From: Spirochaetales bacterium
GTDB taxonomy: Bacteria; Spirochaetota; Spirochaetia; Treponematales; Treponemataceae
Length of the DNA: 64,000 nt
NCBI GenBank assembly: GCA_029098225.1
Contig: JAQXNX010000004.1
Span: forward strand, 1-64,000
Direction: 5' to 3'
Positions 1 through 64,000 of this stretch are shown piece by piece (within the stretch, counting starts at the first letter, position 1; every line of letters starts with the position of its first letter). Position numbers and translations under genes: made by a program. The notes beneath the pieces are model-generated. The model did not search any database. It was not told the DNA's origin and saw only the letters and a program-made list of their open reading frames with translations.

Positions 1-1
1 T

Positions 2-1261
2 TTGTATACTCAGGCTTTGGGGCAATACAGCAGTCTTTTTTATTCCTGTGGAGTTTGTGGTGTTCATGGAAAAACTTCCACAACCGGTCTTGTTGGGACT
101 ATTCTGAAGGAACTTGATTTACCTGTGCAGGTGCTTGTTGGCTCAAGAATAAAATCATTTGGAGATTCCTGTACTTTTACAAGTGATTTGTTTACTGATT
201 TTCATAATCAAAAAAGCTCTGAAAAAAAATCTGTTTTTGTGGCAGAAACTTGTGAATATCAGCGTCATTTTATGCAGTTTGAACCAAAAAATATTATTTT
301 AACTTCTGTGGAAAGTGACCATGAAGATTATTATCCGACTTTTAAAGATATTCAAAATGCTTTTGTTGACTATTTGTGTAAACTTCCACCAGGCGGAAAT
401 GTAATTTACTGTGCTGATGATAAAGGGGCGTGCGAAACTGTCCAGATTGTAAAAAATGAGCGGAACCGTCATGATTTGAATTTCATTCCTTATGGTGTTT
501 CCTGTGATGATTCTTGCGATTTTAAAATCAATTTTGGAAAGATTCAGGACGGTGCAAGTCATTTTAAACTTAATCTTTTTGAAAATAATTTGAATAATAC
601 CAAATGTGAATCAGCAGCAATTAATCAAAATCCCCTTGATTTTAAAATTCACGTGCCAGGTCATCACGAAGTTTTGGATGCAGCTGCGGCAGTTGCACTT
701 TCGTGTACAATTTTAAAATATTTTGGAAAAAATCCGCTTGATTATTATAAACAGATTGCTGACGGAGTTTCAAAATTTTCTGGTGGAAAACGCCGCAGTG
801 AAATCATCAAAAGGACAAAGATTAATGGAAATGATGTGATTGTAATCGATGATTATGGTCATCATCCAACAGCTGTGAATACGACTTTGCAGGGGTACAG
901 AGAATTTTACAGCGACAGAAAAATAATCGTAGATTTTATGAGTCATACTTACTCAAGAACGCAAAGTCTTCTTGATGAATTTTCAAAATGCTTTTCGTAT
1001 GCTGATGAAATAATTCTTCATAAAATTTACAGTTCTGCACGTGAAAATCCAGAAGATTTTGAAATAACTGGAAAAACTCTGTTTGAAAAAGTACAAAAGA
1101 ATTACAAAAATCCTGAAAATGTTTTTTACTTTGAAGAAGTTCTTGATGCAAAAGATTTTGTTTTGAATGAACTTGCAAAACCTCTGGAGAAAGGAAAAAA
1201 TGGATATCTTTTTGTAACGATGGGAGCCGGCGACAATTGGAAACTGGGACAGGAAATATAA
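2..1261 (+). CDS. murC: UDP-N-acetylmuramate--L-alanine ligase, 5' partial
   Basis: This Mur ligase adds L-alanine to UDP-N-acetylmuramate in cytoplasmic peptidoglycan precursor synthesis. The reading frame is open to the window edge, so the true start lies upstream and about 100 N-terminal residues are missing; the apparent TTG start at base 2 is only where the frame begins. Visible are the ATP-binding loop GVHGKTST near residue 20, the SDHEDYY motif in the central domain, DDYGHHPTAV, which matches the MurC-type C-terminal junction, and a C-terminal MGAGDNW. These motifs favour MurC over MurD, MurE or MurF. The stop lies 15 bases before the yicC start, so the two are probably co-transcribed. 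Confidence 0.88.
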   Translation: MYTQALGQYSSLFYSCGVCGVHGKTSTTGLVGTILKELDLPVQVLVGSRIKSFGDSCTFTSDLFTDFHNQKSSEKKSVFVAETCEYQRHFMQFEPKNIILTSVESDHEDYYPTFKDIQNAFVDYLCKLPPGGNVIYCADDKGACETVQIVKNERNRHDLNFIPYGVSCDDSCDFKINFGKIQDGASHFKLNLFENNLNNTKCESAAINQNPLDFKIHVPGHHEVLDAAAAVALSCTILKYFGKNPLDYYKQIADGVSKFSGGKRRSEIIKRTKINGNDVIVIDDYGHHPTAVNTTLQGYREFYSDRKIIVDFMSHTYSRTQSLLDEFSKCFSYADEIILHKIYSSARENPEDFEITGKTLFEKVQKNYKNPENVFYFEEVLDAKDFVLNELAKPLEKGKNGYLFVTMGAGDNWKLGQEI

Positions 1262-1276
1262 TTTTTGGAGATGTAT

Positions 1277-2143
1277 ATGATTTCGATGACAGGATATGGT
1301 TATTGTGAAATAAATTATGAAAATGCAGTTATAAGTGTGGAAATAAAATCTGTAAATTCACGTTTTTTAGATTTATCTGTGAATTTACCTCCGTATCTAA
1401 ATGCAATTGAAAATTTTTTCAGAAATCTGATAACAAAAAATATTTCGCGCGGCAAAGTTGATGTTTTTATCCGCATAAAAGAAATTCAAAGTGATACAAA
1501 GATTGTTGCGGATACAAAAATTGCTCAAAGTTATTTTGAAGCAATCAAGCAGGTTGCAAAAGCAACTGGTTACGATGAAAACAACATTCCTCTTTCTTTG
1601 ATTTTGAGCCAAAACGGTGTTTTAAATACTGATAAAAATTATGATGTTCAGGATTATCAAAATAAAATTGAGCCGGTTTTTCAAAATGCACTAGAAATGT
1701 TTTTGTCTGATGCAAAAAGGGAAGGTGAAAATTTAAAAGCTGATCTGAAACTGAAACTTGCAAAACTTGAAGAATGTGCTGACTTTTTTGAACAATGGCA
1801 GCCAAAAATGGAAGAAATTTTCAAACAGCAGATTGTGTCACGGTTTAACGAGCTTCTTGGTGAGCAGGTTGACCAAAACAGAATTATGACAGAAGTTGCA
1901 GCAATGCTTGTAAAATATACGATTAATGAAGAAATTGTTCGTCTAAAAAGTCACATAAAGGCGATGAAAGAAGAAATGGAAAATCCATTTCCAGGAAAAA
2001 AACTTGATTTTATCTGTCAGGAGATGAACAGGGAGATAAACACAATCGGCAGCAAAAATCAGTTCGCAGAGGTCGGCGCAATGGTTATTACAGCCAAGGA
2101 TAGTCTGGAGAATATCCGCGAGCAGTCGAAAAATGTAGAGTAA
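1277..2143 (+). CDS. yicC: YicC/YloC-family endoribonuclease
   Basis: The protein has 288 residues and starts MISMTGYG, the conserved opening of the YicC/YloC family (N-terminal YicC domain plus C-terminal DUF1732 domain). Members characterised in E. coli and B. subtilis are endoribonucleases. The C-terminal half holds the family signature around NPFPGKKLDFICQEMNRE and NTIGSK. In-frame starts also exist at 1265 (TTG) and 1271 (ATG). I chose the ATG at 1277 because GGAG at 1267-1270 is six bases upstream and the resulting N-terminus fits the family. In many bacteria yicC neighbours a nucleotide kinase; here a cytidylate-kinase-like gene follows after a repeat. Confidence 0.88.
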   Translation: MISMTGYGYCEINYENAVISVEIKSVNSRFLDLSVNLPPYLNAIENFFRNLITKNISRGKVDVFIRIKEIQSDTKIVADTKIAQSYFEAIKQVAKATGYDENNIPLSLILSQNGVLNTDKNYDVQDYQNKIEPVFQNALEMFLSDAKREGENLKADLKLKLAKLEECADFFEQWQPKMEEIFKQQIVSRFNELLGEQVDQNRIMTEVAAMLVKYTINEEIVRLKSHIKAMKEEMENPFPGKKLDFICQEMNREINTIGSKNQFAEVGAMVITAKDSLENIREQSKNVE

Positions 2144-2145
2144 GC

Positions 2146-2235
2146 CGAAGTTTTGCAATGCAAAACTTCCTGAAAAATTAAGCTGGAGTGGCGAGCAACG
2201 AAGTGCGAGACAGGGGAAGGCTTTCCCCTTCAAAA
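2146..2235. repeat. Palindromic repeat, partial copy of the GC-rich in-frame family
   Basis: The yicC-cmk gap begins with a near-perfect hairpin (GAAGTTTTGCA facing TGCAAAACTTC). It continues with GGCGAGCAACGAAGTGCGAG and the terminal hairpin GGGGAAGGCTTTCCCC. The last two parts are the right half of the GC-rich element found inside asnB, carA, carB, purF and gltB. Its end lies directly before the Shine-Dalgarno AAAGGAG of the next gene, so it probably sits in the 5'UTR of that gene or in a polycistronic RNA. Confidence 0.7.
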
Positions 2236-2245
2236 GGAGATTTTT

Positions 2246-2791
2246 ATGAAACTAAACAAAGATTTAAGAGTGGCCATCAGCGGAAAGTCTGGCTGCGGAA
2301 ATACAACAGTGAGCGGAATGCTTGCAAAAACTCTGGGAGTTACACTGATTAATTATACATTTCGTCAGCTTGCGGCCGAAAAAGGTATGACCCTTGCAGA
2401 AGTTATTGAAGCTGCAAAAAATGATGACTCTTATGATAAATATGTGGACAAGCATCAGGTTGAGCTTGCTCTGGCTGAGCCTTGCGTATTGGGAAGCCGA
2501 CTTGCTGTGTGGATGCTCAAAGAAGCAGATCTTAAAGTTTATCTTTTTGCCAGTGATGAAACCCGTGCCCGACGTGTTTTCAACCGCGAGGGGGGAGATC
2601 TTCAGCAGATAAAAGAATTTACTGCAATGCGCGACAGCGAAGATACCCGCCGCTACAAAGAGTTTTACGGAATAGACAATAACGATTATTCTTTCTGCGA
2701 CCTTATAATCGATGTTAATGAAAAAACTCCGGAAGAAATTGAAAATATTATCCTGGATAAGCTTGAAGAAAAAGGTTTAATTACAAGATAA
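2246..2791 (+). CDS. cmk: Cytidylate kinase-like nucleotide kinase
   Basis: This 181-residue protein has an N-terminal P-loop, SGKSGCGNTT (residues 12-21), and the compact layout of the archaeal/spirochaete-type CMP kinase family, shorter than the roughly 220-residue E. coli enzyme. The lid region is rich in arginine (DETRARRVFNREGG, then MRDSEDTRRYKEFYG), matching Cmk residues that hold the phosphates. CMP/dCMP phosphorylation is the likely role, but other small NMP kinases share this fold. GGAG lies seven bases before the ATG. Confidence 0.7.
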   Translation: MKLNKDLRVAISGKSGCGNTTVSGMLAKTLGVTLINYTFRQLAAEKGMTLAEVIEAAKNDDSYDKYVDKHQVELALAEPCVLGSRLAVWMLKEADLKVYLFASDETRARRVFNREGGDLQQIKEFTAMRDSEDTRRYKEFYGIDNNDYSFCDLIIDVNEKTPEEIENIILDKLEEKGLITR

Positions 2792-2798
2792 TAATTTG

Positions 2799-3440
2799 CT
2801 ATAAAAAATTTATAAGGTCAGAAAAATCTTCAAGTTTTGCTGCATATGAATCAGTTTTTCCAAAACCATATGAAGCCCAGATAAATGGAACTCCGGCTTT
2901 TTTACATTCACAGGAATCTCCGTCTGTGTCTCCAATGTAAACAGGCCTTTTAATACAGTTTCTCTTTATTAAATCAATAAGATTTTCTGCCTTTCCTTTT
3001 TTTGTATGTCCAAAACATTCAAAATCTTTAACGTATGCAGAAAGACCTGTTTTTTCAAGCATTAGTTGTATGTAGCCGTCCTGACAGTTGCTGACTACGT
3101 AAAAATTTATATCCCTGGAAATTTCTTTTACAGTTTTTATTACATTCGGATAGCAGATTTTACATTCATCCATTCTTAAAGCCTGATGTTCCTGAGTGCA
3201 GCATTCCTTCATTAATTTTTCTTTTTCCTGTCTGGAAAACTCCGGCCAAAGTTCATCCGCAATTATATCCATTGTTTTTCCGAATTCTTTTTTAAGGATT
3301 TCGCTGTTTACGTAGGCTGCGCGATTTGCAAAACCTAAGTCATCAATGCATTTGTTCCATGCGCCGCTTACAATTGGCGTTGTGTCCCAGATTGTTCCGT
3401 CTATGTCTAAAATAATTCCGTCATATTTAAAATCGTGCAT
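2799..3440 (-). CDS. HAD-superfamily phosphatase
   Basis: The 213-residue protein carries all four HAD motifs: LDIDGTIWDT (residues 11-20, nucleophile and acid/base aspartates), VVSNC as motif II, a lysine in TKKGKAENL, and IGDTDGDS as motif IV. A helical cap lies between motifs I and II, as in phosphoglycolate phosphatase/beta-phosphoglucomutase-like enzymes. The substrate cannot be told from sequence. It converges on the cytidylate kinase gene with only seven bases between stops. Its promoter (TTGAAT at 3470-3475, 17-bp spacer, TACTAT at 3447-3452) leaves six bases before the ATG, so the mRNA is probably leaderless. Confidence 0.8.
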   Translation of the reverse strand: MHDFKYDGIILDIDGTIWDTTPIVSGAWNKCIDDLGFANRAAYVNSEILKKEFGKTMDIIADELWPEFSRQEKEKLMKECCTQEHQALRMDECKICYPNVIKTVKEISRDINFYVVSNCQDGYIQLMLEKTGLSAYVKDFECFGHTKKGKAENLIDLIKRNCIKRPVYIGDTDGDSCECKKAGVPFIWASYGFGKTDSYAAKLEDFSDLINFL

Positions 3441-3446
3441 TTGATA

Positions 3447-3475
3447 ATAGTAACGAAATCAGAATAATTATTCAA
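3447..3475 (-). promoter_or_regulatory. Sigma-70-type promoter of a leaderless HAD gene
   Basis: On the minus strand TTGAAT and TACTAT are separated by exactly 17 bases. The -10 box ends seven bases before the A of the ATG at 3440, so transcription should start at or next to the start codon. No Shine-Dalgarno sequence is present. Confidence 0.6.
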
Positions 3476-3547
3476 ATAAATAGTTGATTTGTTACTTTTT
3501 TCCAATTTTTAGTGAATAATAACAATTTTATTCTTTTCTAAGCTCAT

Positions 3548-3553
3548 TATAAT
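3548..3553 (+). promoter_or_regulatory. -10 box of a probably leaderless GH31 gene
   Basis: A perfect TATAAT ends six bases before the ATG at 3560. No Shine-Dalgarno sequence is present and the -35 region is weak. The spacing predicts a transcript that begins at the start codon. Confidence 0.55.
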
Positions 3554-3559
3554 TCAGGT

Positions 3560-5593
3560 ATGATTAAGAAATATGAATTCGGCAGCTGTGTAATAACAGA
3601 TTGCGTTATTGAAAAAATTGAAAAGGAATCTGATTCTGTTGAATTCGGATTTGTTGAAAAAAAAGAGCCTTTCTGCTGGACTTATAAAATGGATGAAAAG
3701 ACTAAAATTTTTGGTCTGGGAGAATCTGTTCGAGGAATTAATAAACGTGGATTTGTATATGAAAGCTGGTGCAGCGATGTTCCCGGTCAGCATGAAGGAA
3801 CCAAATCTATGTATGGAGCTCATAACTTTTTAGTTTTTAAAGAAGAAACATCAGATTGTTCTTTTGGTATTTTTTTTGATACCGGTTCAAAAGTTATATT
3901 TGATCTTGGATTTGAAAAAACAAATGTTGTTAATGTTTCTGTTTTAGATACGGGTGTAAATGTTTACATAATTACTCCAGAAAAAAATCGTGGTAATGAA
4001 TCTGTTCTTGTAAATATTACAAAACAGTTCAGGCGTATAATTGGGCAAAGTTACATTCCTCCGTTCTGGGGTTTTGGATTTCAGCAGAGCCGCTGGGGAT
4101 ATAAAACAGAAATTGATGTAAAAGAAGTTTTGCAAAAGCATCTGGATAATAAACTTCCTCTTGATTCAATTTGTCTTGATATAGATTACATGGAAAATTA
4201 TAAAGACTTCTCTATTGATGAAAAAAAATTCAGAAATTTGGGAGAGCTTTCTGAATATTTATTGAAGTTCGGTGTAAGACTTGTTCCTATTATTGATGCC
4301 GGGGTTAAACTAGAAGATGGTTATTCAGTTTATGAAGAAGGCCGGGAAAAAAATTATTTTTGTAAAAAAACAGATGAAAAAACAGATTATGTTGCAGGAG
4401 TCTGGCCCGGACGTTCGTGCTTTCCTGATTTTTTAAGGGAAGATGTAAGGGAATGGTTTGGAAGCAAGTATCAAAAACTTACAGATAATGGTATTGAAGG
4501 TTTTTGGAATGATATGAATGAACCGGCAATGTTTTATTCAGATGAAAGTCTTGCTGAAGCTCTTGAACAGTTTGAAAACTTTAAAGGACAGAATCTTGAT
4601 ATTCAATCTTTCTTTGAATTTACAAAGGTTTCGGGATCGACTTTTAATCAAATGAAAGATTATATGAGATTTTGTAATAAAGTAAAATTTGCGAATGGTG
4701 AAGAAAAATATATAAGGCATGATAAAATTCATAATCTTTTTGGTGGAAAAATGACTCAGGCTGCAGGTGAAGGTTTGAAGAAAATTTTTCCTGATCGCCG
4801 ATGTCTTTTGTATAGCAGGGCTTCTTGCATAGGTTCGCATCGTTATGGGGGAATCTGGACTGGAGATAATAATGCAAGATGGAATCATCTTGAACAGGAA
4901 ATAAAAATGCTTCCCGGACTTAATATGTGCGGCTTTCTTTACAGTGGTGCAGATATTGGTGGCTTTTCTGAATTTGCAAGTGAAGACTTAATGATTAGAT
5001 GGATGGCTTTTGGAGCGTTTACGCCATTGATGCGAAATCATGCAGCCTGGGATGCCCGGGAAAAAGAGCTTTATAAATTTGAGCGTATTGATATTTTTAG
5101 AAGTATTCTGCAATTAAGATATTCTCTTCTTCCGTACATTTATAGTGAATTTGTAAAAGCTGCAGTAAATGGAACAATGTTTATTCGTCCGCTTGGTTTT
5201 GATTATGAAGAGGATGAAAGGGCTATGGAAATTCAGGACCAGTTGATGGTTGGCGAAGGAATTATGGTTGCTCCTGTTTATAAGCAGAATGAAAATGGCC
5301 GAATGATTTATTTTCCTGAACCGATGACAAAAGTTGTCTGGAAAAATGGAGCATACAAATGTTCAAAAATTAAAAAAGGTGATGTGTATGTAAGTGTACC
5401 TCTGGATAGTGTTGTGTTCTTTGTAAAAAATAAAAGGGCTGTTCCGTTATTTGAAAGTGTAGATAATTCTTCATCAGTAAAAACTGACAAATATACTTTT
5501 GTCGGAAATGGAAAAGCTTATGATTTGTATGAAGATGATGGTTTTACAAGAGATGTTCATCTTGAAGGAAGATTGAGAATTTTAAGACGCTGA
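3560..5593 (+). CDS. Glycoside hydrolase family 31 alpha-glycosidase
   Basis: The 677-residue protein is a family 31 alpha-glucosidase/alpha-xylosidase-type retaining glycosidase. The nucleophile motif FWNDMNEP has its aspartate near residue 318, and the likely acid/base aspartate is in WTGDN near residue 436. The FGFQQSRWGY segment and LPLDSICLDIDYM are other typical GH31 stretches. There is no signal peptide, so it probably acts in the cytoplasm on imported oligosaccharides. Substrate (maltose-, isomaltose- or xylose-type) is not resolved. It stands alone between a divergent HAD gene and a tiny ORF. Confidence 0.88.
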   Translation: MIKKYEFGSCVITDCVIEKIEKESDSVEFGFVEKKEPFCWTYKMDEKTKIFGLGESVRGINKRGFVYESWCSDVPGQHEGTKSMYGAHNFLVFKEETSDCSFGIFFDTGSKVIFDLGFEKTNVVNVSVLDTGVNVYIITPEKNRGNESVLVNITKQFRRIIGQSYIPPFWGFGFQQSRWGYKTEIDVKEVLQKHLDNKLPLDSICLDIDYMENYKDFSIDEKKFRNLGELSEYLLKFGVRLVPIIDAGVKLEDGYSVYEEGREKNYFCKKTDEKTDYVAGVWPGRSCFPDFLREDVREWFGSKYQKLTDNGIEGFWNDMNEPAMFYSDESLAEALEQFENFKGQNLDIQSFFEFTKVSGSTFNQMKDYMRFCNKVKFANGEEKYIRHDKIHNLFGGKMTQAAGEGLKKIFPDRRCLLYSRASCIGSHRYGGIWTGDNNARWNHLEQEIKMLPGLNMCGFLYSGADIGGFSEFASEDLMIRWMAFGAFTPLMRNHAAWDAREKELYKFERIDIFRSILQLRYSLLPYIYSEFVKAAVNGTMFIRPLGFDYEEDERAMEIQDQLMVGEGIMVAPVYKQNENGRMIYFPEPMTKVVWKNGAYKCSKIKKGDVYVSVPLDSVVFFVKNKRAVPLFESVDNSSSVKTDKYTFVGNGKAYDLYEDDGFTRDVHLEGRLRILRR

Positions 5594-5674
5594 TAAATGT
5601 TTTAATTAATTCTGCAATAAAGCATTAACGAATAAATGATTTTATAAAATCTGTTTTTGTGCTATTATTTGCGC

Positions 5675-5872
5675 ATGGATGATAAAGAATATTACAGCCT
5701 TATGAACCGTTCATCTTCATGGGCGCTTCAGCAGGCTCTTAAAAAGAAATCTTCCACAAAAAAAACTCCGCCTGCGCAAAACGCTGTAGACGGAGTTAAT
5801 TCGTATTCTACACTCGAAGCCCGCCAGGGCAGGGCAGATGCCGAAATGCTGCTGGAAAAAAAATCCGACTAA
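5675..5872 (+). CDS. Small hypothetical protein, probably leaderless
   Basis: This 65-residue basic protein has no domain I recognise. An in-frame ATG 18 bases upstream exists, but TGCTATTAT (an extended -10 box, TATTAT at 5663-5668) ends six bases before the ATG at 5675, so that is the likely start, without a Shine-Dalgarno sequence. The middle is rich in lysine and serine (LKKKSSTKKTPP) and looks unstructured; the N-terminus (SSSWALQQAL) could form a helix. It ends 15 bases before the convergent lipoprotein gene. It could be a non-coding frame, but the promoter spacing supports a gene. Confidence 0.5.
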   Translation: MDDKEYYSLMNRSSSWALQQALKKKSSTKKTPPAQNAVDGVNSYSTLEARQGRADAEMLLEKKSD

Positions 5873-5887
5873 ACGGCATTTTCTTTT

Positions 5888-7159
5888 CTAATTGAAGCTG
5901 CCGTAATTATCCGCTGCCTGCTCAACAGTCATTTTTCCAATCATAACCTGCTGAACGGCAGTGCGCATCTGGGCAATCGCATTGTCTTTAAGTCCCAGCT
6001 CTCCAAGATATATTGGGGTAGACTTACTCAGTGGGGCAAAAACTTCGTCAAAGGAATAATCTTTTGAAACTGTAATAAGACGCTTGATTTTTGCAAGGTT
6101 GTTGAGTTCTTCTGTTCTTACAAGAAAACGCATGAATTCATCCGCCATATCAAGATTTTTAGAATTTTTGTTTACGGAAAATCCTACAGAAACGTTGTTT
6201 ACAAAATAACTGTTCTGATCCGTGGCCGGAAAAATGCGGAAGCTGTATTTAAAAGGATTATTTACAAAAGCCTGTGACTGAGCTTCCCTTTTTAAGGTTC
6301 CTGAAACTATGTCTGTATCACAGAGCATTATTGGAATGTTTCCTTCAAAAAAAGTCATGATTACTTCATTGTATTTATCTTTAAGGGTACGGCACTGGTC
6401 AAGATCAATAAGTCCCTCTTCCATAAAGCTTTTTGCCCATTCCAGCGCTGGCTTTAAGTATTGTCCGGCCTCAGGGGTAAGCTGATTGAGCATTGCAACA
6501 GCATCAGGATTATTCTCAAGAGATTTACAGAAATAAGAATAAATCAGAGGAAGCCCCATAAAATTGTCAGCATAAACCATAATCGGACTTTTGTAACCGG
6601 CGGCTTTCAGCTTGGTGCAGGCTGTAATTAGAGCTGAGTAAGTTTGAGGAAGCTCAATCCCTTCTTTTTTGAAAATATCTTCGTTTACCATCATTCCGTA
6701 TGAGCCGGAAAGAACTGGAACCATGGGAGTTCTGCCGTCTGCCGTGTGCTCAATAAGCTCACTTCTGATTGTGGAAAGATTAAAGCCCAGCTCTTTTTCA
6801 TCAGACATATCCTGTGCAGAGGCGAAAAGCTCCTTGTACTCTGGTCTGTCCAGCATCCACTGAAAGGTCATGTAAATATCGGGAGCAGCTTCTCCTGCCA
6901 GTGCCGATTTTATTGTAGAATTGTAGCTGTCCAGAAATGAAAAGCTTAACTCAACATCCGGGTAAAATTCATTAAAGCGGTCAAACTCAGCTTCCAGAGC
7001 CTCAAAATTTTTGTAGTTTCCTGCAATGTTAATCTGGCACTTTGTATCTGTTGCAAGGCAAGGCTTAAAGGCTTTTTCTGCGGCCGTTTTTTTAGTGCAG
7101 GAAAAAAAGAGACCGGTAAATAAAGCCAGAGTGATAAGCACAAGAGAGTTTTTTTTCAT
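5888..7159 (-). CDS. Extracellular solute-binding lipoprotein
   Basis: The 423-residue protein starts with a lipoprotein signal (hydrophobic stretch, lipobox LFFSC, Cys21). The body resembles family 1 ABC-transporter solute-binding proteins, usually for sugars: EAEFDRFNEFYPDVELSFS near the N-terminus, PDIYMTFQW, and a C-terminal EQAADNYGSFN. No transporter permease or ATPase is nearby. It is the last gene of a run transcribed with a hybrid histidine kinase, an Hpt protein and a c-di-GMP phosphodiesterase, so it may present a ligand to the kinase rather than feed a transporter. That role is inference. Confidence 0.8.
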   Translation of the reverse strand: MKKNSLVLITLALFTGLFFSCTKKTAAEKAFKPCLATDTKCQINIAGNYKNFEALEAEFDRFNEFYPDVELSFSFLDSYNSTIKSALAGEAAPDIYMTFQWMLDRPEYKELFASAQDMSDEKELGFNLSTIRSELIEHTADGRTPMVPVLSGSYGMMVNEDIFKKEGIELPQTYSALITACTKLKAAGYKSPIMVYADNFMGLPLIYSYFCKSLENNPDAVAMLNQLTPEAGQYLKPALEWAKSFMEEGLIDLDQCRTLKDKYNEVIMTFFEGNIPIMLCDTDIVSGTLKREAQSQAFVNNPFKYSFRIFPATDQNSYFVNNVSVGFSVNKNSKNLDMADEFMRFLVRTEELNNLAKIKRLITVSKDYSFDEVFAPLSKSTPIYLGELGLKDNAIAQMRTAVQQVMIGKMTVEQAADNYGSFN

Positions 7160-7162
7160 TTT

Positions 7163-7230
7163 ATAAGCTCCTATATGATAGATTGTTGGGTCAAGCCCGA
7201 CAATGACAATTTTGTTATCACGACAGTGAC
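7163..7230 (-). repeat. TGTCATTGTCGGG-type palindromic repeat
   Basis: The gap between the kinase and lipoprotein genes contains, on the minus strand, TTGTCATTGTCGGGCTTGAC followed by CCAACAATC. This gives a hairpin with GTCGGG facing CCCAAC. It matches one half of a repetitive extragenic palindrome known from many bacteria, and a longer diverged copy lies at 15552-15620. It is followed by the GGAGC Shine-Dalgarno of the lipoprotein gene. Confidence 0.55.
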
Positions 7231-7236
7231 AGTTTT

Positions 7237-9822
7237 TTACTCATCCTTATAAAAATCAGGCTTGGACTCGTGTATTTTCTTGAGCTCTTTGATTACCTGC
7301 TTTATGTCAATTGGCTTTGCAATGTGGCCGTTCATTCCGGCTTCAAGACATTCTGCCACGTTTTCGGAAAAGGCGTCGGCTGTCATTGCAATAATCGGGA
7401 TTCCGGCAGCATAAGGATTTTCAAGCAGGCGGATCTGGCGGGTTGCATCCAGACCGTTCAGCTGAGGCATCTGAATATCCATAAATACAACATCATACTG
7501 GGCAGGCCCTATGTCGCGGAGCTTTTCTACGGCAACCTTTCCGTTTTCGGCACGGTCGCTGTTAATGCCGTACATCTCAAGCAAGGTATGAATTATTTCC
7601 CAGTTTACGTCCATGTCTTCTGCAACAAGTACATTCATTCCTGCAAGTTCTGAATTATTTTCCTCCTGGTCAGCTGCATCTTTTTCTATTCCAAGAACCT
7701 CAGAAATCTTTTTGTAGAGGGAAGAACGGAAGAGGGGCTTGCTTATAAAGCCGCTCACACCGGCATTTCTTGCATCATCTTCAATTTGAGTCCAGTCGTA
7801 GGCAGAAACAAGAAGAATGGGTATGTCTTTTCCTGCAATTTCGTGAATTTTTCTTGTGAGCTCAAGGCCGGAAATTCCCGGCATTTTCCAGTCTAGAATG
7901 ATTACATCATAAAGCCTGCCTTTGTCTTTTTTTTCACTTATTTTGGCAAGGGCTGTATTTCCAGAATCTGCAAGCTCTGCCTTTGTTCCAAGTGCTGTAA
8001 GGGTATCGCTGGCAGTTTCAAGCAGGACTTGGTCATCATCAACTACAAGAACGTCGAGAGGCGGCAGGTTCATTTCTTCTTCTGTTCTGTCGCTTATGCT
8101 TAATTCGAGAATTACAGTAAATGTCGTTCCTTTACCTTCCGAACTCTGACATTCAATTGTACCGCCCATTAGGTCTACCATTCTTTTTGTGATGGCAAGG
8201 CCCAGTCCTGTTCCCTGAATTTTATTAATGCGGCTGTCGGTCTGGCGGGTAAAAGGCGAATACATTTCCTTCATATATTCTGCTGACATTCCCATTCCTG
8301 TATCTTCCACCTTATAGAAAAGCTTTATAAAACCTGGCCTTTGGCTTTCCTCTTCCCACATATCTACATAAACGCTGTTTCCTTCGGGCGTATACTTGAG
8401 GGCATTGGAAAGAATGTTGATGAAAATCTGATTGATTCTAAGCTGGTCGGCATAAAGGTACTCATGCTTAATGTTTTTACAGCGGAAGCGGAAATCTATG
8501 TTTTTCTCGCGAACCATTGTCTGGGAAAGATTTACAAGATTTTCTGCTGAATCGACAATTGAAAATGTTACAGGCGAAAGATTCAGCTTGCCGCTTTCAA
8601 CCTTAGATATGTCAAGAATATCATTGATAAGGGTTAAAAGATGATTGCTGGCAAGGCGGATTTTCTTGAGGTTGTCTGTAACGGAAAATGGATCCCTTGC
8701 GTTTTTTTCTGCAATCGTCGTAAGGCCGATAATTGCATTCATAGGAGTACGGATATCGTGAGACATTGTAGAAAGGAAGTCTGTCTTGGCCTTGTTTGCA
8801 GATTCCGCTGCGGCCGCCGCAATTGTAAGCTTGACATTGAACCTCATAAAGACAATCAAATCAATTATCAGAAGCAGAAGCAGCCCGAAAGCAATTACGC
8901 TGATTAGAATCCAGTCTATCTCATTTTCTTCAAAATATTTTGTAGGTATATAAGAGATGATTGACCAGTCTGACGCAGAATTTACAGGCACGTGAACAAT
9001 AAGACAGTCTTCTCCTTTTGAATTTTTCATTTTAAAGCTTCCGACTGTATGAACCCTGCTTTTTAACTCTTCAATCCTGCTGAAATCTGCTGAGTTATAG
9101 GATTTATAAAACTCAAAAAAGTTGGAGTTTTTAAATGACTTTCCTTTTATGATATAGTTGCCGTCAGAATCAATCATGGATATCTGTGCATTTTCAAAGC
9201 GTTCTGTAGGAAAAGACCATTTTCCGGAAATATTTTCAAGGGGAACAACCCTCATCAAAAGGGCTTTTTTTAAGGAGCCGGCGGAATCTGTAAGATTAAC
9301 TACATCACAGAAGGCAATGGATTGAACTCCATTCATAGGATTTGTATAAGAGCGGGTAACGTGCACAGCATCAAAATTATCTGTATACAAATATGTGCGG
9401 TGCTCCGGCTGCAGCTCTGAACTTATATTTTTCAGGGAAGAAAGAATATCTATATTCTGATAGGAAACAGTATTGTCGCCCGGGTTGTCGGCTCTGGCTC
9501 TGTTGGAAAGACCTGTAAGGCTGTCCAGAAAAATTACATGGGCCGAATTTGTTTTTACTACCTGAACCTGCGTTAAGTAGTCAATAGCTTCATTCATGGT
9601 AAGCCGGTTTGGGCTGATGTATCTTGCCCAGGAATTACAAAGTCGCTGCTCACCTTCAAGATAATAAGTCGTTACCCGCTCAAGCCCAATGCTCATGTTT
9701 ACAAAATTTTCGGTATTTGCCGCAGACTGAATTTTTCCCTGCTGCCTTACATAAAGGGAAACAAAAACCATTATAAAGAAAATAATCAGGATATTTGCTA
9801 TGAATATTGGAACTTTTCTCAT
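7237..9822 (-). CDS. Hybrid sensor histidine kinase with two receiver domains
   Basis: An 861-residue membrane sensor. An N-terminal membrane segment (residues 6-24) and a second near residues 305-327 enclose a periplasmic sensor domain of about 280 residues that looks like a Cache domain. Then come HisKA with the phospho-accepting His355 in MSHDIRTPMN, an HATPase domain (GTGLGLAITKRMV), receiver 1 with Asp644 (ILDWKMPG) and receiver 2 with Asp782 (FMDIQMPQLN). It has no Hpt domain of its own; the separate Hpt protein encoded just upstream is the obvious relay partner. The phosphorelay could end at the receiver domain of the phosphodiesterase encoded first in the same run. Confidence 0.9.
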   Translation of the reverse strand: MRKVPIFIANILIIFFIMVFVSLYVRQQGKIQSAANTENFVNMSIGLERVTTYYLEGEQRLCNSWARYISPNRLTMNEAIDYLTQVQVVKTNSAHVIFLDSLTGLSNRARADNPGDNTVSYQNIDILSSLKNISSELQPEHRTYLYTDNFDAVHVTRSYTNPMNGVQSIAFCDVVNLTDSAGSLKKALLMRVVPLENISGKWSFPTERFENAQISMIDSDGNYIIKGKSFKNSNFFEFYKSYNSADFSRIEELKSRVHTVGSFKMKNSKGEDCLIVHVPVNSASDWSIISYIPTKYFEENEIDWILISVIAFGLLLLLIIDLIVFMRFNVKLTIAAAAAESANKAKTDFLSTMSHDIRTPMNAIIGLTTIAEKNARDPFSVTDNLKKIRLASNHLLTLINDILDISKVESGKLNLSPVTFSIVDSAENLVNLSQTMVREKNIDFRFRCKNIKHEYLYADQLRINQIFINILSNALKYTPEGNSVYVDMWEEESQRPGFIKLFYKVEDTGMGMSAEYMKEMYSPFTRQTDSRINKIQGTGLGLAITKRMVDLMGGTIECQSSEGKGTTFTVILELSISDRTEEEMNLPPLDVLVVDDDQVLLETASDTLTALGTKAELADSGNTALAKISEKKDKGRLYDVIILDWKMPGISGLELTRKIHEIAGKDIPILLVSAYDWTQIEDDARNAGVSGFISKPLFRSSLYKKISEVLGIEKDAADQEENNSELAGMNVLVAEDMDVNWEIIHTLLEMYGINSDRAENGKVAVEKLRDIGPAQYDVVFMDIQMPQLNGLDATRQIRLLENPYAAGIPIIAMTADAFSENVAECLEAGMNGHIAKPIDIKQVIKELKKIHESKPDFYKDE

Positions 9823-9849
9823 TATAACTCCAGCATGAAAGATTACCCC

Positions 9850-10185
9850 TTACAGGGCGAGAAGCTTTTCCTGCATCGTCATAATCTGACTGTAAAGACC
9901 TGTGCAGTCTATATCGGTTTTGGAGCGAAGCATTTCTGTAAGCTGGCAGATTAAATCATAAAGAGGAGTAAGGCTAAGGTTTCCTATTACGCCTTTTAGG
10001 GAGTGGCAGAGTTCAAAGGCCCTGTCAAAATCCTTTGCTTTCAGGGCAGGCCCCAGCAGCTGAAAATTCTGATCTGTCAGGCCCATGTTTACCATTTTAA
10101 GGTAAAAGTCTTCCTTGTTCAGGCAGCGGGACAGTCCTTCCTCTACATTTGCTCCGGCATCTTTAAGGGATTCTACAGTCATCAT
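9850..10185 (-). CDS. Hpt-domain phosphotransfer protein
   Basis: This 111-residue protein is a single histidine phosphotransfer domain with the motif CHSLKGVIGNL, in which the histidine accepts phosphate. Its start overlaps the stop of the upstream phosphodiesterase gene by four bases (translational coupling), and the hybrid kinase gene follows after 27 bases. It probably carries phosphate between the kinase and receiver domains. No DNA-binding or other output domain is present. Confidence 0.87.
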   Translation of the reverse strand: MMTVESLKDAGANVEEGLSRCLNKEDFYLKMVNMGLTDQNFQLLGPALKAKDFDRAFELCHSLKGVIGNLSLTPLYDLICQLTEMLRSKTDIDCTGLYSQIMTMQEKLLAL

Positions 10186-11864
10186 TTTGACTCTCCCTTA
10201 TCATTGCCGGCATATTTTGAAAAATCCTCCGGCGGAAGCGGCTTAGAAAAATAATAGCCCTGAATTATGTCGCAGCCGGCTTCCTTCAAAAGCCTGCATT
10301 CTTCCTCAGTTTCTACGCCTTCTGCAATTACAGGAACTCCAAGAGTCTGGGCAATTTTCAATACCAGATTTACCAGCTCCATTTCCTTATTGCCCGGCTG
10401 GATATTTCGGATAAAGGCCTTGTCCATTTTGAGGGCATCAATCGGCATGGATGTGAGCATGTTAAGGGAAGAGTAGCCAGAACCAAAATCATCCATTTCT
10501 ATTTTGTGGCCAAGGGAGCGGAGCTTTTCTACAACCTCAATAATGTGCTTTGAATCTTCTGTGTAGGCAGACTCCGTAATTTCCAGCATGTAATCTTTTG
10601 CTTCCAGTCCGTTTTCCTTTACAATCTTTGTGATAAAGTCGGTCATGTCGGGAGCGGCTATGTCTACGCGGGAAACATTTACGGAAACAGGAATGGTCAT
10701 TCCAAGCTCTTTTTTCCAGAGGGCAATCTGCTTTGCGGCTTCTTCCCAGACGTAGCGGTCAAGCTTGGTAACAAGTCCGTTTTCTTCAAAAAGAGGAATA
10801 AAAAGGTCCGGGCGCACAAAGCCAAGCTCCGGGTGAATCCAGCGGACAAGGGCTTCGGCAGAACAGAGTTTTGGAGTGTCACCTGTGATGTTGAACTTTG
10901 GCTGATACTGAACCTTAAACTGCTTGTTCTCAATTGCGGCTTCAAAATCTTCCAGCAGGTGGGCGTTGAAAACTTCGCGCTCTGCCATCTGATTGTCATA
11001 AATGCAGATTTCTTCTCCGGCCTTATTGCGGATAGAATTGCAGGCCTGAATGGCATGATCAAAGCGGAGCAGGAGCGGAAGTGACTTATCCGCATCCGTA
11101 TAAACTCCAAGGCGCAGTCTTGTCTCCGAAGCCTTGAGCAGGGAAGAAAGCTTTTCGTTTATTTTTTCAATAAAGATTTTATAGTCATCAATATGAGGAA
11201 TATAGGCAAAGAAGGTGTCTGCATCCTTGCGGCCTGCAATACCGCCGGTCTTTAAAAGCGTACTGCGGATTCCGTCTGCCATTGCCGAAAGTATCTGGTC
11301 TCCAAACATACGTCCTTTCAGCTCATTCAAAAGATGAAAACGGGTAAAGTTAATTACTATTGCATCCATTTTCTGCAAGGGATAACGCTGGTCAAACTGG
11401 GAAGCGTATTCAAAGAAAAAATCCTGGCTGTAAAGCAGGGTAAGCTTATCAAACTCCGTAGCATGAATGATTTTTGCATTCTCAAAAAGCTCAATGGAAT
11501 GACGTACCCGGGCAAGAATAACCTCCGGCCTGTCATAAGGCTTTGTAAGGAAGTCTGCAGCCCCAAGTTTAAGGCTTTCTATTTCACTTGATTTTTCAGA
11601 AGTCAGAACAATTACAGGAATATCTGTAATAATTCCTTCATCGTTCATTGTCTTCAGAACCTGGTTTCCATCCACAACAGGCATAAGCAAATCCAGTAAG
11701 ACAAGAGAAATTGAATTACCTTCTGAATGAATTATATCTAATGCTGCTTTTCCGTTTTCAGCATAAATTACTTTGTACTCAGTCTGAATTATATTTCCAA
11801 GAATCTCTCGGTTAATAGCTTCATCATCAACAATTAGAATTGTTCTCTCAAATAAATCTTCCAT
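10182..11864 (-). CDS. Response regulator with degenerate GGDEF and EAL domains (c-di-GMP phosphodiesterase)
   Basis: 560 residues from the start MEDLFERTILIVDDE. The receiver domain (about residues 5-125) has Asp58 in LLDLLMP. A GGDEF-like domain follows, whose signature is replaced by GRKDADTF and is therefore probably inactive as a cyclase. The EAL domain (about 300-555) keeps EALVRW, the ELTESAYTED-like region and DDFGSGYSSL, so c-di-GMP hydrolysis is likely. The frame runs upstream to 11957, but a TATAAT box at 11872-11877 lies seven bases before the ATG at 11864 and fits the domain start. It heads a run with Hpt, kinase and lipoprotein genes, and is divergent from a lipoprotein-cyclase operon. 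Confidence 0.88.
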   Translation of the reverse strand: MEDLFERTILIVDDEAINREILGNIIQTEYKVIYAENGKAALDIIHSEGNSISLVLLDLLMPVVDGNQVLKTMNDEGIITDIPVIVLTSEKSSEIESLKLGAADFLTKPYDRPEVILARVRHSIELFENAKIIHATEFDKLTLLYSQDFFFEYASQFDQRYPLQKMDAIVINFTRFHLLNELKGRMFGDQILSAMADGIRSTLLKTGGIAGRKDADTFFAYIPHIDDYKIFIEKINEKLSSLLKASETRLRLGVYTDADKSLPLLLRFDHAIQACNSIRNKAGEEICIYDNQMAEREVFNAHLLEDFEAAIENKQFKVQYQPKFNITGDTPKLCSAEALVRWIHPELGFVRPDLFIPLFEENGLVTKLDRYVWEEAAKQIALWKKELGMTIPVSVNVSRVDIAAPDMTDFITKIVKENGLEAKDYMLEITESAYTEDSKHIIEVVEKLRSLGHKIEMDDFGSGYSSLNMLTSMPIDALKMDKAFIRNIQPGNKEMELVNLVLKIAQTLGVPVIAEGVETEEECRLLKEAGCDIIQGYYFSKPLPPEDFSKYAGNDKGESK

Positions 11865-11982
11865 GTAAAATATTATATATCGATTTAGAGCAGTTAGCGA
11901 TATTTTTTTTTCTTTTATTTCTACTTGTTTTTTCCTGTTTTTAGATTTAAAATACATGCATTAATTAACTGGAGTTCAAGAC

Positions 11983-13104
11983 ATGAGAAAGACTTTCTTT
12001 TATTTTCTCAGCTTGACCATCCTTGCCTTAGTGCTTGTTACGTCAGGCTGTTCAGCTAAAGCATTAAAAAATAGTAATTATAAAAATAATAAAGACAATT
12101 TAGTTTCTCAAAATCAGAATCAGTTGCCGAATGCTTCTGTAGATTCAAATTTAATTAAGAAAAAAAATCTTGATACTTATAACCCGCAGAAGAGAGAATA
12201 TAATTTTTATTTTACTTATAAAATCGTACATGCCTGGTGGGATGCTGTAGCTCTTGGAATGGAAGATGCCGTTCGCCAGTATGAGGAAAAGGGAATTCAT
12301 ATTACTTTTGATTACCGCGCTCCGGAAGCAATGTCTGCCTATGATCAGGTTCAGCGCATTAAAAAAGCAGCAGCCTTAAATGAATACGATGTAATCGGCG
12401 TTGATGTTGCAGATATTGATATTGTTACTCCTGTTATAAATCAGATTATTGCAGACGGACATAAAGTTATGACTTTTTCCAGTTCAGATTCAGGAAAAGA
12501 AAACGGCTGTAATAGAATTGCTTACGTAGGAAATACCCATAACTATAAGGACGGTCAGGATCTTGCAGAAGCTCTTTGTTCTTATTTGAAATATAATGGC
12601 CAGGTTGCAATGCTTGTTGGAAATGTTGGTGCTCCCTGTCATGAAGAGCGTGCAAGCGGAGCAAAAACTGTTTTTAATAAATATGAAGGAATAAATCTTA
12701 TTGATGTAAAATATGACGAAGACAGCGACATAAATGCTTATAATTATACAAAAGAGTTTCTTGAAAAATATCCGGATCTGGACGGAATTATCTGCTGTAA
12801 TATGAGTAATCCGGTTGGTGCAGGACGCGCTGTTGAAGAAGCAGGAAAAGCCGGAAAAGTAATTATAGTTGGAATGGACCATGATGAGCGGGCAATAAAA
12901 TATCTTCGCGATGGAATTATCTATGCCCTTGCCATTCAGGACTGCTATTCTATTGGTTTTGATACAATTACAACTGCAGTAAAAATTGCAGATGGTATAA
13001 GCCCCGGAAGTTTATATCCCGAAAAAACAGAAGAAATAACTAAAATCTTTTATCAAAATGATGCAGTGGGTCTGCTTCACTCGCTTTATGGTGTAATGGA
13101 GTAG
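11983..13104 (+). CDS. Periplasmic-binding-protein-like sugar-binding lipoprotein
   Basis: 373 residues. The signal ends in the lipobox VTSGC (Cys23). Residues about 55-370 form a type 1 periplasmic binding protein of the ribose/galactose-binding family: AWWDAVALGMEDAVRQY, EYDVIGVDVAD, and VIIVGMDHDERA in the second lobe. No ABC transporter genes are adjacent. The next gene, 11 bases downstream, encodes a membrane diguanylate cyclase, so ligand binding may control the cyclase. That role is inference from context. The Shine-Dalgarno is TGGAG about nine bases before the ATG. Confidence 0.82.
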   Translation: MRKTFFYFLSLTILALVLVTSGCSAKALKNSNYKNNKDNLVSQNQNQLPNASVDSNLIKKKNLDTYNPQKREYNFYFTYKIVHAWWDAVALGMEDAVRQYEEKGIHITFDYRAPEAMSAYDQVQRIKKAAALNEYDVIGVDVADIDIVTPVINQIIADGHKVMTFSSSDSGKENGCNRIAYVGNTHNYKDGQDLAEALCSYLKYNGQVAMLVGNVGAPCHEERASGAKTVFNKYEGINLIDVKYDEDSDINAYNYTKEFLEKYPDLDGIICCNMSNPVGAGRAVEEAGKAGKVIIVGMDHDERAIKYLRDGIIYALAIQDCYSIGFDTITTAVKIADGISPGSLYPEKTEEITKIFYQNDAVGLLHSLYGVME

Positions 13105-13115
13105 GAGGGGCTGCA

Positions 13116-15449
13116 ATGAGTAAACTTGCAAAACGTATTTTTCATTTATTTATAGCCTCAAGCATGGTAATTTTGATAATCCTTTTACTGGTTATGTCAT
13201 TAAGAACTGCAGATACTACACAGGAAGTTACAGATAAAGCTATTGATAAGATTAGTCATTTTTATATTGAAGAAATTGCAAAAAACAGAGCTTCGCTTAT
13301 TTCTAATGAACTTGATAAAAAATATAATTATGTAAATAACGCTCTTGATGTTATTTCGCAAAAAGATCTTGAGTCTCCAAAAGCTCTAAGAAATTATCTT
13401 GGTAATATGCGAAAGCTTTATAACATGGATACCTTTGCACTTGTTGATGAAAATGGACTTGTTTATACTTCACACTCAACCTGCTCAGGAAAGACACGAT
13501 ATCCCTTCCTTGCAGAAAAAATTACAAAACCAATTTATTCAACTGTTTTAAATTATGGCGGCGAGAAACAGCTTTTTCTTGCTGTTCCTGTTACCGGAGT
13601 TTATTTTAATAATTCAAAAATCACAGCCTGCTTTGTAGAGATTAATATTAATCAGATGATGCGGTCTTTGGCCTATCGTTATGATAATATGGAAACCTAT
13701 GTTAATCTTTATTACAAAAACGGAGAAAGTCTTACTAATACTGCATTTGGAAATATTCCTTCTGGTCTGAATATTCTTTCTGTAATTTCTGCAGGCGACA
13801 ATGATTCAAAGATATTTAAGAAAATTAAAAATGATTTTGAATCAGGCGTTGCTGGTCTTGCAGAGGTTTATTATTCAGGTGAAGAAGCTCACCTTTATTA
13901 TATTCCTGTTCAAAACACCGGCTGGATTCTTACAATACTTGTTTATGAAACCGCAATCGATGAACAGGTTAGCACAAATATTGAATCTCTCATGAAGCAA
14001 ACAAGAATTCATGTGTCTTTTATTTTTGCTTTACTTTTTTTCTTATCAATATGTTTAATTCTTATTATTCGAAATGCTTCTCATTTTAAGCTACAGCAGG
14101 AAAAAATTATCAGTCAAAGAACTCGGCAGGCATACGAAAAACTGAACAAAGAAACAAACGCCATGCAGATTATTCACTCGGTTCTTAATTCTGGTCCTTG
14201 GAGAATTGAGTTTGATGAAAATGGTCAGATTCAAAGATGTGACTGGTCAAATACCTTCCGTAAACTGCTCGGTTTTTATTCCGAAACAGAGTTTCCAAAT
14301 ACACTGGAATCCTGGTCAGAACGACTCCACAGAAACGATAAGGATGCTGTCTTAAAAGCCTTCTGGGATACTGTTAATGATAGCAGCGGTAATACAGTTT
14401 ATGATGTCGAATACCGGCTCTTAACAAAGGACAGTGGCTTTAAATGGTATCATGCAGCGGGAAATATTATTCGCAGTGCTGAAGGGTTACCTCAAACTTT
14501 CGTTGGACTCTTTACCGATATTGATGAAAACAAAAGAAACGAAATAAATCTTATGGAACAGTTCAATATCGTAAATGCGCTCAGCCGTGATTATGCAAAC
14601 ATCTTGAGCATTAATATTACAACAAGAACTATTAAACCAATAAAGCTTGGTGGATTTGTTCCAGAATCTTTTAAGGAAAACTATTCTAAAGATGCTTCTT
14701 ATGAAACCTACTTTTCTGAATATATTGAACATCGTGTATATTCAGAAGATAAAGCCTTTATGGCACAGGCAATTGCCCTTGATACAATAGTACAGAAGCT
14801 TAATGAATCTGATGAATATTCTTCAAGCTATCGTATTGACGATAATGGTGAACTTCATTTTTATGAATTTAAATATATGAAGCTTAATTCAGATACAATT
14901 ATTGTCGGTGTTATGAATATCGATAAAATCGTAAATGATGCAAAAGAAAAAGAAAAACTTATTGTACTTTCTGAAACTGACCGTATGACCGGACTTTTGA
15001 ATCGTGTAAGTGGAGAACAAAAGGTTGAGGAAAGTCTTAAAAACGGCAATGGCGGCCTGTTTATTCTTCTTGATGTAGACCATTTCAAGAGCTTTAATGA
15101 TAATTATGGACATGAAGTAGGAGACAAAGTAATTATATGTGTTGCTAATTGTCTTAAGACAGCCTTCCGTGAGAATGATATTGTTTTCCGTTTAGGTGGT
15201 GATGAATTTTCTGCCTATGCTGCTGAGGTTCATGACAAAAAGGTTGCAACAGAAATAATTAACCGGTTTATAGATAATCTTAGAACAATTGTTATTCCGG
15301 AGCTTGGAAAGACTGCAATAACGGCAAGTATCGGAGCTGTAATTCTTCCGCAAGGCGAAAAGGCTGATTTCACAGATAATTATAAACTTATTGATAAAGG
15401 CGTATACGAAAGTAAAAAGATTTCTGGTTCTCATGTAACGTTTAAATAA
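13116..15449 (+). CDS. Membrane diguanylate cyclase with periplasmic sensor and PAS domain
   Basis: 777 residues. Transmembrane segments at about 8-28 and 297-320 enclose a Cache-like periplasmic domain. A PAS domain follows (about 345-470; the stretch YDVEYRLLTKDSGFKWYH is typical of PAS_3). The C-terminal GGDEF domain has an intact RLGGDEF motif at residues 692-698, so c-di-GMP synthesis is likely. It sits behind the binding lipoprotein gene in a two-gene operon that is divergent from the phosphodiesterase operon, giving synthesis and breakdown at one locus. Confidence 0.9.
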   Translation: MSKLAKRIFHLFIASSMVILIILLLVMSLRTADTTQEVTDKAIDKISHFYIEEIAKNRASLISNELDKKYNYVNNALDVISQKDLESPKALRNYLGNMRKLYNMDTFALVDENGLVYTSHSTCSGKTRYPFLAEKITKPIYSTVLNYGGEKQLFLAVPVTGVYFNNSKITACFVEININQMMRSLAYRYDNMETYVNLYYKNGESLTNTAFGNIPSGLNILSVISAGDNDSKIFKKIKNDFESGVAGLAEVYYSGEEAHLYYIPVQNTGWILTILVYETAIDEQVSTNIESLMKQTRIHVSFIFALLFFLSICLILIIRNASHFKLQQEKIISQRTRQAYEKLNKETNAMQIIHSVLNSGPWRIEFDENGQIQRCDWSNTFRKLLGFYSETEFPNTLESWSERLHRNDKDAVLKAFWDTVNDSSGNTVYDVEYRLLTKDSGFKWYHAAGNIIRSAEGLPQTFVGLFTDIDENKRNEINLMEQFNIVNALSRDYANILSINITTRTIKPIKLGGFVPESFKENYSKDASYETYFSEYIEHRVYSEDKAFMAQAIALDTIVQKLNESDEYSSSYRIDDNGELHFYEFKYMKLNSDTIIVGVMNIDKIVNDAKEKEKLIVLSETDRMTGLLNRVSGEQKVEESLKNGNGGLFILLDVDHFKSFNDNYGHEVGDKVIICVANCLKTAFRENDIVFRLGGDEFSAYAAEVHDKKVATEIINRFIDNLRTIVIPELGKTAITASIGAVILPQGEKADFTDNYKLIDKGVYESKKISGSHVTFK

Positions 15450-15470
15450 TCTTACATAAATTATACAATA

Positions 15471-15522
15471 AGAAAACTTTAATAATACTAAAAAAATTTA
15501 TTATATTTTAACTTTTCTATTG
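15471..15522. promoter_or_regulatory. AT-rich inverted repeat shared by both acyl-CoA ligase loci, copy 1
   Basis: A 52-bp element opens with AGAAAACTTTAATAATA and closes with TTTAACTTTTCTATTG. The ends are roughly inverted, with TTTAAT/ATTAAA steps between. A near-identical 53-bp copy lies at 19382-19434, upstream of the XRE-cupin regulator and the second ligase. Conservation at two loci with related enzymes suggests a shared operator or promoter; the XRE-cupin protein is the natural candidate to bind it. This is inference. Confidence 0.55.
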
Positions 15523-15551
15523 AAAAATGATGAGAAATCTTATAAGATTTA

Positions 15552-15620
15552 CCTGTCATTATCGGGTGTAATTCGATAATCTTTTCATTAGATTCCCGTG
15601 AAAGGCATGGGAATGACAGG
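15552..15620 (+). repeat. Two-hairpin palindromic element at an acyl-CoA ligase start
   Basis: Terminal inverted repeats CCTGTCATT (15552-15560) and AATGACAGG (15612-15620) enclose two hairpins: TTATCG facing CGATAA, and ATTCCCGTG facing CATGGGAAT. The layout matches the widespread TGTCATTGTCGGG-type repetitive palindrome in diverged form. The right end runs into the Shine-Dalgarno AGGAG (15618-15622), so pairing of the two ends would hide the ribosome-binding site. A perfect palindrome, AAATCTTATAAGATTT, lies just upstream at 15535-15550. Confidence 0.6.
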
Positions 15621-15627
15621 AGTCTCT

Positions 15628-17274
15628 ATGATTGAATTAACTTTATCACAGCTTTTAAGACAGAAAACCCAGGCTAATCCTGAGCATGAATTCATGGTTT
15701 ACGCAGACCGTGATCTTCGTTTTACTTATGCGCAGTTTGATAAGCGCGTTGATGACCTTGCCTGCGGACTATATGCAATCGGTGTACGTAAAGGCGACAA
15801 TGTTGGTATCTGGGCTACCAATGTTCCGGACTGGCTTACCTATATGTTTGCCTGTGCACGCCTTGGAGCAGTAGGTGTTACAGTAAATACCTCTTATAAA
15901 CTCCACGAGCTTGAATATCTTGTAAAACAGGCTGATTTAACAACCCTTTGTCTTTGTGATGGTATAAAGGATTCAAACTACGTTCAGATGATTAAGGAAC
16001 TTGTTCCAGAGCTTGATGAATACGAGCGCGGCTGCCTTAAATCAAAGCGTTTCCCATGCCTTAAAAATGTCGTTTTTATGGGGCCGGAAAAGTTCCGCGG
16101 ACTTTATTCTACACCTGAATTGCTGCTTCTTGGCCAGCACGTTGATATTGAAATCATTCATAAGATTGAAAGCGAAGTTACTCCTGAAGATGTTGTAAAC
16201 ATGCAGTATACTTCGGGAACAACAGGCTTCCCTAAGGGCGTTATGCTTACAAGCCGCAATATCATTAATGACGGTTTTATTATTGGTGAGCGCATGCGCT
16301 ATACAGAAAATGACAAGCTCTGCCTCCTGGTACCGCTTTTCCACTGTTTTGGAATTGTACTTGGTGTTATGGCAGTTTTGACCCATGGCGGTACCCACGT
16401 TCTTCTCGAAAGCTTTGATCCTCTTGTTGCCCTTGCTTCAATTCAGAAGGAGAAGTGTACTTCGCTTTACGGCGTTCCTACAATGTTCATTGCAGAGCTT
16501 AATCATCCAATGTTCAGCATGTTTGATTTGTCTTCACTCCGTACAGGAATTATGGCCGGTTCCGGAGTACCTGTTGAACTTATGAAAACAGTTATTGAAA
16601 AAATGCATATGCCGGAAATTACTTCTGTTTATGGCCTTACAGAATCAAGCCCTGGAATGACTCAGAGCCACTGGAATGATTCAGTTGAAGTAAAGGCCAC
16701 AACAGTAGGTGACGCTTTTGAAGGAATTGACGTAAAGGTTCTTGATCCTGAAACCGGCAAAGAATGTCCGGTTGGAGTGCAGGGAGAAATGTGCTGTAAG
16801 GGCTGGAACGTAATGAAGGGCTATTACAAAATGCCTGAAGCTACTGCAGAAACAATTGATAAAAACGGCTACCTGCATTCAGGAGACCTTGGAATAAAAG
16901 ACGAAAACGGCAATTACCGCATTACCGGTCGTATAAAGGATATGATTATCCGCGGCGGTGAAAATATTTACCCTCGCGAAATTGAAGAGTTCCTTATTCA
17001 GATGCCGGAAATTAAAGATATTCAGGTTGCTGCTGTTAAGTCTGAACGCTACGGAGAAATTACAGGAGCCTTTATTATCCTTCACGAAGGAAAGACTCTT
17101 ACAGAACAGGATGTAATTGAGTTCTGCCGCGACAAGCTTTCTAAGTTTAAGTGGCCGCAGCTGGTTATGTTCCTGGATGAATTCCCTATGACAGGTTCAG
17201 GAAAAATTCAGAAATTCAAGCTTACAGAAATCGGTACAAAATACCGCAGAGAAGTGTTGAAAGTTGAAGATTAA
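15628..17274 (+). CDS. AMP-forming acyl-CoA ligase
   Basis: 548 residues of the ANL superfamily. The ATP motif [13 protein letters not shown] lies at about 192-204, the adenylate motif [11 protein letters not shown] in the middle, the hinge [19 protein letters not shown] and [17 protein letters not shown] follow, and the catalytic lysine is in [11 protein letters not shown] near the C-terminus. It is closest to medium/long-chain fatty acyl-CoA synthetases (FadD-like); chain length is not predicted. Upstream in-frame GTG/ATG codons exist from 15598, but AGGAG at 15618-15622 selects the ATG at 15628. Confidence 0.88.
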
Positions 17275-17296
17275 TGAGTTAAAATATATGTAATAT

Positions 17297-17911
17297 ATGG
17301 ATTCCATTATTCTTTTTGACTTTGACGGAACTATTGCAGATACAATTTCTGCTGGACTTGAAATAATTAATTCACATGCAGAAAAGTTTGGCTATAAAAG
17401 ACTTGACGGTGATATTAATACACACTTTTCTGCATTGCAATTAGTAAAACTTGCAGAAATAAAGTTCTGGAAGCTTCCGTATCTTATTTATCAGTTAAAG
17501 AAAAAGCTTTCTGAAAAAGCAGATGAAATTCAACTCCTTACAGAAGCTCCTTTACTTATTAAGAAGTGCTATGAAGCTGGATTTGAACTTGGAATTCTTA
17601 CTTCAAATTCATTAAAAAATGTTCAGAGTTTTTTAAAAAAATATGAGCTTGATTCTTTTTTTACTTTTTTAAGAACTGATGTTTCTTTATTCGGTAAAAA
17701 AAAGGCTCTTCGTAAAGCTAAAAAAGTCCTTAATAAACGAATATTATATATTGGTGATGAAATTCGCGATATAGAAGCCTGCAGAAAAAACAATATTCCA
17801 ATTGTTTCAATTCCATGGGGATTAAATTCTTTTGAAGTTCTTGAAGAACATAATCATGGATTAGTGGCAAATTCTGCTGAAGAAGCTTATAATCTTATAA
17901 TTAATTTGTAA
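17297..17911 (+). CDS. HAD-superfamily phosphatase, phosphoglycolate phosphatase-like
   Basis: 204 residues with HAD motif I LFDFDGTIADT (residues 6-16), motif II LTSNS, a lysine-rich segment before motif IV (GKKKALRKAKKVL) and YIGDEIRDIEAC. The fold matches Gph-type phosphatases; the substrate is unknown. There is no Shine-Dalgarno. TTGAAA, a 17-bp spacer and TAAAAT lie shortly upstream and would give a very short 5'UTR. The end overlaps the convergent ACT-metallo-beta-lactamase gene by 11 bases. Confidence 0.78.
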   Translation: MDSIILFDFDGTIADTISAGLEIINSHAEKFGYKRLDGDINTHFSALQLVKLAEIKFWKLPYLIYQLKKKLSEKADEIQLLTEAPLLIKKCYEAGFELGILTSNSLKNVQSFLKKYELDSFFTFLRTDVSLFGKKKALRKAKKVLNKRILYIGDEIRDIEACRKNNIPIVSIPWGLNSFEVLEEHNHGLVANSAEEAYNLIINL

Positions 17912-19340
17912 TACAATTATAATCTTTTTTCATTCCATGAGCTCCAAAAATTTTCCAGTCTCCCTGACCAAGACGCTGCATAATTGTTTTACGTTCAAGC
18001 GCACAAAGAGCCGGATCTGTATCTACAGAAGTCATAAGTACTGGAGCATACTGATTGTATTCTGTTTGTTCCTTTGTCATTTCATGAATATTTACGTAAA
18101 TATCACCAGAAAAAACAAGGTGATTAGTGTAATCAATAAGCACTGTTTCGCCCTGTAAGTGGCCGCCTTTTCCTTCGTAAACCTCAAAGTGCAATTCCCC
18201 AAAATCAAAAAAGCCTGTCTGAACCAGAGGTTCTGTCTGATTTTCTGGTGACTGCCAGCAGGCTATTATCTTTGAAGGCTCTGGAGGCTGATAGCAGGTT
18301 AGGGTTTTGCAGATATTTATGTAAGGCTTGTGAAGCGGATTCTGTTCTCGGAAGGCATTCTTACCTCTATATTCCAGTTCGAGGCATTCTTTTGTTTTGG
18401 AGCTTGCGTAAATTTCATCAAAAAGCGGAAGAAGACCGCAGTGATCTACATCTGCATGGGTGATGTAAATTTGTTTTTTGATTTTATCGAAATCTGGAAG
18501 CAGCGTTCTGAAAAGCTTAAGCATTTCATCCTTGTATAGTGCATAGCCGCAGTCAATAAAAAGGGTTTCGCCGTTACTTTGTAAGATAGCCGTATTGCTT
18601 CCACATGGCGGTTCAATTAAAATGATATTCGTATTTTCTGTAATTTTATGATTACTTATTCGAGGCTGGAATTTTGCTCCACGGCTGGCGGCAAGTAAGT
18701 GTGCAAAACGACTGATGCTTTCAAAGGTTTTATAAGGAGAAAGCCCTTTTTCGTCCAGCATCTGCATTACAAGATTTGTATTTATAAGCAGATTGTCGCG
18801 AAGCTCTTCAGAAAGTCCAAGACATTGAACAAGTTCTGAGACAAAGGTGTTATAGAAAATACTGTTGTCCAGAATTTTTTCTGAATGATTGTAATCCAGA
18901 ATTCGTATCGGGCATAGTTTGCGGGCTTTCTCAAGAAAGTCATTTAGTTTTCTTTCATCTCCAATAAAAAGTCCCATTTTAAAGGCCTGATATTCTGTAC
19001 CGTTTTCCTGTGAGCTGATATAAGAAATGTTTAACTGAAAGTCGTTTATGAGCCGGAGGATTTCTGTAACGCTTCCGGGATGGTCTGCGAGAGTAAATTC
19101 CAGAAGTACAATGCTTGTTTCTGTTTTTGTATTTTGTAAATAGCCTATTTTTTCAAGCTCCAGATCAGCCTGTTTAAGGGCTGTTTCGTCTCCTTCGGCA
19201 TCTATAAAAAGCGTGTGTGAATCTACAGCTTTATTATAGCTTACGCGGGTAATATTTATTCCAAGCTTTGCAAGACATTCACTTGCTTTAAGAAAGGCTC
19301 CAATGTGGTTTGGCATATTTGTAATGTAGGTTTTCTTCAT
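17901..19340 (-). CDS. Tandem ACT domains fused to a metallo-beta-lactamase-fold hydrolase
   Basis: 479 residues. Two ACT-like repeats occupy the N-terminus (about 1-65, starting YITNMPNHIGAFLKA, and 75-140, with FTLADHPGSVTEILRLI). A helical linker follows. The C-terminal half (about 235-475) is a metallo-beta-lactamase fold with the metal motif THADVDHCG, LFIDCGY, VLIDYTNHLVFSGD and a terminal FGAHG. ACT domains usually bind amino acids, so a metal hydrolase under amino-acid control is plausible; the substrate is unknown. It is divergent from the XRE-cupin regulator and overlaps its convergent neighbour. Confidence 0.78.
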   Translation of the reverse strand: MKKTYITNMPNHIGAFLKASECLAKLGINITRVSYNKAVDSHTLFIDAEGDETALKQADLELEKIGYLQNTKTETSIVLLEFTLADHPGSVTEILRLINDFQLNISYISSQENGTEYQAFKMGLFIGDERKLNDFLEKARKLCPIRILDYNHSEKILDNSIFYNTFVSELVQCLGLSEELRDNLLINTNLVMQMLDEKGLSPYKTFESISRFAHLLAASRGAKFQPRISNHKITENTNIILIEPPCGSNTAILQSNGETLFIDCGYALYKDEMLKLFRTLLPDFDKIKKQIYITHADVDHCGLLPLFDEIYASSKTKECLELEYRGKNAFREQNPLHKPYINICKTLTCYQPPEPSKIIACWQSPENQTEPLVQTGFFDFGELHFEVYEGKGGHLQGETVLIDYTNHLVFSGDIYVNIHEMTKEQTEYNQYAPVLMTSVDTDPALCALERKTIMQRLGQGDWKIFGAHGMKKDYNCITN

Positions 19341-19381
19341 AAGTATCTGTAATATAGCAGAATTGCATGAGTCTGGACAAT

Positions 19382-19434
19382 AGAAAAACTTTAATTATAT
19401 TAAAAATATTTAATATTTTTTAATTTTTCTATTG
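19382..19434. promoter_or_regulatory. AT-rich inverted repeat shared by both acyl-CoA ligase loci, copy 2
   Basis: This matches the element at 15471-15522 (AGAAAAACTTTAATTATA at the left, TTTAATTTTTCTATTG at the right). It lies between the divergent ACT-metallo-beta-lactamase gene and the XRE-cupin gene, 41 bases from the former, where an operator could serve both directions. Confidence 0.55.
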
Positions 19435-19467
19435 CTTTTTGAAATGAATTCCTGTATTATTTGAACA

Positions 19468-19587
19468 TTGAGTGAGCGATAGTAGCACCTGCAAAGCAGC
19501 CGACCGCAGCGAACGAAGTGAGTGAGGACGGTGAGCGTTAGCGAAGTGCGGATAGCGCGACACGAGCGGAGCGAGTGGCACTTCCAG
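19468..19587. repeat. GC-rich repeat in the leader of the XRE-cupin gene
   Basis: About 120 bases much richer in G+C than their surroundings, made of short related words: GAGTGAGCGA, ACCGCAGCGAACGAAGTGAG, GTGAGCGTTAGCGAAGTGCG and GAGCGGAGCGAGTGG. A related stretch with ACCGCAGCGAACGAGC occurs at 53155-53300 before glnN. No sensible reading frame fills it; the frame open from 19522 is discarded because a good Shine-Dalgarno selects the ATG at 19612. Confidence 0.6.
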
Positions 19588-19611
19588 AATATAATAAGGA
19601 GTATCAACATT

Positions 19612-20163
19612 ATGAATGAGGAGATTAAAGCAGTAGCAGACCGATTGATTGGTCTGCGTGAAATTATGGATGTTTCGGTTGAAGAAGCAGCAGGAGTCTG
19701 TGGAATCTCTATTGAACAGTATAAGAAGTATGAAACAGGTACTGTTGATATTCCTGTAGGAATTCTTCAGTCTATGTCTAAAAAGTATGGCATTGACCTT
19801 GGAACTCTTATTTCTGGAAAAGAGCCACACATGCATTCTTACTGTCTTACAAAAAAAGACAAGGGACTTTCAGTTGACCGCAGAAGTGACTATAAATATC
19901 AGGCTCTGGCGGCTGGTTTTCAGAATCGCAAGGCAGATCCGTTTATCGTTACAATAACTCCGGAAGAAACCCGCGAGATTCATTTCAATGCACATCCTGG
20001 CCACGAGTTTGAATATATGATTGAAGGCTCTATGAAGCTGGTTGTGGATGGAAAAGAAATGACTCTGGAAGAAGGTGATTCTGTATATTTTGATGCAACT
20101 AAGCAGCACGGTATGCAGGCCCTTAATGATAAAAAAGCTAAATTCTTGGCAATAATTATATAG
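19612..20163 (+). CDS. XRE-family regulator with C-terminal cupin domain
   Basis: 183 residues: an N-terminal XRE helix-turn-helix (about 8-65, VEEAAGVCGISIEQYKKYE) and a C-terminal cupin (about 110-183, HPGHEFEYMIEGSMKLVVDG, then LEEGDSVYFDATKQHG). Such XRE-cupin proteins are one-component regulators that sense small metabolites. The start is the ATG at 19612 with AAGGAG at 19597-19601. The stop lies eight bases before an acyl-CoA ligase gene, so it probably regulates its own operon and perhaps the ligase at 15628 through the shared AT-rich element. Confidence 0.88.
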   Translation: MNEEIKAVADRLIGLREIMDVSVEEAAGVCGISIEQYKKYETGTVDIPVGILQSMSKKYGIDLGTLISGKEPHMHSYCLTKKDKGLSVDRRSDYKYQALAAGFQNRKADPFIVTITPEETREIHFNAHPGHEFEYMIEGSMKLVVDGKEMTLEEGDSVYFDATKQHGMQALNDKKAKFLAIII

Positions 20164-20171
20164 GATTTAAT

Positions 20172-21866
20172 ATGTTAGAAGATTTTCTAGAACGAACAGA
20201 ATTTACAGATTATAAAGATTTTTTTGAAAACTATAAAATTAAGGTACCTGCAAACTTCAACTTTGGTTATGATGTAGTTGATGTTCTTGCTCAGCGTACC
20301 CCGGATGTAAAAGCCTTCGTATGGTGCAATGATAACGGCGAAGAGCTTGTAATGACCTTTGGAGAACTTAAGGAACGCACAGACAAAGCCGCCGCTTATT
20401 TCCGCAGTATTGGTATTAAGCGCGGAGATTTTGTTATGCTGATTCTTCAGCGCCGTTATGAGTTCTGGCTTTCTATTGTAGCACTTCACAAAATTGGCGC
20501 AGCTGTTATTCCTGCAACTCACATGCTTACAAAAGAGGATATTGTTTTCCGCTGTAATGCCGCATACATTAAGGCAGTTGTTGCTGTAGACCATCGCGAG
20601 CTTTTTACTTACATTGAAGAAGCTCAGAAGGAATGTCCTTCACTCAAAACTCTTGTAGCTGTTCCTCCTTTTGGAATTGACCAGGGTATGAGTGCAGAGT
20701 TCAAGGCAAAGCATCCGACCTGGCTGGACTTTACTGAGGGTTGTAAAAATGTTAGTGAGGAAGCACTTAAAGACTTCCACGCCCTTAAGCGCGAAGATAT
20801 CAGTAAGAACGATGACATTCTTCTTGCATACTTTACATCCGGTACTACAAGTCATCCAAAGCTGGTTTCTCATAACTTCCTTTATCCACTTGGACACATT
20901 GTTACTGCAAGCTACTGGCAGCAGGTTCAGAAGGGCGGACTTCATCTTACTGTAGCAGATACAGGCTGGGGTAAGGCAGTGTGGGGTAAGCTCTACGGTC
21001 AGTGGATTGCTGAATGCTGTGTATTTATTTATGACTACCATGATAAGTTCAAGCCTATTGATTTGATCAAGCAGATTGAAAAACATCACATTACTTCTTT
21101 CTGCGCTCCTCCAACAATCTACCGTTTCCTTATTCAGGAAGATTTAACTCAATATGATTTCTCAAGCTGCCTGCATTGGTCGACAGCCGGCGAGCCTTTG
21201 AGCGAAGAAGTATTCAACAAATGGAAGGAAATCACCGGAAAAGAGATTCGCGAAGGCTTTGGTCAGACAGAAACTACTTTGTCGCTCTTTAATTACGGCA
21301 ACGAACGCATTAAGCCGGGCAGCCTTGGAAAACCTGCACCATATTATAATGTTACTTTGATTGATGAAGAAGGTAACGAAGTAGAAGACGGTGAAGTTGG
21401 AGAAATTGTAGTTGATATGTCTAAGGGAAACTTCCCGGGCCTTTTCATGGAATACTTTGGCGATCCTGCAAAAACTAAGTCTGTAATGCACGACGGATAC
21501 TACCACACTTCTGATAACGCATGGCGTGATGAAGACGGATACTTCTGGTTTACCGGCCGCAATGACGACGTAATCAAGTGTTCTGGTTACCGAATTGGTA
21601 CTTTCGAAGTAGAGTCTGTTCTTATGCAGCACCCTGCAGTTGTAGAATGTGCAGTTACAGCCGCTCCTGATCCTGTACGAGGTCAGGTTGTAAAGGCAAC
21701 TATCGTTCTCGCAAAGGGCTACCAGCCGGGCGACGAGCTTGTAAAGGATATTCAGAACTTTGTAAAGAAAACAACTGCTCCATATAAATACCCGAGAATT
21801 GTTGAGTTCAGAGACAGTCTGCCAAAGACAATTTCGGGTAAGATTATGAGAAAGGATATTAAGTAG
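20172..21866 (+). CDS. AMP-forming acyl-CoA synthetase (acetyl/medium-chain type)
   Basis: 564 residues of the ANL superfamily. The ATP motif is FTSGTTSHPKLV, with SH in place of the usual G-x before PK. The adenylate motif is GFGQTET, the hinge is FTGRNDDVIKCSGYRIG, and the catalytic lysine is in KTISGKIMRKDIK at the C-terminus. Overall it is nearer to medium-chain acyl-CoA synthetases than to FadD. It is the second gene after the XRE-cupin regulator. A substrate such as acetate, butyrate or a branched acid cannot be decided here. Confidence 0.87.
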   Translation: MLEDFLERTEFTDYKDFFENYKIKVPANFNFGYDVVDVLAQRTPDVKAFVWCNDNGEELVMTFGELKERTDKAAAYFRSIGIKRGDFVMLILQRRYEFWLSIVALHKIGAAVIPATHMLTKEDIVFRCNAAYIKAVVAVDHRELFTYIEEAQKECPSLKTLVAVPPFGIDQGMSAEFKAKHPTWLDFTEGCKNVSEEALKDFHALKREDISKNDDILLAYFTSGTTSHPKLVSHNFLYPLGHIVTASYWQQVQKGGLHLTVADTGWGKAVWGKLYGQWIAECCVFIYDYHDKFKPIDLIKQIEKHHITSFCAPPTIYRFLIQEDLTQYDFSSCLHWSTAGEPLSEEVFNKWKEITGKEIREGFGQTETTLSLFNYGNERIKPGSLGKPAPYYNVTLIDEEGNEVEDGEVGEIVVDMSKGNFPGLFMEYFGDPAKTKSVMHDGYYHTSDNAWRDEDGYFWFTGRNDDVIKCSGYRIGTFEVESVLMQHPAVVECAVTAAPDPVRGQVVKATIVLAKGYQPGDELVKDIQNFVKKTTAPYKYPRIVEFRDSLPKTISGKIMRKDIK

Positions 21867-21872
21867 CCTAAA

Positions 21873-21922
21873 ATCGAAGAACCGTTAAAAAACGAGCTGC
21901 GACAGCAGGTCGTTTTAGGTTC
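21873..21922 (-). repeat. Covarying hairpin module (TTAACG family), copy 5
   Basis: On the minus strand: outer arm GAACC, TAAAA, inner arm CGACCTGC, loop TGTC, inner arm GCAGCTCG, T-run, TTAACG, outer arm GTTC, then TTCGAT. Both arms pair. The same frame with different stem sequences occurs at 21961-22040 and four times at 26176-26460. Confidence 0.65.
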
Positions 21923-21960
21923 AACATAAAAATGGCTCAAGCGGCGAGACTAGCGAGCCG

Positions 21961-22040
21961 CCTAAAATCGAAGAACCGTTAAAAAACGACTGTGTTAAGG
22001 CACGCTACGCTTAAAGCCTTGACACAGTCGTTTTTGCAGA
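21961..22040 (-). repeat. Covarying hairpin module (TTAACG family), copy 6
   Basis: On the minus strand a long inner stem (ACGACTGTGTCAAGGC facing GCCTTAACACAGTCGT) is followed by TTTTTTAACGGTTCTTCGAT, the same right end as the copy at 21873-21922. The left outer arm is not conserved. Together these two copies fill the 220-base gap after the acyl-CoA synthetase gene and may act as its terminators. Confidence 0.6.
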
Positions 22041-22074
22041 AGTCTTTCTCTTGAATTAATGTAGAAATTTTCTT

Positions 22075-22080
22075 TATAAT
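22075..22080 (+). promoter_or_regulatory. -10 box of a leaderless membrane protein gene
   Basis: TATAAT ends six bases before the ATG at 22087, with TTGAAT at 22051-22056 (18-bp spacer). No Shine-Dalgarno is present, so the transcript probably starts at the ATG. Confidence 0.6.
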
Positions 22081-22086
22081 CTGATT

Positions 22087-22611
22087 ATGTATATAAAATT
22101 GAAAGGTTATACTTTTTTAGATTATTGTGATTTCTCGTTTTCATCTTCGGGATTAAGTAGAAAAGTTAGATTTACTTCTTTATTTTTAATTATTCTTGTT
22201 TTTCTTGCTTTTTTTACTGATTATTTTTTTCATTTACATTTTTTTGATTTACTGAGAACAGAAATAAAAGTTCTTTCGGTAATTGGAATTCTTATTTTAA
22301 TATATTTTTTTATTATTCTTTTCCAAATTTTTCGTGCTTATAAATCACTAAAATATTTTAATATAGAAACAGAGCTTGAAATTACAGAAGACAAAATATT
22401 AGAAAAATCAAAATTTACCAGATTAGAAATTCCCAAAAATAAACTTTCAAAAATAATACTAAGTAAAAATAGAATTTATATTTTCTATCAGGATTTCAGG
22501 GCAATTTTAATCTGTAAAAAATCTTTAGAGAATGAAAATAAATGGAATGAATTGAAGTCATTTATATTTCAGAATTATGATTGCAATAATTTTGTAATCA
22601 AAAAAATGTAA
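22087..22611 (+). CDS. Small membrane protein, YcxB-like
   Basis: 174 residues with two hydrophobic segments (about 30-50 and 65-85) followed by a cytoplasmic domain of about 80 residues containing IETELEITEDKILEKSK and IFYQDFRAILICKKSLE. This is the general layout of YcxB-like membrane proteins, but I would not name a function. The next gene encodes a similarly built protein, so the pair may be distant paralogues. Confidence 0.65.
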   Translation: MYIKLKGYTFLDYCDFSFSSSGLSRKVRFTSLFLIILVFLAFFTDYFFHLHFFDLLRTEIKVLSVIGILILIYFFIILFQIFRAYKSLKYFNIETELEITEDKILEKSKFTRLEIPKNKLSKIILSKNRIYIFYQDFRAILICKKSLENENKWNELKSFIFQNYDCNNFVIKKM

Positions 22612-22654
22612 AGTATGGTTTATAAAATAGAAGAATGCACTTTTTAAACTTCAG

Positions 22655-22725
22655 TTTTGCCTTTTGGCAAAATCTGCTATTTTGCGCCTCTGTGTATGAC
22701 TACTATCATGGAGGTTTTATAGGAG
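22655..22725 (+). repeat. Ribosome-binding-site-proximal repeat, copy A
   Basis: A hairpin TTTTGCC/GGCAAAA is followed by TTTTGCGCCTC, then ATGACTACTATCATGGAGG, ending at AGGAG seven bases before the ATG at 22732. Matching elements lie directly before three other start codons: 32929-32959, 33818-33885 and 56236-56305 (minus). In this copy ATGA pairs with TCAT and CCTC with GAGG. Confidence 0.65.
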
Positions 22726-22731
22726 AACAAA

Positions 22732-23364
22732 ATGGAATTCAATATCAAGACAATTAATCATAAAGATGAATATATAAAATATTATAATGATTTTGTTTCA
22801 AAAAGACTTTTCCCTGTTTATTTGCATATAATTATTGGCGGATTGTTTTTTTGTGATGCTCTTTTTTTATCTGTAATTTTTATATGGTCCAAAAATATGG
22901 CAATTATTTTTAATATTTTGTTAATTTATTTGGTTTCAATATTCTTTTTATTTAAAAACCGTAAATCAGGAAAAAAAGCAGAAAAATATGCAGAAAGAGG
23001 TTTGTATTTAATCCGAAATATTAAAGAAGTAAATTATATTTTTACATCTGAAAAAATAACTGGGCTGACTGAATTTGGAGAAACAATTTTTCTCCCGGAG
23101 CATATTTATGAAATAGACCTTGCAGATGATTATGTAGCTTTTAAGTTTTTTTATGGCAGTTTAAATTTTTTCTGTAAAAATGATTTTGAAAATGAAGAAC
23201 TATGGAATGATTTTAAAAATTTGATAAAATCTGATTATAGTAAAATTAAAAGGTTTTATGAAAACAAACCATTTAATAAAAAACATTACATTATTGCATC
23301 ATTAATAGTACTTCTGCTTTCGGCTGTAATTATTGGACTTCAATATTATTATATTTTCTTTTAA
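22732..23364 (+). CDS. Small membrane protein, YcxB-like
   Basis: 210 residues with hydrophobic segments at about 28-48, 55-75 and the extreme C-terminus (185-207). The central soluble part contains YIFTSEKITGLTEFGET and IYEIDLADDYVAFKFFY, a pattern seen in YcxB-like proteins. Function unknown. The start follows the palindromic repeat whose end supplies the Shine-Dalgarno AGGAG. Confidence 0.62.
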   Translation: MEFNIKTINHKDEYIKYYNDFVSKRLFPVYLHIIIGGLFFCDALFLSVIFIWSKNMAIIFNILLIYLVSIFFLFKNRKSGKKAEKYAERGLYLIRNIKEVNYIFTSEKITGLTEFGETIFLPEHIYEIDLADDYVAFKFFYGSLNFFCKNDFENEELWNDFKNLIKSDYSKIKRFYENKPFNKKHYIIASLIVLLLSAVIIGLQYYYIFF

Positions 23365-23396
23365 TGAATAATCATAATCACCCGTCAAATCCACTG

Positions 23397-23430
23397 AAAA
23401 AAAATAGAGGCTGTTCAAAAGAACAGCCTC
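23397..23430 (-). terminator. Intrinsic terminator of frdA
   Basis: On the minus strand a perfect 10-bp stem (GAGGCTGTTC, loop TTTT, GAACAGCCTC) is followed by TATTTTTTTT. It lies 49 bases after the frdA stop codon. Confidence 0.85.
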
Positions 23431-23478
23431 ATCATCTATTTATAATATAAATAGAAACTTTTAGTTGCCAAGAAAAAA

Positions 23479-25116
23479 CTAAAGTGTAGCTCCAGGAATT
23501 GCCTTGTCGAACTCAGGGTTACCGTGGTGGTAAGTTGGAAGTACCTTTGGAGAAACAGCGTTGCCCTTAATCTTTGCAGCAGCTCTTTCCTTTTCAAAGT
23601 CCTTTACGTGCTGGAGAGAAAGTTCTTTTGCAAGCTTAATCTTCTTGAACATCTTACCGGCTTCGATTCCGGCTTCGCGTCCGAATACAACTACATCGAG
23701 GAGTGAGTTACCCATAAGGCGGTTTGTACCGTGAACACCACCAGAAGCTTCACCTGCAACGAGGAGGTTAGCAACGTTAGTGTGACAAGTCTTGTCAATT
23801 TCTACACCACCATTCTGATAGTGAAGTGTAGGGTAAACAAGAATTGGTTCCTTGCGGATATCGATTCCGTACTTAATGAACATGTTGTACATAGCAGGAA
23901 TTGACTTAAGGATTGTTCCTTCTCCGTGAATCATATCGATCATTGGAGTATCGAGCCATACAGCATCCTGTACGTCGTTATGAACACCACGGCCTTCACG
24001 AACTTCGCGGATAATACCAGAAGCGTTTACGTCGCGTGTTTCAAGTGGGTGAATGTAAACTTCACCGTCTTTATTGATAAGTTTAGCTCCGAGTGAGCGA
24101 ACCTTTTCTGTTACGAGTTTACCAAGAATCTGTGTCGGGTATGCAGCTCCAGTCGGGTGATACTGCAAAGAATCCTGATAAAGAAGCTTTGCACCAGCGC
24201 GGTATGCAATTACAAGACCGTCGGCTGTTGCACCGTAGTGGTTAGAAGTTGGGAATCCCTGATAGTGCATACGTCCGGCACCACCAGTTGCAATAATTAC
24301 AACCTTAGCCTTTGCAATGCGGATTTCTCCAGTTTCAATGTTCATAAGAACTGCACCGGCAGCTTCACCTTTTTCGTTCTTGATGATTTCGATAGCGGCT
24401 GTGAAGTCTACTACTGTAATCTGGTCTGCGCGGTTGAAAGTTTCATCGCGGAGAGTACGCATGATTTCTGCACCAGAGTAGTCCTTACAAGCATGCATAC
24501 GCTTGCGGCTTGTTCCACCACCATGTGTTGTTACCATTGTACCATCTGGCATCTTGTCGAATTCAACACCAAGATCGTTGAGCCATTTGATTACAGATGG
24601 AGCCTTGTTTACGAGTGTATATACGAGCTCTGGTTTTCCGTCAAAGTGTCCGCCACCAAAAGCGTCGAGGTAATGCTGAGCAGGTGAGTCGTTTGGCTTA
24701 TCTGCAGCCTGAATTCCACCTTCAGCCATCATAGTGTTAGCATCACCAACACGAAGCTTTGTTACGAGAAGAACTTTTGCTCCGGCTTCAGAAGCCATGA
24801 TAGCAGCAGAAGTTCCTGCTCCGCCACCACCAATTACGAGTACGTCTGTTTCATAATCAATGTGGTTAAGATCAATCTTTTCAGGTTCGAGGCGTGGTTT
24901 TGCCTGAAGCATTTCTGCGAGCTCTATAGGAGCCTGCTGTCCCTTGTTAGGACCAATCTTGAGTTCTGTGAACTGCTTCTTAATGCGGTCCGGGTGGAAC
25001 TTCAAGAGTAAATCGTCTTTTTCTTCTGCAGTAAGACGTGCATGTTCAAATTTAAGGTTTTCTTCGCGTTTTTCAGCTACGATTTTCGCAGCGTCGTCAA
25101 GGTAATTTCCGTACAT
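23479..25116 (-). CDS. frdA: Fumarate reductase/succinate dehydrogenase flavoprotein subunit
   Basis: 545 residues. An N-terminal extension of about 85 residues precedes the FAD motif VLVIGGGGAGTSAAIMASEA. Typical flavoprotein features follow: THGGGTSRKRMHACKDYSG, DSLQYHPTGA at the active site, and VAGEASGGVHGTNRLMGNSL near the C-terminus. In anaerobic spirochaetes such an enzyme usually reduces fumarate to succinate. The Fe-S subunit gene is just upstream, but no membrane-anchor (FrdC/SdhC-type) gene is present, so a soluble or differently coupled enzyme is possible. The stop is followed by a good terminator. Confidence 0.87.
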   Translation of the reverse strand: MYGNYLDDAAKIVAEKREENLKFEHARLTAEEKDDLLLKFHPDRIKKQFTELKIGPNKGQQAPIELAEMLQAKPRLEPEKIDLNHIDYETDVLVIGGGGAGTSAAIMASEAGAKVLLVTKLRVGDANTMMAEGGIQAADKPNDSPAQHYLDAFGGGHFDGKPELVYTLVNKAPSVIKWLNDLGVEFDKMPDGTMVTTHGGGTSRKRMHACKDYSGAEIMRTLRDETFNRADQITVVDFTAAIEIIKNEKGEAAGAVLMNIETGEIRIAKAKVVIIATGGAGRMHYQGFPTSNHYGATADGLVIAYRAGAKLLYQDSLQYHPTGAAYPTQILGKLVTEKVRSLGAKLINKDGEVYIHPLETRDVNASGIIREVREGRGVHNDVQDAVWLDTPMIDMIHGEGTILKSIPAMYNMFIKYGIDIRKEPILVYPTLHYQNGGVEIDKTCHTNVANLLVAGEASGGVHGTNRLMGNSLLDVVVFGREAGIEAGKMFKKIKLAKELSLQHVKDFEKERAAAKIKGNAVSPKVLPTYHHGNPEFDKAIPGATL

Positions 25117-25126
25117 ATATTAATTC

Positions 25127-25236
25127 TCCTTGAATGCGCCATGAATGGCGCAATGGTCATTTATCTGCTTTAGTATGAGAGTTTTTGCAACGCAGAAACT
25201 CTCAGAACAAAATTGCCACGGATGGCGATTTTGTGA
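25127..25236 (-). repeat. Three-hairpin spacer between frdB and frdA
   Basis: Read on the minus strand, the gap contains three imperfect hairpins in a row: ACAAAATCGCCA facing TGGCAATTTTGT, GAGAGTTTCTGCG facing TTGCAAAAACTCTC, and TGCGCCAT facing ATGGCGCA. The last lies just before the AAGGAG Shine-Dalgarno of frdA. They may protect or trim the transcript and so set the ratio of the two subunits. The middle one resembles other variable hairpins in this window. Confidence 0.5.
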
Positions 25237-25926
25237 CTATTTTTCGATATCACGTGTGTTATAAAGTTCCTTGATTTTGTCAAGGTTCTTAGTAGACATA
25301 GTTACAAAGTTCTTGATGTCCTTTTCGCACTTGCCTTCATCAATTTCTGCAACGCGGTCGATGAGGTGCTGGCTCTGAGGCTGAATGTATTTACCATTCA
25401 AGCGGCGGGCAAGCTCTGCAACCTGTGGGTGAGAGATTCCAGCCGGACAGCGTGATGAACAGCATCCGCACATTACACAGTCGAATGAAAGGTCTGCACA
25501 CTTTGCAAAGTCGCCGCGCTGAGCGTAAGCGATGTACTGCATTGTCTGCAGGCTCTGAGGGCAGGCACGTGTACAAGCGTTACAGCCTACACAAGAGTAA
25601 ATCTCAGGGTAGAGCTGCATCATAATCTGCTGCTCAGGTTTGATTTTATTGATATCGTAAATCTGCTTTACGAGCGGGAAGAATGGAAGAGTAGCGATAT
25701 ACATATCGTTTTCAACTTTCTTAGAACATGCAAGGCATGTTTGAAGCTGATTTTGTCCCTTAATGCGGTAGATTGTAGCACAAGCTCCACAGAATCCGTT
25801 ACGGCATCCGCATCCACGCTTGAGCTGATAGCCGGCATATTCCATTGCATTCATAATGGTAAGTTCAGCCGGAACATCATATTTTTTGCCAAAAATATAA
25901 ATTGTTGCCATTTCTTTTTCAGCCAT
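25237..25926 (-). CDS. frdB: Fumarate reductase/succinate dehydrogenase iron-sulfur subunit
   Basis: 229 residues. The N-terminal ferredoxin-like domain has GCGCRNGFCGACATIY plus CLAC for a 2Fe-2S cluster. The C-terminal domain has two cysteine clusters, CVGCNACTRACP and CVMCGCCSSRCP, each of the C-x2-C-x2-C-x3-C type expected for 4Fe-4S clusters. Standard SdhB/FrdB proteins hold one 4Fe-4S and one 3Fe-4S cluster, so this is closer to the thiol:fumarate or HdrC-like arrangement. It is transcribed with frdA. AGGAGC precedes the ATG. Confidence 0.83.
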   Translation of the reverse strand: MAEKEMATIYIFGKKYDVPAELTIMNAMEYAGYQLKRGCGCRNGFCGACATIYRIKGQNQLQTCLACSKKVENDMYIATLPFFPLVKQIYDINKIKPEQQIMMQLYPEIYSCVGCNACTRACPQSLQTMQYIAYAQRGDFAKCADLSFDCVMCGCCSSRCPAGISHPQVAELARRLNGKYIQPQSQHLIDRVAEIDEGKCEKDIKNFVTMSTKNLDKIKELYNTRDIEK

Positions 25927-25972
25927 TTTTTGCTCCTATATAAACATAATAATCGTTTAAAATATCTTTAAT

Positions 25973-26001
25973 ATTATATATCATTTTTTTAAGATTGTTA
26001 A
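25973..26001 (-). promoter_or_regulatory. Promoter of frdBA
   Basis: On the minus strand TTAACA (25996-26001), a 17-bp spacer and TATAAT (25973-25978) give a strong sigma-70-type promoter. It is back to back with the asnB promoter, whose -35 starts 16 bases away. Confidence 0.6.
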
Positions 26002-26016
26002 TAGAGAATCATCTGC

Positions 26017-26116
26017 TTGACAGCATATTTTAAATTCAATAAGATAAAATAAATACGACAAAGAGGCCGTAGATAATATTTCGCAATTTTGCGAGGTACT
26101 GTCTACGGCCTTTTTT
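26017..26116 (+). promoter_or_regulatory. asnB-carAB promoter and ANTAR-type antitermination leader
   Basis: Promoter TTGACA (26017-26022), 17-bp spacer, TAAGAT (26040-26045). Nine bases later comes a hairpin ACGAC/GCCGT (26055-26070, one A-C mismatch) with hexaloop AAAGAG (A1, G4). Its 3' arm is also the 5' arm of an intrinsic terminator (GGCCGTAGA at 26066-26074, TCTACGGCC at 26102-26110, T-run to 26116). The two structures exclude each other. The upstream gene is divergent, so this terminator can only control asnB. The ANTAR protein encoded after glnA is the likely antiterminator. Confidence 0.8.
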
Positions 26117-26175
26117 CGTTTTAGACTGAATTTGGAGGAAAAGGGGAATCCGCTGAGAAATTTGGGAAAAGAGGA

Positions 26176-26460
26176 AGATTCTAAAAAGTTGCTCCACGTA
26201 TTCGCAACTTTTTTTAACGAATCTTCGATTTACCACGGTGCCGATTGTAGGTAAAAACCTAAATTGGATTTTTCCGTGGGAAAATCCAATTTTTAACGGT
26301 TTCTTCGATAAGAGAAATCTAAGTGGTAAATCCTAAAGAAATGCTCCAGGTTTTCGCATTTCTTTTTAACGGATTTGCTATTAATGCTTTTGAACGAGGA
26401 GGTAAGTAAATCCTAAAAAATAATTTTCTGCGGAAAATTATTTTTCTTAACGGATTTGCT
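26176..26460 (+). repeat. Four tandem covarying hairpin modules before asnB
   Basis: Four modules share the frame: outer arm, CTAAA, variable inner hairpin, T-run, TTAACG, outer arm, then TTCGAT or GCTAT. Outer arms are AGATT/AATCT, AAACC/GGTTT, AAATCC/GGATTT and AAATCC/GGATTT. Inner arms are AGTTGC/GCAACT, TTGGATTTT/AAAATCCAA, GAAATGC/GCATTTC and AAATAATTTTC/GAAAATTATTT. Sequence varies while pairing is kept. Several stems run into T-runs and could terminate transcription. They fill the rest of the asnB leader and separate a good Shine-Dalgarno (GGAGG near 26132) from the gene. Confidence 0.7.
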
Positions 26461-26468
26461 ATAAGAGT

Positions 26469-28349
26469 ATGTGTGGTTTTGTAGGTTGTTTTGACTTGAA
26501 CAGTGGCAGCGCACCGATTGCGGAAGGCTTGAAGGAAGAACTTCGTGCACAGGTTCTTGAGATGTCTAAAAAAATACGTCACCGTGGTCCGGACTGGAGC
26601 GGTGTTTATACCGGCGATAATGCCATCTTGAGTCACGAGAGGCTTTCGATTGTTGACCCGCTTTCTGGCAAACAACCGTTAGTTAGTGATGATGAAAAAA
26701 TCATTCTTGCGGCAAACGGCGAAATATATAATCACAAGGAAATCCGCTCCCGCTTTGAAGGAAGCTACAAGTTCCGTACAGGAAGCGACTGCGAAGTAAT
26801 CATTCCGCTTTACAAAAAATACCGCGAGTCCGGCGACTTTTTAAAAATGATAGAAGAGCTTTCGGGCATTTTCGCCTTCGCGCTTTATGACAGCGAGAAC
26901 GACGTTTACCTCATTGCCCGCGACGAAATCGGTGTTATTCCTCTCTACCAGGGCTGGGACAAGGCCGGCCGCTATTACGTTGCAAGCGAACTTAAGGCTC
27001 TGGAAGGTGACTGTCAGACAATCGAAGAGTTTCCGAATGGAAGTTATCTCTATTCAGGAGGGGAAGGCCTTCCCCTGGCTTCAGCCGTACGCACGCAAAG
27101 CGTGCTGCCGTCTTCAGCCACCCCTTCTAACGGGGGACACCCCCGTAACGCCCCCGCAGAACCAATCCGCTGGTACCACCGCGACTGGGAATCATACGAC
27201 GCAGTAAAAAATTCTCCTAAAGCTACCGACGACAAGGGCGATGTAATCAACCCGAGCGTAATCGAAAAAGTCCGCAATGGCTTGGAATCAGCTGTAAAAG
27301 CCCAGCTCATGTCTGACGTTCCTTACGGCGTTCTTTTGAGCGGCGGTCTCGACTCATCAATCATCGCAGCCATCACACAAAAATACAGCAAGAAGCGTGT
27401 TGAAACAGACAGCAAGGAAGCAGCCTGGTGGCCACAGCTTCATAGTTTTGCAGTCGGCCTCGAAGGCTCTCCAGACCTCATTGCTGCTCAAAAGGCCGCC
27501 GACTATATCGGAACTGTTCATCATGAAGTTCACTTTACAATTCAGGAAGCCCTGGACGCCCTCCCTGATGTAATCTATCATATCGAAACTTATGATATTA
27601 CGACTGTTCGCGCCAGCACTCCAATGTATCTTCTTGCCCGCGTAATCAAATCTATGGGAATTAAAATGGTTTTGAGCGGTGAGGGTAGTGACGAGCTTTT
27701 TGGCGGTTATCTTTATTTCCATAAAGCTCCAAACGCACAGGAGTTCCACGAAGAACTGGTTCGCAAAATGAGTAAGCTTCACCTTTATGACTGTCTGCGC
27801 GCAAACAAATCTCTTATGGCCTGGGGTGTAGAAGGCCGCGTTCCTTTCCTCGATAAAGATTTTATTGATATTGCGATGGGCCTGAATCCGAGTGATAAGA
27901 TGAATATTAAGCTTGAGACCCCGAAACAAGTTCGGGGTGACGGGGCTCCGAAACAGAGAATGGAAAAATGGATTCTCCGCAAAGCCTTTGAAGACCTGCT
28001 TCCGGAAAGCATTGCCTGGCGTCAGAAGGAACAGTTCTCAGACGGCGTAGGCTACAACTGGATTGATACCCTCAAAAAGATTACAGAAGAAAAGGTAAGC
28101 GACGCTGAGTTTGCCCGTCGCGAAAACCGCTTCCCGGTAAATCCTCCAAAAACAAAAGAGGAATATTACTACCGTGAAATCTACAGCCGCCTCTTCCCGA
28201 GTGACTCAGCTGCCCGCTGTGTACCGCACGAAGCCGGAGTAGCCTGCTCAACTGCCAAGGCCCTCGAGTGGGATGCCGCCTGGAAAAACATGGATGAACC
28301 AAGCGGAAGAGCAATTGGAGGTGTTCATAATGATGCGTACAAAGCTTAG
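26469..28349 (+). CDS. asnB: Glutamine-hydrolysing asparagine synthetase B with two in-frame inserts
   Basis: 626 residues. MCGFVGCF gives the N-terminal nucleophile cysteine of the glutaminase domain, and the synthetase domain has the PP-loop VLLSGGLDSSI and VLSGEGSDELFGGY. E. coli AsnB has 554 residues; much of the surplus is two inserts. Residues 197-230 come from the GC-rich palindromic family and sit in the linker between the two domains. Residues 483-494 (ETPKQVRGDGAP) come from a second palindrome, placed just before the conserved MEKWILR segment. No good Shine-Dalgarno precedes the ATG. The 3' end overlaps carA by 20 bases. The operon provides asparagine and carbamoyl phosphate from glutamine. 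Confidence 0.92.
   Translation: MCGFVGCFDLNSGSAPIAEGLKEELRAQVLEMSKKIRHRGPDWSGVYTGDNAILSHERLSIVDPLSGKQPLVSDDEKIILAANGEIYNHKEIRSRFEGSYKFRTGSDCEVIIPLYKKYRESGDFLKMIEELSGIFAFALYDSENDVYLIARDEIGVIPLYQGWDKAGRYYVASELKALEGDCQTIEEFPNGSYLYSGGEGLPLASAVRTQSVLPSSATPSNGGHPRNAPAEPIRWYHRDWESYDAVKNSPKATDDKGDVINPSVIEKVRNGLESAVKAQLMSDVPYGVLLSGGLDSSIIAAITQKYSKKRVETDSKEAAWWPQLHSFAVGLEGSPDLIAAQKAADYIGTVHHEVHFTIQEALDALPDVIYHIETYDITTVRASTPMYLLARVIKSMGIKMVLSGEGSDELFGGYLYFHKAPNAQEFHEELVRKMSKLHLYDCLRANKSLMAWGVEGRVPFLDKDFIDIAMGLNPSDKMNIKLETPKQVRGDGAPKQRMEKWILRKAFEDLLPESIAWRQKEQFSDGVGYNWIDTLKKITEEKVSDAEFARRENRFPVNPPKTKEEYYYREIYSRLFPSDSAARCVPHEAGVACSTAKALEWDAAWKNMDEPSGRAIGGVHNDAYKA
27057..27158 (+). repeat. GC-rich palindromic element inserted in frame in asnB
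   Basis: About 102 bases with ends GGGGAAGGCCTTCCCC and GGGGGACACCCCCGTAACGCC. It is read without a stop as residues GGEGLPLA through PRNAPA. This is one copy of the family also in carA, carB, purF, gltB (twice) and two intergenic sites. Its G+C content is far above that of the gene. Confidence 0.85.
27915..27950 (+). repeat. GACCCCGAAACAAGTTCGGGGT-type palindrome in frame in asnB
   Basis: A 36-base, 12-codon insert with arms ACCCCGAA and TTCGGGGT, followed by GACGGGGCTCCG. Palindromes of this type are common extragenic repeats in bacteria; here it encodes ETPKQVRGDGAP inside an enzyme. Related AsnB proteins lack these residues, judging from my knowledge of the family. Confidence 0.7.
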
Positions 28350-29499
28350 CAGGGGCGTTACGGGGGCGGCAGCTCCCGTAGAGGGGGTAGAGGAAGAGTG
28401 CGAAGCTCTCTGTAACGAGGGGGAGGCTTCCCCCTCCTTTTTAATTCTTTCAGACGGAACTGTTTTTAAAGGAAAATCTATAGGTGTTCAGGGGCGTTCA
28501 ATTGGTGAAGTTGTTTTTACAACAGGAATGACAGGTTATATAGAAACTCTTACAGATCCAAGTTATTTCGGGCAGATAGTTACACAGACTTTTCCTTTAA
28601 TTGGAAATTACGGTGTTATGAGCGAAGATTTTGAAAGCAAAAAATCATGGGTAAGAGGATACATTGTCCGCGAGTTGTGTGATGAGCCTGATAATTTTCG
28701 TTGCGAAGATACTCTCAATAACTTTTTAATAAATCATAATATTACAGGAATTTGTGGTATAGATACACGTGCGCTTACTAAACGTCTTAGAGAACAGGGC
28801 GTTATGAATGGAATGATTGTAAGCGGAGAATGTCCGGAAATTACTGATAAGCTTCTTGAAGAAATTAAGAATTACAAAATAACGAATGCAGTTGAAAGTG
28901 TACAATGGCTTAAGGAAGGGAAAACTCTTCCAGTCCGCAATGCTCCACACGTTGTTCTTTATGATTTTGGCGCTAAAGCTAATATTAAGCGTGAGCTTGA
29001 AAAACGTGGCTGCAATGTTACTGTCGTTCCGTATAACACAAGTGCGGAAGATGTTATAAAACTTGAGCCGGATGGTGTTATGCTTAGTAATGGTCCTGGA
29101 GATCCTGCAGAAAATACAGGCGTTATTGCGGAAATAAAAAAATTATGCGATTACAAAAAAATTGCAATTTTTGGAATCTGTCTTGGTCATCAGATGCTGG
29201 CTTTAGCGCGAGGTGCTAAAACAAGTAAGCTTAAATACGGGCACCGTGGCGGTAATCACCCGTGTAAGGATATGGAAACCGGTCGCGTATATATTACAAG
29301 TCAGAATCATGGATATGCGGTAGAAACTGCAAGCCTGCCGGCTTATGCACAATTAAGCTTTGTGAACGTAAATGACAACACCTGCGAAGGAATTTCTTAT
29401 ACAGACATTCCGGCCTTCAGTGTACAGTTTCATCCCGAAGCGTGTGCCGGCCCTCATGATACAAATTATTTGTTTGATAAATTTGTAAAAATGCTTTGA
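28330..29499 (+). CDS. carA: Carbamoyl-phosphate synthase small subunit
   Basis: 389 residues. This glutaminase subunit supplies ammonia to CarB. Conserved parts include FTTGMTGYIETLTDPSYFGQ near the N-terminus, GICGIDTRALTK, and the class I amidotransferase core with nucleophile cysteine in FGICLGHQMLALA and QFHPEA near the end. The start ATG at 28330 follows GGAGGTG and overlaps the asnB end. Residues about 8-37 (RGVTGAAAPVEG to GEASPS) derive from the GC-rich palindromic element; normal CarA begins directly at the segment here read as FLILSDGTVFKG. Confidence 0.9.
   Translation: MMRTKLSRGVTGAAAPVEGVEEECEALCNEGEASPSFLILSDGTVFKGKSIGVQGRSIGEVVFTTGMTGYIETLTDPSYFGQIVTQTFPLIGNYGVMSEDFESKKSWVRGYIVRELCDEPDNFRCEDTLNNFLINHNITGICGIDTRALTKRLREQGVMNGMIVSGECPEITDKLLEEIKNYKITNAVESVQWLKEGKTLPVRNAPHVVLYDFGAKANIKRELEKRGCNVTVVPYNTSAEDVIKLEPDGVMLSNGPGDPAENTGVIAEIKKLCDYKKIAIFGICLGHQMLALARGAKTSKLKYGHRGGNHPCKDMETGRVYITSQNHGYAVETASLPAYAQLSFVNVNDNTCEGISYTDIPAFSVQFHPEACAGPHDTNYLFDKFVKML
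28351..28440 (+). repeat. GC-rich palindromic element inserted at the carA N-terminus
   Basis: It starts GGGGCGTTACGGGGGCGGC and ends GGGGGAGGCTTCCCCC, read in frame directly after the first seven codons of carA. Same family as the copies in asnB, carB, purF and gltB. Confidence 0.85.
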
Positions 29500-29602
29500 G
29501 ACTAAAGATCTGATGTTCCGATGAAGCTCGTAAGATTTTTACTAAGCATATGGTTGCAGAAAAGTTTATATAATTTTGATTTTTCAGGGAGATAAAATCG
29601 TC

Positions 29603-32600
29603 ATGCCATTAAATAAAAATATACATAAAGTTATGATTATTGGATCTGGTCCGATTGTAATTGGTCAGGCGGCTGAATTTGATTATGCCGGAAATCAGGC
29701 CTGTAAGGCTCTTAAATCGCTTGGACTGGAGGTTTGTCTTGTAAATTCAAATCCGGCTACCCTTATGACAGATCATTATATGGCTGATGAAATTTACATG
29801 GAGCCGCTTACTCTAAAAACTCTGGAACGCATTATAGAAAAAGAAAAACCTGATTCTCTTCTTTCAACTCTTGGCGGGCAGACCGGATTAACCCTCAGTA
29901 TGGAGCTTGCAAAATCGGGATTTTTAAAAAAACATGGAGTTCAGCTTCTTGGTGCAAGACCCGAAACTATTGACAAGGCAGAAGACCGCCAGATGTTCAA
30001 GGATACAATGGAAGCAATCGGCGAGCCCTGCATTCCTTCAAAAGTAGTTACAACTTACGAGGATGCAGCGGATTTTGTTCATAATGAAATAGGTTTTCCT
30101 GCAATTATCCGCCCGGCCTTTACACTTGGCGGAACAGGCGGTGGTATAGTAAACAATGAGCGTGAGCTTGATGAAATTGCCCATAATGGATTGCATCGTT
30201 CACCAATTCATCAGATTCTGGTTGAAAAATGTATTTCGGGCTGGAAGGAAGTTGAGTTTGAAGTTATGCGGGACAGTACCGGCAATGTAATAACAGTCTG
30301 CTCAATGGAAAACTTTGACCCGGTTGGAGTGCATACAGGAGATTCAATCGTAATTGCGCCAACTGTTACTCTGGCAGATAAAGAATATCAGATGCTGCGT
30401 TCGGCTGCCTTGAACATAATTTCTGCGCTTAAAATAGAAGGTGGCTGTAACTGCCAGTTTGCTCTTAATCCTGAAAGTTTTGAATATGCGGTAATTGAAG
30501 TTAATCCTAGGGTTTCTCGTTCGAGTGCTCTTGCAAGTAAAGCTACAGGTTATCCTATTGCAAAGGTTGCAGCACTTATTGCAGTTGGCTTTACTTTAGA
30601 TGAGATTCCGAATTTTGTAACTAAAAAAACAAAAGCCTGCTTTGAGCCTGTTCTTGATTATGTAGTTGTAAAAATGCCGAAATTTCCTTTTGATAAATTT
30701 GTTTATGCCGCCCGTAAGCTTGGCACTCAGATGAAAGCAACTGGTGAGGTTATGGCAATTGGTCAGAATTTTGAAGAAGCAATTTTAAAGGCTGTTCGTG
30801 GTCTTGAAGTTGGCGTAAAGGATTTGAATCTTCCAGCCTTTGAAAAAGAAGGTGATGAGAAAATTCGTGAGCGTGTAGGAAAGTGTACGGATCAGAGAAT
30901 ATTTGCAATTTATCAGGCTATTAAACGCAGCCTTATGACTGTAGAAGAGATTCATGAAATTACAAAAATTGATAAATGGTTTTTGTGGAAATTAGAAAAG
31001 ATTGTGAAAATGGAGAGGAAAGTTTTTGAGGGCACTTCGAGAGCATCTGGGTGCTCAAAATTATTATATCCGCCGCGCAGTTTTAAAATGGTAGATACCT
31101 GTGCCGGAGAATTTGATGCAGAAACTCCATATTTTTATTCGACTACTGATGGAGTAAATGAAGCTGAACTTTTCTTAAAGGAATGTCGCGGGGGCGTTAC
31201 GGGGGCGGCAGCCACCGTTGATGGGGGTGCCGGCGCAACGCAGTGCGACGCAGGGGGAAGGCTTTCCCCCTCAAAGACTTTATCAAAGGGAACAATCGTA
31301 GTTTTAGGTTCCGGACCTATCCGCATTGGACAGGGAATTGAATTTGACTATTCTTCGGTTCAGTGTATCCGTGCTCTAAAGAAACTTGGGTATGAGGTTG
31401 CAATAATTAATAATAATCCCGAAACTGTCAGTACTGATTTTGACACAGCAGACCGCCTTTATTTTGAGCCGCTTACTCCAGAAGATGTAATGAATGTAAT
31501 TGCTGTTGAAAAACCTCTTGGTGTTGTAGTTGCGTTTGGCGGAGGGACGGCAATTAAGCTTGCAAAATTTTTAGACAGTCAGGGTGTGCGCATCTTAGGT
31601 ACAAGTGCTGATGCAATAGATCTTGCAGAAGACCGGGAACGCTTTGAAGAATTATGCGAACGTCTTGAGGTAAACAGACCGCGTGGTCTTACTGTCTTAA
31701 ATGAAGTAGAAGCTCTTGAAGCAGGCTTTAAGCTTGGATACCCTGTTTTAATGCGCCCGAGTTATGTTCTTGGCGGTCAGAACATGATTATTGCCCGTAA
31801 CAGTGCAGACATTAAAGAATATATGAAAATCATTATGAGGCAGGGTATTGAGAATCCTGTTCTTATTGATAAATATATGGAAGGTACAGAACTTGAAATT
31901 GACTGTATTTGCGACGGCGAAGATATTCTTATTCCGGGAATTATGGAACATATTGAGCGTACAGGAATTCATTCTGGAGATTCTATTGCAGTTTATCCTG
32001 CCTGGAATTTTACTCCAGAAATGGAAGCTGAAGTTGTAAAAAAATCTACTGCTATGGCGCTTGCTCTTGGAACAAAAGGAATTGTAAATATTCAGTGGCT
32101 TTTTTATAACGGCGAACTGAACATTATTGAAGCAAATCCACGTTCCAGCCGTACTGTACCTTATTTAAGCAAAGTAAGCGGAGTTCCTATGGTAGAACTT
32201 GCAACGCGTGCTATGCTTGGTGAGAAACTTTGCGATATGGGATATGGAACAGGACTTTACAGAAAACCTTCGTATTTTGCAGTAAAAGTTCCTGTCTTTA
32301 GCTTTGAAAAATTAATGGATGTAGATACACATCTTGGTCCCGAAATGAAGTCTACAGGCGAAGTCCTTGGAATTGCATCGACTTTAAACGAAGCTTTATA
32401 CAAAGGAATGGCTGCTGCCGGCTGGAAAATGCTTAAGCCACAAAAAAGTAAAAAATCAGGCAGCGCACCAGGCGTCCTTTTTTCTGTTCGCAATAGTGAT
32501 CTTCCTGAGCTTCCTGAGCTTGCGCGGAAATTCTATAAGCTTGGATTTACTCTTTATGCAACAGCAGGAAATGCCGTTACGATAGAACGCAGCGGAATGA

Positions 32601-32863
32601 ATGTTATTCATACAGCTAAAGTTCATGAAGATTATCATAACAACGTTATGACACTGCTGGAAAGCGGAAATGTGGATTATGTAATTTCTACTTCTGCAAA
32701 AGGGCGTGATCCGCTTGCAGAAAGTGTTAAATTAAGGCGCCTGGCTGTTGAGCGGGATATAGACTGTCTTACAGCAATAGATACTGCAAATGCTCTTGCA
32801 GACTGTATTGCAAGTTCTTTTTCTTTAGATAACGTAAGTCTGATCAACATAAACTCTTTGTAA
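29603..32863 (+). CDS. carB: Carbamoyl-phosphate synthase large subunit
   Basis: 1086 residues. Two ATP-grasp halves are visible: the first from KVMIIGSGPIVIGQAAEFDY, the second from TIVVLGSGPIRIGQGIEFDY, and a C-terminal MGS-like allosteric domain. The product carbamoyl phosphate feeds pyrimidine and arginine synthesis. The ATG at 29603 was chosen because it gives the standard CarB N-terminus and lies about ten bases after AGGGAG. Residues about 529-558 are an in-frame GC-rich palindromic insert exactly at the junction between the oligomerisation domain and the second ATP-grasp half. It follows carA by about 100 bases in the asnB operon. Confidence 0.93.
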   Translation: MPLNKNIHKVMIIGSGPIVIGQAAEFDYAGNQACKALKSLGLEVCLVNSNPATLMTDHYMADEIYMEPLTLKTLERIIEKEKPDSLLSTLGGQTGLTLSMELAKSGFLKKHGVQLLGARPETIDKAEDRQMFKDTMEAIGEPCIPSKVVTTYEDAADFVHNEIGFPAIIRPAFTLGGTGGGIVNNERELDEIAHNGLHRSPIHQILVEKCISGWKEVEFEVMRDSTGNVITVCSMENFDPVGVHTGDSIVIAPTVTLADKEYQMLRSAALNIISALKIEGGCNCQFALNPESFEYAVIEVNPRVSRSSALASKATGYPIAKVAALIAVGFTLDEIPNFVTKKTKACFEPVLDYVVVKMPKFPFDKFVYAARKLGTQMKATGEVMAIGQNFEEAILKAVRGLEVGVKDLNLPAFEKEGDEKIRERVGKCTDQRIFAIYQAIKRSLMTVEEIHEITKIDKWFLWKLEKIVKMERKVFEGTSRASGCSKLLYPPRSFKMVDTCAGEFDAETPYFYSTTDGVNEAELFLKECRGGVTGAAATVDGGAGATQCDAGGRLSPSKTLSKGTIVVLGSGPIRIGQGIEFDYSSVQCIRALKKLGYEVAIINNNPETVSTDFDTADRLYFEPLTPEDVMNVIAVEKPLGVVVAFGGGTAIKLAKFLDSQGVRILGTSADAIDLAEDRERFEELCERLEVNRPRGLTVLNEVEALEAGFKLGYPVLMRPSYVLGGQNMIIARNSADIKEYMKIIMRQGIENPVLIDKYMEGTELEIDCICDGEDILIPGIMEHIERTGIHSGDSIAVYPAWNFTPEMEAEVVKKSTAMALALGTKGIVNIQWLFYNGELNIIEANPRSSRTVPYLSKVSGVPMVELATRAMLGEKLCDMGYGTGLYRKPSYFAVKVPVFSFEKLMDVDTHLGPEMKSTGEVLGIASTLNEALYKGMAAAGWKMLKPQKSKKSGSAPGVLFSVRNSDLPELPELARKFYKLGFTLYATAGNAVTIERSGMNVIHTAKVHEDYHNNVMTLLESGNVDYVISTSAKGRDPLAESVKLRRLAVERDIDCLTAIDTANALADCIASSFSLDNVSLININSL
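31188..31276 (+). repeat. GC-rich palindromic element inserted in frame in carB
   Basis: It starts GGGGGCGTTACGGGGGCGGC, includes GGCGCAACGCAGTGCGACGC, and ends GGGGGAAGGCTTTCCCCC. The reading frame stays open (RGGVTGAAATVDGG to GGRLSPSK). It is placed between two folded halves of the enzyme. Confidence 0.87.
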
Positions 32864-32879
32864 AATTTTTATTTATTTC

Positions 32880-32927
32880 TTGACAAGTCATAGGCATGGC
32901 GTTATATTGTGTATATACAATATACAC
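32880..32927 (+). promoter_or_regulatory. Promoter and GntR/YtrA-type operator of the ABC operon
   Basis: TTGACA (32880-32885), 17-bp spacer, TATATT (32903-32908). Immediately after it lies a perfect 19-bp palindrome, GTGTATA TACAA TATACAC (32909-32927), covering the expected transcription start. This is the form expected for YtrA-type GntR operators, and the third gene of the operon encodes such a regulator, so autorepression is likely. Confidence 0.75.
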
Positions 32928-32928
32928 A

Positions 32929-32959
32929 ATGCGCGACTGCTACCGCGGAGGTTTGGAGG
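32929..32959 (+). repeat. Ribosome-binding-site-proximal repeat, copy B
   Basis: TGCGCGACTGCTACCGCGG runs into AGGTTTGGAGG, five bases before the ATG at 32964. It matches the right half of the elements at 22655-22725, 33818-33885 and 56236-56305. Confidence 0.6.
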
Positions 32960-32963
32960 TAAT

Positions 32964-33812
32964 ATGAATCTTATAGAAGTGAATGGACTTTGCAAGAATT
33001 TTGAATCTTTTAAGCTTCAGAATGTAAGTTTTTCTTTAGAGCCCGGATATATTATGGGGTTTATAGGGCGTAATGGAGCTGGAAAATCTACAACTTTAAA
33101 AACTATGCTCAATTTAATGAACAGTGACGGTGGATCTGTTAATTTTTGTGGACTTTCAATGCCTGCTGACGAAGTAGAAATTAAAAACAAGGTAGGTTAT
33201 GTTTTTGGCGGAGTTGATTTTTATCCGGCATCAAAAGTTGGGCGCATTACTGAAGTTACAAAAGGTTTTTACCGTGAATGGGATGATGAACTCTATAAAA
33301 GTCTTTGTGACCGCTTTGAAATAGATCAGAATAAAAAGTTCATGCAGCTAAGTGCCGGTATGAAAGTAAAATATTCTATAGCTGTTGCAATGAGTCATAA
33401 TCCGCAGGTTCTTATTTTAGATGAACCGACCAGCGGACTTGATCCTGCAGCCCGTGATGATCTTGTCCTTCTTTTTCAGGAATTTATAGAAGATGGAGAA
33501 CATTCAATTTTGTTTTCTACACATATTACCAGCGATCTGGAAAAATGTGCTGATTATATTACTTATATAAAGATGGGGCAAATTCTTGCCAGTGAAGAAA
33601 AAGAAACTTTCAGAACAAGTTATATAAATGTAGCTGGTAAAAAAGATCAGCTTAATTCAGAGGTTGAATCTAAGATTATTGGGCTTCATGTTCATCAATT
33701 AGGCTTTGAAGGCCTTATGAAAACCGAAGATAAGGTGCTGGCAGAGAAGGGTGGTTTTGAAATTTCTTCACCAACGCTTGAAGATATTATGATTCATATT
33801 GAGCGCCGTTAA
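32964..33812 (+). CDS. ABC transporter ATP-binding protein
   Basis: 282 residues. Walker A GRNGAGKST, a degenerate signature LSAGMK in place of LSGGQ, and Walker B VLILDEPTSGLD. It is of the type paired with ABC-2-like exporters in GntR-regulated (YtrA-like) operons, often involved in antibiotic or envelope stress. The ATG at 32964 follows GGAGG. The frame is open further upstream but runs through the operator, so that start is rejected. Confidence 0.85.
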   Translation: MNLIEVNGLCKNFESFKLQNVSFSLEPGYIMGFIGRNGAGKSTTLKTMLNLMNSDGGSVNFCGLSMPADEVEIKNKVGYVFGGVDFYPASKVGRITEVTKGFYREWDDELYKSLCDRFEIDQNKKFMQLSAGMKVKYSIAVAMSHNPQVLILDEPTSGLDPAARDDLVLLFQEFIEDGEHSILFSTHITSDLEKCADYITYIKMGQILASEEKETFRTSYINVAGKKDQLNSEVESKIIGLHVHQLGFEGLMKTEDKVLAEKGGFEISSPTLEDIMIHIERR

Positions 33813-33817
33813 AGCAT

Positions 33818-33885
33818 ATTTTCTGTTGGAAAAAGCCGCTTATTTTGCGCCTCCATGCGCGATTAGTATCGTGGAGACTTAGGAG
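33818..33885 (+). repeat. Ribosome-binding-site-proximal repeat, copy C
   Basis: TTTTC/GGAAAA hairpin, TTATTTTGCGCCTCCATGCG, then CGATTAGTATCGTGGAG, ending AGGAG five bases before the permease ATG. CGAT pairs with ATCG and CTCCA with TGGAG; copy A has ATGA/TCAT in the same place, which is compensatory change. Confidence 0.65.
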
Positions 33886-33890
33886 ATTTT

Positions 33891-34607
33891 ATGAAATTAC
33901 AGACTATTAATCTATTAAAAAAAGAAATTATTCTTGGTAATTCGCTGCAGACTATCTGCTGGCTTGTTTGTTGTTTTGGAATGTTTTTTATTCCCAGTTA
34001 TCCTGCTTATATTGGGCCATTTTATATTACTCTTAGCATTATGATGACTTTTGCGCTTAATCAGGCTTCGCACGATATTCTTTATACTGTGCTTCTTCCT
34101 GTTCGCAAAATAGATACAGTAAAAGCACGCTTTTTATATTGCGGACTGCTTGAAGTTGTTTCTATAGTTTTTGGAGTAATTGCCGGAGTTGTAAGACATT
34201 TTTCAGCTTTTCCGGAAAATAAAAGCGGAATCCCAATTACAATTGCTTATTTTGGCCTTCAACTTATAATGTTTGCAATTTTTAATTTTATTTTTCTTGG
34301 GAATGTTTATAAAAATCCTGTAAAGCCAGGATTAAGATATCTTGCTGCCGGAATTGTTTATTTTGTTACCTATGCAATTTTTGAGCTTCCTGTTTGGAAT
34401 TATTATGGAATACGTAATAAAATTACAAAAAACGAGCTTGTTGAATTTTCCGGTTTAGGAAAAATCGGTTTTTATCTGGTGAATATGGAAGGTGGAAATC
34501 TTTACCGTCAGTTAATTATTTTACTTGCAGGCGTTTTAATTTTTTCTGTTTCCTGGATATTTACTTTTAATCGTGCTGCCAAGCAGTTTGAAAAATATGA
34601 TATATAA
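33891..34607 (+). CDS. ABC transporter permease, six-helix membrane protein
   Basis: 238 residues with about six hydrophobic helices and a short cytoplasmic start. It resembles ABC-2-type permeases of YtrA-like operons in size and position but has no strong signature. It is encoded between the ATPase and the GntR regulator, so it is taken as the membrane partner. The substrate is unknown. Confidence 0.72.
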   Translation: MKLQTINLLKKEIILGNSLQTICWLVCCFGMFFIPSYPAYIGPFYITLSIMMTFALNQASHDILYTVLLPVRKIDTVKARFLYCGLLEVVSIVFGVIAGVVRHFSAFPENKSGIPITIAYFGLQLIMFAIFNFIFLGNVYKNPVKPGLRYLAAGIVYFVTYAIFELPVWNYYGIRNKITKNELVEFSGLGKIGFYLVNMEGGNLYRQLIILLAGVLIFSVSWIFTFNRAAKQFEKYDI

Positions 34608-34609
34608 TA

Positions 34610-34975
34610 ATGGATATAGTTTTATCACAAAAATCAGAAAAGCCTATTTATTCTCAGATTTATGAGCAGATTGCAGCACAAATAATGAACGGTGAACTTA
34701 GTGCAGGAGAAAAATTGCCTCCGATAAGAACTGTCGCTGTAAATCTGCGCATAAGTGTAATTCCCGTAAAGCAGGCCTGGGAGCAGTTGGAACGTGAAGG
34801 TTTTATTGCTACTGCTCCCGGACGTGGAACCTTTGTAAATGAGCTTGCAAATCATGAGATTTCAAATAAACGTACTTCTGCAGCTGAAGAACTGCTTACA
34901 AAAAATCTTGTTACCTGTCGGGAAATGGGACTTACACTGGAAGAAGTTCTGGAGATAGTAAAAAAACACTGGTAA
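34610..34975 (+). CDS. GntR-family (YtrA subfamily) transcriptional regulator
   Basis: 121 residues. An N-terminal winged helix (PIYSQIYEQIAAQIMNGEL, then GEKLPPIRTVAVNLRIS and GFIATAPGRGTFV) is followed by a short C-terminal dimerisation helix, as in the YtrA subfamily, which lacks a large ligand domain. It lies two bases after the permease stop. The palindrome at 32909-32927 is its probable operator. Confidence 0.87.
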   Translation: MDIVLSQKSEKPIYSQIYEQIAAQIMNGELSAGEKLPPIRTVAVNLRISVIPVKQAWEQLEREGFIATAPGRGTFVNELANHEISNKRTSAAEELLTKNLVTCREMGLTLEEVLEIVKKHW

Positions 34976-35017
34976 AATTCAAATTGTTGAAATGAAATTA
35001 GACGGCGATGTTCTCGC

Positions 35018-35126
35018 TTGACAGTTAACAGAAAAGTTCATAAAATATATTTTATAGTACAGAGCAAAGGCGCTCATTCGGTTTGATGACAAAATTGTCG
35101 TCAGATGGAATGAGCGCCTTTTTTTT
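35018..35126 (+). promoter_or_regulatory. pyrG promoter and ANTAR-type antitermination leader
   Basis: TTGACA (35018-35023), 17-bp spacer, TAAAAT (35041-35046). Fifteen bases later comes a perfect hairpin GAGC/GCTC with hexaloop AAAGGC (35062-35075; A1, G4). The terminator uses the loop end and 3' arm: GGCGCTCATTC (35069-35079) facing GAATGAGCGCC (35108-35118) and eight T. Antiterminator-hairpin binding by the ANTAR protein would block the terminator. Confidence 0.83.
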
Positions 35127-35172
35127 ATCTTCCGTCAAATCCGGATGATGACAAATAGTTGAGGGGATTTTT

Positions 35173-35277
35173 ATGGCAAAATATATTTTTGTAACAGGTG
35201 GTGGTCGTTCGCTTCGCGAACTTAGCGAGTTTGCGCAATCGCAAACTCGAACAATTTCGGAGGTCTATAATGTCTAA
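35173..35277 (+). CDS. Short upstream ORF duplicating the pyrG start
   Basis: 34 codons with a Shine-Dalgarno (GAGGGG, eight bases upstream). It begins MAKYIFVTGGG, nearly the same as the pyrG start MSKFIFVTGGV, then runs through a palindromic repeat and ends at TAA 35275-35277, overlapping the pyrG start by eight bases (ATGTCTAA). It could be a remnant of an interrupted pyrG 5' end, a translational-coupling leader, or both. Translation is not proven. Confidence 0.5.
   Translation: MAKYIFVTGGGRSLRELSEFAQSQTRTISEVYNV
35205..35260 (+). repeat. GTTCGCTTCGC palindromic repeat upstream of pyrG
   Basis: GTTCGCTTCGCGAAC followed by TTAGCGAGTTTGCGC and CGCAAACTCG, giving two hairpins. A close copy lies at 50466-50520 in the propeptide region of gltB in the opposite orientation to that gene. 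Here it separates the duplicated pyrG start from the real one. Confidence 0.7.
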
Positions 35278-36865
35278 ATTCATATTTGTCACCGGAGGCG
35301 TTGTTTCAGGATTAGGAAAAGGAATTACTGCCGCCTCACTCGGCCGTCTATTAAAATGCCGCGGCCTCAAAATTGCCAGTCAGAAGCTTGACCCATATAT
35401 GAATGTAGATCCCGGAACAATGAGTCCCTTCCAGCATGGTGAAGTTTTTGTAACTGATGATGGAGCAGAAACTGATCTGGATCTTGGACATTATGAAAGA
35501 TTTATCGATGAAAATTTAACAAAATATTCTAACATGACAAGCGGCCGCGTTTACTGGAATGTTCTTAACAAGGAACGTCAGGGAGAGTATCTTGGTCAGA
35601 CTGTTCAGATAATCCCTCATGTAACAAACGAAATTAAAGATTTTATAATTAAAAATGCAGAGGTAAGCGGTGCCGATGTAAGCATTGTAGAAGTCGGTGG
35701 GACAATCGGAGATATTGAAAGTCAGCCCTTCCTCGAAGCAATCCGTCAGCTGGCCCTTGAGGTTGGCCGCCGCAACTGCCTTTTTATTCACGTTTGTCTT
35801 GTACCGTATATCAGCGGTTCTGATGAGTTTAAATCAAAGCCAACCCAGCATTCGGTTAAGGAGCTCATGGCTGTTGGAATTCACCCGGATATTATCGTTG
35901 CCCGCTGCGACGAAGAAATTCCTCTTGATATCCGTAAAAAAATCAGTTTGTTCTGTAATGTAGGTGAAGACTGTGTAATAAATAATACAACCTGCAAAAG
36001 TTTATACGAAGTTCCACTCATGCTTCATGCACAGAACATGGACGATGTTGTTTGCCGCGACCTTGGAATTGAAAATACTCGTAAGGATTATCCGGAACTT
36101 GCTGAATGGTCAAAAATGGTTGAAACAATTCATGCACGAAATGGAGAAATTCAGGTCGCTCTTGTTGGAAAATACGTAAAGCTCCACGATTCATATTTGA
36201 GTATCGTAGAATCACTCAACCACGCAAGCTTTGTTGTAGGAAAAAATATAAAAATTAAATGGGTAGATTCAGACAGCGTAACTGATGAAAGTGCCCCTGA
36301 GGTTTTTGCAGACTGTGCCGGAATTATTTTGCCGGGCGGCTTTGGTCACCGCGGTGTAGAAGGAATGGTCTGCGCCTGCCGCTATGCGCGTACTCACAAG
36401 CTGCCATATTTTGGAATCTGTCTTGGAATGCAGATTGCCGTAATTGAGTTTGCCCGCTCGGTTCTGGGCTACGCAGATGCAAACAGCCGCGAGTTCGACG
36501 AAATGTGCGAGCACCCGGTTATCGACCTTATGAAAAATCAGGAAGGTGTAATTAAAGGCGGCACAATGAGACTGGGAAGCTATCCTTGCAAAGTTACTCC
36601 GGGAACAATCCTGGAGAAGGCTTATGGCTCTCAAAACATCAGCGAGCGCCATCGCCACCGCTATGAATTCAACAACGACTATCGCTCACAAATGCAGGAA
36701 GCCGGTCTTACAATAAGCGGAACAAGCCCTGACGAAACTCTTGTAGAAGCCGTAGAAGTTGCAGACCAGTTCCATATTGGCGTACAGTTCCATCCGGAAT
36801 TTAAGAGCCGCCCAAACAATGCAGGTCCGCTTTTTGTTGAATTTCTACGAGCCTGCGACAAATAA
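35270..36865 (+). CDS. pyrG: CTP synthase
   Basis: 531 residues. N-terminal synthetase domain with FIFVTGGVVSGLGKGITAAS and DPYMNVDPGTMSPFQHGEVF. C-terminal glutaminase with PGGFGHRGVEGM, the nucleophile cysteine in FGICLGMQ, and QFHPEF. It makes CTP from UTP with glutamine. The ATG at 35270 with CGGAGG seven bases upstream gives the family N-terminus; the longer frame from 35198 reads through a repeat. Placement behind an ANTAR-type leader puts this glutamine consumer in the nitrogen regulon. Confidence 0.94.
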   Translation: MSKFIFVTGGVVSGLGKGITAASLGRLLKCRGLKIASQKLDPYMNVDPGTMSPFQHGEVFVTDDGAETDLDLGHYERFIDENLTKYSNMTSGRVYWNVLNKERQGEYLGQTVQIIPHVTNEIKDFIIKNAEVSGADVSIVEVGGTIGDIESQPFLEAIRQLALEVGRRNCLFIHVCLVPYISGSDEFKSKPTQHSVKELMAVGIHPDIIVARCDEEIPLDIRKKISLFCNVGEDCVINNTTCKSLYEVPLMLHAQNMDDVVCRDLGIENTRKDYPELAEWSKMVETIHARNGEIQVALVGKYVKLHDSYLSIVESLNHASFVVGKNIKIKWVDSDSVTDESAPEVFADCAGIILPGGFGHRGVEGMVCACRYARTHKLPYFGICLGMQIAVIEFARSVLGYADANSREFDEMCEHPVIDLMKNQEGVIKGGTMRLGSYPCKVTPGTILEKAYGSQNISERHRHRYEFNNDYRSQMQEAGLTISGTSPDETLVEAVEVADQFHIGVQFHPEFKSRPNNAGPLFVEFLRACDK

Positions 36866-36868
36866 AAA

Positions 36869-36900
36869 AAATCCTGCACCATGACCGGTGCTGGATTTAC
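36869..36900 (+). terminator. Possible weak terminator after pyrG
   Basis: AATCCTGCACC and GGTGCTGGATT form a hairpin a few bases after the pyrG stop, but only scattered T follows. An A-run on its left would make it stronger in the minus direction. The rest of the gap to the glnA promoter (36901-36979) holds nothing I recognise. Confidence 0.4.
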
Positions 36901-36979
36901 AGCTTTATTCTGCTTCGATTATTATATCATAAATATCAGGTATAAGCATTTCTTTCTGCTGACACCACTTGTCTATCCC

Positions 36980-37087
36980 TTGACCGACCAGGAGAATTCC
37001 GTTAAAATTAAATAATCTTAAGGGCAAAGGCGCTCATTTTTTCTTACGACGTGGTGTCGCTGGATAAAATGAACGCCTTTTTTTTTT
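36980..37087 (+). promoter_or_regulatory. glnA promoter and ANTAR-type antitermination leader
   Basis: TTGACC (36980-36985), 17-bp spacer, TAAAAT (37003-37008). Thirteen bases later comes the hairpin GGGC/GCTC with hexaloop AAAGGC (37022-37035; one G-T pair). The terminator pairs GGCGCTCATTTT (37029-37040) with AAAATGAACGCC (37066-37077), followed by ten T. The glnA Shine-Dalgarno GGAG follows the T-run directly. Confidence 0.83.
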
Positions 37088-37098
37088 GGAGTTAAAAT

Positions 37099-38310
37099 AT
37101 GTACACACAGGAAGAAGTTTTGGATTTTGTGCGCGAGGAAGATGTAAAATTTATTCGCCTTGCTTTTTTTGATTTATCCGGAAAGCAGAAAAATATTTCT
37201 ATTATGCCGGGCGAACTTGAACGTGCTTTTGAACACGGAATTCCGTTCGATGCTTCTGCGGTAGATGGGTTTGAAGGTCCGGAGAAATCTGAGCTTTATT
37301 TATTACCTGATCCTTCTACGCTTGCAATAATTCCATGGCGTCCTGCAACAGGAAAAGTAGTTCGTATGTTCTGTAATATTTTGAATCCGGATGGAACTTC
37401 ATATGCTAAAGACAGCCGTACTATTCTGCAGAATGCCTGCCAGCGTCTTAAAGATGAATGCGGAATAGAAATGATGGTTGGAACCGAAGTTGAGTTTTAT
37501 CTTTTTAAACTGGACGAAAAAGGGAATCCTACAACAGAAACCTTTGATAAGGCCGGCTACATGGACATTGCTCCGGAAGATCATGGAGAAAATATAAGAC
37601 GCGAAATTTGTTTTACGCTTGAACAGATGGGAATTACTCCGGAAGCAAGTCATCACGAAGAAGGCCCCGGACAGAATGAAATTGACTTCCATTACTCAGA
37701 TGCTCTTACAGCTGCAGATAACGTAGCTACATTTAAATGGATTGTAAATACAAAGGCTGCAAGTAACGGACTATATTCAGACTTTTCTCCAAAGCCAATT
37801 GCTGGAGAAGCTGGAAACGGAATGCATATTAATATTTCGTACAGAACGTTAGCTGGAAAAACGGTTTCTTCAGATAATCTTTTACCTTATATTCTTGGCG
37901 GAATTTTAAAGCATATAGAAGAAATGACTTATTATTTAAATCCTGCAGATAATTCTTATAATCGTCTTGGTGCAAGCAAGGCTCCTGAGTATATTTCCTG
38001 GGGAAAAGAAAACCGTTCAACTCTTATTCGTCTTCCTTCAAGTAAAAATACTCAGCGTCTTGAACTTCGTTCTCCAGATCCACTTTGCAATACTTATCTT
38101 GCCCTTACATTGATAATTAATGCAGCAATTGAAGGAATAAAAAATAAAATTGAACCTCCTGCGGCAACTGAAGAAAATCTCTTTGACGAAGAAATTGCTA
38201 AACATACATCATTAAAGGCTCTGCCAAAATCTTTAGCAGAAGCAAAGCGTATTGCAGAAAACAGCAGTTTTGTAAAAGCTGCATTAGGCCCGGTGGTTGA
38301 TTGTATTTAA
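37099..38310 (+). CDS. glnA: Glutamine synthetase, type I
   Basis: 403 residues. N-terminal beta-grasp (FIRLAFFDLSGKQKNISI), catalytic motifs VGTEVEFYLF, EEGPGQNEIDFHY, GNGMHINISY, and NRSTLIRLP with RLELRSPDP. It makes glutamine from glutamate and ammonia. It is shorter than the usual 440-470 residues and shows no obvious adenylylation-loop tyrosine, so it resembles GSI-alpha enzymes not controlled by adenylylation. The next gene encodes the ANTAR regulator. Confidence 0.9.
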   Translation: MYTQEEVLDFVREEDVKFIRLAFFDLSGKQKNISIMPGELERAFEHGIPFDASAVDGFEGPEKSELYLLPDPSTLAIIPWRPATGKVVRMFCNILNPDGTSYAKDSRTILQNACQRLKDECGIEMMVGTEVEFYLFKLDEKGNPTTETFDKAGYMDIAPEDHGENIRREICFTLEQMGITPEASHHEEGPGQNEIDFHYSDALTAADNVATFKWIVNTKAASNGLYSDFSPKPIAGEAGNGMHINISYRTLAGKTVSSDNLLPYILGGILKHIEEMTYYLNPADNSYNRLGASKAPEYISWGKENRSTLIRLPSSKNTQRLELRSPDPLCNTYLALTLIINAAIEGIKNKIEPPAATEENLFDEEIAKHTSLKALPKSLAEAKRIAENSSFVKAALGPVVDCI

Positions 38311-38335
38311 ACTGCATCGTAAGGATTTAAAATAA

Positions 38336-38902
38336 ATGGAAGCAGAAAGCCACAGCGTTCTTTTAGTATCGCGCGACAGTAAAATAATTTCTCAAATTTC
38401 GGCATTTCTCGTTCCGCCTTTGTTCGAGCTTACTACCACATCTGACTTTAACGAAGCCCGTCGCCTTGCAACAGAACGTACGTTTAATATAGTTATTGCT
38501 GATTCTGGTGATGGCTACGATACAGATTTTGCCATGAATATTGCAGAATCATATTCTACAATTCTTCTGCTTGTTCCAAGTGAACATTTTGATGAAATAT
38601 CTTACCGCGTGGAAGGTTATGGAATCCTCACAATCACTAAGCCTTTCGAACCTTTTTATTTTTATAACATAATGAAAATTGCAATAGCTGTTCAATACAA
38701 GGTACAAGTCCTTTCCAGCCAGACTACAAAACTCAAGGTTAAAATGGAAGAGATTAAACAGGTAAACCGTGCAAAAATGCTTTTAATGCAGAACATGAAT
38801 ATGAGCGAGCAGGAAGCCCACCGCTATATCGAAAAAGAAGCAATGGATCGTGGCATGAAGCGTATTGCGATTTCAGAAGAAATAATAAAAACATACGGAT
38901 AG
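38336..38902 (+). CDS. ANTAR-domain response regulator (transcription antiterminator)
   Basis: 188 residues. The N-terminal half resembles a receiver domain (SVLLVSRDSKII, then FNIVIADSGDG with the candidate phosphorylated aspartate, and LTITKPFEP with the conserved lysine); one of the usual acidic pair is serine, so phosphorylation is not certain. A coiled coil leads to a C-terminal ANTAR domain (about 130-185: VNRAKMLLMQNMNMSEQEAH, then RGMKRIAISEEI). ANTAR domains bind hairpins with A1/G4 hexaloops and block overlapping terminators, as in NasR, AmiR and EutV. It follows glnA by 25 bases, and eight matching RNA elements lie in this window. No cognate kinase gene is adjacent. Confidence 0.9.
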   Translation: MEAESHSVLLVSRDSKIISQISAFLVPPLFELTTTSDFNEARRLATERTFNIVIADSGDGYDTDFAMNIAESYSTILLLVPSEHFDEISYRVEGYGILTITKPFEPFYFYNIMKIAIAVQYKVQVLSSQTTKLKVKMEEIKQVNRAKMLLMQNMNMSEQEAHRYIEKEAMDRGMKRIAISEEIIKTYG

Positions 38903-39003
38903 AAGGGGGAAGTCTCCCCCTCGCTCCAGCCCGCATAGCGGGCTTCTGCTACCCCCTCTCCTAGTGGGACGCAGCAAGCTGCTTACCCCCTAAAACCCCC
39001 GGA
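38903..39003. repeat. GC-rich palindromic element between the ANTAR gene and purF
   Basis: An intergenic copy of the GC-rich family in the opposite orientation: GGGGGAAGTCTCCCCC, GCTCCAGCCCGCATAGCGGG, GCTACCCCCT and a second block with GACGCAGCAAGCTGC. It fills the gap between two convergent genes and may serve as a bidirectional terminator. Confidence 0.75.
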
Positions 39004-39006
39004 AAA

Positions 39007-40557
39007 TTATACAGGATACTCGCCACAAAAACAGCCTTTACAAAAGCCTTTGTCTCCTTCACTGCAAGACGACAATGCAGAAATCATTCCGTTAAGACTT
39101 ATAAAGGCAAGAGAATCTGCTCCAATTTCTTTTCTAATTTCTTCAAGTTCATGTGTACTGGAAATTAATTCGTTTTTGCTAGGTGTATCAATTCCAAGAT
39201 AGCATGGAAACTTTACAGGCGGAGAACTTACACGGAAATGAACTTCTTTTGCTCCAGCTCTACGCAGTATTTGAACAAGACGCCGGCTTGTAGTTCCACG
39301 TACAATAGAATCATCAATTACAATAACACGCTTTCCTTCAAGATCACTCTTAATGGCATTCAGTTTTACAAATACCATGTTTTCTCTTTCTTTTTGGGTT
39401 GGTGCAATGAAGGTTCGGCCTATATATTTATTTTTAATTATTCCCATACCATATGGAACACCGCTTGCCCGTGCATAGCCCTGGGCAGCACCAAGTCCTG
39501 AATCTGGAACACCAATTACAATATCTGCATCCACAGGAGATTCTTTTGCAAGTACTTCTCCCATTTTATAACGGGCTTCCTGAACGGAAATTCCATCTAT
39601 TACGCTGTCCGGGCGGGCAAAATAAACGTATTCAAAAATACAAGTCTGCTTGGAATTATTTTGTAAACTTGCTGTGTCTGATAATTCATAACTATCGTTA
39701 GTTAGTATACTTTTAATTCCATCCTGGTTAATTATAACAATTTCGCCTGGTTTAATATCGCGAATGAACTTGCCATTAACTGAATCTATTGCACAACTTT
39801 CGGAGGTAAGAATGTATTTTGACTGCGGGGGGGCGTTGCGGGGGTCTCCACCGCACAGGGGGTCGCGAGCAACGGAGTGCGAGCGCAGGGGGGAACGCCC
39901 CCCTTCTAAAGTCCCGATACACAAAGGACGAATTCCATTAGGATCGCGAACTCCAATAAGCATATTTTCTGTCATAATACAGAGAGCAAATGAACCTTTG
40001 ATTTCTTTTACAGCCTGAACAACTGCTCTAATAAAAAGATCACTCTCATGCTTTAAAATTTCAGATTCAGCTTTAGAAACAGGTTTTGAATGACGAGCCT
40101 GGCCCAGTTTTCCTCCGTTTTCAATAAATTTTCTTACTATCAGCTTAAGAATAACCTCGCTATCACTTGAGCTGGAAAATGTGCTTCCTCCGTTTTCCAG
40201 TATTTCCCTCAATTCTTCGTAATTTACAAGCTGCCCGTTATGCGCTAGTGCAATGGAACCCATTTTAAATGAATTCATAAAGGGTTGTGCATTTTCTATT
40301 GTACGGCCTCCTGCAGTTGCATAACGTACATGTCCAACTGCTATATTTCCAGCCAGTGATTCAAAATGTCCCTGTTCAAATACATCACTTACAAGTCCCA
40401 TTCCTTTGTGCAGTTTTATTTTTGAACCGTCGCTTACAGCAATTCCTGCACTTTCCTGACCGCGGTGCTGAAGACTAACTAAAGCAAAATAAGAAAGTGC
40501 AGCTGCATTTTCTACTCCGTAAATTCCTGTAACACCACATTCATCACGAAAACCCAT
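39007..40557 (-). CDS. purF: Amidophosphoribosyltransferase
   Basis: 516 residues; first committed enzyme of purine synthesis, using glutamine and PRPP. A six-residue propeptide precedes the nucleophile cysteine (MGFRDECGVTGIYG). The phosphoribosyltransferase domain has the PRPP loop VIVIDDSIVRGTTS, and C-terminal cysteines (CKGCFCGEYP) suggest the Fe-S-type enzyme. Residues about 217-245 (EGGRSPLRSHSVARDP to PRNAPP) are an in-frame GC-rich palindromic insert in a loop of the glutaminase domain before ILTSESCAID. It starts two bases after the gltD stop, so it is in the gltD operon. Confidence 0.92.
   Translation of the reverse strand: MGFRDECGVTGIYGVENAAALSYFALVSLQHRGQESAGIAVSDGSKIKLHKGMGLVSDVFEQGHFESLAGNIAVGHVRYATAGGRTIENAQPFMNSFKMGSIALAHNGQLVNYEELREILENGGSTFSSSSDSEVILKLIVRKFIENGGKLGQARHSKPVSKAESEILKHESDLFIRAVVQAVKEIKGSFALCIMTENMLIGVRDPNGIRPLCIGTLEGGRSPLRSHSVARDPLCGGDPRNAPPQSKYILTSESCAIDSVNGKFIRDIKPGEIVIINQDGIKSILTNDSYELSDTASLQNNSKQTCIFEYVYFARPDSVIDGISVQEARYKMGEVLAKESPVDADIVIGVPDSGLGAAQGYARASGVPYGMGIIKNKYIGRTFIAPTQKERENMVFVKLNAIKSDLEGKRVIVIDDSIVRGTTSRRLVQILRRAGAKEVHFRVSSPPVKFPCYLGIDTPSKNELISSTHELEEIRKEIGADSLAFISLNGMISALSSCSEGDKGFCKGCFCGEYPV
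39822..39908 (-). repeat. GC-rich palindromic element inserted in frame in purF
   Basis: Left end GGGGGGGCGTTGCGGGGG, middle GGTCGCGAGCAACGGAGTGC, right end GGGGGGAACGCCCCCC (plus-strand reading). Same family as the asnB, carA, carB and gltB copies, here translated from the opposite strand of the element. Confidence 0.87.
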
Positions 40558-40558
40558 T

Positions 40559-42139
40559 TTATTTTGCTCCGTTAATTAAATAACTGTCAATCTGTTTGGC
40601 GCATTCACGGCCTTCTGCAATTGCCCATACAACAAGGGATTGTCCACGGTGCATGTCTCCCGCAGTAAATATTTTTTGAACAGATGTAGCGTATCCGTTA
40701 GGACTAGCTAACTCTGTATTTTCTTCTCCAAATGAAGCAACTGTTCCTCGAGGACTTAGTTCTGCATTAAATGCTTTTGCAGTATATTCTTCGCAGCCTG
40801 TAAAACCTGCAGCTACAAGAAGCAAATCACAAGGTAAAGTTTTTTCTGTTCCTTCCCGTTCAACAAGCTGGCGTTTTCCGTCTATTGTTTTAAATTCTAC
40901 TTCAATAGTGCGTACAGCTTTAATGTGTCCATTTTCGTTTAAAACTTCTTTTATAGTTGTTTCATAAATTCGTGGATCATGTCCGAATTTTGCAATTGAT
41001 TCTTCTGCACCGTAATCTATTTTTAATGTCTTTGGCCATTCCGGCCATGGATTATTTTTTGAGCGTTCTACAGGAGGGCAGGGCATCATTTCAATCTGTG
41101 TTACAGATTTACAGCCAAGTCTTATAGCAGAACCACAGCAGTCATTACCTGTATCTCCACCGCCTACAATTATTACATTTTTATTTTCAACTTCAATTCC
41201 AAAGTCCTGCTTCAGCATTTGATTTATCTGAGTATTTGCCGGCTCAATTTCAATTTTTTCCAAGGCATTACGTGTTGCTATTACGCTTTTTGTAACTGCT
41301 GTAAGAAAATCTACGGCAAATAAAACACCTTTAGTGTTTATGCCTTCTGCGTTGAGAGCTCTCGCTTTTTTAGCACCGCAGCATAAAGCAATTGCATCGT
41401 AATCTTTTAAAATTTGCGAAGCTGCATAACTTTTTCCTACATCAGCATTAAAAATAAATTCAACACCCTCCGCTTTCATTAATTCAATTCTACGCTCAAC
41501 AATTTTTTTATCCAGCTTCATATTAGGAATTCCGTACATTAAAAGTCCACCGGCTTTGTCCTCACGTTCAAAAACTGTAACATTATGGCCACGACGGTTA
41601 AGCCAGTCTGCGCATGCAAGTCCGCTCGGGCCTGCTCCAATTACTGCTATTTTTTTCCCGCTTCTGTAAACAGGAATTTCCGGTTTCATGTAGCCTGTTT
41701 CAAAAGCTTTTTCGATTATATAAAGTTCATTATCATGAACAGTAACAGCAGTTTGCTGTCCATCTATAAAGCCTGCACAATTTGGAGAGCCTAGATTACA
41801 GGCTTTTTCGCAAAGGGCAGGGCAGACTCTTCCTGTAAATTCAGGAAAACTTGAAGTTTTTAATAGACGCCATGCAGCCATATCAAATTGCCCGTTAAAT
41901 AGTGCATCATTCCATTCAGGAATATAATTATGAAGAGGACATCCTGTTACCATTCCGCTAAGGCGTATTGCACTCTGGCACATAGGAACTCCGCAGTTCA
42001 TACAGCGTGCAGCCTGTTCTCGTCGTGCATTTTCATCCAGCTTTGGATGAAATTCTTTAAAGTTAGTAATTCGTTCTAAAGGCTCTACGTTTCCGTTTTC
42101 TATTCGTTTATATTCCATAAATCCTGTTGGTTTTGCCAT
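40559..42139 (-). CDS. gltD: Glutamate synthase small subunit
   Basis: 526 residues. An N-terminal Fe-S domain has CMNCGVPMC, CPLHNYIP and CPALCEKACNLG. FAD/NAD(P)-binding folds follow, with IAVIGAGPSGLACADWLNRR and VIIVGGGDTGNDC. It delivers electrons to GltB to make glutamate. The start is the ATG at 42139 (MAKPTGFMEYKRI); the Shine-Dalgarno GGAGG is about 14 bases upstream, rather far. It is co-transcribed with purF and lies apart from gltB (45.7 kb), each gene with its own ANTAR-type leader. Confidence 0.9.
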   Translation of the reverse strand: MAKPTGFMEYKRIENGNVEPLERITNFKEFHPKLDENARREQAARCMNCGVPMCQSAIRLSGMVTGCPLHNYIPEWNDALFNGQFDMAAWRLLKTSSFPEFTGRVCPALCEKACNLGSPNCAGFIDGQQTAVTVHDNELYIIEKAFETGYMKPEIPVYRSGKKIAVIGAGPSGLACADWLNRRGHNVTVFEREDKAGGLLMYGIPNMKLDKKIVERRIELMKAEGVEFIFNADVGKSYAASQILKDYDAIALCCGAKKARALNAEGINTKGVLFAVDFLTAVTKSVIATRNALEKIEIEPANTQINQMLKQDFGIEVENKNVIIVGGGDTGNDCCGSAIRLGCKSVTQIEMMPCPPVERSKNNPWPEWPKTLKIDYGAEESIAKFGHDPRIYETTIKEVLNENGHIKAVRTIEVEFKTIDGKRQLVEREGTEKTLPCDLLLVAAGFTGCEEYTAKAFNAELSPRGTVASFGEENTELASPNGYATSVQKIFTAGDMHRGQSLVVWAIAEGRECAKQIDSYLINGAK

Positions 42140-42170
42140 TTGCTTTTTCTTAGCCTCCAAAATCAAGTTA

Positions 42171-42276
42171 AAACAAAAAAGGCCGTAGATATAACCTTGT
42201 CAAACAAAATTATATCTACGACCTCTTTGCCGTGTTATAATATATATATTATCGCAAAATCTTATACTGTTGTCAA
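42171..42276 (-). promoter_or_regulatory. gltD-purF promoter and ANTAR-type antitermination leader
   Basis: Minus strand: TTGACA (42271-42276), 17-bp spacer, GATAAT (42248-42253). Fourteen bases later comes the hairpin ACGGC/GTCGT with hexaloop AAAGAG (42218-42233; A1, G4). The terminator uses AGGTCGTAGATATAA facing TTATATCTACGGCCT, followed by a T-run (to 42175). Confidence 0.82.
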
Positions 42277-42332
42277 GTTAGAGATTATGTTTGTGATATT
42301 GTCCTTTTTTTTCTCTGTTATGTGTATATTTT

Positions 42333-43367
42333 TTATTTTAATATTTTCATTTCAAGAAAGCCTGCAACTTCTTCGGCCCAGCTGTATTGACTCATAAATT
42401 CGCCTGTAAAGTTGTTTTTAGCATCCATATCTCCGGATAGTAAATCGTAATAATCACATTTTAAAGATTTTGGATTAATTCTAAAGTTATTATATTCAGC
42501 AATAAAAAAGTCATGTATTTCAAGTTCGCAGAAAGTATGCTTTATATCAACAATCAGGTTTCTCAGATTACTTCCATAGCGTGAAGAATCTGCATAGTCT
42601 CCCCAAAGAACATTAATGAGTTCTTTTGTATTAACTGAAGTTCCGTTTTTGTAAACCAGATAACCGAGCAATTCATTTGATTTTGTTCTGGAAAATTTTA
42701 CGACTTTATTATCATAAATAAGTGTAAAATTCCCAAATGTTTTTGCCATTAATCTTGTCTTCTGTTTTTTTGCAAATTGAATGCTTTTCTTTTCTGTTTT
42801 TCGTTTATAAAGCATAAGACAAAAAATTACAATTGTAATCATGGCTGCATCAAAAAATCCAGTAAATCCAAAGTTAGTATAAAGTCTATTTGCCATAAAA
42901 CTGAATACTATTATTTGTCCTAAAAAAAATAATAATGGTGCAAAAGAAAATAAATTTAAAACAATGCAACAGATAAGACAGAAAATTATAAATCCGTTGA
43001 ATGGTTGATTAAGAAAATAAAAATTATATAGTGAAGCAAGCAGTGTTTCATAAAAAAGACTGTAAAGAGGAATATTTTTTAATATAACGGCTTTTTCTTT
43101 TGGGCAATTTTTTATTTTTGATGAAAAAATATAAGAAATTAAAGCTGTAATTGCATATATTCCAAAATAAAGCAGAGAAACAATTTGCTCCTGCAGATTA
43201 TGGTAATGAAGAATAATTGTAGCGATAAAACATACAACACCAAATAAGCAGATAAAAGGACTTACTATTTTTATGCGGACTCTATTTTGTTCAGCAAATT
43301 CAGAAAGATCTATAAGTGAAATTGAATAACTTTCATAAAAGGATTTTTTGAAAAATTTTAACTTCAT
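42333..43367 (-). CDS. Membrane-anchored regulator with C-terminal winged-helix DNA-binding domain
   Basis: 344 residues. An N-terminal cytoplasmic stretch of about 38 residues is followed by six or so transmembrane helices (about 35-195). The C-terminal part (about 210-310: KTFGNFTLIYDNKVVKFSRT, then LLGYLVYKNGTSVNTKELIN and LWGD) matches the winged-helix domain of SARP/OmpR-like activators. This suggests a one-component factor that senses something at the membrane. Its target is unknown; the divergent chemotaxis receptor gene is one candidate. Confidence 0.72.
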   Translation of the reverse strand: MKLKFFKKSFYESYSISLIDLSEFAEQNRVRIKIVSPFICLFGVVCFIATIILHYHNLQEQIVSLLYFGIYAITALISYIFSSKIKNCPKEKAVILKNIPLYSLFYETLLASLYNFYFLNQPFNGFIIFCLICCIVLNLFSFAPLLFFLGQIIVFSFMANRLYTNFGFTGFFDAAMITIVIFCLMLYKRKTEKKSIQFAKKQKTRLMAKTFGNFTLIYDNKVVKFSRTKSNELLGYLVYKNGTSVNTKELINVLWGDYADSSRYGSNLRNLIVDIKHTFCELEIHDFFIAEYNNFRINPKSLKCDYYDLLSGDMDAKNNFTGEFMSQYSWAEEVAGFLEMKILK

Positions 43368-43556
43368 ACTATAAAAAACATTATATCATAAGTGTTTAAA
43401 ATAATAAATTTATTTTTTAAATAAAATGTGCTGATTTGGTGCTGTTTATACTGAGAATTTGTGCTGATTTCGTGCGTAGAAACATATATAATCGAAAAAA
43501 AATATTCAAAAAAGTTCCAATTTAAATCATATTATTACCGACTTAGGGGTTTTACA

Positions 43557-45638
43557 ATGAGCAGAAAAAAGATGGCTCTTAGTATTCAGGTTTTAATTGG
43601 AACCATAGGTTCCATGCTGATTGCAGCAACCTTTTTAAGCATTTCTTTTATACTTTTAATGAAAAAGGTTATTAATAATTCCACTGTTAATTCTGTAAAT
43701 CAAACTATGGAGACTCTTGATAAAGAAGTTACAGGTATCCTTGGTGAATATAATGATATTGTTGTAAATCTTTCTAATGGCATTACCTATCTTGAGCCTC
43801 GCGAAAAAATAATTGATATTGTAAATGGTATGGGAAAAGATTTGCCCGAAAATACCATGATTTATTTTGCAAGTTATGAACAGCTTTGGGAAGGCGGCTG
43901 TGTTTATACTAATATAGGATGGAATCCTCCAGCAGATTTTGATATTCAGTCACGTTTATGGCATAAAAATGCAATAGCTGACCAGACAAAAGTATGCTAT
44001 ACAGAACCTTATACTGATGCTAATACCGGAAAACTAAATATTACTTTAAGTTATCGCGTACTTGATAAAGATGGAAAAGTCAGGGGAATTGCAGCTGCGG
44101 ATATTGTTCTTGATGCATTAAGTGAATCTGTAAAGAATATTAAGCTATCTGAACACAGTAAGATTCATATTATTACAAAAGATGGCTTTTATCTTACAAA
44201 CGATGATTTTTCAGCAATTATGAATCTGAATTATTTTGATGAAGTTTCTTTCAGTACTATTTCTAAAAATACATATCTTGATGGATCATCAAAGGCATTT
44301 ATTGAAGGAAAAGAATTTTATGGAGTTCATCCTATAGATAATACAGATTGGTTTATTGTAGTAGAAGGTCCGGTAACAGACTTTTCCGGCGACTTAATTA
44401 AAATGATAGGATATGTGCTTCTTGGGCTTGGTATTCTTGTTATTGTACTTCTTGTGATTGATTTTATAGTTGCTAATCGTGTTTCTAAATGCTTTAAAGA
44501 AATGGCAAATGGGTGTGAACGTATTGCCCGCTGTGATTTTTCTAAAAAATATCCAGATTATTTTACAAAGGAAGCATCTCTTCTTTCTAACGGATTTAAT
44601 CTTTTTTCAGAAAGACTTCAGTATATGATCGGTACCTTGAGTAAATCCAGTTCAACTCTTGATATTGTTTCCGGAAATATGAAAGAAAGTGTAGCCTCAG
44701 TTTCTGATTCAATGACAACAATCCGTCATAGTATTAATAATGTTCAGGTTCAGGTAAAACGACAGTCTGACGGTTTTGAAGAAACTTCTTCTGTAATCAG
44801 AGATGTTGCAGAAAGTATTGCAAACGTAAGCGAAATGATTGATTCTCAGACAACTAATATCCGGGAGTCTTCTGCAGCTGTTGGAAAGCTTGTAAAGAGT
44901 ATTGAGCAGATCAGCGGATCTATGGAAAGTATGGCAGAGTCATTTACTCAGCTAGATGTTGAATCACAGAATGGAATGTCTAAACAGCAAAAAGTAAATG
45001 AACGTATTGTTTTAATAGATCAGCAGTCAAAAATGCTTCAGGAAGCAAATACAACTATTGCTTCAATTGCATCTCAGACTAATCTTCTGGCTATGAATGC
45101 TGCAATTGAAGCTGCACATGCAGGGGAGGCTGGAAAAGGATTCGCAGTTGTTGCCGACGAAATTCGAAAGCTTTCTGAAACTTCTTCAAAGCAGTCAAAG
45201 ACAATCGGTGAACAGCTAAAGAATATTCAGGATAGTATTGGAGAAATTGTAACTGCTTCAAAAGAAACAAGCACAGCATTTTCTGGTGTTTCTTCAAGAA
45301 TTATAGAAACTGATGCTCTTGTTCAGTCTGTTAGAAATTCTCTTGTAACTCAAAATGAAGATTCAAGAACTGTAATATCTTCTCTTTCTGTTATGGATAA
45401 AACAGCAGAAAATGTTCGTAACGCTTCTGTAACTATGGCTGAAGGAAGTCAGCATGTTCTTGAAGAAATGGAAAAATTAAGAAATTCTCTTGAAGACGTA
45501 AAGAAGAGTATGCTTGAAATGGCAGAGGTTGCTCAGGGCGTTGTAAAGAGCGGAATGAATCTTGATAATTGTGTAGAAGAACTTGATACAAATGTATCTA
45601 AATTAGGTTCTGATGTTAGACAGTTTACTATAGCATAA
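43557..45638 (+). CDS. Methyl-accepting chemotaxis protein with Cache sensor domain
   Basis: 693 residues. Transmembrane segments at about 10-35 and 282-305 enclose a periplasmic double-Cache domain ([31 protein letters not shown]). A HAMP-like linker leads to the signalling domain with the conserved hairpin tip [20 protein letters not shown] and [18 protein letters not shown]. It should control flagellar direction through CheA/CheW. The start is the ATG at 43557 after AGGGG; the frame is open from 43461 without support. Confidence 0.9.
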
Positions 45639-45682
45639 TTTAATTGAATATTTATTAAGCGTTGCTTATACGGATGAGGGTT

Positions 45683-45735
45683 AAAAAAGTCACTCAAATT
45701 GAAGTGTTTTATTACTTCAATTTGAGTGGCTTTTT
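45683..45735. terminator. Bidirectional terminator between the chemotaxis receptor gene and gltB
   Basis: A perfect 15-bp stem, CACTCAAATTGAAGT (45691-45705) facing ACTTCAATTTGAGTG (45714-45728), has an A-run on the left and TTTTT on the right. It serves both convergent genes. Confidence 0.88.
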
Positions 45736-45738
45736 GTT

Positions 45739-48700
45739 TTATGCAGTACACTTAAGGAATGCAGCAAGAACAGCCTGTTCGTGTTCTGTGCCGCTTTTTT
45801 CCTGGTCTGCAATTTCTTTCATAATTCTTAGATAATCATTAGGTATTATTTTCTTAAAATTATGTTTGCAAGAATCCCAGTCTTCAAGGATTGCCTTAGC
45901 GCGTTCGCTGCCGGTTTCTGCGGCATGCTGTTCGATAAGAGAGTGAAGGCGGACCTCGTCTGGAGATACACCGGTGGTTGAGTAGTCCGAAGGACGTATC
46001 GAAACCACATCATTTTGTTTCAGCGTAGTCGTCTCATCATCAAGGGCATAAACCTTTACCAGCTCATGGTTGAGCCGCTTATAGAGATCGTGATTTTCAT
46101 CGAGAACGTAAGCTACGCCACCGCTCATTCCGGCACAGAGGTTTTTACCGGTGCTGCCGAGAATTACTGCAGTTCCGCCTGTCATGTATTCAAGGCCGTG
46201 GTCACCACAGCCTTCTGCTACAACGGTTGCTCCGGAGTTACGTACACAGAAGCGCTCGCCTGCTACACCATTGATAAAGGCAGTTCCGGAGGTTGCGCCA
46301 AAGATGGCTACGTTACCAACAATGATATTGCTGTCTGCGGCGCCTTCGAAGCCGGCTGGCTTTTTGATTACAAGCTTACCGCCGCTAAGCCCTTTTCCAA
46401 AGGCGTCATTTGCATCTCCGGTGAGGCGCAGGGTAAGTCCGCGCGGGATAAAGGCTCCAAAGCTCTGTCCTGCCCCGCCTACAAAGTTCACAACAAAGGT
46501 GTCGTCGGCAAGTGTGTTGCCGTAGCGCTTCTGGATTTCTGAGCCTAGAATTGTTCCTACCGTTCGGTCGGTAGATTGAATAGAGATTGCAGAATTCTCC
46601 GGGGCGTTGCGGGGTGTCCCCGCAGAAGGGGTAGCGAGCAACGTAGTGCGAGCGAGGGGAAGGCCTTCCCCTCCTGATACTTTTTCAAAAGCTTGCAGCA
46701 AAGTTTTACAATCTATTGTGTTTTGTAGCTTAAAATCAAAGAGAGAGCGGTTTTTCTTCCAGGCATCACCGTCACCCCGACTGCTTGCTTGTGCCAGAAC
46801 GCGGCTCATATCAACAAGGCCGGCACGTTTAAAGCCCTGCTTGTCTTTGAGTTTAAGCAAATCAGTTCGGCCGCAGAGTTCTTCAACTGAGTGTACTCCA
46901 AGCTTTGCCATAAGCTCGCGCATTTCCTGGGCAATGAACTTCATAAAGTTTTCAACATACTCAGGCTTTCCCGGGAACTTTGCACGGAGTTTTTCGTTCT
47001 GAGTTGCAACTCCGAAAGGACAGGTATCCAGCTGGCAGACGCGCATCATAGAACAGCCCATTGCAATAAGAGGAGCGGTTGCAAAACCAAACTCTTCTGC
47101 GCCAAGCAATGCTGCAATTGTAACGTCCCTACCGCTCATTAGTTTACCGTCGGTCTCAATTACTACACGGCCACGAAGTCCGTTCTGAATCAGAGTCTGG
47201 TGAGTCTCGGCTAAGCCAAGCTCCCAGGGAAGTCCCGCATGATGAATCGAACTGATTGGTGCTGCACCGGTACCACCGTCATGTCCGGAAATCAAAATGA
47301 CCTGGGCACCGGCCTTTGCAACACCGGCTGCAATTGTGCCGACGCCTGCTTCACTTACAAGCTTTACTGAGATGCGGGCTGCACGGTTCGCATTTTTCAA
47401 ATCGTAAATCAGCTGGGCCAGGTCTTCAATTGAATAAATATCATGATGTGGTGGTGGCGAAATGAGGGCTACACCAGGAGTTGCGTAACGTGTCTTTGCA
47501 ATCCAAGGGTAAACCTTTTTGCCAGGTAAATGGCCGCCTTCGCCAGGCTTTGCACCCTGGGCCATCTTAATCTGAATCTCTTTAGCACTGAGCAGATATT
47601 CTTCTGTTACACCAAAGCGGCCGCTGGCAACCTGCTTGATTGCAGAGTTGTATTCGGTTCCCAAGCGCTCAGGCTTTTCACCGCCTTCTCCGGAGTTTGA
47701 TTTACCGTGCAGGTGATTCATTGCGGCTGCCATGCACTTATGGGCTTCTTCAGAAATTGAACCGTAAGACATGGCTCCGGTTTTGAAGCGCTGAACAATC
47801 GACTCTACAGGCTCTACTTCTTCGAGAGGGATTCCACCGTCTGCAGGGAAGTTGAAATCCAGCATAGCACGCAGAGTATGAGGGTGGCTATTATCATTAA
47901 CTAACGCAGTGTATTCCTTAAAGCGGGCGTAGTCGCCGTTGCGGGTTGCCTGCTGCAGAGCCACTATTGTTTCAGGATTATAAAGATGACTTTCTGCCTG
48001 AGGACCGCGGCGGAACTTGTGCTTGCCAACAGAATCGAGGTGCTGGTTTACTGTGAGGCCGGCCGGGTCAAAGCCCTGGTCGTGATGGTAGCGGACATCC
48101 TCTTCAATTTCCTTGAGGCCAATACCGCCAACGCGGCTTACTGTATTTGTAAAATATTTTTCGATTACATCTTGGGCAATTCCAACTGCTTCGAAAATCT
48201 GGGCAGACTGATAAGACTGAATTGTTGAGATACCCATCTTTGCGGCAATCTTTACAATGCCGTTAATAACAGCCTTGTTGTAATCGTCGATTGCTGTGTG
48301 ATAATCCTTGTCCAGAATCTTCTGGTCGATAAGCTCGGCAATTGCTTCGTGAGCAAGGTAAGGATTGATTGCACGCGCACCGTAGCCAAGACACATTGCA
48401 GCCTGATGTACGTCGCGAACCTCGGCAGTTTCAAGAATGATTGAAACGGCAGTGCGCTTCTTTGTACGGATCAGGTACTGTTCAATGGCTGAGGTTGCAA
48501 GAATTGCAGGAATGGCTGCGTGATTTTCATCTACGCCGCGGTCAGTGAGTATGATGATGTTGTAGCCTTCGGCATAGGCGGCGTCGATTTCGGCAAAGAG
48601 TTTGTCGAGGGCAGCGGCCAGATCCTGTTCAAACAAAATCGAAATTGTCTTTGCCTTGAGCCCCGGTTGATTGAGGGCGGCAATTTTTATGAGGTCTGTA

Positions 48701-50541
48701 CCTGTAAGAATCGGATTATTTATTTCAAGCACACGGCAGTTGCGGGCTTGTGGCTGCAGAAGGTTTCCGTCCTTACCAACATAAACGGTTGTGTCTGTAA
48801 CGATTTTTTCGCGCAGACTGTCGATTGGCGGATTTGTTACCTGGGCAAAGAGCTGCTTGAAATATGAGAAGAGGCTCGGATGCTTTTCGCTCATAACGGC
48901 AAGTGGAGTGTCCACACCCATAGAGGCAGTAGGTTCAACACCGTTGCGGGCCATCGGAAGAATCATCTCGTTTACATCTTCGTAGTTCCAGCCAAAAGCG
49001 CGGTAAAGAATATTGCGCTCGTCCAATGTATGAACCGGGATTTTTTTGTTAGGGATTTTAAGGTCGGCAAGATGAAGAAGATTCATATCCAGCCACTCTC
49101 CGTATGGATAAAGCGAAGCATACTGATTTTTGCATTCTTCATCACTGATAATCTTTTTCTGAAGAGTATCAACAAGAAGTATGCGGCCCGGCTGCAGGCG
49201 GGATTTGATTTTGATGTTTTCTTCAGGAATGTCAAGAACGCCGACTTCCGAACTCAAAATCAGCATGCCATCTTTTGTGATGTAGTAGCGGCTTGGGCGG
49301 AGTCCGTTACGGTCAAGGGTTGCGCCAAGAATATCACCGTCGCTGAAAAGAATTGCGGCAGGACCATCCCAGCTTTCCATCATGGTGGCCCAGTAGTGAT
49401 AGAAATCCTTTTTGTTCTGTGGCATATTGTCGTCATGCTTCCAGGGCTCAGGTATACAGGTCATAACTGCAAGAGGAAGAGGCATGCCGTTCATCAAAAG
49501 GAACTCAAGGGTATTGTCCAGCATTGCAGAGTCGGAACCTGTCGTGTCTACAGCCGGCAGAATTTTCTGCATCTGAGCTTTATCGAGTTTGCTTGAACTA
49601 ACAGTTTCTTCGCGGGCCAGCATGCGGTCTACGTTTCCGCGGATAGTATTGATTTCGCCGTTGTGGGCTATGAAGCGGTTCGGGTGAGCTCGCTGCCAGC
49701 TAGGCTGAGTATTTGTAGAAAAGCGCGAGTGCACAATCGCAAGGGCCGACTGGTATTCCGGCGACTGCAGGTCATCGTAGAAAGTGCGGAGCTCGTGAAC
49801 CAGGAACATTCCCTTGTAAACGATGGTGCGGGAACTGAGGGAGCAGACGTAGGTTTTAGGTGATGAGGGGGAAGTCTCCCCCTCGCTGCAAACGCCTGCG
49901 GCGTTTTCCGCTACCCCCTCTGCGGGGGCACCCCGCAACGCCCCGTTTTCAAAAAGACGTCTCACAATATAAAGCCTGCGGTCAAAATCAAGCCCCGTCT
50001 CACAGTCGGCAGGCTTTTCTACAAAGCCCTGCCAGATCTGAGGCATGCAGTCGCGGGCCTTTTTACCAAGAACGTCTGCATTCACAGGAACCTTACGCCA
50101 GCCCAGAAATTTTAGACCCTCGGCAGCACAGCATTTTTCGAAGCGGACTTTTTCAGACTCACAAATGGTGGTTGACCCTGTCGAAACCACATCACACGGA
50201 AAAAAGAACTGGCCGATTCCGTACTCACGTTCCTCAAGCTTGCCAACCAGGTCAGCCGTTGCCTTCTTAAAAAATTCGTGGCTTATCTGAACAAGGATTC
50301 CTACACCGTCTCCGGTTTCGCCGCTGGCATCTTTTCCGGCACGGTGCTCCAGTTTTTCAACAATGCTGAGAGCATTATCAACAATTTTATGTGATTTACT
50401 TCCATCAATATTTACAACTGCACCAATACCACAGTTGTCGTGCTCAAAAGAAGGTTCGTAAAGTGTCCGACGTTCGCTTCGCCTACTTAGCGAGTTTTTC
50501 TGCGCAAAACTCGTTTTACAATGCAGTTCATCTAATTTCAT
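45739..50541 (-). CDS. gltB: Glutamate synthase large subunit with five in-frame inserts
   Basis: 1600 residues, about 80-100 longer than usual. Nucleophile cysteine is Cys37 (EHDNCGIGAV) after a propeptide. The glutaminase domain has SSRTIVYKGM and HSRFSTNTQPSW; the synthase domain has MSYGSISEEAHK, AKPGEGGHLPGKKVYPWIA, GHDGGTGAAP and the Fe-S segment CQLDTCPFG; the GXGXG domain closes the protein. Inserts: residues about 9-25 in the propeptide, about 117-125 (VVSTGSTT), about 200-226 (GC-rich element), about 1289-1315 (GC-rich element, linker before the GXGXG domain), and about 1510-1523 (VVSIRPSDYSTTG). All lie in loops, linkers or the removable propeptide. Confidence 0.93.
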   Translation of the reverse strand: MKLDELHCKTSFAQKNSLSRRSERRTLYEPSFEHDNCGIGAVVNIDGSKSHKIVDNALSIVEKLEHRAGKDASGETGDGVGILVQISHEFFKKATADLVGKLEEREYGIGQFFFPCDVVSTGSTTICESEKVRFEKCCAAEGLKFLGWRKVPVNADVLGKKARDCMPQIWQGFVEKPADCETGLDFDRRLYIVRRLFENGALRGAPAEGVAENAAGVCSEGETSPSSPKTYVCSLSSRTIVYKGMFLVHELRTFYDDLQSPEYQSALAIVHSRFSTNTQPSWQRAHPNRFIAHNGEINTIRGNVDRMLAREETVSSSKLDKAQMQKILPAVDTTGSDSAMLDNTLEFLLMNGMPLPLAVMTCIPEPWKHDDNMPQNKKDFYHYWATMMESWDGPAAILFSDGDILGATLDRNGLRPSRYYITKDGMLILSSEVGVLDIPEENIKIKSRLQPGRILLVDTLQKKIISDEECKNQYASLYPYGEWLDMNLLHLADLKIPNKKIPVHTLDERNILYRAFGWNYEDVNEMILPMARNGVEPTASMGVDTPLAVMSEKHPSLFSYFKQLFAQVTNPPIDSLREKIVTDTTVYVGKDGNLLQPQARNCRVLEINNPILTGTDLIKIAALNQPGLKAKTISILFEQDLAAALDKLFAEIDAAYAEGYNIIILTDRGVDENHAAIPAILATSAIEQYLIRTKKRTAVSIILETAEVRDVHQAAMCLGYGARAINPYLAHEAIAELIDQKILDKDYHTAIDDYNKAVINGIVKIAAKMGISTIQSYQSAQIFEAVGIAQDVIEKYFTNTVSRVGGIGLKEIEEDVRYHHDQGFDPAGLTVNQHLDSVGKHKFRRGPQAESHLYNPETIVALQQATRNGDYARFKEYTALVNDNSHPHTLRAMLDFNFPADGGIPLEEVEPVESIVQRFKTGAMSYGSISEEAHKCMAAAMNHLHGKSNSGEGGEKPERLGTEYNSAIKQVASGRFGVTEEYLLSAKEIQIKMAQGAKPGEGGHLPGKKVYPWIAKTRYATPGVALISPPPHHDIYSIEDLAQLIYDLKNANRAARISVKLVSEAGVGTIAAGVAKAGAQVILISGHDGGTGAAPISSIHHAGLPWELGLAETHQTLIQNGLRGRVVIETDGKLMSGRDVTIAALLGAEEFGFATAPLIAMGCSMMRVCQLDTCPFGVATQNEKLRAKFPGKPEYVENFMKFIAQEMRELMAKLGVHSVEELCGRTDLLKLKDKQGFKRAGLVDMSRVLAQASSRGDGDAWKKNRSLFDFKLQNTIDCKTLLQAFEKVSGGEGLPLARTTLLATPSAGTPRNAPENSAISIQSTDRTVGTILGSEIQKRYGNTLADDTFVVNFVGGAGQSFGAFIPRGLTLRLTGDANDAFGKGLSGGKLVIKKPAGFEGAADSNIIVGNVAIFGATSGTAFINGVAGERFCVRNSGATVVAEGCGDHGLEYMTGGTAVILGSTGKNLCAGMSGGVAYVLDENHDLYKRLNHELVKVYALDDETTTLKQNDVVSIRPSDYSTTGVSPDEVRLHSLIEQHAAETGSERAKAILEDWDSCKHNFKKIIPNDYLRIMKEIADQEKSGTEHEQAVLAAFLKCTA
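45974..46013 (-). repeat. GTGGTTTCGA palindrome in frame near the gltB C-terminus
   Basis: Plus-strand GGTGGTTGAGTAGTCC, GAA, GGACGTATCGAAACCAC: outer GTGGTT/AACCAC and inner TAGTCC/GGACGTA. A shorter copy lies in the same gene at 50167-50190. It is translated as VVSIRPSDYSTTG. Confidence 0.65.
46597..46676 (-). repeat. GC-rich palindromic element in frame in gltB, distal copy
   Basis: Plus-strand ends GGGGCGTTGCGGGGTGTCCC and GGGGAAGGCCTTCCCC, with GTAGCGAGCAACGTAGTGCG between. It encodes GGEGLPLARTTLLATPS to PRNAPEN in the linker before the GXGXG domain. Confidence 0.87.
49863..49945 (-). repeat. GC-rich palindromic element in frame in gltB, proximal copy
   Basis: Plus-strand GGGGGAAGTCTCCCCC, GCAAACGCCTGCGGCG, CTACCCCCTCTGCGGGGGCA and CCCCGCAACGCCCC. 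It encodes ALRGAPAEGVAENAAG to SEGETSPS in a glutaminase-domain loop just before the conserved SLSSRTIVYKG. Confidence 0.87.
50167..50190 (-). repeat. GTGGTTTCGACAGGGTCAACCAC palindrome in frame in gltB
   Basis: A 24-base palindrome with arms GGTGGTT and AACCAC around GACCCTGTCGA. It is translated on the minus strand as VVSTGSTT. The type is a common extragenic repeat. Confidence 0.65.
50466..50520 (-). repeat. GTTCGCTTCGC palindromic repeat in the gltB propeptide
   Basis: Plus-strand GACGTTCGCTTCGCCTAC, TTAGCGAGTTTTTCTGCGC, AAAACTCG. It matches the repeat at 35205-35260 before pyrG. Translated from the other strand it gives KTSFAQKNSLSRRSERR, upstream of the nucleophile cysteine and therefore probably removed on maturation. 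Confidence 0.72.
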
Positions 50542-50557
50542 TTTCCTTTTCCTTATA

Positions 50558-50733
50558 AAAAAAGCCGCAGATACAAACGTAATAAACGTAGGTTCTGCGG
50601 CTTCTTTGCCGTCTTTGAGAATATATTTTAAAAAACAAAAAGGCCGTAGATAAAATTTCTTTAATAAGAAATTTTGTCTGCGACCTCTTTGTCTTTATTT
50701 ATTAATATTACAAAAATGAAATAATAGTGTCAA
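50558..50733 (-). promoter_or_regulatory. gltB promoter with two tandem ANTAR-type antitermination units
   Basis: Minus strand: TTGACA (50728-50733), 17-bp spacer, TAATAT (50705-50710). Unit 1: hairpin GAC/GTC with hexaloop AAAGAG (50682-50693), whose 3' arm starts a long terminator (GGTCGCAGACAAAATTTCTT pairing to a strand ending CTACGGCC, then T-run at about 50640). Unit 2: hairpin CGGC/GCCG with hexaloop AAAGAA (50599-50612) and terminator GCCGCAGA to TCTGCGGC with seven T (to about 50558). Two gates in series should tighten control of this very large transcript. Confidence 0.82.
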
Positions 50734-50759
50734 GAAAAAAATAAAATTGTATGTTCTTA

Positions 50760-50788
50760 TTGACAGAAACGTATAAATATATTATTTT
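50760..50788 (+). promoter_or_regulatory. pheA operon promoter
   Basis: TTGACA (50760-50765), 17-bp spacer, TATTTT (50783-50788). The expected start lies at about 50795, on or next to the ATG of the leader peptide (50796), so that peptide may be translated from a leaderless RNA. Confidence 0.6.
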
Positions 50789-50795
50789 GAGATTA

Positions 50796-50888
50796 ATGAT
50801 TTTTGGAATTTCTTTTTTTACATTTTCATTCTTCTCATTTTTTGCTTTCTGGTTTTGGGGCAAAGATAGAGCTGTGCGGAATGAATAG
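50796..50888 (+). CDS. pheL: Phenylalanine-rich leader peptide of the pheA attenuator
   Basis: A 30-residue peptide with 10 phenylalanines, clustered at residues 7-20 (FFTFSFFSFFAFWF), and two tryptophans; it ends at TAG 50886-50888. The antiterminator strand lies in its last codons (50862-50875), downstream of all Phe codons. Such peptides (PheL) let the ribosome measure charged tRNA-Phe: stalling at Phe codons frees the antiterminator, while reading to the stop covers it. The Phe content, position, terminator and downstream phe genes agree. The gene was recognised only from this context, as it is very short. Confidence 0.85.
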   Translation: MIFGISFFTFSFFSFFAFWFWGKDRAVRNE

Positions 50889-50951
50889 AATGTAAAAAAT
50901 TGCTTATAGAAAAAGCGGTTCTATCTTTCCGGGTAGAGCCGCTTTTTTTTT
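50862..50951 (+). promoter_or_regulatory. pheA transcription attenuator (antiterminator/terminator)
   Basis: Terminator: 50913-50925 pairs with 50932-50944 (13 bp, two G-T pairs; core GCGGTTCTATC facing GGTAGAGCCGC), then a run of T to 50951. Antiterminator: AAAGATAGA (50862-50870) pairs perfectly with TCTATCTTT (50920-50928), extended by five more pairs including wobbles (871-875 with 915-919). The helices share the terminator 5' arm and exclude each other. Confidence 0.85.
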
Positions 50952-50953
50952 GA

Positions 50954-51018
50954 GCACTTTTTTTACGAAGTAAAAAAATACGTGAATCAAATAATGGCGT
51001 TTTCGACATTGTTTAATT
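50954..51018 (+). repeat. GCACTTTTTTT two-hairpin repeat, copy 1 (pheA leader)
   Basis: GCACTTTTTTTACGAAGTAA then a second palindrome AATCAAATAATG/CATTGTTTAATT around GCGTTTTCGA. A close copy is at 52975-53039 in the glnN leader. In the first hairpin TTTTTTTAC/GTAAAAAAA here becomes TTTTTTTGC/GCAAAAAAA there, a compensatory change. Confidence 0.65.
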
Positions 51019-51029
51019 TTGGAGGTGTT

Positions 51030-51833
51030 ATGAAAATAGCGTATAGTGGAATTGAAGGAGCTTTTGCATATATAGCTGCAAAAAGAATTTTTCCAGATGA
51101 AGAGTTAATTTCTTATGGAGATTTTCATTCTGCTTATGTGGCAGTTGAAAATAAGGATTGCGATTATGCTATTCTCCCTATAGAAAATAGTTATGCCGGC
51201 GAAGTTGCTCAAGTTAATGATTTAATGTTTCAGGGAAATTTATTTTTGAATGGAGTTTATACATTAAATGTTCAGCAAAATCTTCTTGGTGTAAAAGGAA
51301 CAGATATAGAGAATATTAAACAGGTTATAAGTCATCCACAGGCACTTGAACAAAGTGCAGATTTTTTAAGAAAATATAATATGCAGACAATAGAAGCTGT
51401 AAATACTGCGCGGGCTGCTAAGCAGGTTGCAGAGCTTGGTGATAAAACTGTTGCAGCTATTGCAAGCAAAGAAACTGCTGAATTATACGGACTTGAGATT
51501 TTAGCTGAAGGAATAAATGAAAAACTGGATAATTCAACAAGATTTGCCATTCTTTCGCGTGATGGAGAAAAAAGATTTTCAGATAAAGAAAAAACTGTTG
51601 TAATTATGTTTACTGTAAAAAATGAAGCCGGTGCGCTTGTAAAAGTATTAAATAAACTTGGTGAGTTTGGTTTTAATATGAGCGTAATTCGAAGCAGACC
51701 TCTTCATGGACTTGCCTGGTCATATTATTTTTATATAGAAGCAGAAGGTGAATACGGAACTGCAGAATGGAATCAGATGATTTTAGAAATGCGGTATAGA
51801 TGCGATAAATTAAAAATTTTAGGGAGATTTTAA
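51030..51833 (+). CDS. pheA: Prephenate dehydratase with C-terminal ACT domain
   Basis: 267 residues; converts prephenate to phenylpyruvate. The dehydratase domain (about 1-180) includes YSGIEGAFAYIAA, the GDFHSAYVAVE region, LPIENSYAGEV, and the catalytic threonine in NSTRFAIL. The ACT domain (about 190-267; EAGALVKVLNKLGEFGFNMS, IRSRP) should bind phenylalanine for feedback inhibition. It is monofunctional, without chorismate mutase. The ATG at 51030 follows GGAGG by four bases. It starts a two-gene operon under the Phe attenuator. Confidence 0.92.
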   Translation: MKIAYSGIEGAFAYIAAKRIFPDEELISYGDFHSAYVAVENKDCDYAILPIENSYAGEVAQVNDLMFQGNLFLNGVYTLNVQQNLLGVKGTDIENIKQVISHPQALEQSADFLRKYNMQTIEAVNTARAAKQVAELGDKTVAAIASKETAELYGLEILAEGINEKLDNSTRFAILSRDGEKRFSDKEKTVVIMFTVKNEAGALVKVLNKLGEFGFNMSVIRSRPLHGLAWSYYFYIEAEGEYGTAEWNQMILEMRYRCDKLKILGRF

Positions 51834-51834
51834 T

Positions 51835-52863
51835 ATGAATATGGATTTTGAAAGAAGACTTGCAATTCCTGCAGAAGTAAAGGAACAGTATCCGCTTACA
51901 GGAAAGATAAGCAAAATTGTAGAAGAAAAACGTGCAGAAGTAAAAGCAATTTTTGAAGGAAGAATAAATAAGCTTCTTTTAATTATTGGTCCCTGCTCTG
52001 CAGATAATGAAGTGGCAGTTTTGGATTATATGAAGCGACTCGTTCCAATACAAGAAAAGGTAAAAGATAAAATTATGATGGTTCCGCGAATTTATACAAA
52101 TAAGCCAAGAACTACAGGAGAAGGTTATAAGGGAATGCTTCATCAGCCTGATCCAAACGCAAAGCCAGATTTATTCAAAGGAATTGTTGCCTGCCGTCAT
52201 ATGCACATGCGTGCTGTTTCTGAAACCGGATTTATTTTTGCAGATGAAATGCTTTATCCGGAAAACTATCAGTATCTTGATGATGTTCTTGGATATGTAG
52301 CAGTTGGAGCACGTTCTGTAGAAGATCAGCAGCACCGGCTAACTGCAAGTGGAATAGATGTTCCCGTTGGAATGAAAAATCCTACAAGCGGAGATTATGC
52401 TGTAATGATGAATGCTATTCTAGCCGCTCAACATCCTCATACATTTATTTATCGCGGATGGGAAGTACATTCAGAAGGAAATCCTTGCTGTCATGCCATT
52501 CTTCGCGGATCTACAGATAAGCATGGAACAAATCAGCAGAATTATCATTATGAAGATTTAATTCGGTTGTGTGACGCTTATGATGCGCGTGAGTTAAAGA
52601 ATCCTGGAGTAATTATTGATACAAATCATTCTAACTCAAATAAGAATCCATTTGAACAGCCTCGTATTGTTATGGATGTTCTTAATTCATGTAAACACAG
52701 CGAACGAGTTTCTAAAATTGTAAAAGGATTTATGATTGAAAGTTACATAGAAGATGGTTCTCAAAAAATAGGTGAGGGGATTTATGGAAAATCTATAACC
52801 GATCCTTGTCTTGGCTGGGAGAAAACAGAAAAATTGATTTATGATATTGCAGAAAAAATTTAA
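51835..52863 (+). CDS. aroF: 3-deoxy-7-phosphoheptulonate (DAHP) synthase, class I
   Basis: 342 residues of the AroF/G/H type: LLIIGPCSADNE near residue 50, MMVPRIYTNKPRTTGEGYKG, GARSVEDQQHR, MKNPTSGD, ILRGSTDKHGTN and DTNHSNSNK. It condenses phosphoenolpyruvate and erythrose-4-phosphate, the first step of aromatic synthesis. It begins one base after the pheA stop, so both are under the Phe attenuator; a Phe-sensitive isoenzyme is expected, but the symbol among aroF, aroG and aroH is a guess. Confidence 0.88.
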   Translation: MNMDFERRLAIPAEVKEQYPLTGKISKIVEEKRAEVKAIFEGRINKLLLIIGPCSADNEVAVLDYMKRLVPIQEKVKDKIMMVPRIYTNKPRTTGEGYKGMLHQPDPNAKPDLFKGIVACRHMHMRAVSETGFIFADEMLYPENYQYLDDVLGYVAVGARSVEDQQHRLTASGIDVPVGMKNPTSGDYAVMMNAILAAQHPHTFIYRGWEVHSEGNPCCHAILRGSTDKHGTNQQNYHYEDLIRLCDAYDARELKNPGVIIDTNHSNSNKNPFEQPRIVMDVLNSCKHSERVSKIVKGFMIESYIEDGSQKIGEGIYGKSITDPCLGWEKTEKLIYDIAEKI

Positions 52864-52883
52864 AAAAAAATTAAAAAAAATTA

Positions 52884-53140
52884 TTGACATTTTTTTTTAA
52901 GAAATGTATAAAATAAATATCAAACGACAATGAGGTCGCAGAAATGGTATTTCTGCGACCTTTTTTGTTTTTATGCACTTTTTTTGCAAAGCAAAAAAAT
53001 GCGTAAATCAAACAATGGCGTTTACGACATTGTTTGATTAAACATTCCGGCTGCCGTTGGCATGTTCGGAGAAACTAACAATCGGCAAAGACGCTGCGTT
53101 TTCATTTTGATGTACACAGAATGAAAGTGCAGCGTTTTTT
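52884..53140 (+). promoter_or_regulatory. glnN promoter with two ANTAR-type antitermination units
   Basis: TTGACA (52884-52889), 17-bp spacer, TATAAA (52907-52912). Unit 1: perfect hairpin CGAC/GTCG with hexaloop AATGAG (52925-52938) and a perfect 12-bp terminator (GGTCGCAGAAAT, 52934-52945, facing ATTTCTGCGACC, 52949-52960, six T). A palindromic repeat separates it from unit 2: hairpin CGGC/GCTG with hexaloop AAAGAC (53083-53096) and terminator ACGCTGC to GCAGCGT with eight T. Both loops keep A1 and G4. Confidence 0.83.
52975..53039 (+). repeat. GCACTTTTTTT two-hairpin repeat, copy 2 (glnN leader)
   Basis: GCACTTTTTTTGCAAAGCAA, then AATCAAACAATG/CATTGTTTGATT around GCGTTTACGA. Closely similar to 50954-51018. 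It sits between the two antitermination units. Confidence 0.65.
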
Positions 53141-53154
53141 TTATATTAAGGGGC

Positions 53155-53300
53155 TTGCCTGCGAGCTTGCTCGGGGTAGGGATTGGAGGGGCGCGACGCG
53201 GCCACCGCAGCGAACGAGCTTGCGAGTGAGCGAGGAGGCTGGAGCGGAAGCGGAACCCCGGAAAGCCCGACCGGCCGCCGAAGGCGGCCGGGAACCCAAG
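53155..53300 (+). repeat. GC-rich repeat between the leader and glnN
   Basis: About 145 bases of strongly GC-rich sequence with GAGCTTGCTCGGGG, CCACCGCAGCGAACGAGC, GGAGCGGAAGCGGAACCCC and the hairpin GGCCGCCGAAGGCGGCC. It shares ACCGCAGCGAACGA with the repeat at 19468-19587. A frame from 53121 runs through it into glnN but has no support as coding. Confidence 0.65.
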
Positions 53301-53312
53301 AAGGAGATTATA

Positions 53313-55418
53313 ATGGATGAAGTAACACCAATTTTTGGCGAGAACGTTTTTAATGAAACTGTGATGAAGGCTCGACTGCCTAAGGAAACTTACAAGCAGC
53401 TGATGAAGACTATTGAGGGCGGCGAAAAACTGGACGCTTCGGTTGCCACTGTTGTTGCTAATGCAATGAAGGATTGGGCAGTTGAAAAGGGAGCTACTCA
53501 TTTTACTCACTGGTTCCAGCCTTTGACTGGAATCACTGCGGAAAAACACGACAGCTTTATTACTCCAACAAGTGACGGAAAAGTTATTATGGAGTTCAGC
53601 GGCAAGGAGCTTGTTCAGGGTGAGCCTGACGCTTCCAGCTTCCCGAGTGGAGGAATCCGTGCGACTTTTGAAGCCCGCGGTTACACTGCCTGGGACCCGA
53701 CCAGCTACGCATTTATCAAGGACGGAACTCTCTGTATTCCGACAGCCTTCTGTTCATACACCGGCGAGGCTCTTGATAAAAAGACGCCGCTCCTTCGCTC
53801 TATGCAGGCTATCAGCAAGCAGGCTGTGCGTGTGCTCAAGCTTTTTGAAGGAAACGAAGCTGTTACTTCGGTAAAAACTACAGTCGGTCCTGAGCAGGAA
53901 TACTTCCTCGTAGACAAGAGCGTTTACGACAAGCGCGAAGACCTCATCTACACAGGACGCACACTTTTTGGTGCTAAGGCGCCAAAAGGTCAGGAACTTG
54001 AGGATCACTACTTTGGAATGATTAAACCTCGCGTTCAGGAGTTCATGAAGGATTTGAACCGCGAACTCTGGAAGCTTGGTATTCTTGCTAAAACTGAACA
54101 TAACGAAGTTGCGCCTGCTCAGCACGAGCTTGCACCAATCTTCTCTACAACTAACCTGGCCTGTGACCACAACCAGCTCACAATGGAAATGATGCGCAAG
54201 GTTGCAGCCCGCCATGGTATGGTTTGTCTTTTGCACGAAAAACCATTTGCCGGTGTAAACGGAAGTGGTAAACATAACAACTGGTCAATCAGCACTAACA
54301 CCGGAAAGAACCTGCTTGACCCTGGTGCCACACCTGATCAGAATGCGCAGTTCCTCCTCTTCCTCTGCGCAATCATCAAGGCTGTGGACGAGTATCAGGA
54401 TCTGCTGCGTATTTCTGTTGCTTCTGCTGGTAACGACCACCGCCTTGGAGCTAACGAGGCGCCTCCGGCAATTATCTCTATCTTCCTTGGAGATGAACTC
54501 AGCGCGATTCTCGACTCCATTGAAAAGGGCGTTCCATACGGAAAGCATGAAAAAGAAAAGATGCAGATTGGTGTTACTGTTTTGCCTGACTTCAATAAGG
54601 ATACAACCGACCGTAACCGTACATCACCATTTGCTTTCACCGGCAATAAGTTTGAGTTCCGTATGCTTGGTTCAAATGAATCAATTGCCTGTGCAAACGT
54701 ATTCTTGAATACGGTAGTGGCAGAAGAACTTTCACAGTTCGCCGATATTCTGGAAAAATCAAGCAACTTCAAGAGCGACCTGCACGATCTGATTTTGAAG
54801 ACAATCAAAGAACACAAGAGAATCATTTTCAACGGAAACGGTTATGATGATTCATGGGTAAAAGAAGCTGAGAAGCGCGGACTTTATAACCTCAAGTCTA
54901 CACCAGAAGCTCTTCCACACATCCTCGACGAAAAGAATGTTAAGGTGTTTGAAAAGTTTGGTGTTTACAGCAAGGTTGAGCTTACAAGCCGCTTTGAGAT
55001 TCATAACGAGAACTACTCAAAGATTATCAACATCGAAGCTGAAACAATGCTCGAAATGGCAAACAAGTTCATTTTGCCGGCTGCAAGTAAATATGCTAAC
55101 AAGTTAGCTGAAACAATCGGCTTGAAAAAAGCTGCCTGCGGTGAGTGTGATGCAACTTACGAAAGTGCTATGCTTAAAAAGGTAAGTTGCCTTACATCTT
55201 GCATCTACAGCAAAACAGAAAAGCTTGAGCAGGAAGTTCTGGAAGCAAAGAAAATTGCAGAGAGCGGAGATTCAAGTAAGACAGCATTCTTCTACCGCGA
55301 GCATGTATTTGCTGCAATGAACGAGCTTCGTGCCTGTGCCGATGAGCTTGAGACAATAACTCCAAAAGAGCTCTGGCCATTTCCAAGCTACGGAGATTTA
55401 TTATTCAGCGTGCGCTAA
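53313..55418 (+). CDS. glnN: Glutamine synthetase, type III
   Basis: 701 residues, the normal size of GSIII. Visible motifs: [82 protein letters not shown] and [20 protein letters not shown]. These are characteristic of the large GlnN enzymes of Bacteroides, rumen bacteria and some spirochaetes. The ATG at 53313 follows AAGGAG. With glnA it gives two unrelated glutamine synthetases, both behind ANTAR-type leaders. Confidence 0.95.
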
Positions 55419-55528
55419 CACCGACAGCCGCATCCGCGGCTGCAGCATAACGCACTTTACAGGTTGAGCGTACATTGCGTACACCATACGTGTGTAATGT
55501 AACTATAAAAGTTTATACTCCAATTTAG

Positions 55529-55560
55529 GGCTTTCTTTGCGTTGCGGAGAAAGCCTTTTT
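55529..55560 (+). terminator. Intrinsic terminator after glnN
   Basis: GGCTTTCT (55529-55536) pairs with AGAAAGCC (55548-55555), followed by TTTTT. The 110 bases between the glnN stop and this stem also hold a GCCGC/GCGGC hairpin near 55430-55450 but nothing else recognisable. Confidence 0.78.
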
Positions 55561-55622
55561 GTTTAATAAAATTGTATTTTATTCTGCAGAATCAATACAT
55601 ATAATTAAGATTTTTTTTTATA

Positions 55623-56231
55623 TTATTTTTCCTCTGCATTTTTTAATTCATATTTATGTTTTCTTGTTTTAGCTTTTTCTGGACAATAGCCGTGCATCTC
55701 GCTCATGACTATACAATGAGAGATTTCTTTTTCTGAATTACTTAAAAAATTAATAACAGCTTCCTCAAAATTATCTGTTGATTTTTCATTTTCCCGGGAA
55801 TCTACTTTATATGTATACTTTCCATTTAAATTTTTTTTGAAAAAGAAATTTTCACTTGTTTTTTCTATTTCTAGAGTTTTATTTATTGTATCTAATTTAT
55901 ATTTTTGATCAGGAATTTGAATTGAATGAAGATAAAATTCATCAAATAAAGCTTTAAGTGTTTTTTCTACTTTTACAGGTCTTACTTCATAATTAAGTGA
56001 ATAAAGTGGAATAGAAAATTCGTTTCCATTCGTAGAATAAATTATTACTCTTGGGACAACTTTATTTTCATCAAAGGATATTTTTTTAATTCCGATATCA
56101 GATTTGAGAATATCTTTTAATTGATATTCAATATTTGTGTCTAAATCAAAAAATACAATCTGACTGATATTATCTTTATTATCGCATAATACCTGAATTT
56201 TCTGATCTTTGAACTCTTTTAATAATTCCAT
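55623..56231 (-). CDS. Hypothetical protein
   Basis: 202 residues from MELLKEFKDQ, chosen because GAGGAAAG lies just before the ATG at 56231; the frame upstream to 56303 runs through a repeat. No signal peptide, membrane segment or known domain is seen. It is mostly beta-like with charged residues, and ends with a Cys-His-containing stretch (HCIVMSEMHGYCPEKA). It begins a run of AT-rich minus-strand genes. Confidence 0.65.
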   Translation of the reverse strand: MELLKEFKDQKIQVLCDNKDNISQIVFFDLDTNIEYQLKDILKSDIGIKKISFDENKVVPRVIIYSTNGNEFSIPLYSLNYEVRPVKVEKTLKALFDEFYLHSIQIPDQKYKLDTINKTLEIEKTSENFFFKKNLNGKYTYKVDSRENEKSTDNFEEAVINFLSNSEKEISHCIVMSEMHGYCPEKAKTRKHKYELKNAEEK

Positions 56232-56235
56232 CTTT

Positions 56236-56305
56236 CCTCCTCTAAGCCTCCACGGCAGTGGTCGCGCACGGCCCCGCGAGATTGTTGCTTTTGCTGAAGG
56301 CAAAA
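56236..56305 (-). repeat. Ribosome-binding-site-proximal repeat, copy D
   Basis: Minus strand: TTTTGCCTTCAGCAAAA, then GCGGGGCCGTGCGCGACC, ACTGCCGTGGAGGCTTAG and AGGAGG, four bases before the ATG at 56231. It is more GC-rich than copies A-C but shares the same order and right end. Confidence 0.6.
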
Positions 56306-56321
56306 CTGCTGATATAAAAAT

Positions 56322-57254
56322 CTATTTGTATGGCTCATTTTCATATTTATATAGATTGTATTTTGAAGTATATATTTTTAATGTTTCAATAATATCATTT
56401 TTTGAACTATACGGCGAATATTTCTGATATTTATCAAATCTTATTGTTGAATTATTTTTTTCTGGAATAATTGCAGTGATACAGGTATTGTCCCATGTAT
56501 CTCCTTCATAAACTTCTTTAATTGTAAGCTCAATATTTTTTGTTTGCTTATTCAAATAAAAAAACTGAAAGCAAACACAATCTGCCATTTCAAAGTAATA
56601 ATCAGCATCGTTGTCTAAATCGTGTACAGAAAATAATTTTACACGTGAATTGTTGCGGTATAAGTCTGGATTCACCGGATCTACATAGCCATTTAAAATA
56701 ATGACCATTTTAAATGGTTGTTCAGTGGACATTTTTATTGAAGTTCCAATTCCGTATCCATTTTCACCTTCTGCCCATGGATAATGATCAAAATTCCATG
56801 AAAGGCTTTCGTAAGGTTTATCAGAAGTATAGGCAAAGGTTCCAAGGTATGCAGCATGATAAGTTCTGGTTTCGTCTTTTGATTTTTCTTTGAGAACAGA
56901 TGATGCGGTATATTTTGCATTAAACCAGAAATTATAAAAATCATATGAGCTATATCTTGGTTGATTTTTTCTATCAATCATAACAGAAGAAAGTTCGGGA
57001 TTTTGACCTGGAATATAAAAATTGGATTTATAATAAAACCATCCGTTTTCCGAAAGCTTAAAATCTCTGCGATCTAATTTTTGATAAGTTTCATTATAAT
57101 GTCTAATCTCATATATTGCCTGCGGAGTAAGAAAAAATGCAGATTCCCAGTCTAAATCTAGAGTCATATATTCATTTTTAGCAAGGTCATCTGCAAATAA
57201 TAAGGTGCCTGATAATTCGAACAGCATTAAAAAAATAATTAAAATTCTTTTCAT
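56322..57254 (-). CDS. Exported protein with discoidin-like (NADase-type glycan-binding) domain
   Basis: 310 residues with a cleavable signal peptide (hydrophobic residues 4-20, LLFADD). The middle (about 155-235) has SLSWNFDHYPWAEG, GYGIGTSIKM and IILNGYVDP followed by LYRNNSRVK, the pattern of the NADase-type glycan-binding domain found in many exported spirochaete and fusobacterial proteins. Such domains are usually accessory, for binding carbohydrate or cell surfaces. The N-terminal part is unassigned. Confidence 0.68.
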   Translation of the reverse strand: MKRILIIFLMLFELSGTLLFADDLAKNEYMTLDLDWESAFFLTPQAIYEIRHYNETYQKLDRRDFKLSENGWFYYKSNFYIPGQNPELSSVMIDRKNQPRYSSYDFYNFWFNAKYTASSVLKEKSKDETRTYHAAYLGTFAYTSDKPYESLSWNFDHYPWAEGENGYGIGTSIKMSTEQPFKMVIILNGYVDPVNPDLYRNNSRVKLFSVHDLDNDADYYFEMADCVCFQFFYLNKQTKNIELTIKEVYEGDTWDNTCITAIIPEKNNSTIRFDKYQKYSPYSSKNDIIETLKIYTSKYNLYKYENEPYK

Positions 57255-57278
57255 ATTTTAGTACTCTTTTATTATTTT

Positions 57279-57854
57279 TTATTTATTTTTCTTTAAGTAT
57301 TTTTGCCATGGCTTATATGAGTCTAAACGAGTACCATTTCTGATTACATCGATATTATTTTCAATGCAAAATGAATTTAATAATGGCAACTGATTACATG
57401 GCAGGGTATCGGAATAATATTCTTCGCTTATAAAATATTCTTTTTGTTCTAATTGTTCTTTTATATCACTCCAATATATTGATTCAGTCCATTCTGATGT
57501 TATACCTCCAGGCTTAAATAGCTTTTTGATTTCTTTACAATCCTTAAGTTCAAATTCTGAATGAGTTATAATTTTGAGTATTTTACTGAATTCTTTTTTT
57601 GAATATTTTTCAAAAAAATCTTCGGTAAATAAATAATCATCAATATAGAAATCAAAAACAAAACCGTCTACAGATTCTCTTTGTGTTTTTCTTTCATAGG
57701 ATAATAACCAGCCCGAAGAAGTTTTTCCAATTGAAAGATCTGAATCAAAAATACCTTCCCGATCTCCCTGTCTTAAATGTGTAAAATGAATAAATGAATT
57801 ATTGAATGCATTAAATCCTGCATATTCTTCGTATGGGACATTTTTATTTAGCAT
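57279..57854 (-). CDS. Hypothetical cytoplasmic protein
   Basis: 191 residues, acidic, rich in aromatic residues, without signal or membrane segments. No domain recognised. Its size and position among exported unknowns are compatible with an immunity-type or chaperone-type protein, but nothing in the sequence shows that. The start ATG at 57854 follows GGAGATG. Confidence 0.62.
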   Translation of the reverse strand: MLNKNVPYEEYAGFNAFNNSFIHFTHLRQGDREGIFDSDLSIGKTSSGWLLSYERKTQRESVDGFVFDFYIDDYLFTEDFFEKYSKKEFSKILKIITHSEFELKDCKEIKKLFKPGGITSEWTESIYWSDIKEQLEQKEYFISEEYYSDTLPCNQLPLLNSFCIENNIDVIRNGTRLDSYKPWQKYLKKNK

Positions 57855-57882
57855 TTTATCATCTCCTGTATTCTGAACTTTT

Positions 57883-59163
57883 TTATTTATAAATGTAATA
57901 AGCTTCTAAAACTGCTTGCAAATCATCTATGCGTTTTTGCAAAATCCATTTATTCATTTCTTCACTTGCTTTTGAACCGAATTGTTGTTTTATAAATTCA
58001 ATCATATTATCTTTGTAAGTCTGCCATAACGAATCTACATTTTTCATATCATCTAAAGAAACAGAAAACTTAGGGCCTTGAATCAGGCTGCCGTCTTCAG
58101 AAGGGGGAAGAGCATTTCGCTTTTCTATCAGCTGATTTAATTCAAAAGTAAGCTCGGAAATATTTTTATTATTTGACGCAGGAGTTGAATTTGCAAATAA
58201 CTGTTCAATATATTCAAGCAGTTCGTTTTTCTGCTTATTTGAAGATTCAAGTGCCCATGTTATGTAGCCTGAACCATCATGACATTCTTCTTTCCATATT
58301 TTTGTATCTATAAAAGTAAAATAAGCTGTAATAGAATTCTCAAAACAATCCTGATTGTCTATTTTTATAGACTTCTTAAGATTTTCAATTCGTTCATTAA
58401 ATTTTTTATTTCTATTTTCCTGTTCCCTCATGCTGCAAAAGTTTATTCCAAATCCGCTTGTAACATAATTTTCTATTTTAAATTCATGAACTTCGCCTTT
58501 TTTGTAATATTCATAAAATTCATTAATTGCAGAACTGGTTTCGGCAGGGACATAGCCACCGCATATAATTAATTGCAGAATAAGCGTAGGATCTGCTTTT
58601 CCAAAACGACTGTTTTCTTTAGAAGCTTCTTCTGCCAGCTGCCAGATATAATATGCTTCTCTTTTTATATCTTCATCTTTATATAAGAGATTATATTTTT
58701 TACAGAATTTTTTGGCATTAAGTTTCGGAACTTCTGCGCATTTTGTAAGAAAATCAAGAAGCTTTTTTGACTGTTCATCATTTTCTTTTCCGCTTTTCTT
58801 TAAATATTCTTTGTATACTTTTAAGGCTTCTTTTGGTCTTGAATTATTAAAAGTTTCTGCACGGTAAATCGTCTTCTCCAGAAAATATTTCATTGCTTCT
58901 TCGTGGCCATTTTCAGCAGCGTTTTTTAAATATTTATATGAATCTTCAGGGGTATTAAGATATCTATAAAATAATTCAAAATCGGCATTAAAATCACCTT
59001 GTTTTGAAAGTTTTAATAATATATCTTTTGCCACATCTTTATATCCAGCCTCATAAATTTTTATTGCCTGTTCAACGCTAAGCGTTTTGTCTGTTTTTTT
59101 TTGTGAATTACAAGAGGAGAGAAATAGAATAATTAATAATAAAGAATACAAAACTTTTTTCAT
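57883..59163 (-). CDS. Lipoprotein with Sel1/TPR-like repeats
   Basis: 426 residues. A lipoprotein signal ends in FLSSC (Cys18). An alpha-helical region follows, with repeat-like segments such as YLNTPEDSYKYLKNAAENGH and EEAMKYFLEK that resemble Sel1-type repeats. The C-terminal part ends LIEKRNALPPSEDG and a helical tail. Similar lipoproteins are common in spirochaetes; the role is unknown. Confidence 0.65.
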   Translation of the reverse strand: MKKVLYSLLLIILFLSSCNSQKKTDKTLSVEQAIKIYEAGYKDVAKDILLKLSKQGDFNADFELFYRYLNTPEDSYKYLKNAAENGHEEAMKYFLEKTIYRAETFNNSRPKEALKVYKEYLKKSGKENDEQSKKLLDFLTKCAEVPKLNAKKFCKKYNLLYKDEDIKREAYYIWQLAEEASKENSRFGKADPTLILQLIICGGYVPAETSSAINEFYEYYKKGEVHEFKIENYVTSGFGINFCSMREQENRNKKFNERIENLKKSIKIDNQDCFENSITAYFTFIDTKIWKEECHDGSGYITWALESSNKQKNELLEYIEQLFANSTPASNNKNISELTFELNQLIEKRNALPPSEDGSLIQGPKFSVSLDDMKNVDSLWQTYKDNMIEFIKQQFGSKASEEMNKWILQKRIDDLQAVLEAYYIYK

Positions 59164-59201
59164 TTTTAGCTCACTTTATTTATTTATTTATTTTACATCA
59201 T

Positions 59202-59240
59202 AAAAAACAGCTTTACAACATTTTTGTCTTAAAGCTGTTT
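59202..59240 (-). terminator. Intrinsic terminator after the 266-residue unknown gene
   Basis: Minus strand: AAACAGCTTT pairs with AAAGCTGTTT (10 bp) and is followed by more T. It lies 16 bases after the stop of the gene at 59256-60056 and before the lipoprotein start. Confidence 0.72.
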
Positions 59241-59255
59241 CGAAGTTTTTTTTGT

Positions 59256-60056
59256 CTATTCCTGTACACTATTAACGCTTTGAATTACTGCTATTATAAG
59301 TGAAGAATATAAATTATCAGAAACCGTTTTATATTCTTCAAAAATAGAATCATCTTCAAAATATACATCATTCCAGGTTCCCATGCCACCGAATACCCAG
59401 GCACTTTGACAGGCATCCAGAATATATTCAATTTTTTTATAGCAGTCAGGAACTAAATCTTTGTGGTAGCCGAATAATTTTTCTCCATGAGAATCTAAAG
59501 TAGTCATTGCATTTTTAAAATTATCTGCAAAAGCTGAATCGTTTTTTGAGACTGTAAAATTATAAATGGCATCTAAGGCGTTATAAAACTTATCCAGATA
59601 ATTTTCATCCTTTTCATTAGACAGAAATTTATTGCCTGTCTGAATATATTTTACGCCCCATATTCTATTATCCGGATTATTCTGATCAATTACATTCCAT
59701 AATGAACTCCAGTTTATAGTTCCTGTTTTGTTAGTTGATAATAAAAGCCATTTTCCGCCGCCACCTATAAAACCTGCAGACATCCTTTCTTCCAGTCCGT
59801 TATCGTGTTTAACCGGTTCATAATATAAATTATAATGAGTTTGTAAAGAATTCATTTCTTTTAAAAATATGTCCGGATTATTATACAAAATTTTTTCATC
59901 ATATTTTCCTAAAAAATTTTTAGTAAAATAACTGAATTCTATTGTCTTACAAAAATGTGCTGTGGAATTATTTAAAAAATCAGAAACAGTTTCTCCATTA
60001 AGAAAAGCATTTCCATATAAACACAATGCAATATTTTGAACTATCGGGCCATTCAT
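59256..60056 (-). CDS. Hypothetical protein
   Basis: 266 residues without signal peptide or membrane segment. It is rich in Asn, Asp and aromatic residues. Segments such as AGFIGGGGKWLLLST, WGVKYIQTGNK and ACQSAWVFGGMGTWNDV look like conserved family blocks, but I do not recognise the family. It is followed by a good terminator, so it ends a transcript. Confidence 0.62.
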   Translation of the reverse strand: MNGPIVQNIALCLYGNAFLNGETVSDFLNNSTAHFCKTIEFSYFTKNFLGKYDEKILYNNPDIFLKEMNSLQTHYNLYYEPVKHDNGLEERMSAGFIGGGGKWLLLSTNKTGTINWSSLWNVIDQNNPDNRIWGVKYIQTGNKFLSNEKDENYLDKFYNALDAIYNFTVSKNDSAFADNFKNAMTTLDSHGEKLFGYHKDLVPDCYKKIEYILDACQSAWVFGGMGTWNDVYFEDDSIFEEYKTVSDNLYSSLIIAVIQSVNSVQE

Positions 60057-60076
60057 TTTGTTTTCCTTTATTTAAA

Positions 60077-60814
60077 TTATTTTATAATATGATTTTCTGC
60101 TGTTATTATGAATCTTGAATTTACCAATTGATCATCTATATTTTGTTTAATTTTGACAGTAAATTTCGTTGGAACAAGAATATTATTCTTTTCTGAATAG
60201 TCTATAACTAATGAAAAATCAAAAGAATGAAAATTGTTTTTTGAATTAAAGCCTTTTAAATAGTTTCTATTCTGATAAGTTTTATAAAAATATTTTGTAT
60301 CAACCTGTACTTGTGAATTATTTTTATGAAATACTTGAGTCTCTTTCAATAAATAATCATTTATTGAATAATAATTTATACAATCTAAATTATCGTACGT
60401 ATATTCATTATATAAAGTCATATTATTTTCTGAGTTCTCATATATTAATATATTTTCAGGAAAACCATTGCCAAAATAAAAGCCTGCCAAATATTTTAAC
60501 AACATTGAAATTTCATTTAATGCTTTTTCCAAAAATTCATTTTCTTCTTTAGTTGAACCTAAATCCTTATATTTTTCGGTTAGCTTAATATCCAGTTTTC
60601 CATGATCTAATATTACTTTGAAGATATTTTTATCTTCATAATTACTCATTACTATTTCATTTGTAATTATTGTAAATTCTAAATAATTATCTCTGTAGGG
60701 GGTAATGTTTTTATTTATTGTTTCAATTAAATCACTATCAGTTTTATTTGATGAACTAAATAGCATAACTGTTGTGAAAAACAGAATAGTTAATGCGATA
60801 AACTTTTTTTTCAT
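60077..60814 (-). CDS. Exported hypothetical protein
   Basis: 245 residues. An N-terminal signal (KKKFIALTILFFTTVMLFSS) has no cysteine at the cleavage region, so it is a secreted or periplasmic protein rather than a lipoprotein. The body is Asn- and Tyr-rich. No domain recognised. It precedes the 266-residue gene by 20 bases. Confidence 0.62.
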   Translation of the reverse strand: MKKKFIALTILFFTTVMLFSSSNKTDSDLIETINKNITPYRDNYLEFTIITNEIVMSNYEDKNIFKVILDHGKLDIKLTEKYKDLGSTKEENEFLEKALNEISMLLKYLAGFYFGNGFPENILIYENSENNMTLYNEYTYDNLDCINYYSINDYLLKETQVFHKNNSQVQVDTKYFYKTYQNRNYLKGFNSKNNFHSFDFSLVIDYSEKNNILVPTKFTVKIKQNIDDQLVNSRFIITAENHIIK

Positions 60815-60826
60815 TTTGTTTTCCTT

Positions 60827-61291
60827 TTATTGTATTAATTCTTTCTTTCTTAGTTTTTCAATTTCATCATTCTGTATATTTCTCTTTTGAATTTCTTTAT
60901 CAAATAATTTCTGTATTTCTGGAGGATAACAATCTTTATTAAATATTCCTTCTGTAATTGCATAAAAATTTGTGTATTTTTTAAGGCATTCTTTGATTTC
61001 AATAAAGTCATCTTCTTTCAGTTCTTTACTGATGTCTATAGAATTTCCATTTTTATCTTTGATCTGTTTTTTTTCTTCTTTGGTTAATTTATAAATATAG
61101 ATGCACCATTCATTAGGAAAACCGCCAACAAATTCCATTTTTGGAATTTCTATTTGGTCGGGGTTTTTTATCCATAAACATGGACTACCATGAAAAAGAA
61201 ACAGAGTTAAAGGTTCTTGATTATATAAAACCTCTTTTTTCATCCGGATAAATTTTTTTTTATTAAAATCAATTATTTTTAAATCACCCAT
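60827..61291 (-). CDS. Hypothetical protein
   Basis: 154 residues from the ATG at 61291 (MGDLKIIDFNKKK), which follows AGAGAG; the frame opens earlier at a TTG without support. No signal. The strand-rich N-terminal half includes PLTLFLFHGSPCLW and MEFVGGFPNEWCIYIY; the C-terminus is a charged helix. Family not recognised. Confidence 0.6.
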   Translation of the reverse strand: MGDLKIIDFNKKKFIRMKKEVLYNQEPLTLFLFHGSPCLWIKNPDQIEIPKMEFVGGFPNEWCIYIYKLTKEEKKQIKDKNGNSIDISKELKEDDFIEIKECLKKYTNFYAITEGIFNKDCYPPEIQKLFDKEIQKRNIQNDEIEKLRKKELIQ

Positions 61292-61328
61292 TTTTTTTAT
61301 CTCTCTTGAGTTTAAACTCAAAAAAATA

Positions 61329-61502
61329 TTAATGTACAGGAAAATAACTCATACCATTTTTACTTGTAAATGAAAAATATCCTTCAAAAGTACCCGTGCA
61401 TACCATAGATACTGTTTCCAAATCCGAAATTATAACAGAATCTTCAAGGATTATTGAAGCTTCATTTATTACTCTGCAGGGCCTGTATGTATATTCTGTC
61501 AT
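61329..61502 (-). CDS. Very small hypothetical ORF or gene remnant
   Basis: 57 residues from ATG 61502 (MTEYTYRPCRVINEASIIL) to TAA at 61329-61331, with AGAAGGA about 12 bases upstream. The same frame is open for a further 18 or so codons upstream (LLKQFTGIWSGIFQEGN) without an ATG, so this may be the 3' remnant of a longer gene. It fills the gap at 61322-61649; the part from 61560 to 61649 is AT-rich with no visible feature. Confidence 0.42.
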   Translation of the reverse strand: MTEYTYRPCRVINEASIILEDSVIISDLETVSMVCTGTFEGYFSFTSKNGMSYFPVH

Positions 61503-61649
61503 TTTTATTGTATTTCCTTCTTGAAAAATACCGCTCCAAATTCCTGTAAATTGCTTTAATAAAATATTTCATTTACTTTATAAATAGGTTATAGCATAAA
61601 TATATATTTTTCAATTGTTTTAAAATTAATCCGAATTTTTGTTTATATG

Positions 61650-62021
61650 TTATTCTTCAAAATCAAAAATACTTATATCATCCGGAAGAAAAATTAAAAA
61701 TTTCTGATACTTTTCTATCCATTCACCACTTTCAACCCACATAGGCGAGGTCAGCAAAACATAAAGCCATTTTCCTGTTTTATTATTCTGTATATCATCT
61801 TTTAGAACTTCTAAAACAGTTACTTTCATTCCGCCTTCATGATTTATAGTCTTATATTTTACTTCTGATAAATAATCTTTTTCTGTTCGTAAATCAATTG
61901 TTCCCATTATTCTGAAAGAAGAAAGTTCTTTTATTTTTGAATGATCTGTTAATGTGATTCCATTTGCATGCAATGAGAGAATAAGAAAACTAAAACATAA
62001 AATATTTAAAAATTTTTTCAT
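61650..62021 (-). CDS. Small exported hypothetical protein
   Basis: 123 residues with a cleavable signal peptide (FLNILCFSFLILSLHANG). The mature part of about 100 residues has a strand-rich pattern (KVTVLEVLKDDIQNNKTG, KWLYVLLTSPMWV). Family unknown. It is flanked by small unknown genes on the same strand. Confidence 0.6.
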   Translation of the reverse strand: MKKFLNILCFSFLILSLHANGITLTDHSKIKELSSFRIMGTIDLRTEKDYLSEVKYKTINHEGGMKVTVLEVLKDDIQNNKTGKWLYVLLTSPMWVESGEWIEKYQKFLIFLPDDISIFDFEE

Positions 62022-62060
62022 TTTTCCTTTCTTAAGAGCAGGCGAGTGACCTTATATGTG

Positions 62061-62897
62061 TTATGTGTTTTCTTCATATTTTATCATTTTCTTATTTAAA
62101 AATACATTTGCATAATATTCATATTCTCTAATTTCCGGATTTTTTTGAAAATCAATATATGGAGCCTTACAATAAGGACATCGGAAAGGATTGTAAAATT
62201 TAAAACGTCCGTAGCCCTTTTGTGCAAGATGAGCATCTACTTTTTCAACTGTAGTTTTAGAAATATTTTTGCATAGCTGACCAGGCATATCTTCAATTTC
62301 ATAATAAGGCACCATTAATGTTTCACTGCCGTCGTCTGAATAAAAATATTGAAAATAACCGTTTCCTGCATGATAACTATGAATGATAAAACTCTTTTTA
62401 CATTCATCACATATACAGCATAATCTGATATTTGATGGGGTTACATATCCCGAAAAGTGTAAGCCTCTGCTAAATAACCCCATACCTCTAAAAATTTGGT
62501 TTTCATTATTTTCCGAATTTAATAAAACCGGCTGAAATCTTATTCCATTCATTTTATATAATTCTGTTTCTTTCATAACAGGACTATTATCGATTACACC
62601 ATCAATCATTAATCCAAAATTATTTTGAATCACTATGCATAAATGAATATATTTGTAGTCTGGACTTTCTTTTTCGATTTCGATTATATAATTTGCAATA
62701 CATTTACCGTCTTTAAGAATTACTAATTCTTTATTATCCAGTGATAGTGTTGCTTCTTCTTTAATAACTACTGTTAATTCGTTTGAAGCATTTTTTGAAT
62801 TATTGATTATCTTTTCTAATTCAGAATAATTAATATTTATTTTATTTTCATTTATTGTAATTACTTTTTTTCCTGACATTTCTGAACTGTCCTCCAT
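62061..62897 (-). CDS. Hypothetical protein with putative zinc-binding cysteines
   Basis: 278 residues, no signal peptide. Two cysteine pairs, RLCCICDECKKS near residue 160 and RCPYCKAPY near residue 240, suggest a bound metal, probably zinc. The remainder is strand-rich. No family recognised. The 130-base gap behind it (62898-63031) is AT-rich and shows no clear element. Confidence 0.58.
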   Translation of the reverse strand: MEDSSEMSGKKVITINENKININYSELEKIINNSKNASNELTVVIKEEATLSLDNKELVILKDGKCIANYIIEIEKESPDYKYIHLCIVIQNNFGLMIDGVIDNSPVMKETELYKMNGIRFQPVLLNSENNENQIFRGMGLFSRGLHFSGYVTPSNIRLCCICDECKKSFIIHSYHAGNGYFQYFYSDDGSETLMVPYYEIEDMPGQLCKNISKTTVEKVDAHLAQKGYGRFKFYNPFRCPYCKAPYIDFQKNPEIREYEYYANVFLNKKMIKYEENT

Positions 62898-63031
62898 GCA
62901 TTATAATAAGTCAGTTGCTGAATTAAAAGCAATCTAAAAATCGAATAAATAGTATAAATACATGAGCATAATAAACTTGTTGTACTGCAACTTGCTTGAC
63001 TGCTTTTGGCTTTTAATCTTTGTTATTTTAT

Positions 63032-64000
63032 TTAATATGACTCGCTGGAAGCTCCAATATCCAATTTATTGTCTACAGCAAGTTTTACAAATTTTATAAA
63101 TTCAGGGAACTCCGGATATTTTGTAAAACCTATATTTGTTGTTAAATGTCTCTTAGGATTTAATTCATCTATTCCTAATAAATATGGAGTCCCAAATTCT
63201 TCTGTGACTGCATCATATTCCAGATTTACTGTTTTAATTATTTTTCCGTCTAACCAAACATTACAAGTTAACGGATAATAGAAATATCCTGAAAGATCAA
63301 ATTTTTCAAAAACATCTATCTCATATTTGTCATATGAGAATGAATTAATTATAAAGAATGCTTGATTTTTTATACTTTCATCAGTGGATTGCTTCCATAT
63401 TTCTCGAAGTTGTTCTTCATATTTTAGAGCATTTTTATAATCTTCATTAGAATACAAAATCAAAATCATAAGATTTGTCATTGAAAATGAATCTTTATTA
63501 CTTTTTAAATATTCTTCTACATATGGTTTTGCTTTTTTGTAATCTTTCATTTCATATAAAATGTAAGCCATTCTATAAGCCGCATCTGGTGATTTTTCAA
63601 TCTCATAAAATTGAGAAAAATATTCTAATGCTCTTTTATAATCACCTTGTTTTTCAAATATAACGCCGAGCATTTGATATGATTTAGAATCATTTTCATT
63701 CAGTTCTATACATTTTAAATAATTATTAATAGCTTCGGATAAATTATTTGTATAATAGTAACTTCCGGCTAAATAATAATATGGTCTGGAAAAATCAGGA
63801 TCTTTCTGAATTGCCATTTTCAGATATTTCTGTGCTTCATTATCATTTTCTAATCTAAAATATGCTAAGCCAAGATAAAAAAAATCTGTAGCTGTATATG
63901 CAGCTTCATCTGATTCCTTTATTGAAGTTATGATTGCTTCGTACTGTCCTTGCTGATCAAGAAGTTCATATTTTTCATTAATAAAACGTTTACTTTGTGC
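63032..64000 (-). CDS. Tetratricopeptide-repeat protein, 5' partial
   Basis: The frame is open from the right window edge (KRFINEKYELLDQQGQYEA) to the stop at 63032, so the gene starts beyond the window; the ATG at 63817 is internal to a repeat. At least five TPR units are visible (for example DFSRPYYYLAGSYYYTNNLS, SKSYQMLGVIFEKQGDYKRA, DAAYRMAYILYEMKDYKKA). A C-terminal domain of about 110 residues without TPR follows. Probably a protein-interaction scaffold; partner unknown. Confidence 0.75.
   Translation of the reverse strand, partial: AQSKRFINEKYELLDQQGQYEAIITSIKESDEAAYTATDFFYLGLAYFRLENDNEAQKYLKMAIQKDPDFSRPYYYLAGSYYYTNNLSEAINNYLKCIELNENDSKSYQMLGVIFEKQGDYKRALEYFSQFYEIEKSPDAAYRMAYILYEMKDYKKAKPYVEEYLKSNKDSFSMTNLMILILYSNEDYKNALKYEEQLREIWKQSTDESIKNQAFFIINSFSYDKYEIDVFEKFDLSGYFYYPLTCNVWLDGKIIKTVNLEYDAVTEEFGTPYLLGIDELNPKRHLTTNIGFTKYPEFPEFIKFVKLAVDNKLDIGASSESY

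Follow-up and report, generated by a model that had tools for sequence, protein, structure and literature searches.

What does the short phenylalanine-rich ORF between the divergent genes gltB and pheA do in this spirochaete, and which RNA structures accompany it? The genome (3.05 Mb) has members of Treponema as its closest named relatives, and the intergenic region holds a promoter, the ORF and a terminator. The window considered here is the whole stretch of 64,000 nt analyzed, positions 1 to 64,000 of contig JAQXNX010000004.1. The relevant features are as follows.

50760–50765, + strand: −35 box TTGACA, overlapped by a degenerate TrpR-like palindrome
50783–50788, + strand: −10 box TATTTT of a sigma70-type promoter, after a 17-nt spacer and 7 nt before the leader ATG
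50796–50888, + strand: Phe leader peptide ORF, 30 codons and TAG, 10 Phe codons, no Shine-Dalgarno sequence
50814–50832, + strand: strand 1 (codons 7–13), partner of strand 2
50857–50870, + strand: 3' arm of the apical hairpin enclosed by the 1:2 helix, including the species-specific pairing segment 50862–50870
50878–50899, + strand: strand 2, over the leader stop codon, partner of strand 1 or, via 50878–50894, of strand 3
50911–50930, + strand: strand 3, consisting of the terminator's 5' arm plus its loop, with the core GCGGTTCTATC invariant in 17 relatives
50931–50951, + strand: strand 4, the terminator's 3' arm with the T-run
51021–51025, + strand: Shine-Dalgarno sequence GGAGG of pheA
51030–51833, + strand: pheA, monofunctional prephenate dehydratase (PDT), with PDT and weak ACT domain matches
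51835–52863, + strand: class I DAHP synthase of the AroFGH type, starting 1 base after pheA

Leader ORF and its conservation

The predicted product of the ORF 50796–50888 is MIFGISFFTFSFFSFFAFWFWGKDRAVRNE. The probability of at least 10 Phe per 29 codons is about 8e-7 if Phe usage is taken as 5%, and 0.003 under the base composition of the leader itself. The first-pass annotation of this DNA had already identified the 30-codon ORF with its 10 Phe codons, the start of pheA, the DAHP synthase gene behind it, and a terminator with a T-run between the leader ORF and pheA, and all of them are found at these places. A domain match to chorismate mutase is absent from the pheA product of the window. 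A longer ATG start of the leader (MFLLTETYKYI...) was dropped, being upstream of the conserved promoter.

Among 200 screened genomes of the genus, 47 encode a close PheA, and nearly all of the 47 upstream regions were inspected. The element is kept in at least 33 Treponema genomes. In most of them it precedes pheA, and in three (G163, G159 and, by sequence, G158) it stands directly before a DAHP synthase gene without pheA, which is an independent argument for aromatic supply as the target. A Phe-rich leader is present in 19 of the 22 genomes with unfused PheA; the element is absent in the other three (L003, L053, L054), where pheA follows an unrelated gene. In the 16 distinct 30-codon leaders of the window's clade, Phe occupies positions 8, 12, 13, 16, 18 and 20 without exception and positions 3, 7, 10 and 15 nearly so. 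Where chorismate mutase and PDT are fused (CM-PDT), most genomes have an aromatic-rich leader that is shorter or longer; these leaders have mainly aromatic richness in common and little sequence. The RNA model of the element matches at most once per genome, in 37 of 196 genomes, and all matches examined are located before pheA or DAHP synthase. Across the order it matches 15 of 294 genomes, one of them (L117) outside the genus. The central proposal of the first pass, attenuation upstream of pheA and DAHP synthase by a ribosome translating a Phe leader peptide, is thus supported, as Phe codons, antiterminator and terminator are kept in at least 33 genomes.

Several leaders deviate from this pattern. 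In L025, L029 and L023 the leaders are Phe-rich, and either a significant antiterminator or a terminator is missing; L025 and L029 have leader-like ORFs with 14 Phe (MTFNFSFKSFNFFSFSFFSFAFSAFF...) upstream of a PheA-containing fusion of about 600 aa, with a long, different terminator and no antiterminator identified. In L033, a MAG labelled Lachnospiraceae, an aromatic-rich leader MKTLMNNYYFYYSFEVRFFAYSFCDGKNNDPVS and a weak terminator precede a Treponema-related CM-PDT gene. The terminator picked by the script for L065 was wrong, and the true one is seen in its relative L066.

Terminator, antiterminator and protector helix

The terminator hairpin (50911–50946) comprises 16 bp with a predicted energy of −21.8 kcal/mol and is followed by a run of nine T. 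The fold of the leader RNA has z = −5.05 relative to dinucleotide shuffles. Pairing of strand 3 with a strand over the leader stop codon is significant (p<0.05) in 21 of 33 species, with a median p of 0.027, in a shuffle test that ignores relatedness. The window's own copy of this conserved antiterminator is weak (−10.4 kcal/mol, p=0.063), the one in L039 is poor, and the leader frame of L046 is shifted, possibly by an assembly error. At one antiterminator pair position A-U, G-U, G-C and U-A are all found across relatives, one alignment behind the exchanges being hand-made. Moreover, the core of strand 3 is invariant in the 17 relatives and both partner strands are variable, as expected for a strand with two partners. 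In L037 (= L032) the leader stop lies 6 codons further downstream, and the pairing strand is still near the ancestral stop position (−14.3 kcal/mol, 0 of 300 shuffles).

The helix between strands 1 and 2 was recovered unprompted by RNAalifold, with two-sided changes at three pairs. It has 8 two-sided cells versus 3.0 ± 1.6 in shuffles (0 of 500, relatedness ignored), and 95% of cells are paired in this protector helix, which includes the regulatory Phe codons. In particular, the window and its nearest relative have matching changes in the two strands, GCTTT to TCATT in strand 1 and AAAGC to AATGA in strand 2. Elsewhere, the alternation TTC/TTT at Phe codon 12, a synonymous change, tracks G/A in the partner strand. 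The alignment of orthologous pheA leaders, suggested in the first pass as a check, thus contains both conserved Phe codons and compensatory base changes. The 1:2 part alone has fold z values from −0.4 to −4.2, and as a bare duplex it is suggestive only, pairing being easy between a U-rich and an A-rich strand. With the covarying 1:2 helix in addition to the stop-codon antiterminator and the terminator, the predicted design is the classical three-structure one (1:2, 2:3, 3:4). The terminators are thermodynamically stronger than the antiterminators (about −22 vs about −12 kcal/mol), so the switch must be kinetic; kinetic control is usual for such switches.

The first-pass annotation had instead proposed a two-structure switch, with codons 23–25 (50862–50870, ORF nucleotides 67–75) as the antiterminator strand and no protector helix. 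The 9-bp pairing of this segment does exist in the window and is strong there (−20.1 kcal/mol, p=0.003), but it is not conserved: it is significant in only 1 of 33 species (median p 0.54, compared with 21 of 33 for the stop-codon strand) and not in the other 32, including the closest relative with 87% PheA identity. Close relatives thus keep the Phe codons and the mutually exclusive helices, with no significant pairing of this particular segment. As a ribosome at the stop codon, with a footprint of about 30 nt, would also leave 50862–50870 uncovered, and the conserved, covarying 1:2 helix contradicts a switch of two structures, we consider this version improbable.

Covariation also bears on the idea that the product of the ORF is itself functional, as a small hydrophobic membrane peptide or in the manner of a type I toxin, the terminator just ending its transcript. 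The 30-residue product is indeed very hydrophobic and conserved in sequence, but the covarying helices, including the synonymous change, argue against a function of the peptide, as do the fused-clade leaders with little common sequence; the peptide has no Pfam match and, where examined, occurs only before pheA or DAHP synthase, which makes such a role very unlikely. In Firmicutes, T-boxes, metabolite riboswitches and RNA-binding proteins control aromatic operons, and one of these could be at work here, with the ORF being incidental. The conserved Phe codons argue against an incidental ORF, a T-box covariance search of the leader gave no match, and Rfam gave none at the gathering threshold, with chance-level scores below it; we regard this explanation as very improbable. 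The Phe leader-peptide attenuator, with three alternating helices, is the reading retained below.

Predicted leaderless start and proposed mechanism

The transcription start in the window is predicted at 50795–50796, immediately before or at the leader ATG. The same geometry characterizes the unfused clade: −35 box, 17 nt, −10 box, 6–9 nt and ATG, with no Shine-Dalgarno sequence for the leader and the 5' end being predicted. Taken species by species, the anchored promoter stands out from shuffled sequences significantly in about two thirds of this clade. Its sole Shine-Dalgarno-like exception, AGGA of L041, is within the −10 box, and the downstream gene, unlike the leader ORF, has a Shine-Dalgarno sequence in every case. 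Leaders of the fused-clade genomes L064, L067 and L069, and that of L009, are preceded by GGAGG. As the ATG is located 6–9 nt past the −10 box and a Shine-Dalgarno sequence is absent, the leader ORF of the unfused clade is predicted to be leaderless. Leaderless genes have been predicted in spirochaetes at low frequency (PMC3160421).

About 20 nt separate the last conserved Phe codon from the start of strand 2, and the TAG lies within this strand. When the RNA is folded without the 3' arm of the terminator, strand 3 is paired upstream with a probability of 0.5–0.8 in most species if the ribosome is placed at the last Phe codon, and is mostly free (about 0.25 in most species) if it is placed at the stop. 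Given a footprint of about 30 nt, a ribosome on the Phe codons would leave strand 2 free, and one at the TAG would cover it. In the proposed mechanism the ribosome would start on the leader ATG at, or a few nucleotides from, the 5' end of the transcript. With ample Phe it would reach the TAG and mask strand 2, the 3:4 terminator would form, and transcription would stop before pheA and DAHP synthase. With scarce Phe it would stall on Phe codons within strand 1 or close to it, so that strands 2 and 3 would pair and the polymerase would read through. If the leader is not translated, pairing of strands 1 and 2 would allow the terminator to form.

The ORF, the three helices, their conservation and the covariation together indicate that the element is very probably a ribosome-mediated transcription attenuator that responds to charged tRNA-Phe; from the sequences we infer the start site, the ribosome positions and the response to Phe.

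A counterpart is seen in L117, a genome of another genus, where a leader of unrelated sequence, MTFNAYYNTFYFYSFYYFKNSRG, with 5 Phe and 6 Tyr and a different terminator, stands before an AroF-type DAHP synthase gene. Its antiterminator strand is at −1 to +14 of the leader stop codon (p=0.007), and its promoter-to-leader arrangement is similar to that of the unfused clade. By its predicted structure it follows the same logic as the Treponema element.

Other elements were observed in the same regions. A degenerate copy of the TrpR-like palindrome TGTTTCTATTGACAGAAACA at 50752–50772 overlaps the −35 box of pheA, and the genome has a gene of the Trp_repressor family. Further copies of the palindrome are located at L107/L108, L109/L110 and L111: two precede trpE, where no obvious Trp leader was found, one lies between ECF transporter S-component-like and ispE-like genes, and one is upstream of a paaK-like gene. 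Runs of His codons in this genome belong to metal-binding-type proteins, with no his leader among them. Another palindrome, TTTTTACGAAGTAAAAA, is located at 50957–50980 between the terminator and pheA and is not found in the other pheA leaders compared; it may be a dispersed repeat, since a second copy is present upstream of trpE (L076). The 5' region of gltB (50542–50715, − strand) contains a tandem pair of strong terminator-like hairpins (z = −9.0). One of them, the second, is directly before the ribosome binding site, and the pair may be another attenuation device, for glutamate synthase.

Relation to known attenuators

The enterobacterial attenuators of pheL/pheA and pheST share with the Treponema element a Phe-rich leader, mutually exclusive 1:2, 2:3 and 3:4 helices and, in the former case, the position upstream of pheA. 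Unlike them, the Treponema element has no Shine-Dalgarno sequence and is predicted to control pheA together with DAHP synthase, and sequence homology is not detectable: against Rfam RF01859 (Phe_leader) the leader scores 19.2 bits, the gathering score being 55, so it is not a member. The element thus appears to work like Phe_leader, outside that sequence family. In trpL of Sinorhizobium meliloti, the ATG of the leader ORF has been shown experimentally to be the 5' end of the transcript (PMC7298713), as is predicted here for Treponema, but that system has Trp codons, regulates trpE(G) and belongs to Alphaproteobacteria. The uORFC-13-1 motif proposed in Acholeplasma (PMC8632094) likewise combines a Phe-coding uORF and a terminator before the DAHP synthase gene aroF; it differs by a ribosome binding site, at least one Phe codon being described, and by the phylum.

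In the papers searched, no leader-peptide attenuator is described for spirochaetes. A transcriptome study of Borrelia raises control by uORFs only as a possibility (PMC10319736), and an earlier prediction may be contained in the principal comparative survey (Lopatovskaya et al. 2010, as cited in PMC4833913). The mechanism itself is known; what appears to be new is its unexpected occurrence in Spirochaetota, where we found none described. On balance, we favor the view that a spirochaete lineage uses leaderless leader-peptide attenuation. In this view, translation of the Phe sensor begins at the very 5' end of the transcript, and its promoter-to-ATG geometry is conserved; the sensor is placed upstream of pheA as well as of DAHP synthase genes standing alone, and another genus has an equivalent whose sequence is unrelated. 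A TrpR-like repressor site overlapping the −35 box may add a layer of control above it.

These results extend classical amino-acid attenuation to Spirochaetota, with comparative evidence of the kind available for the proteobacterial examples. Such an attenuator implies tight coupling of transcription and translation in Treponema, and the conserved, predicted leaderless start offers a test case of whether initiation at the very first codon can keep pace with the polymerase to run an attenuator.
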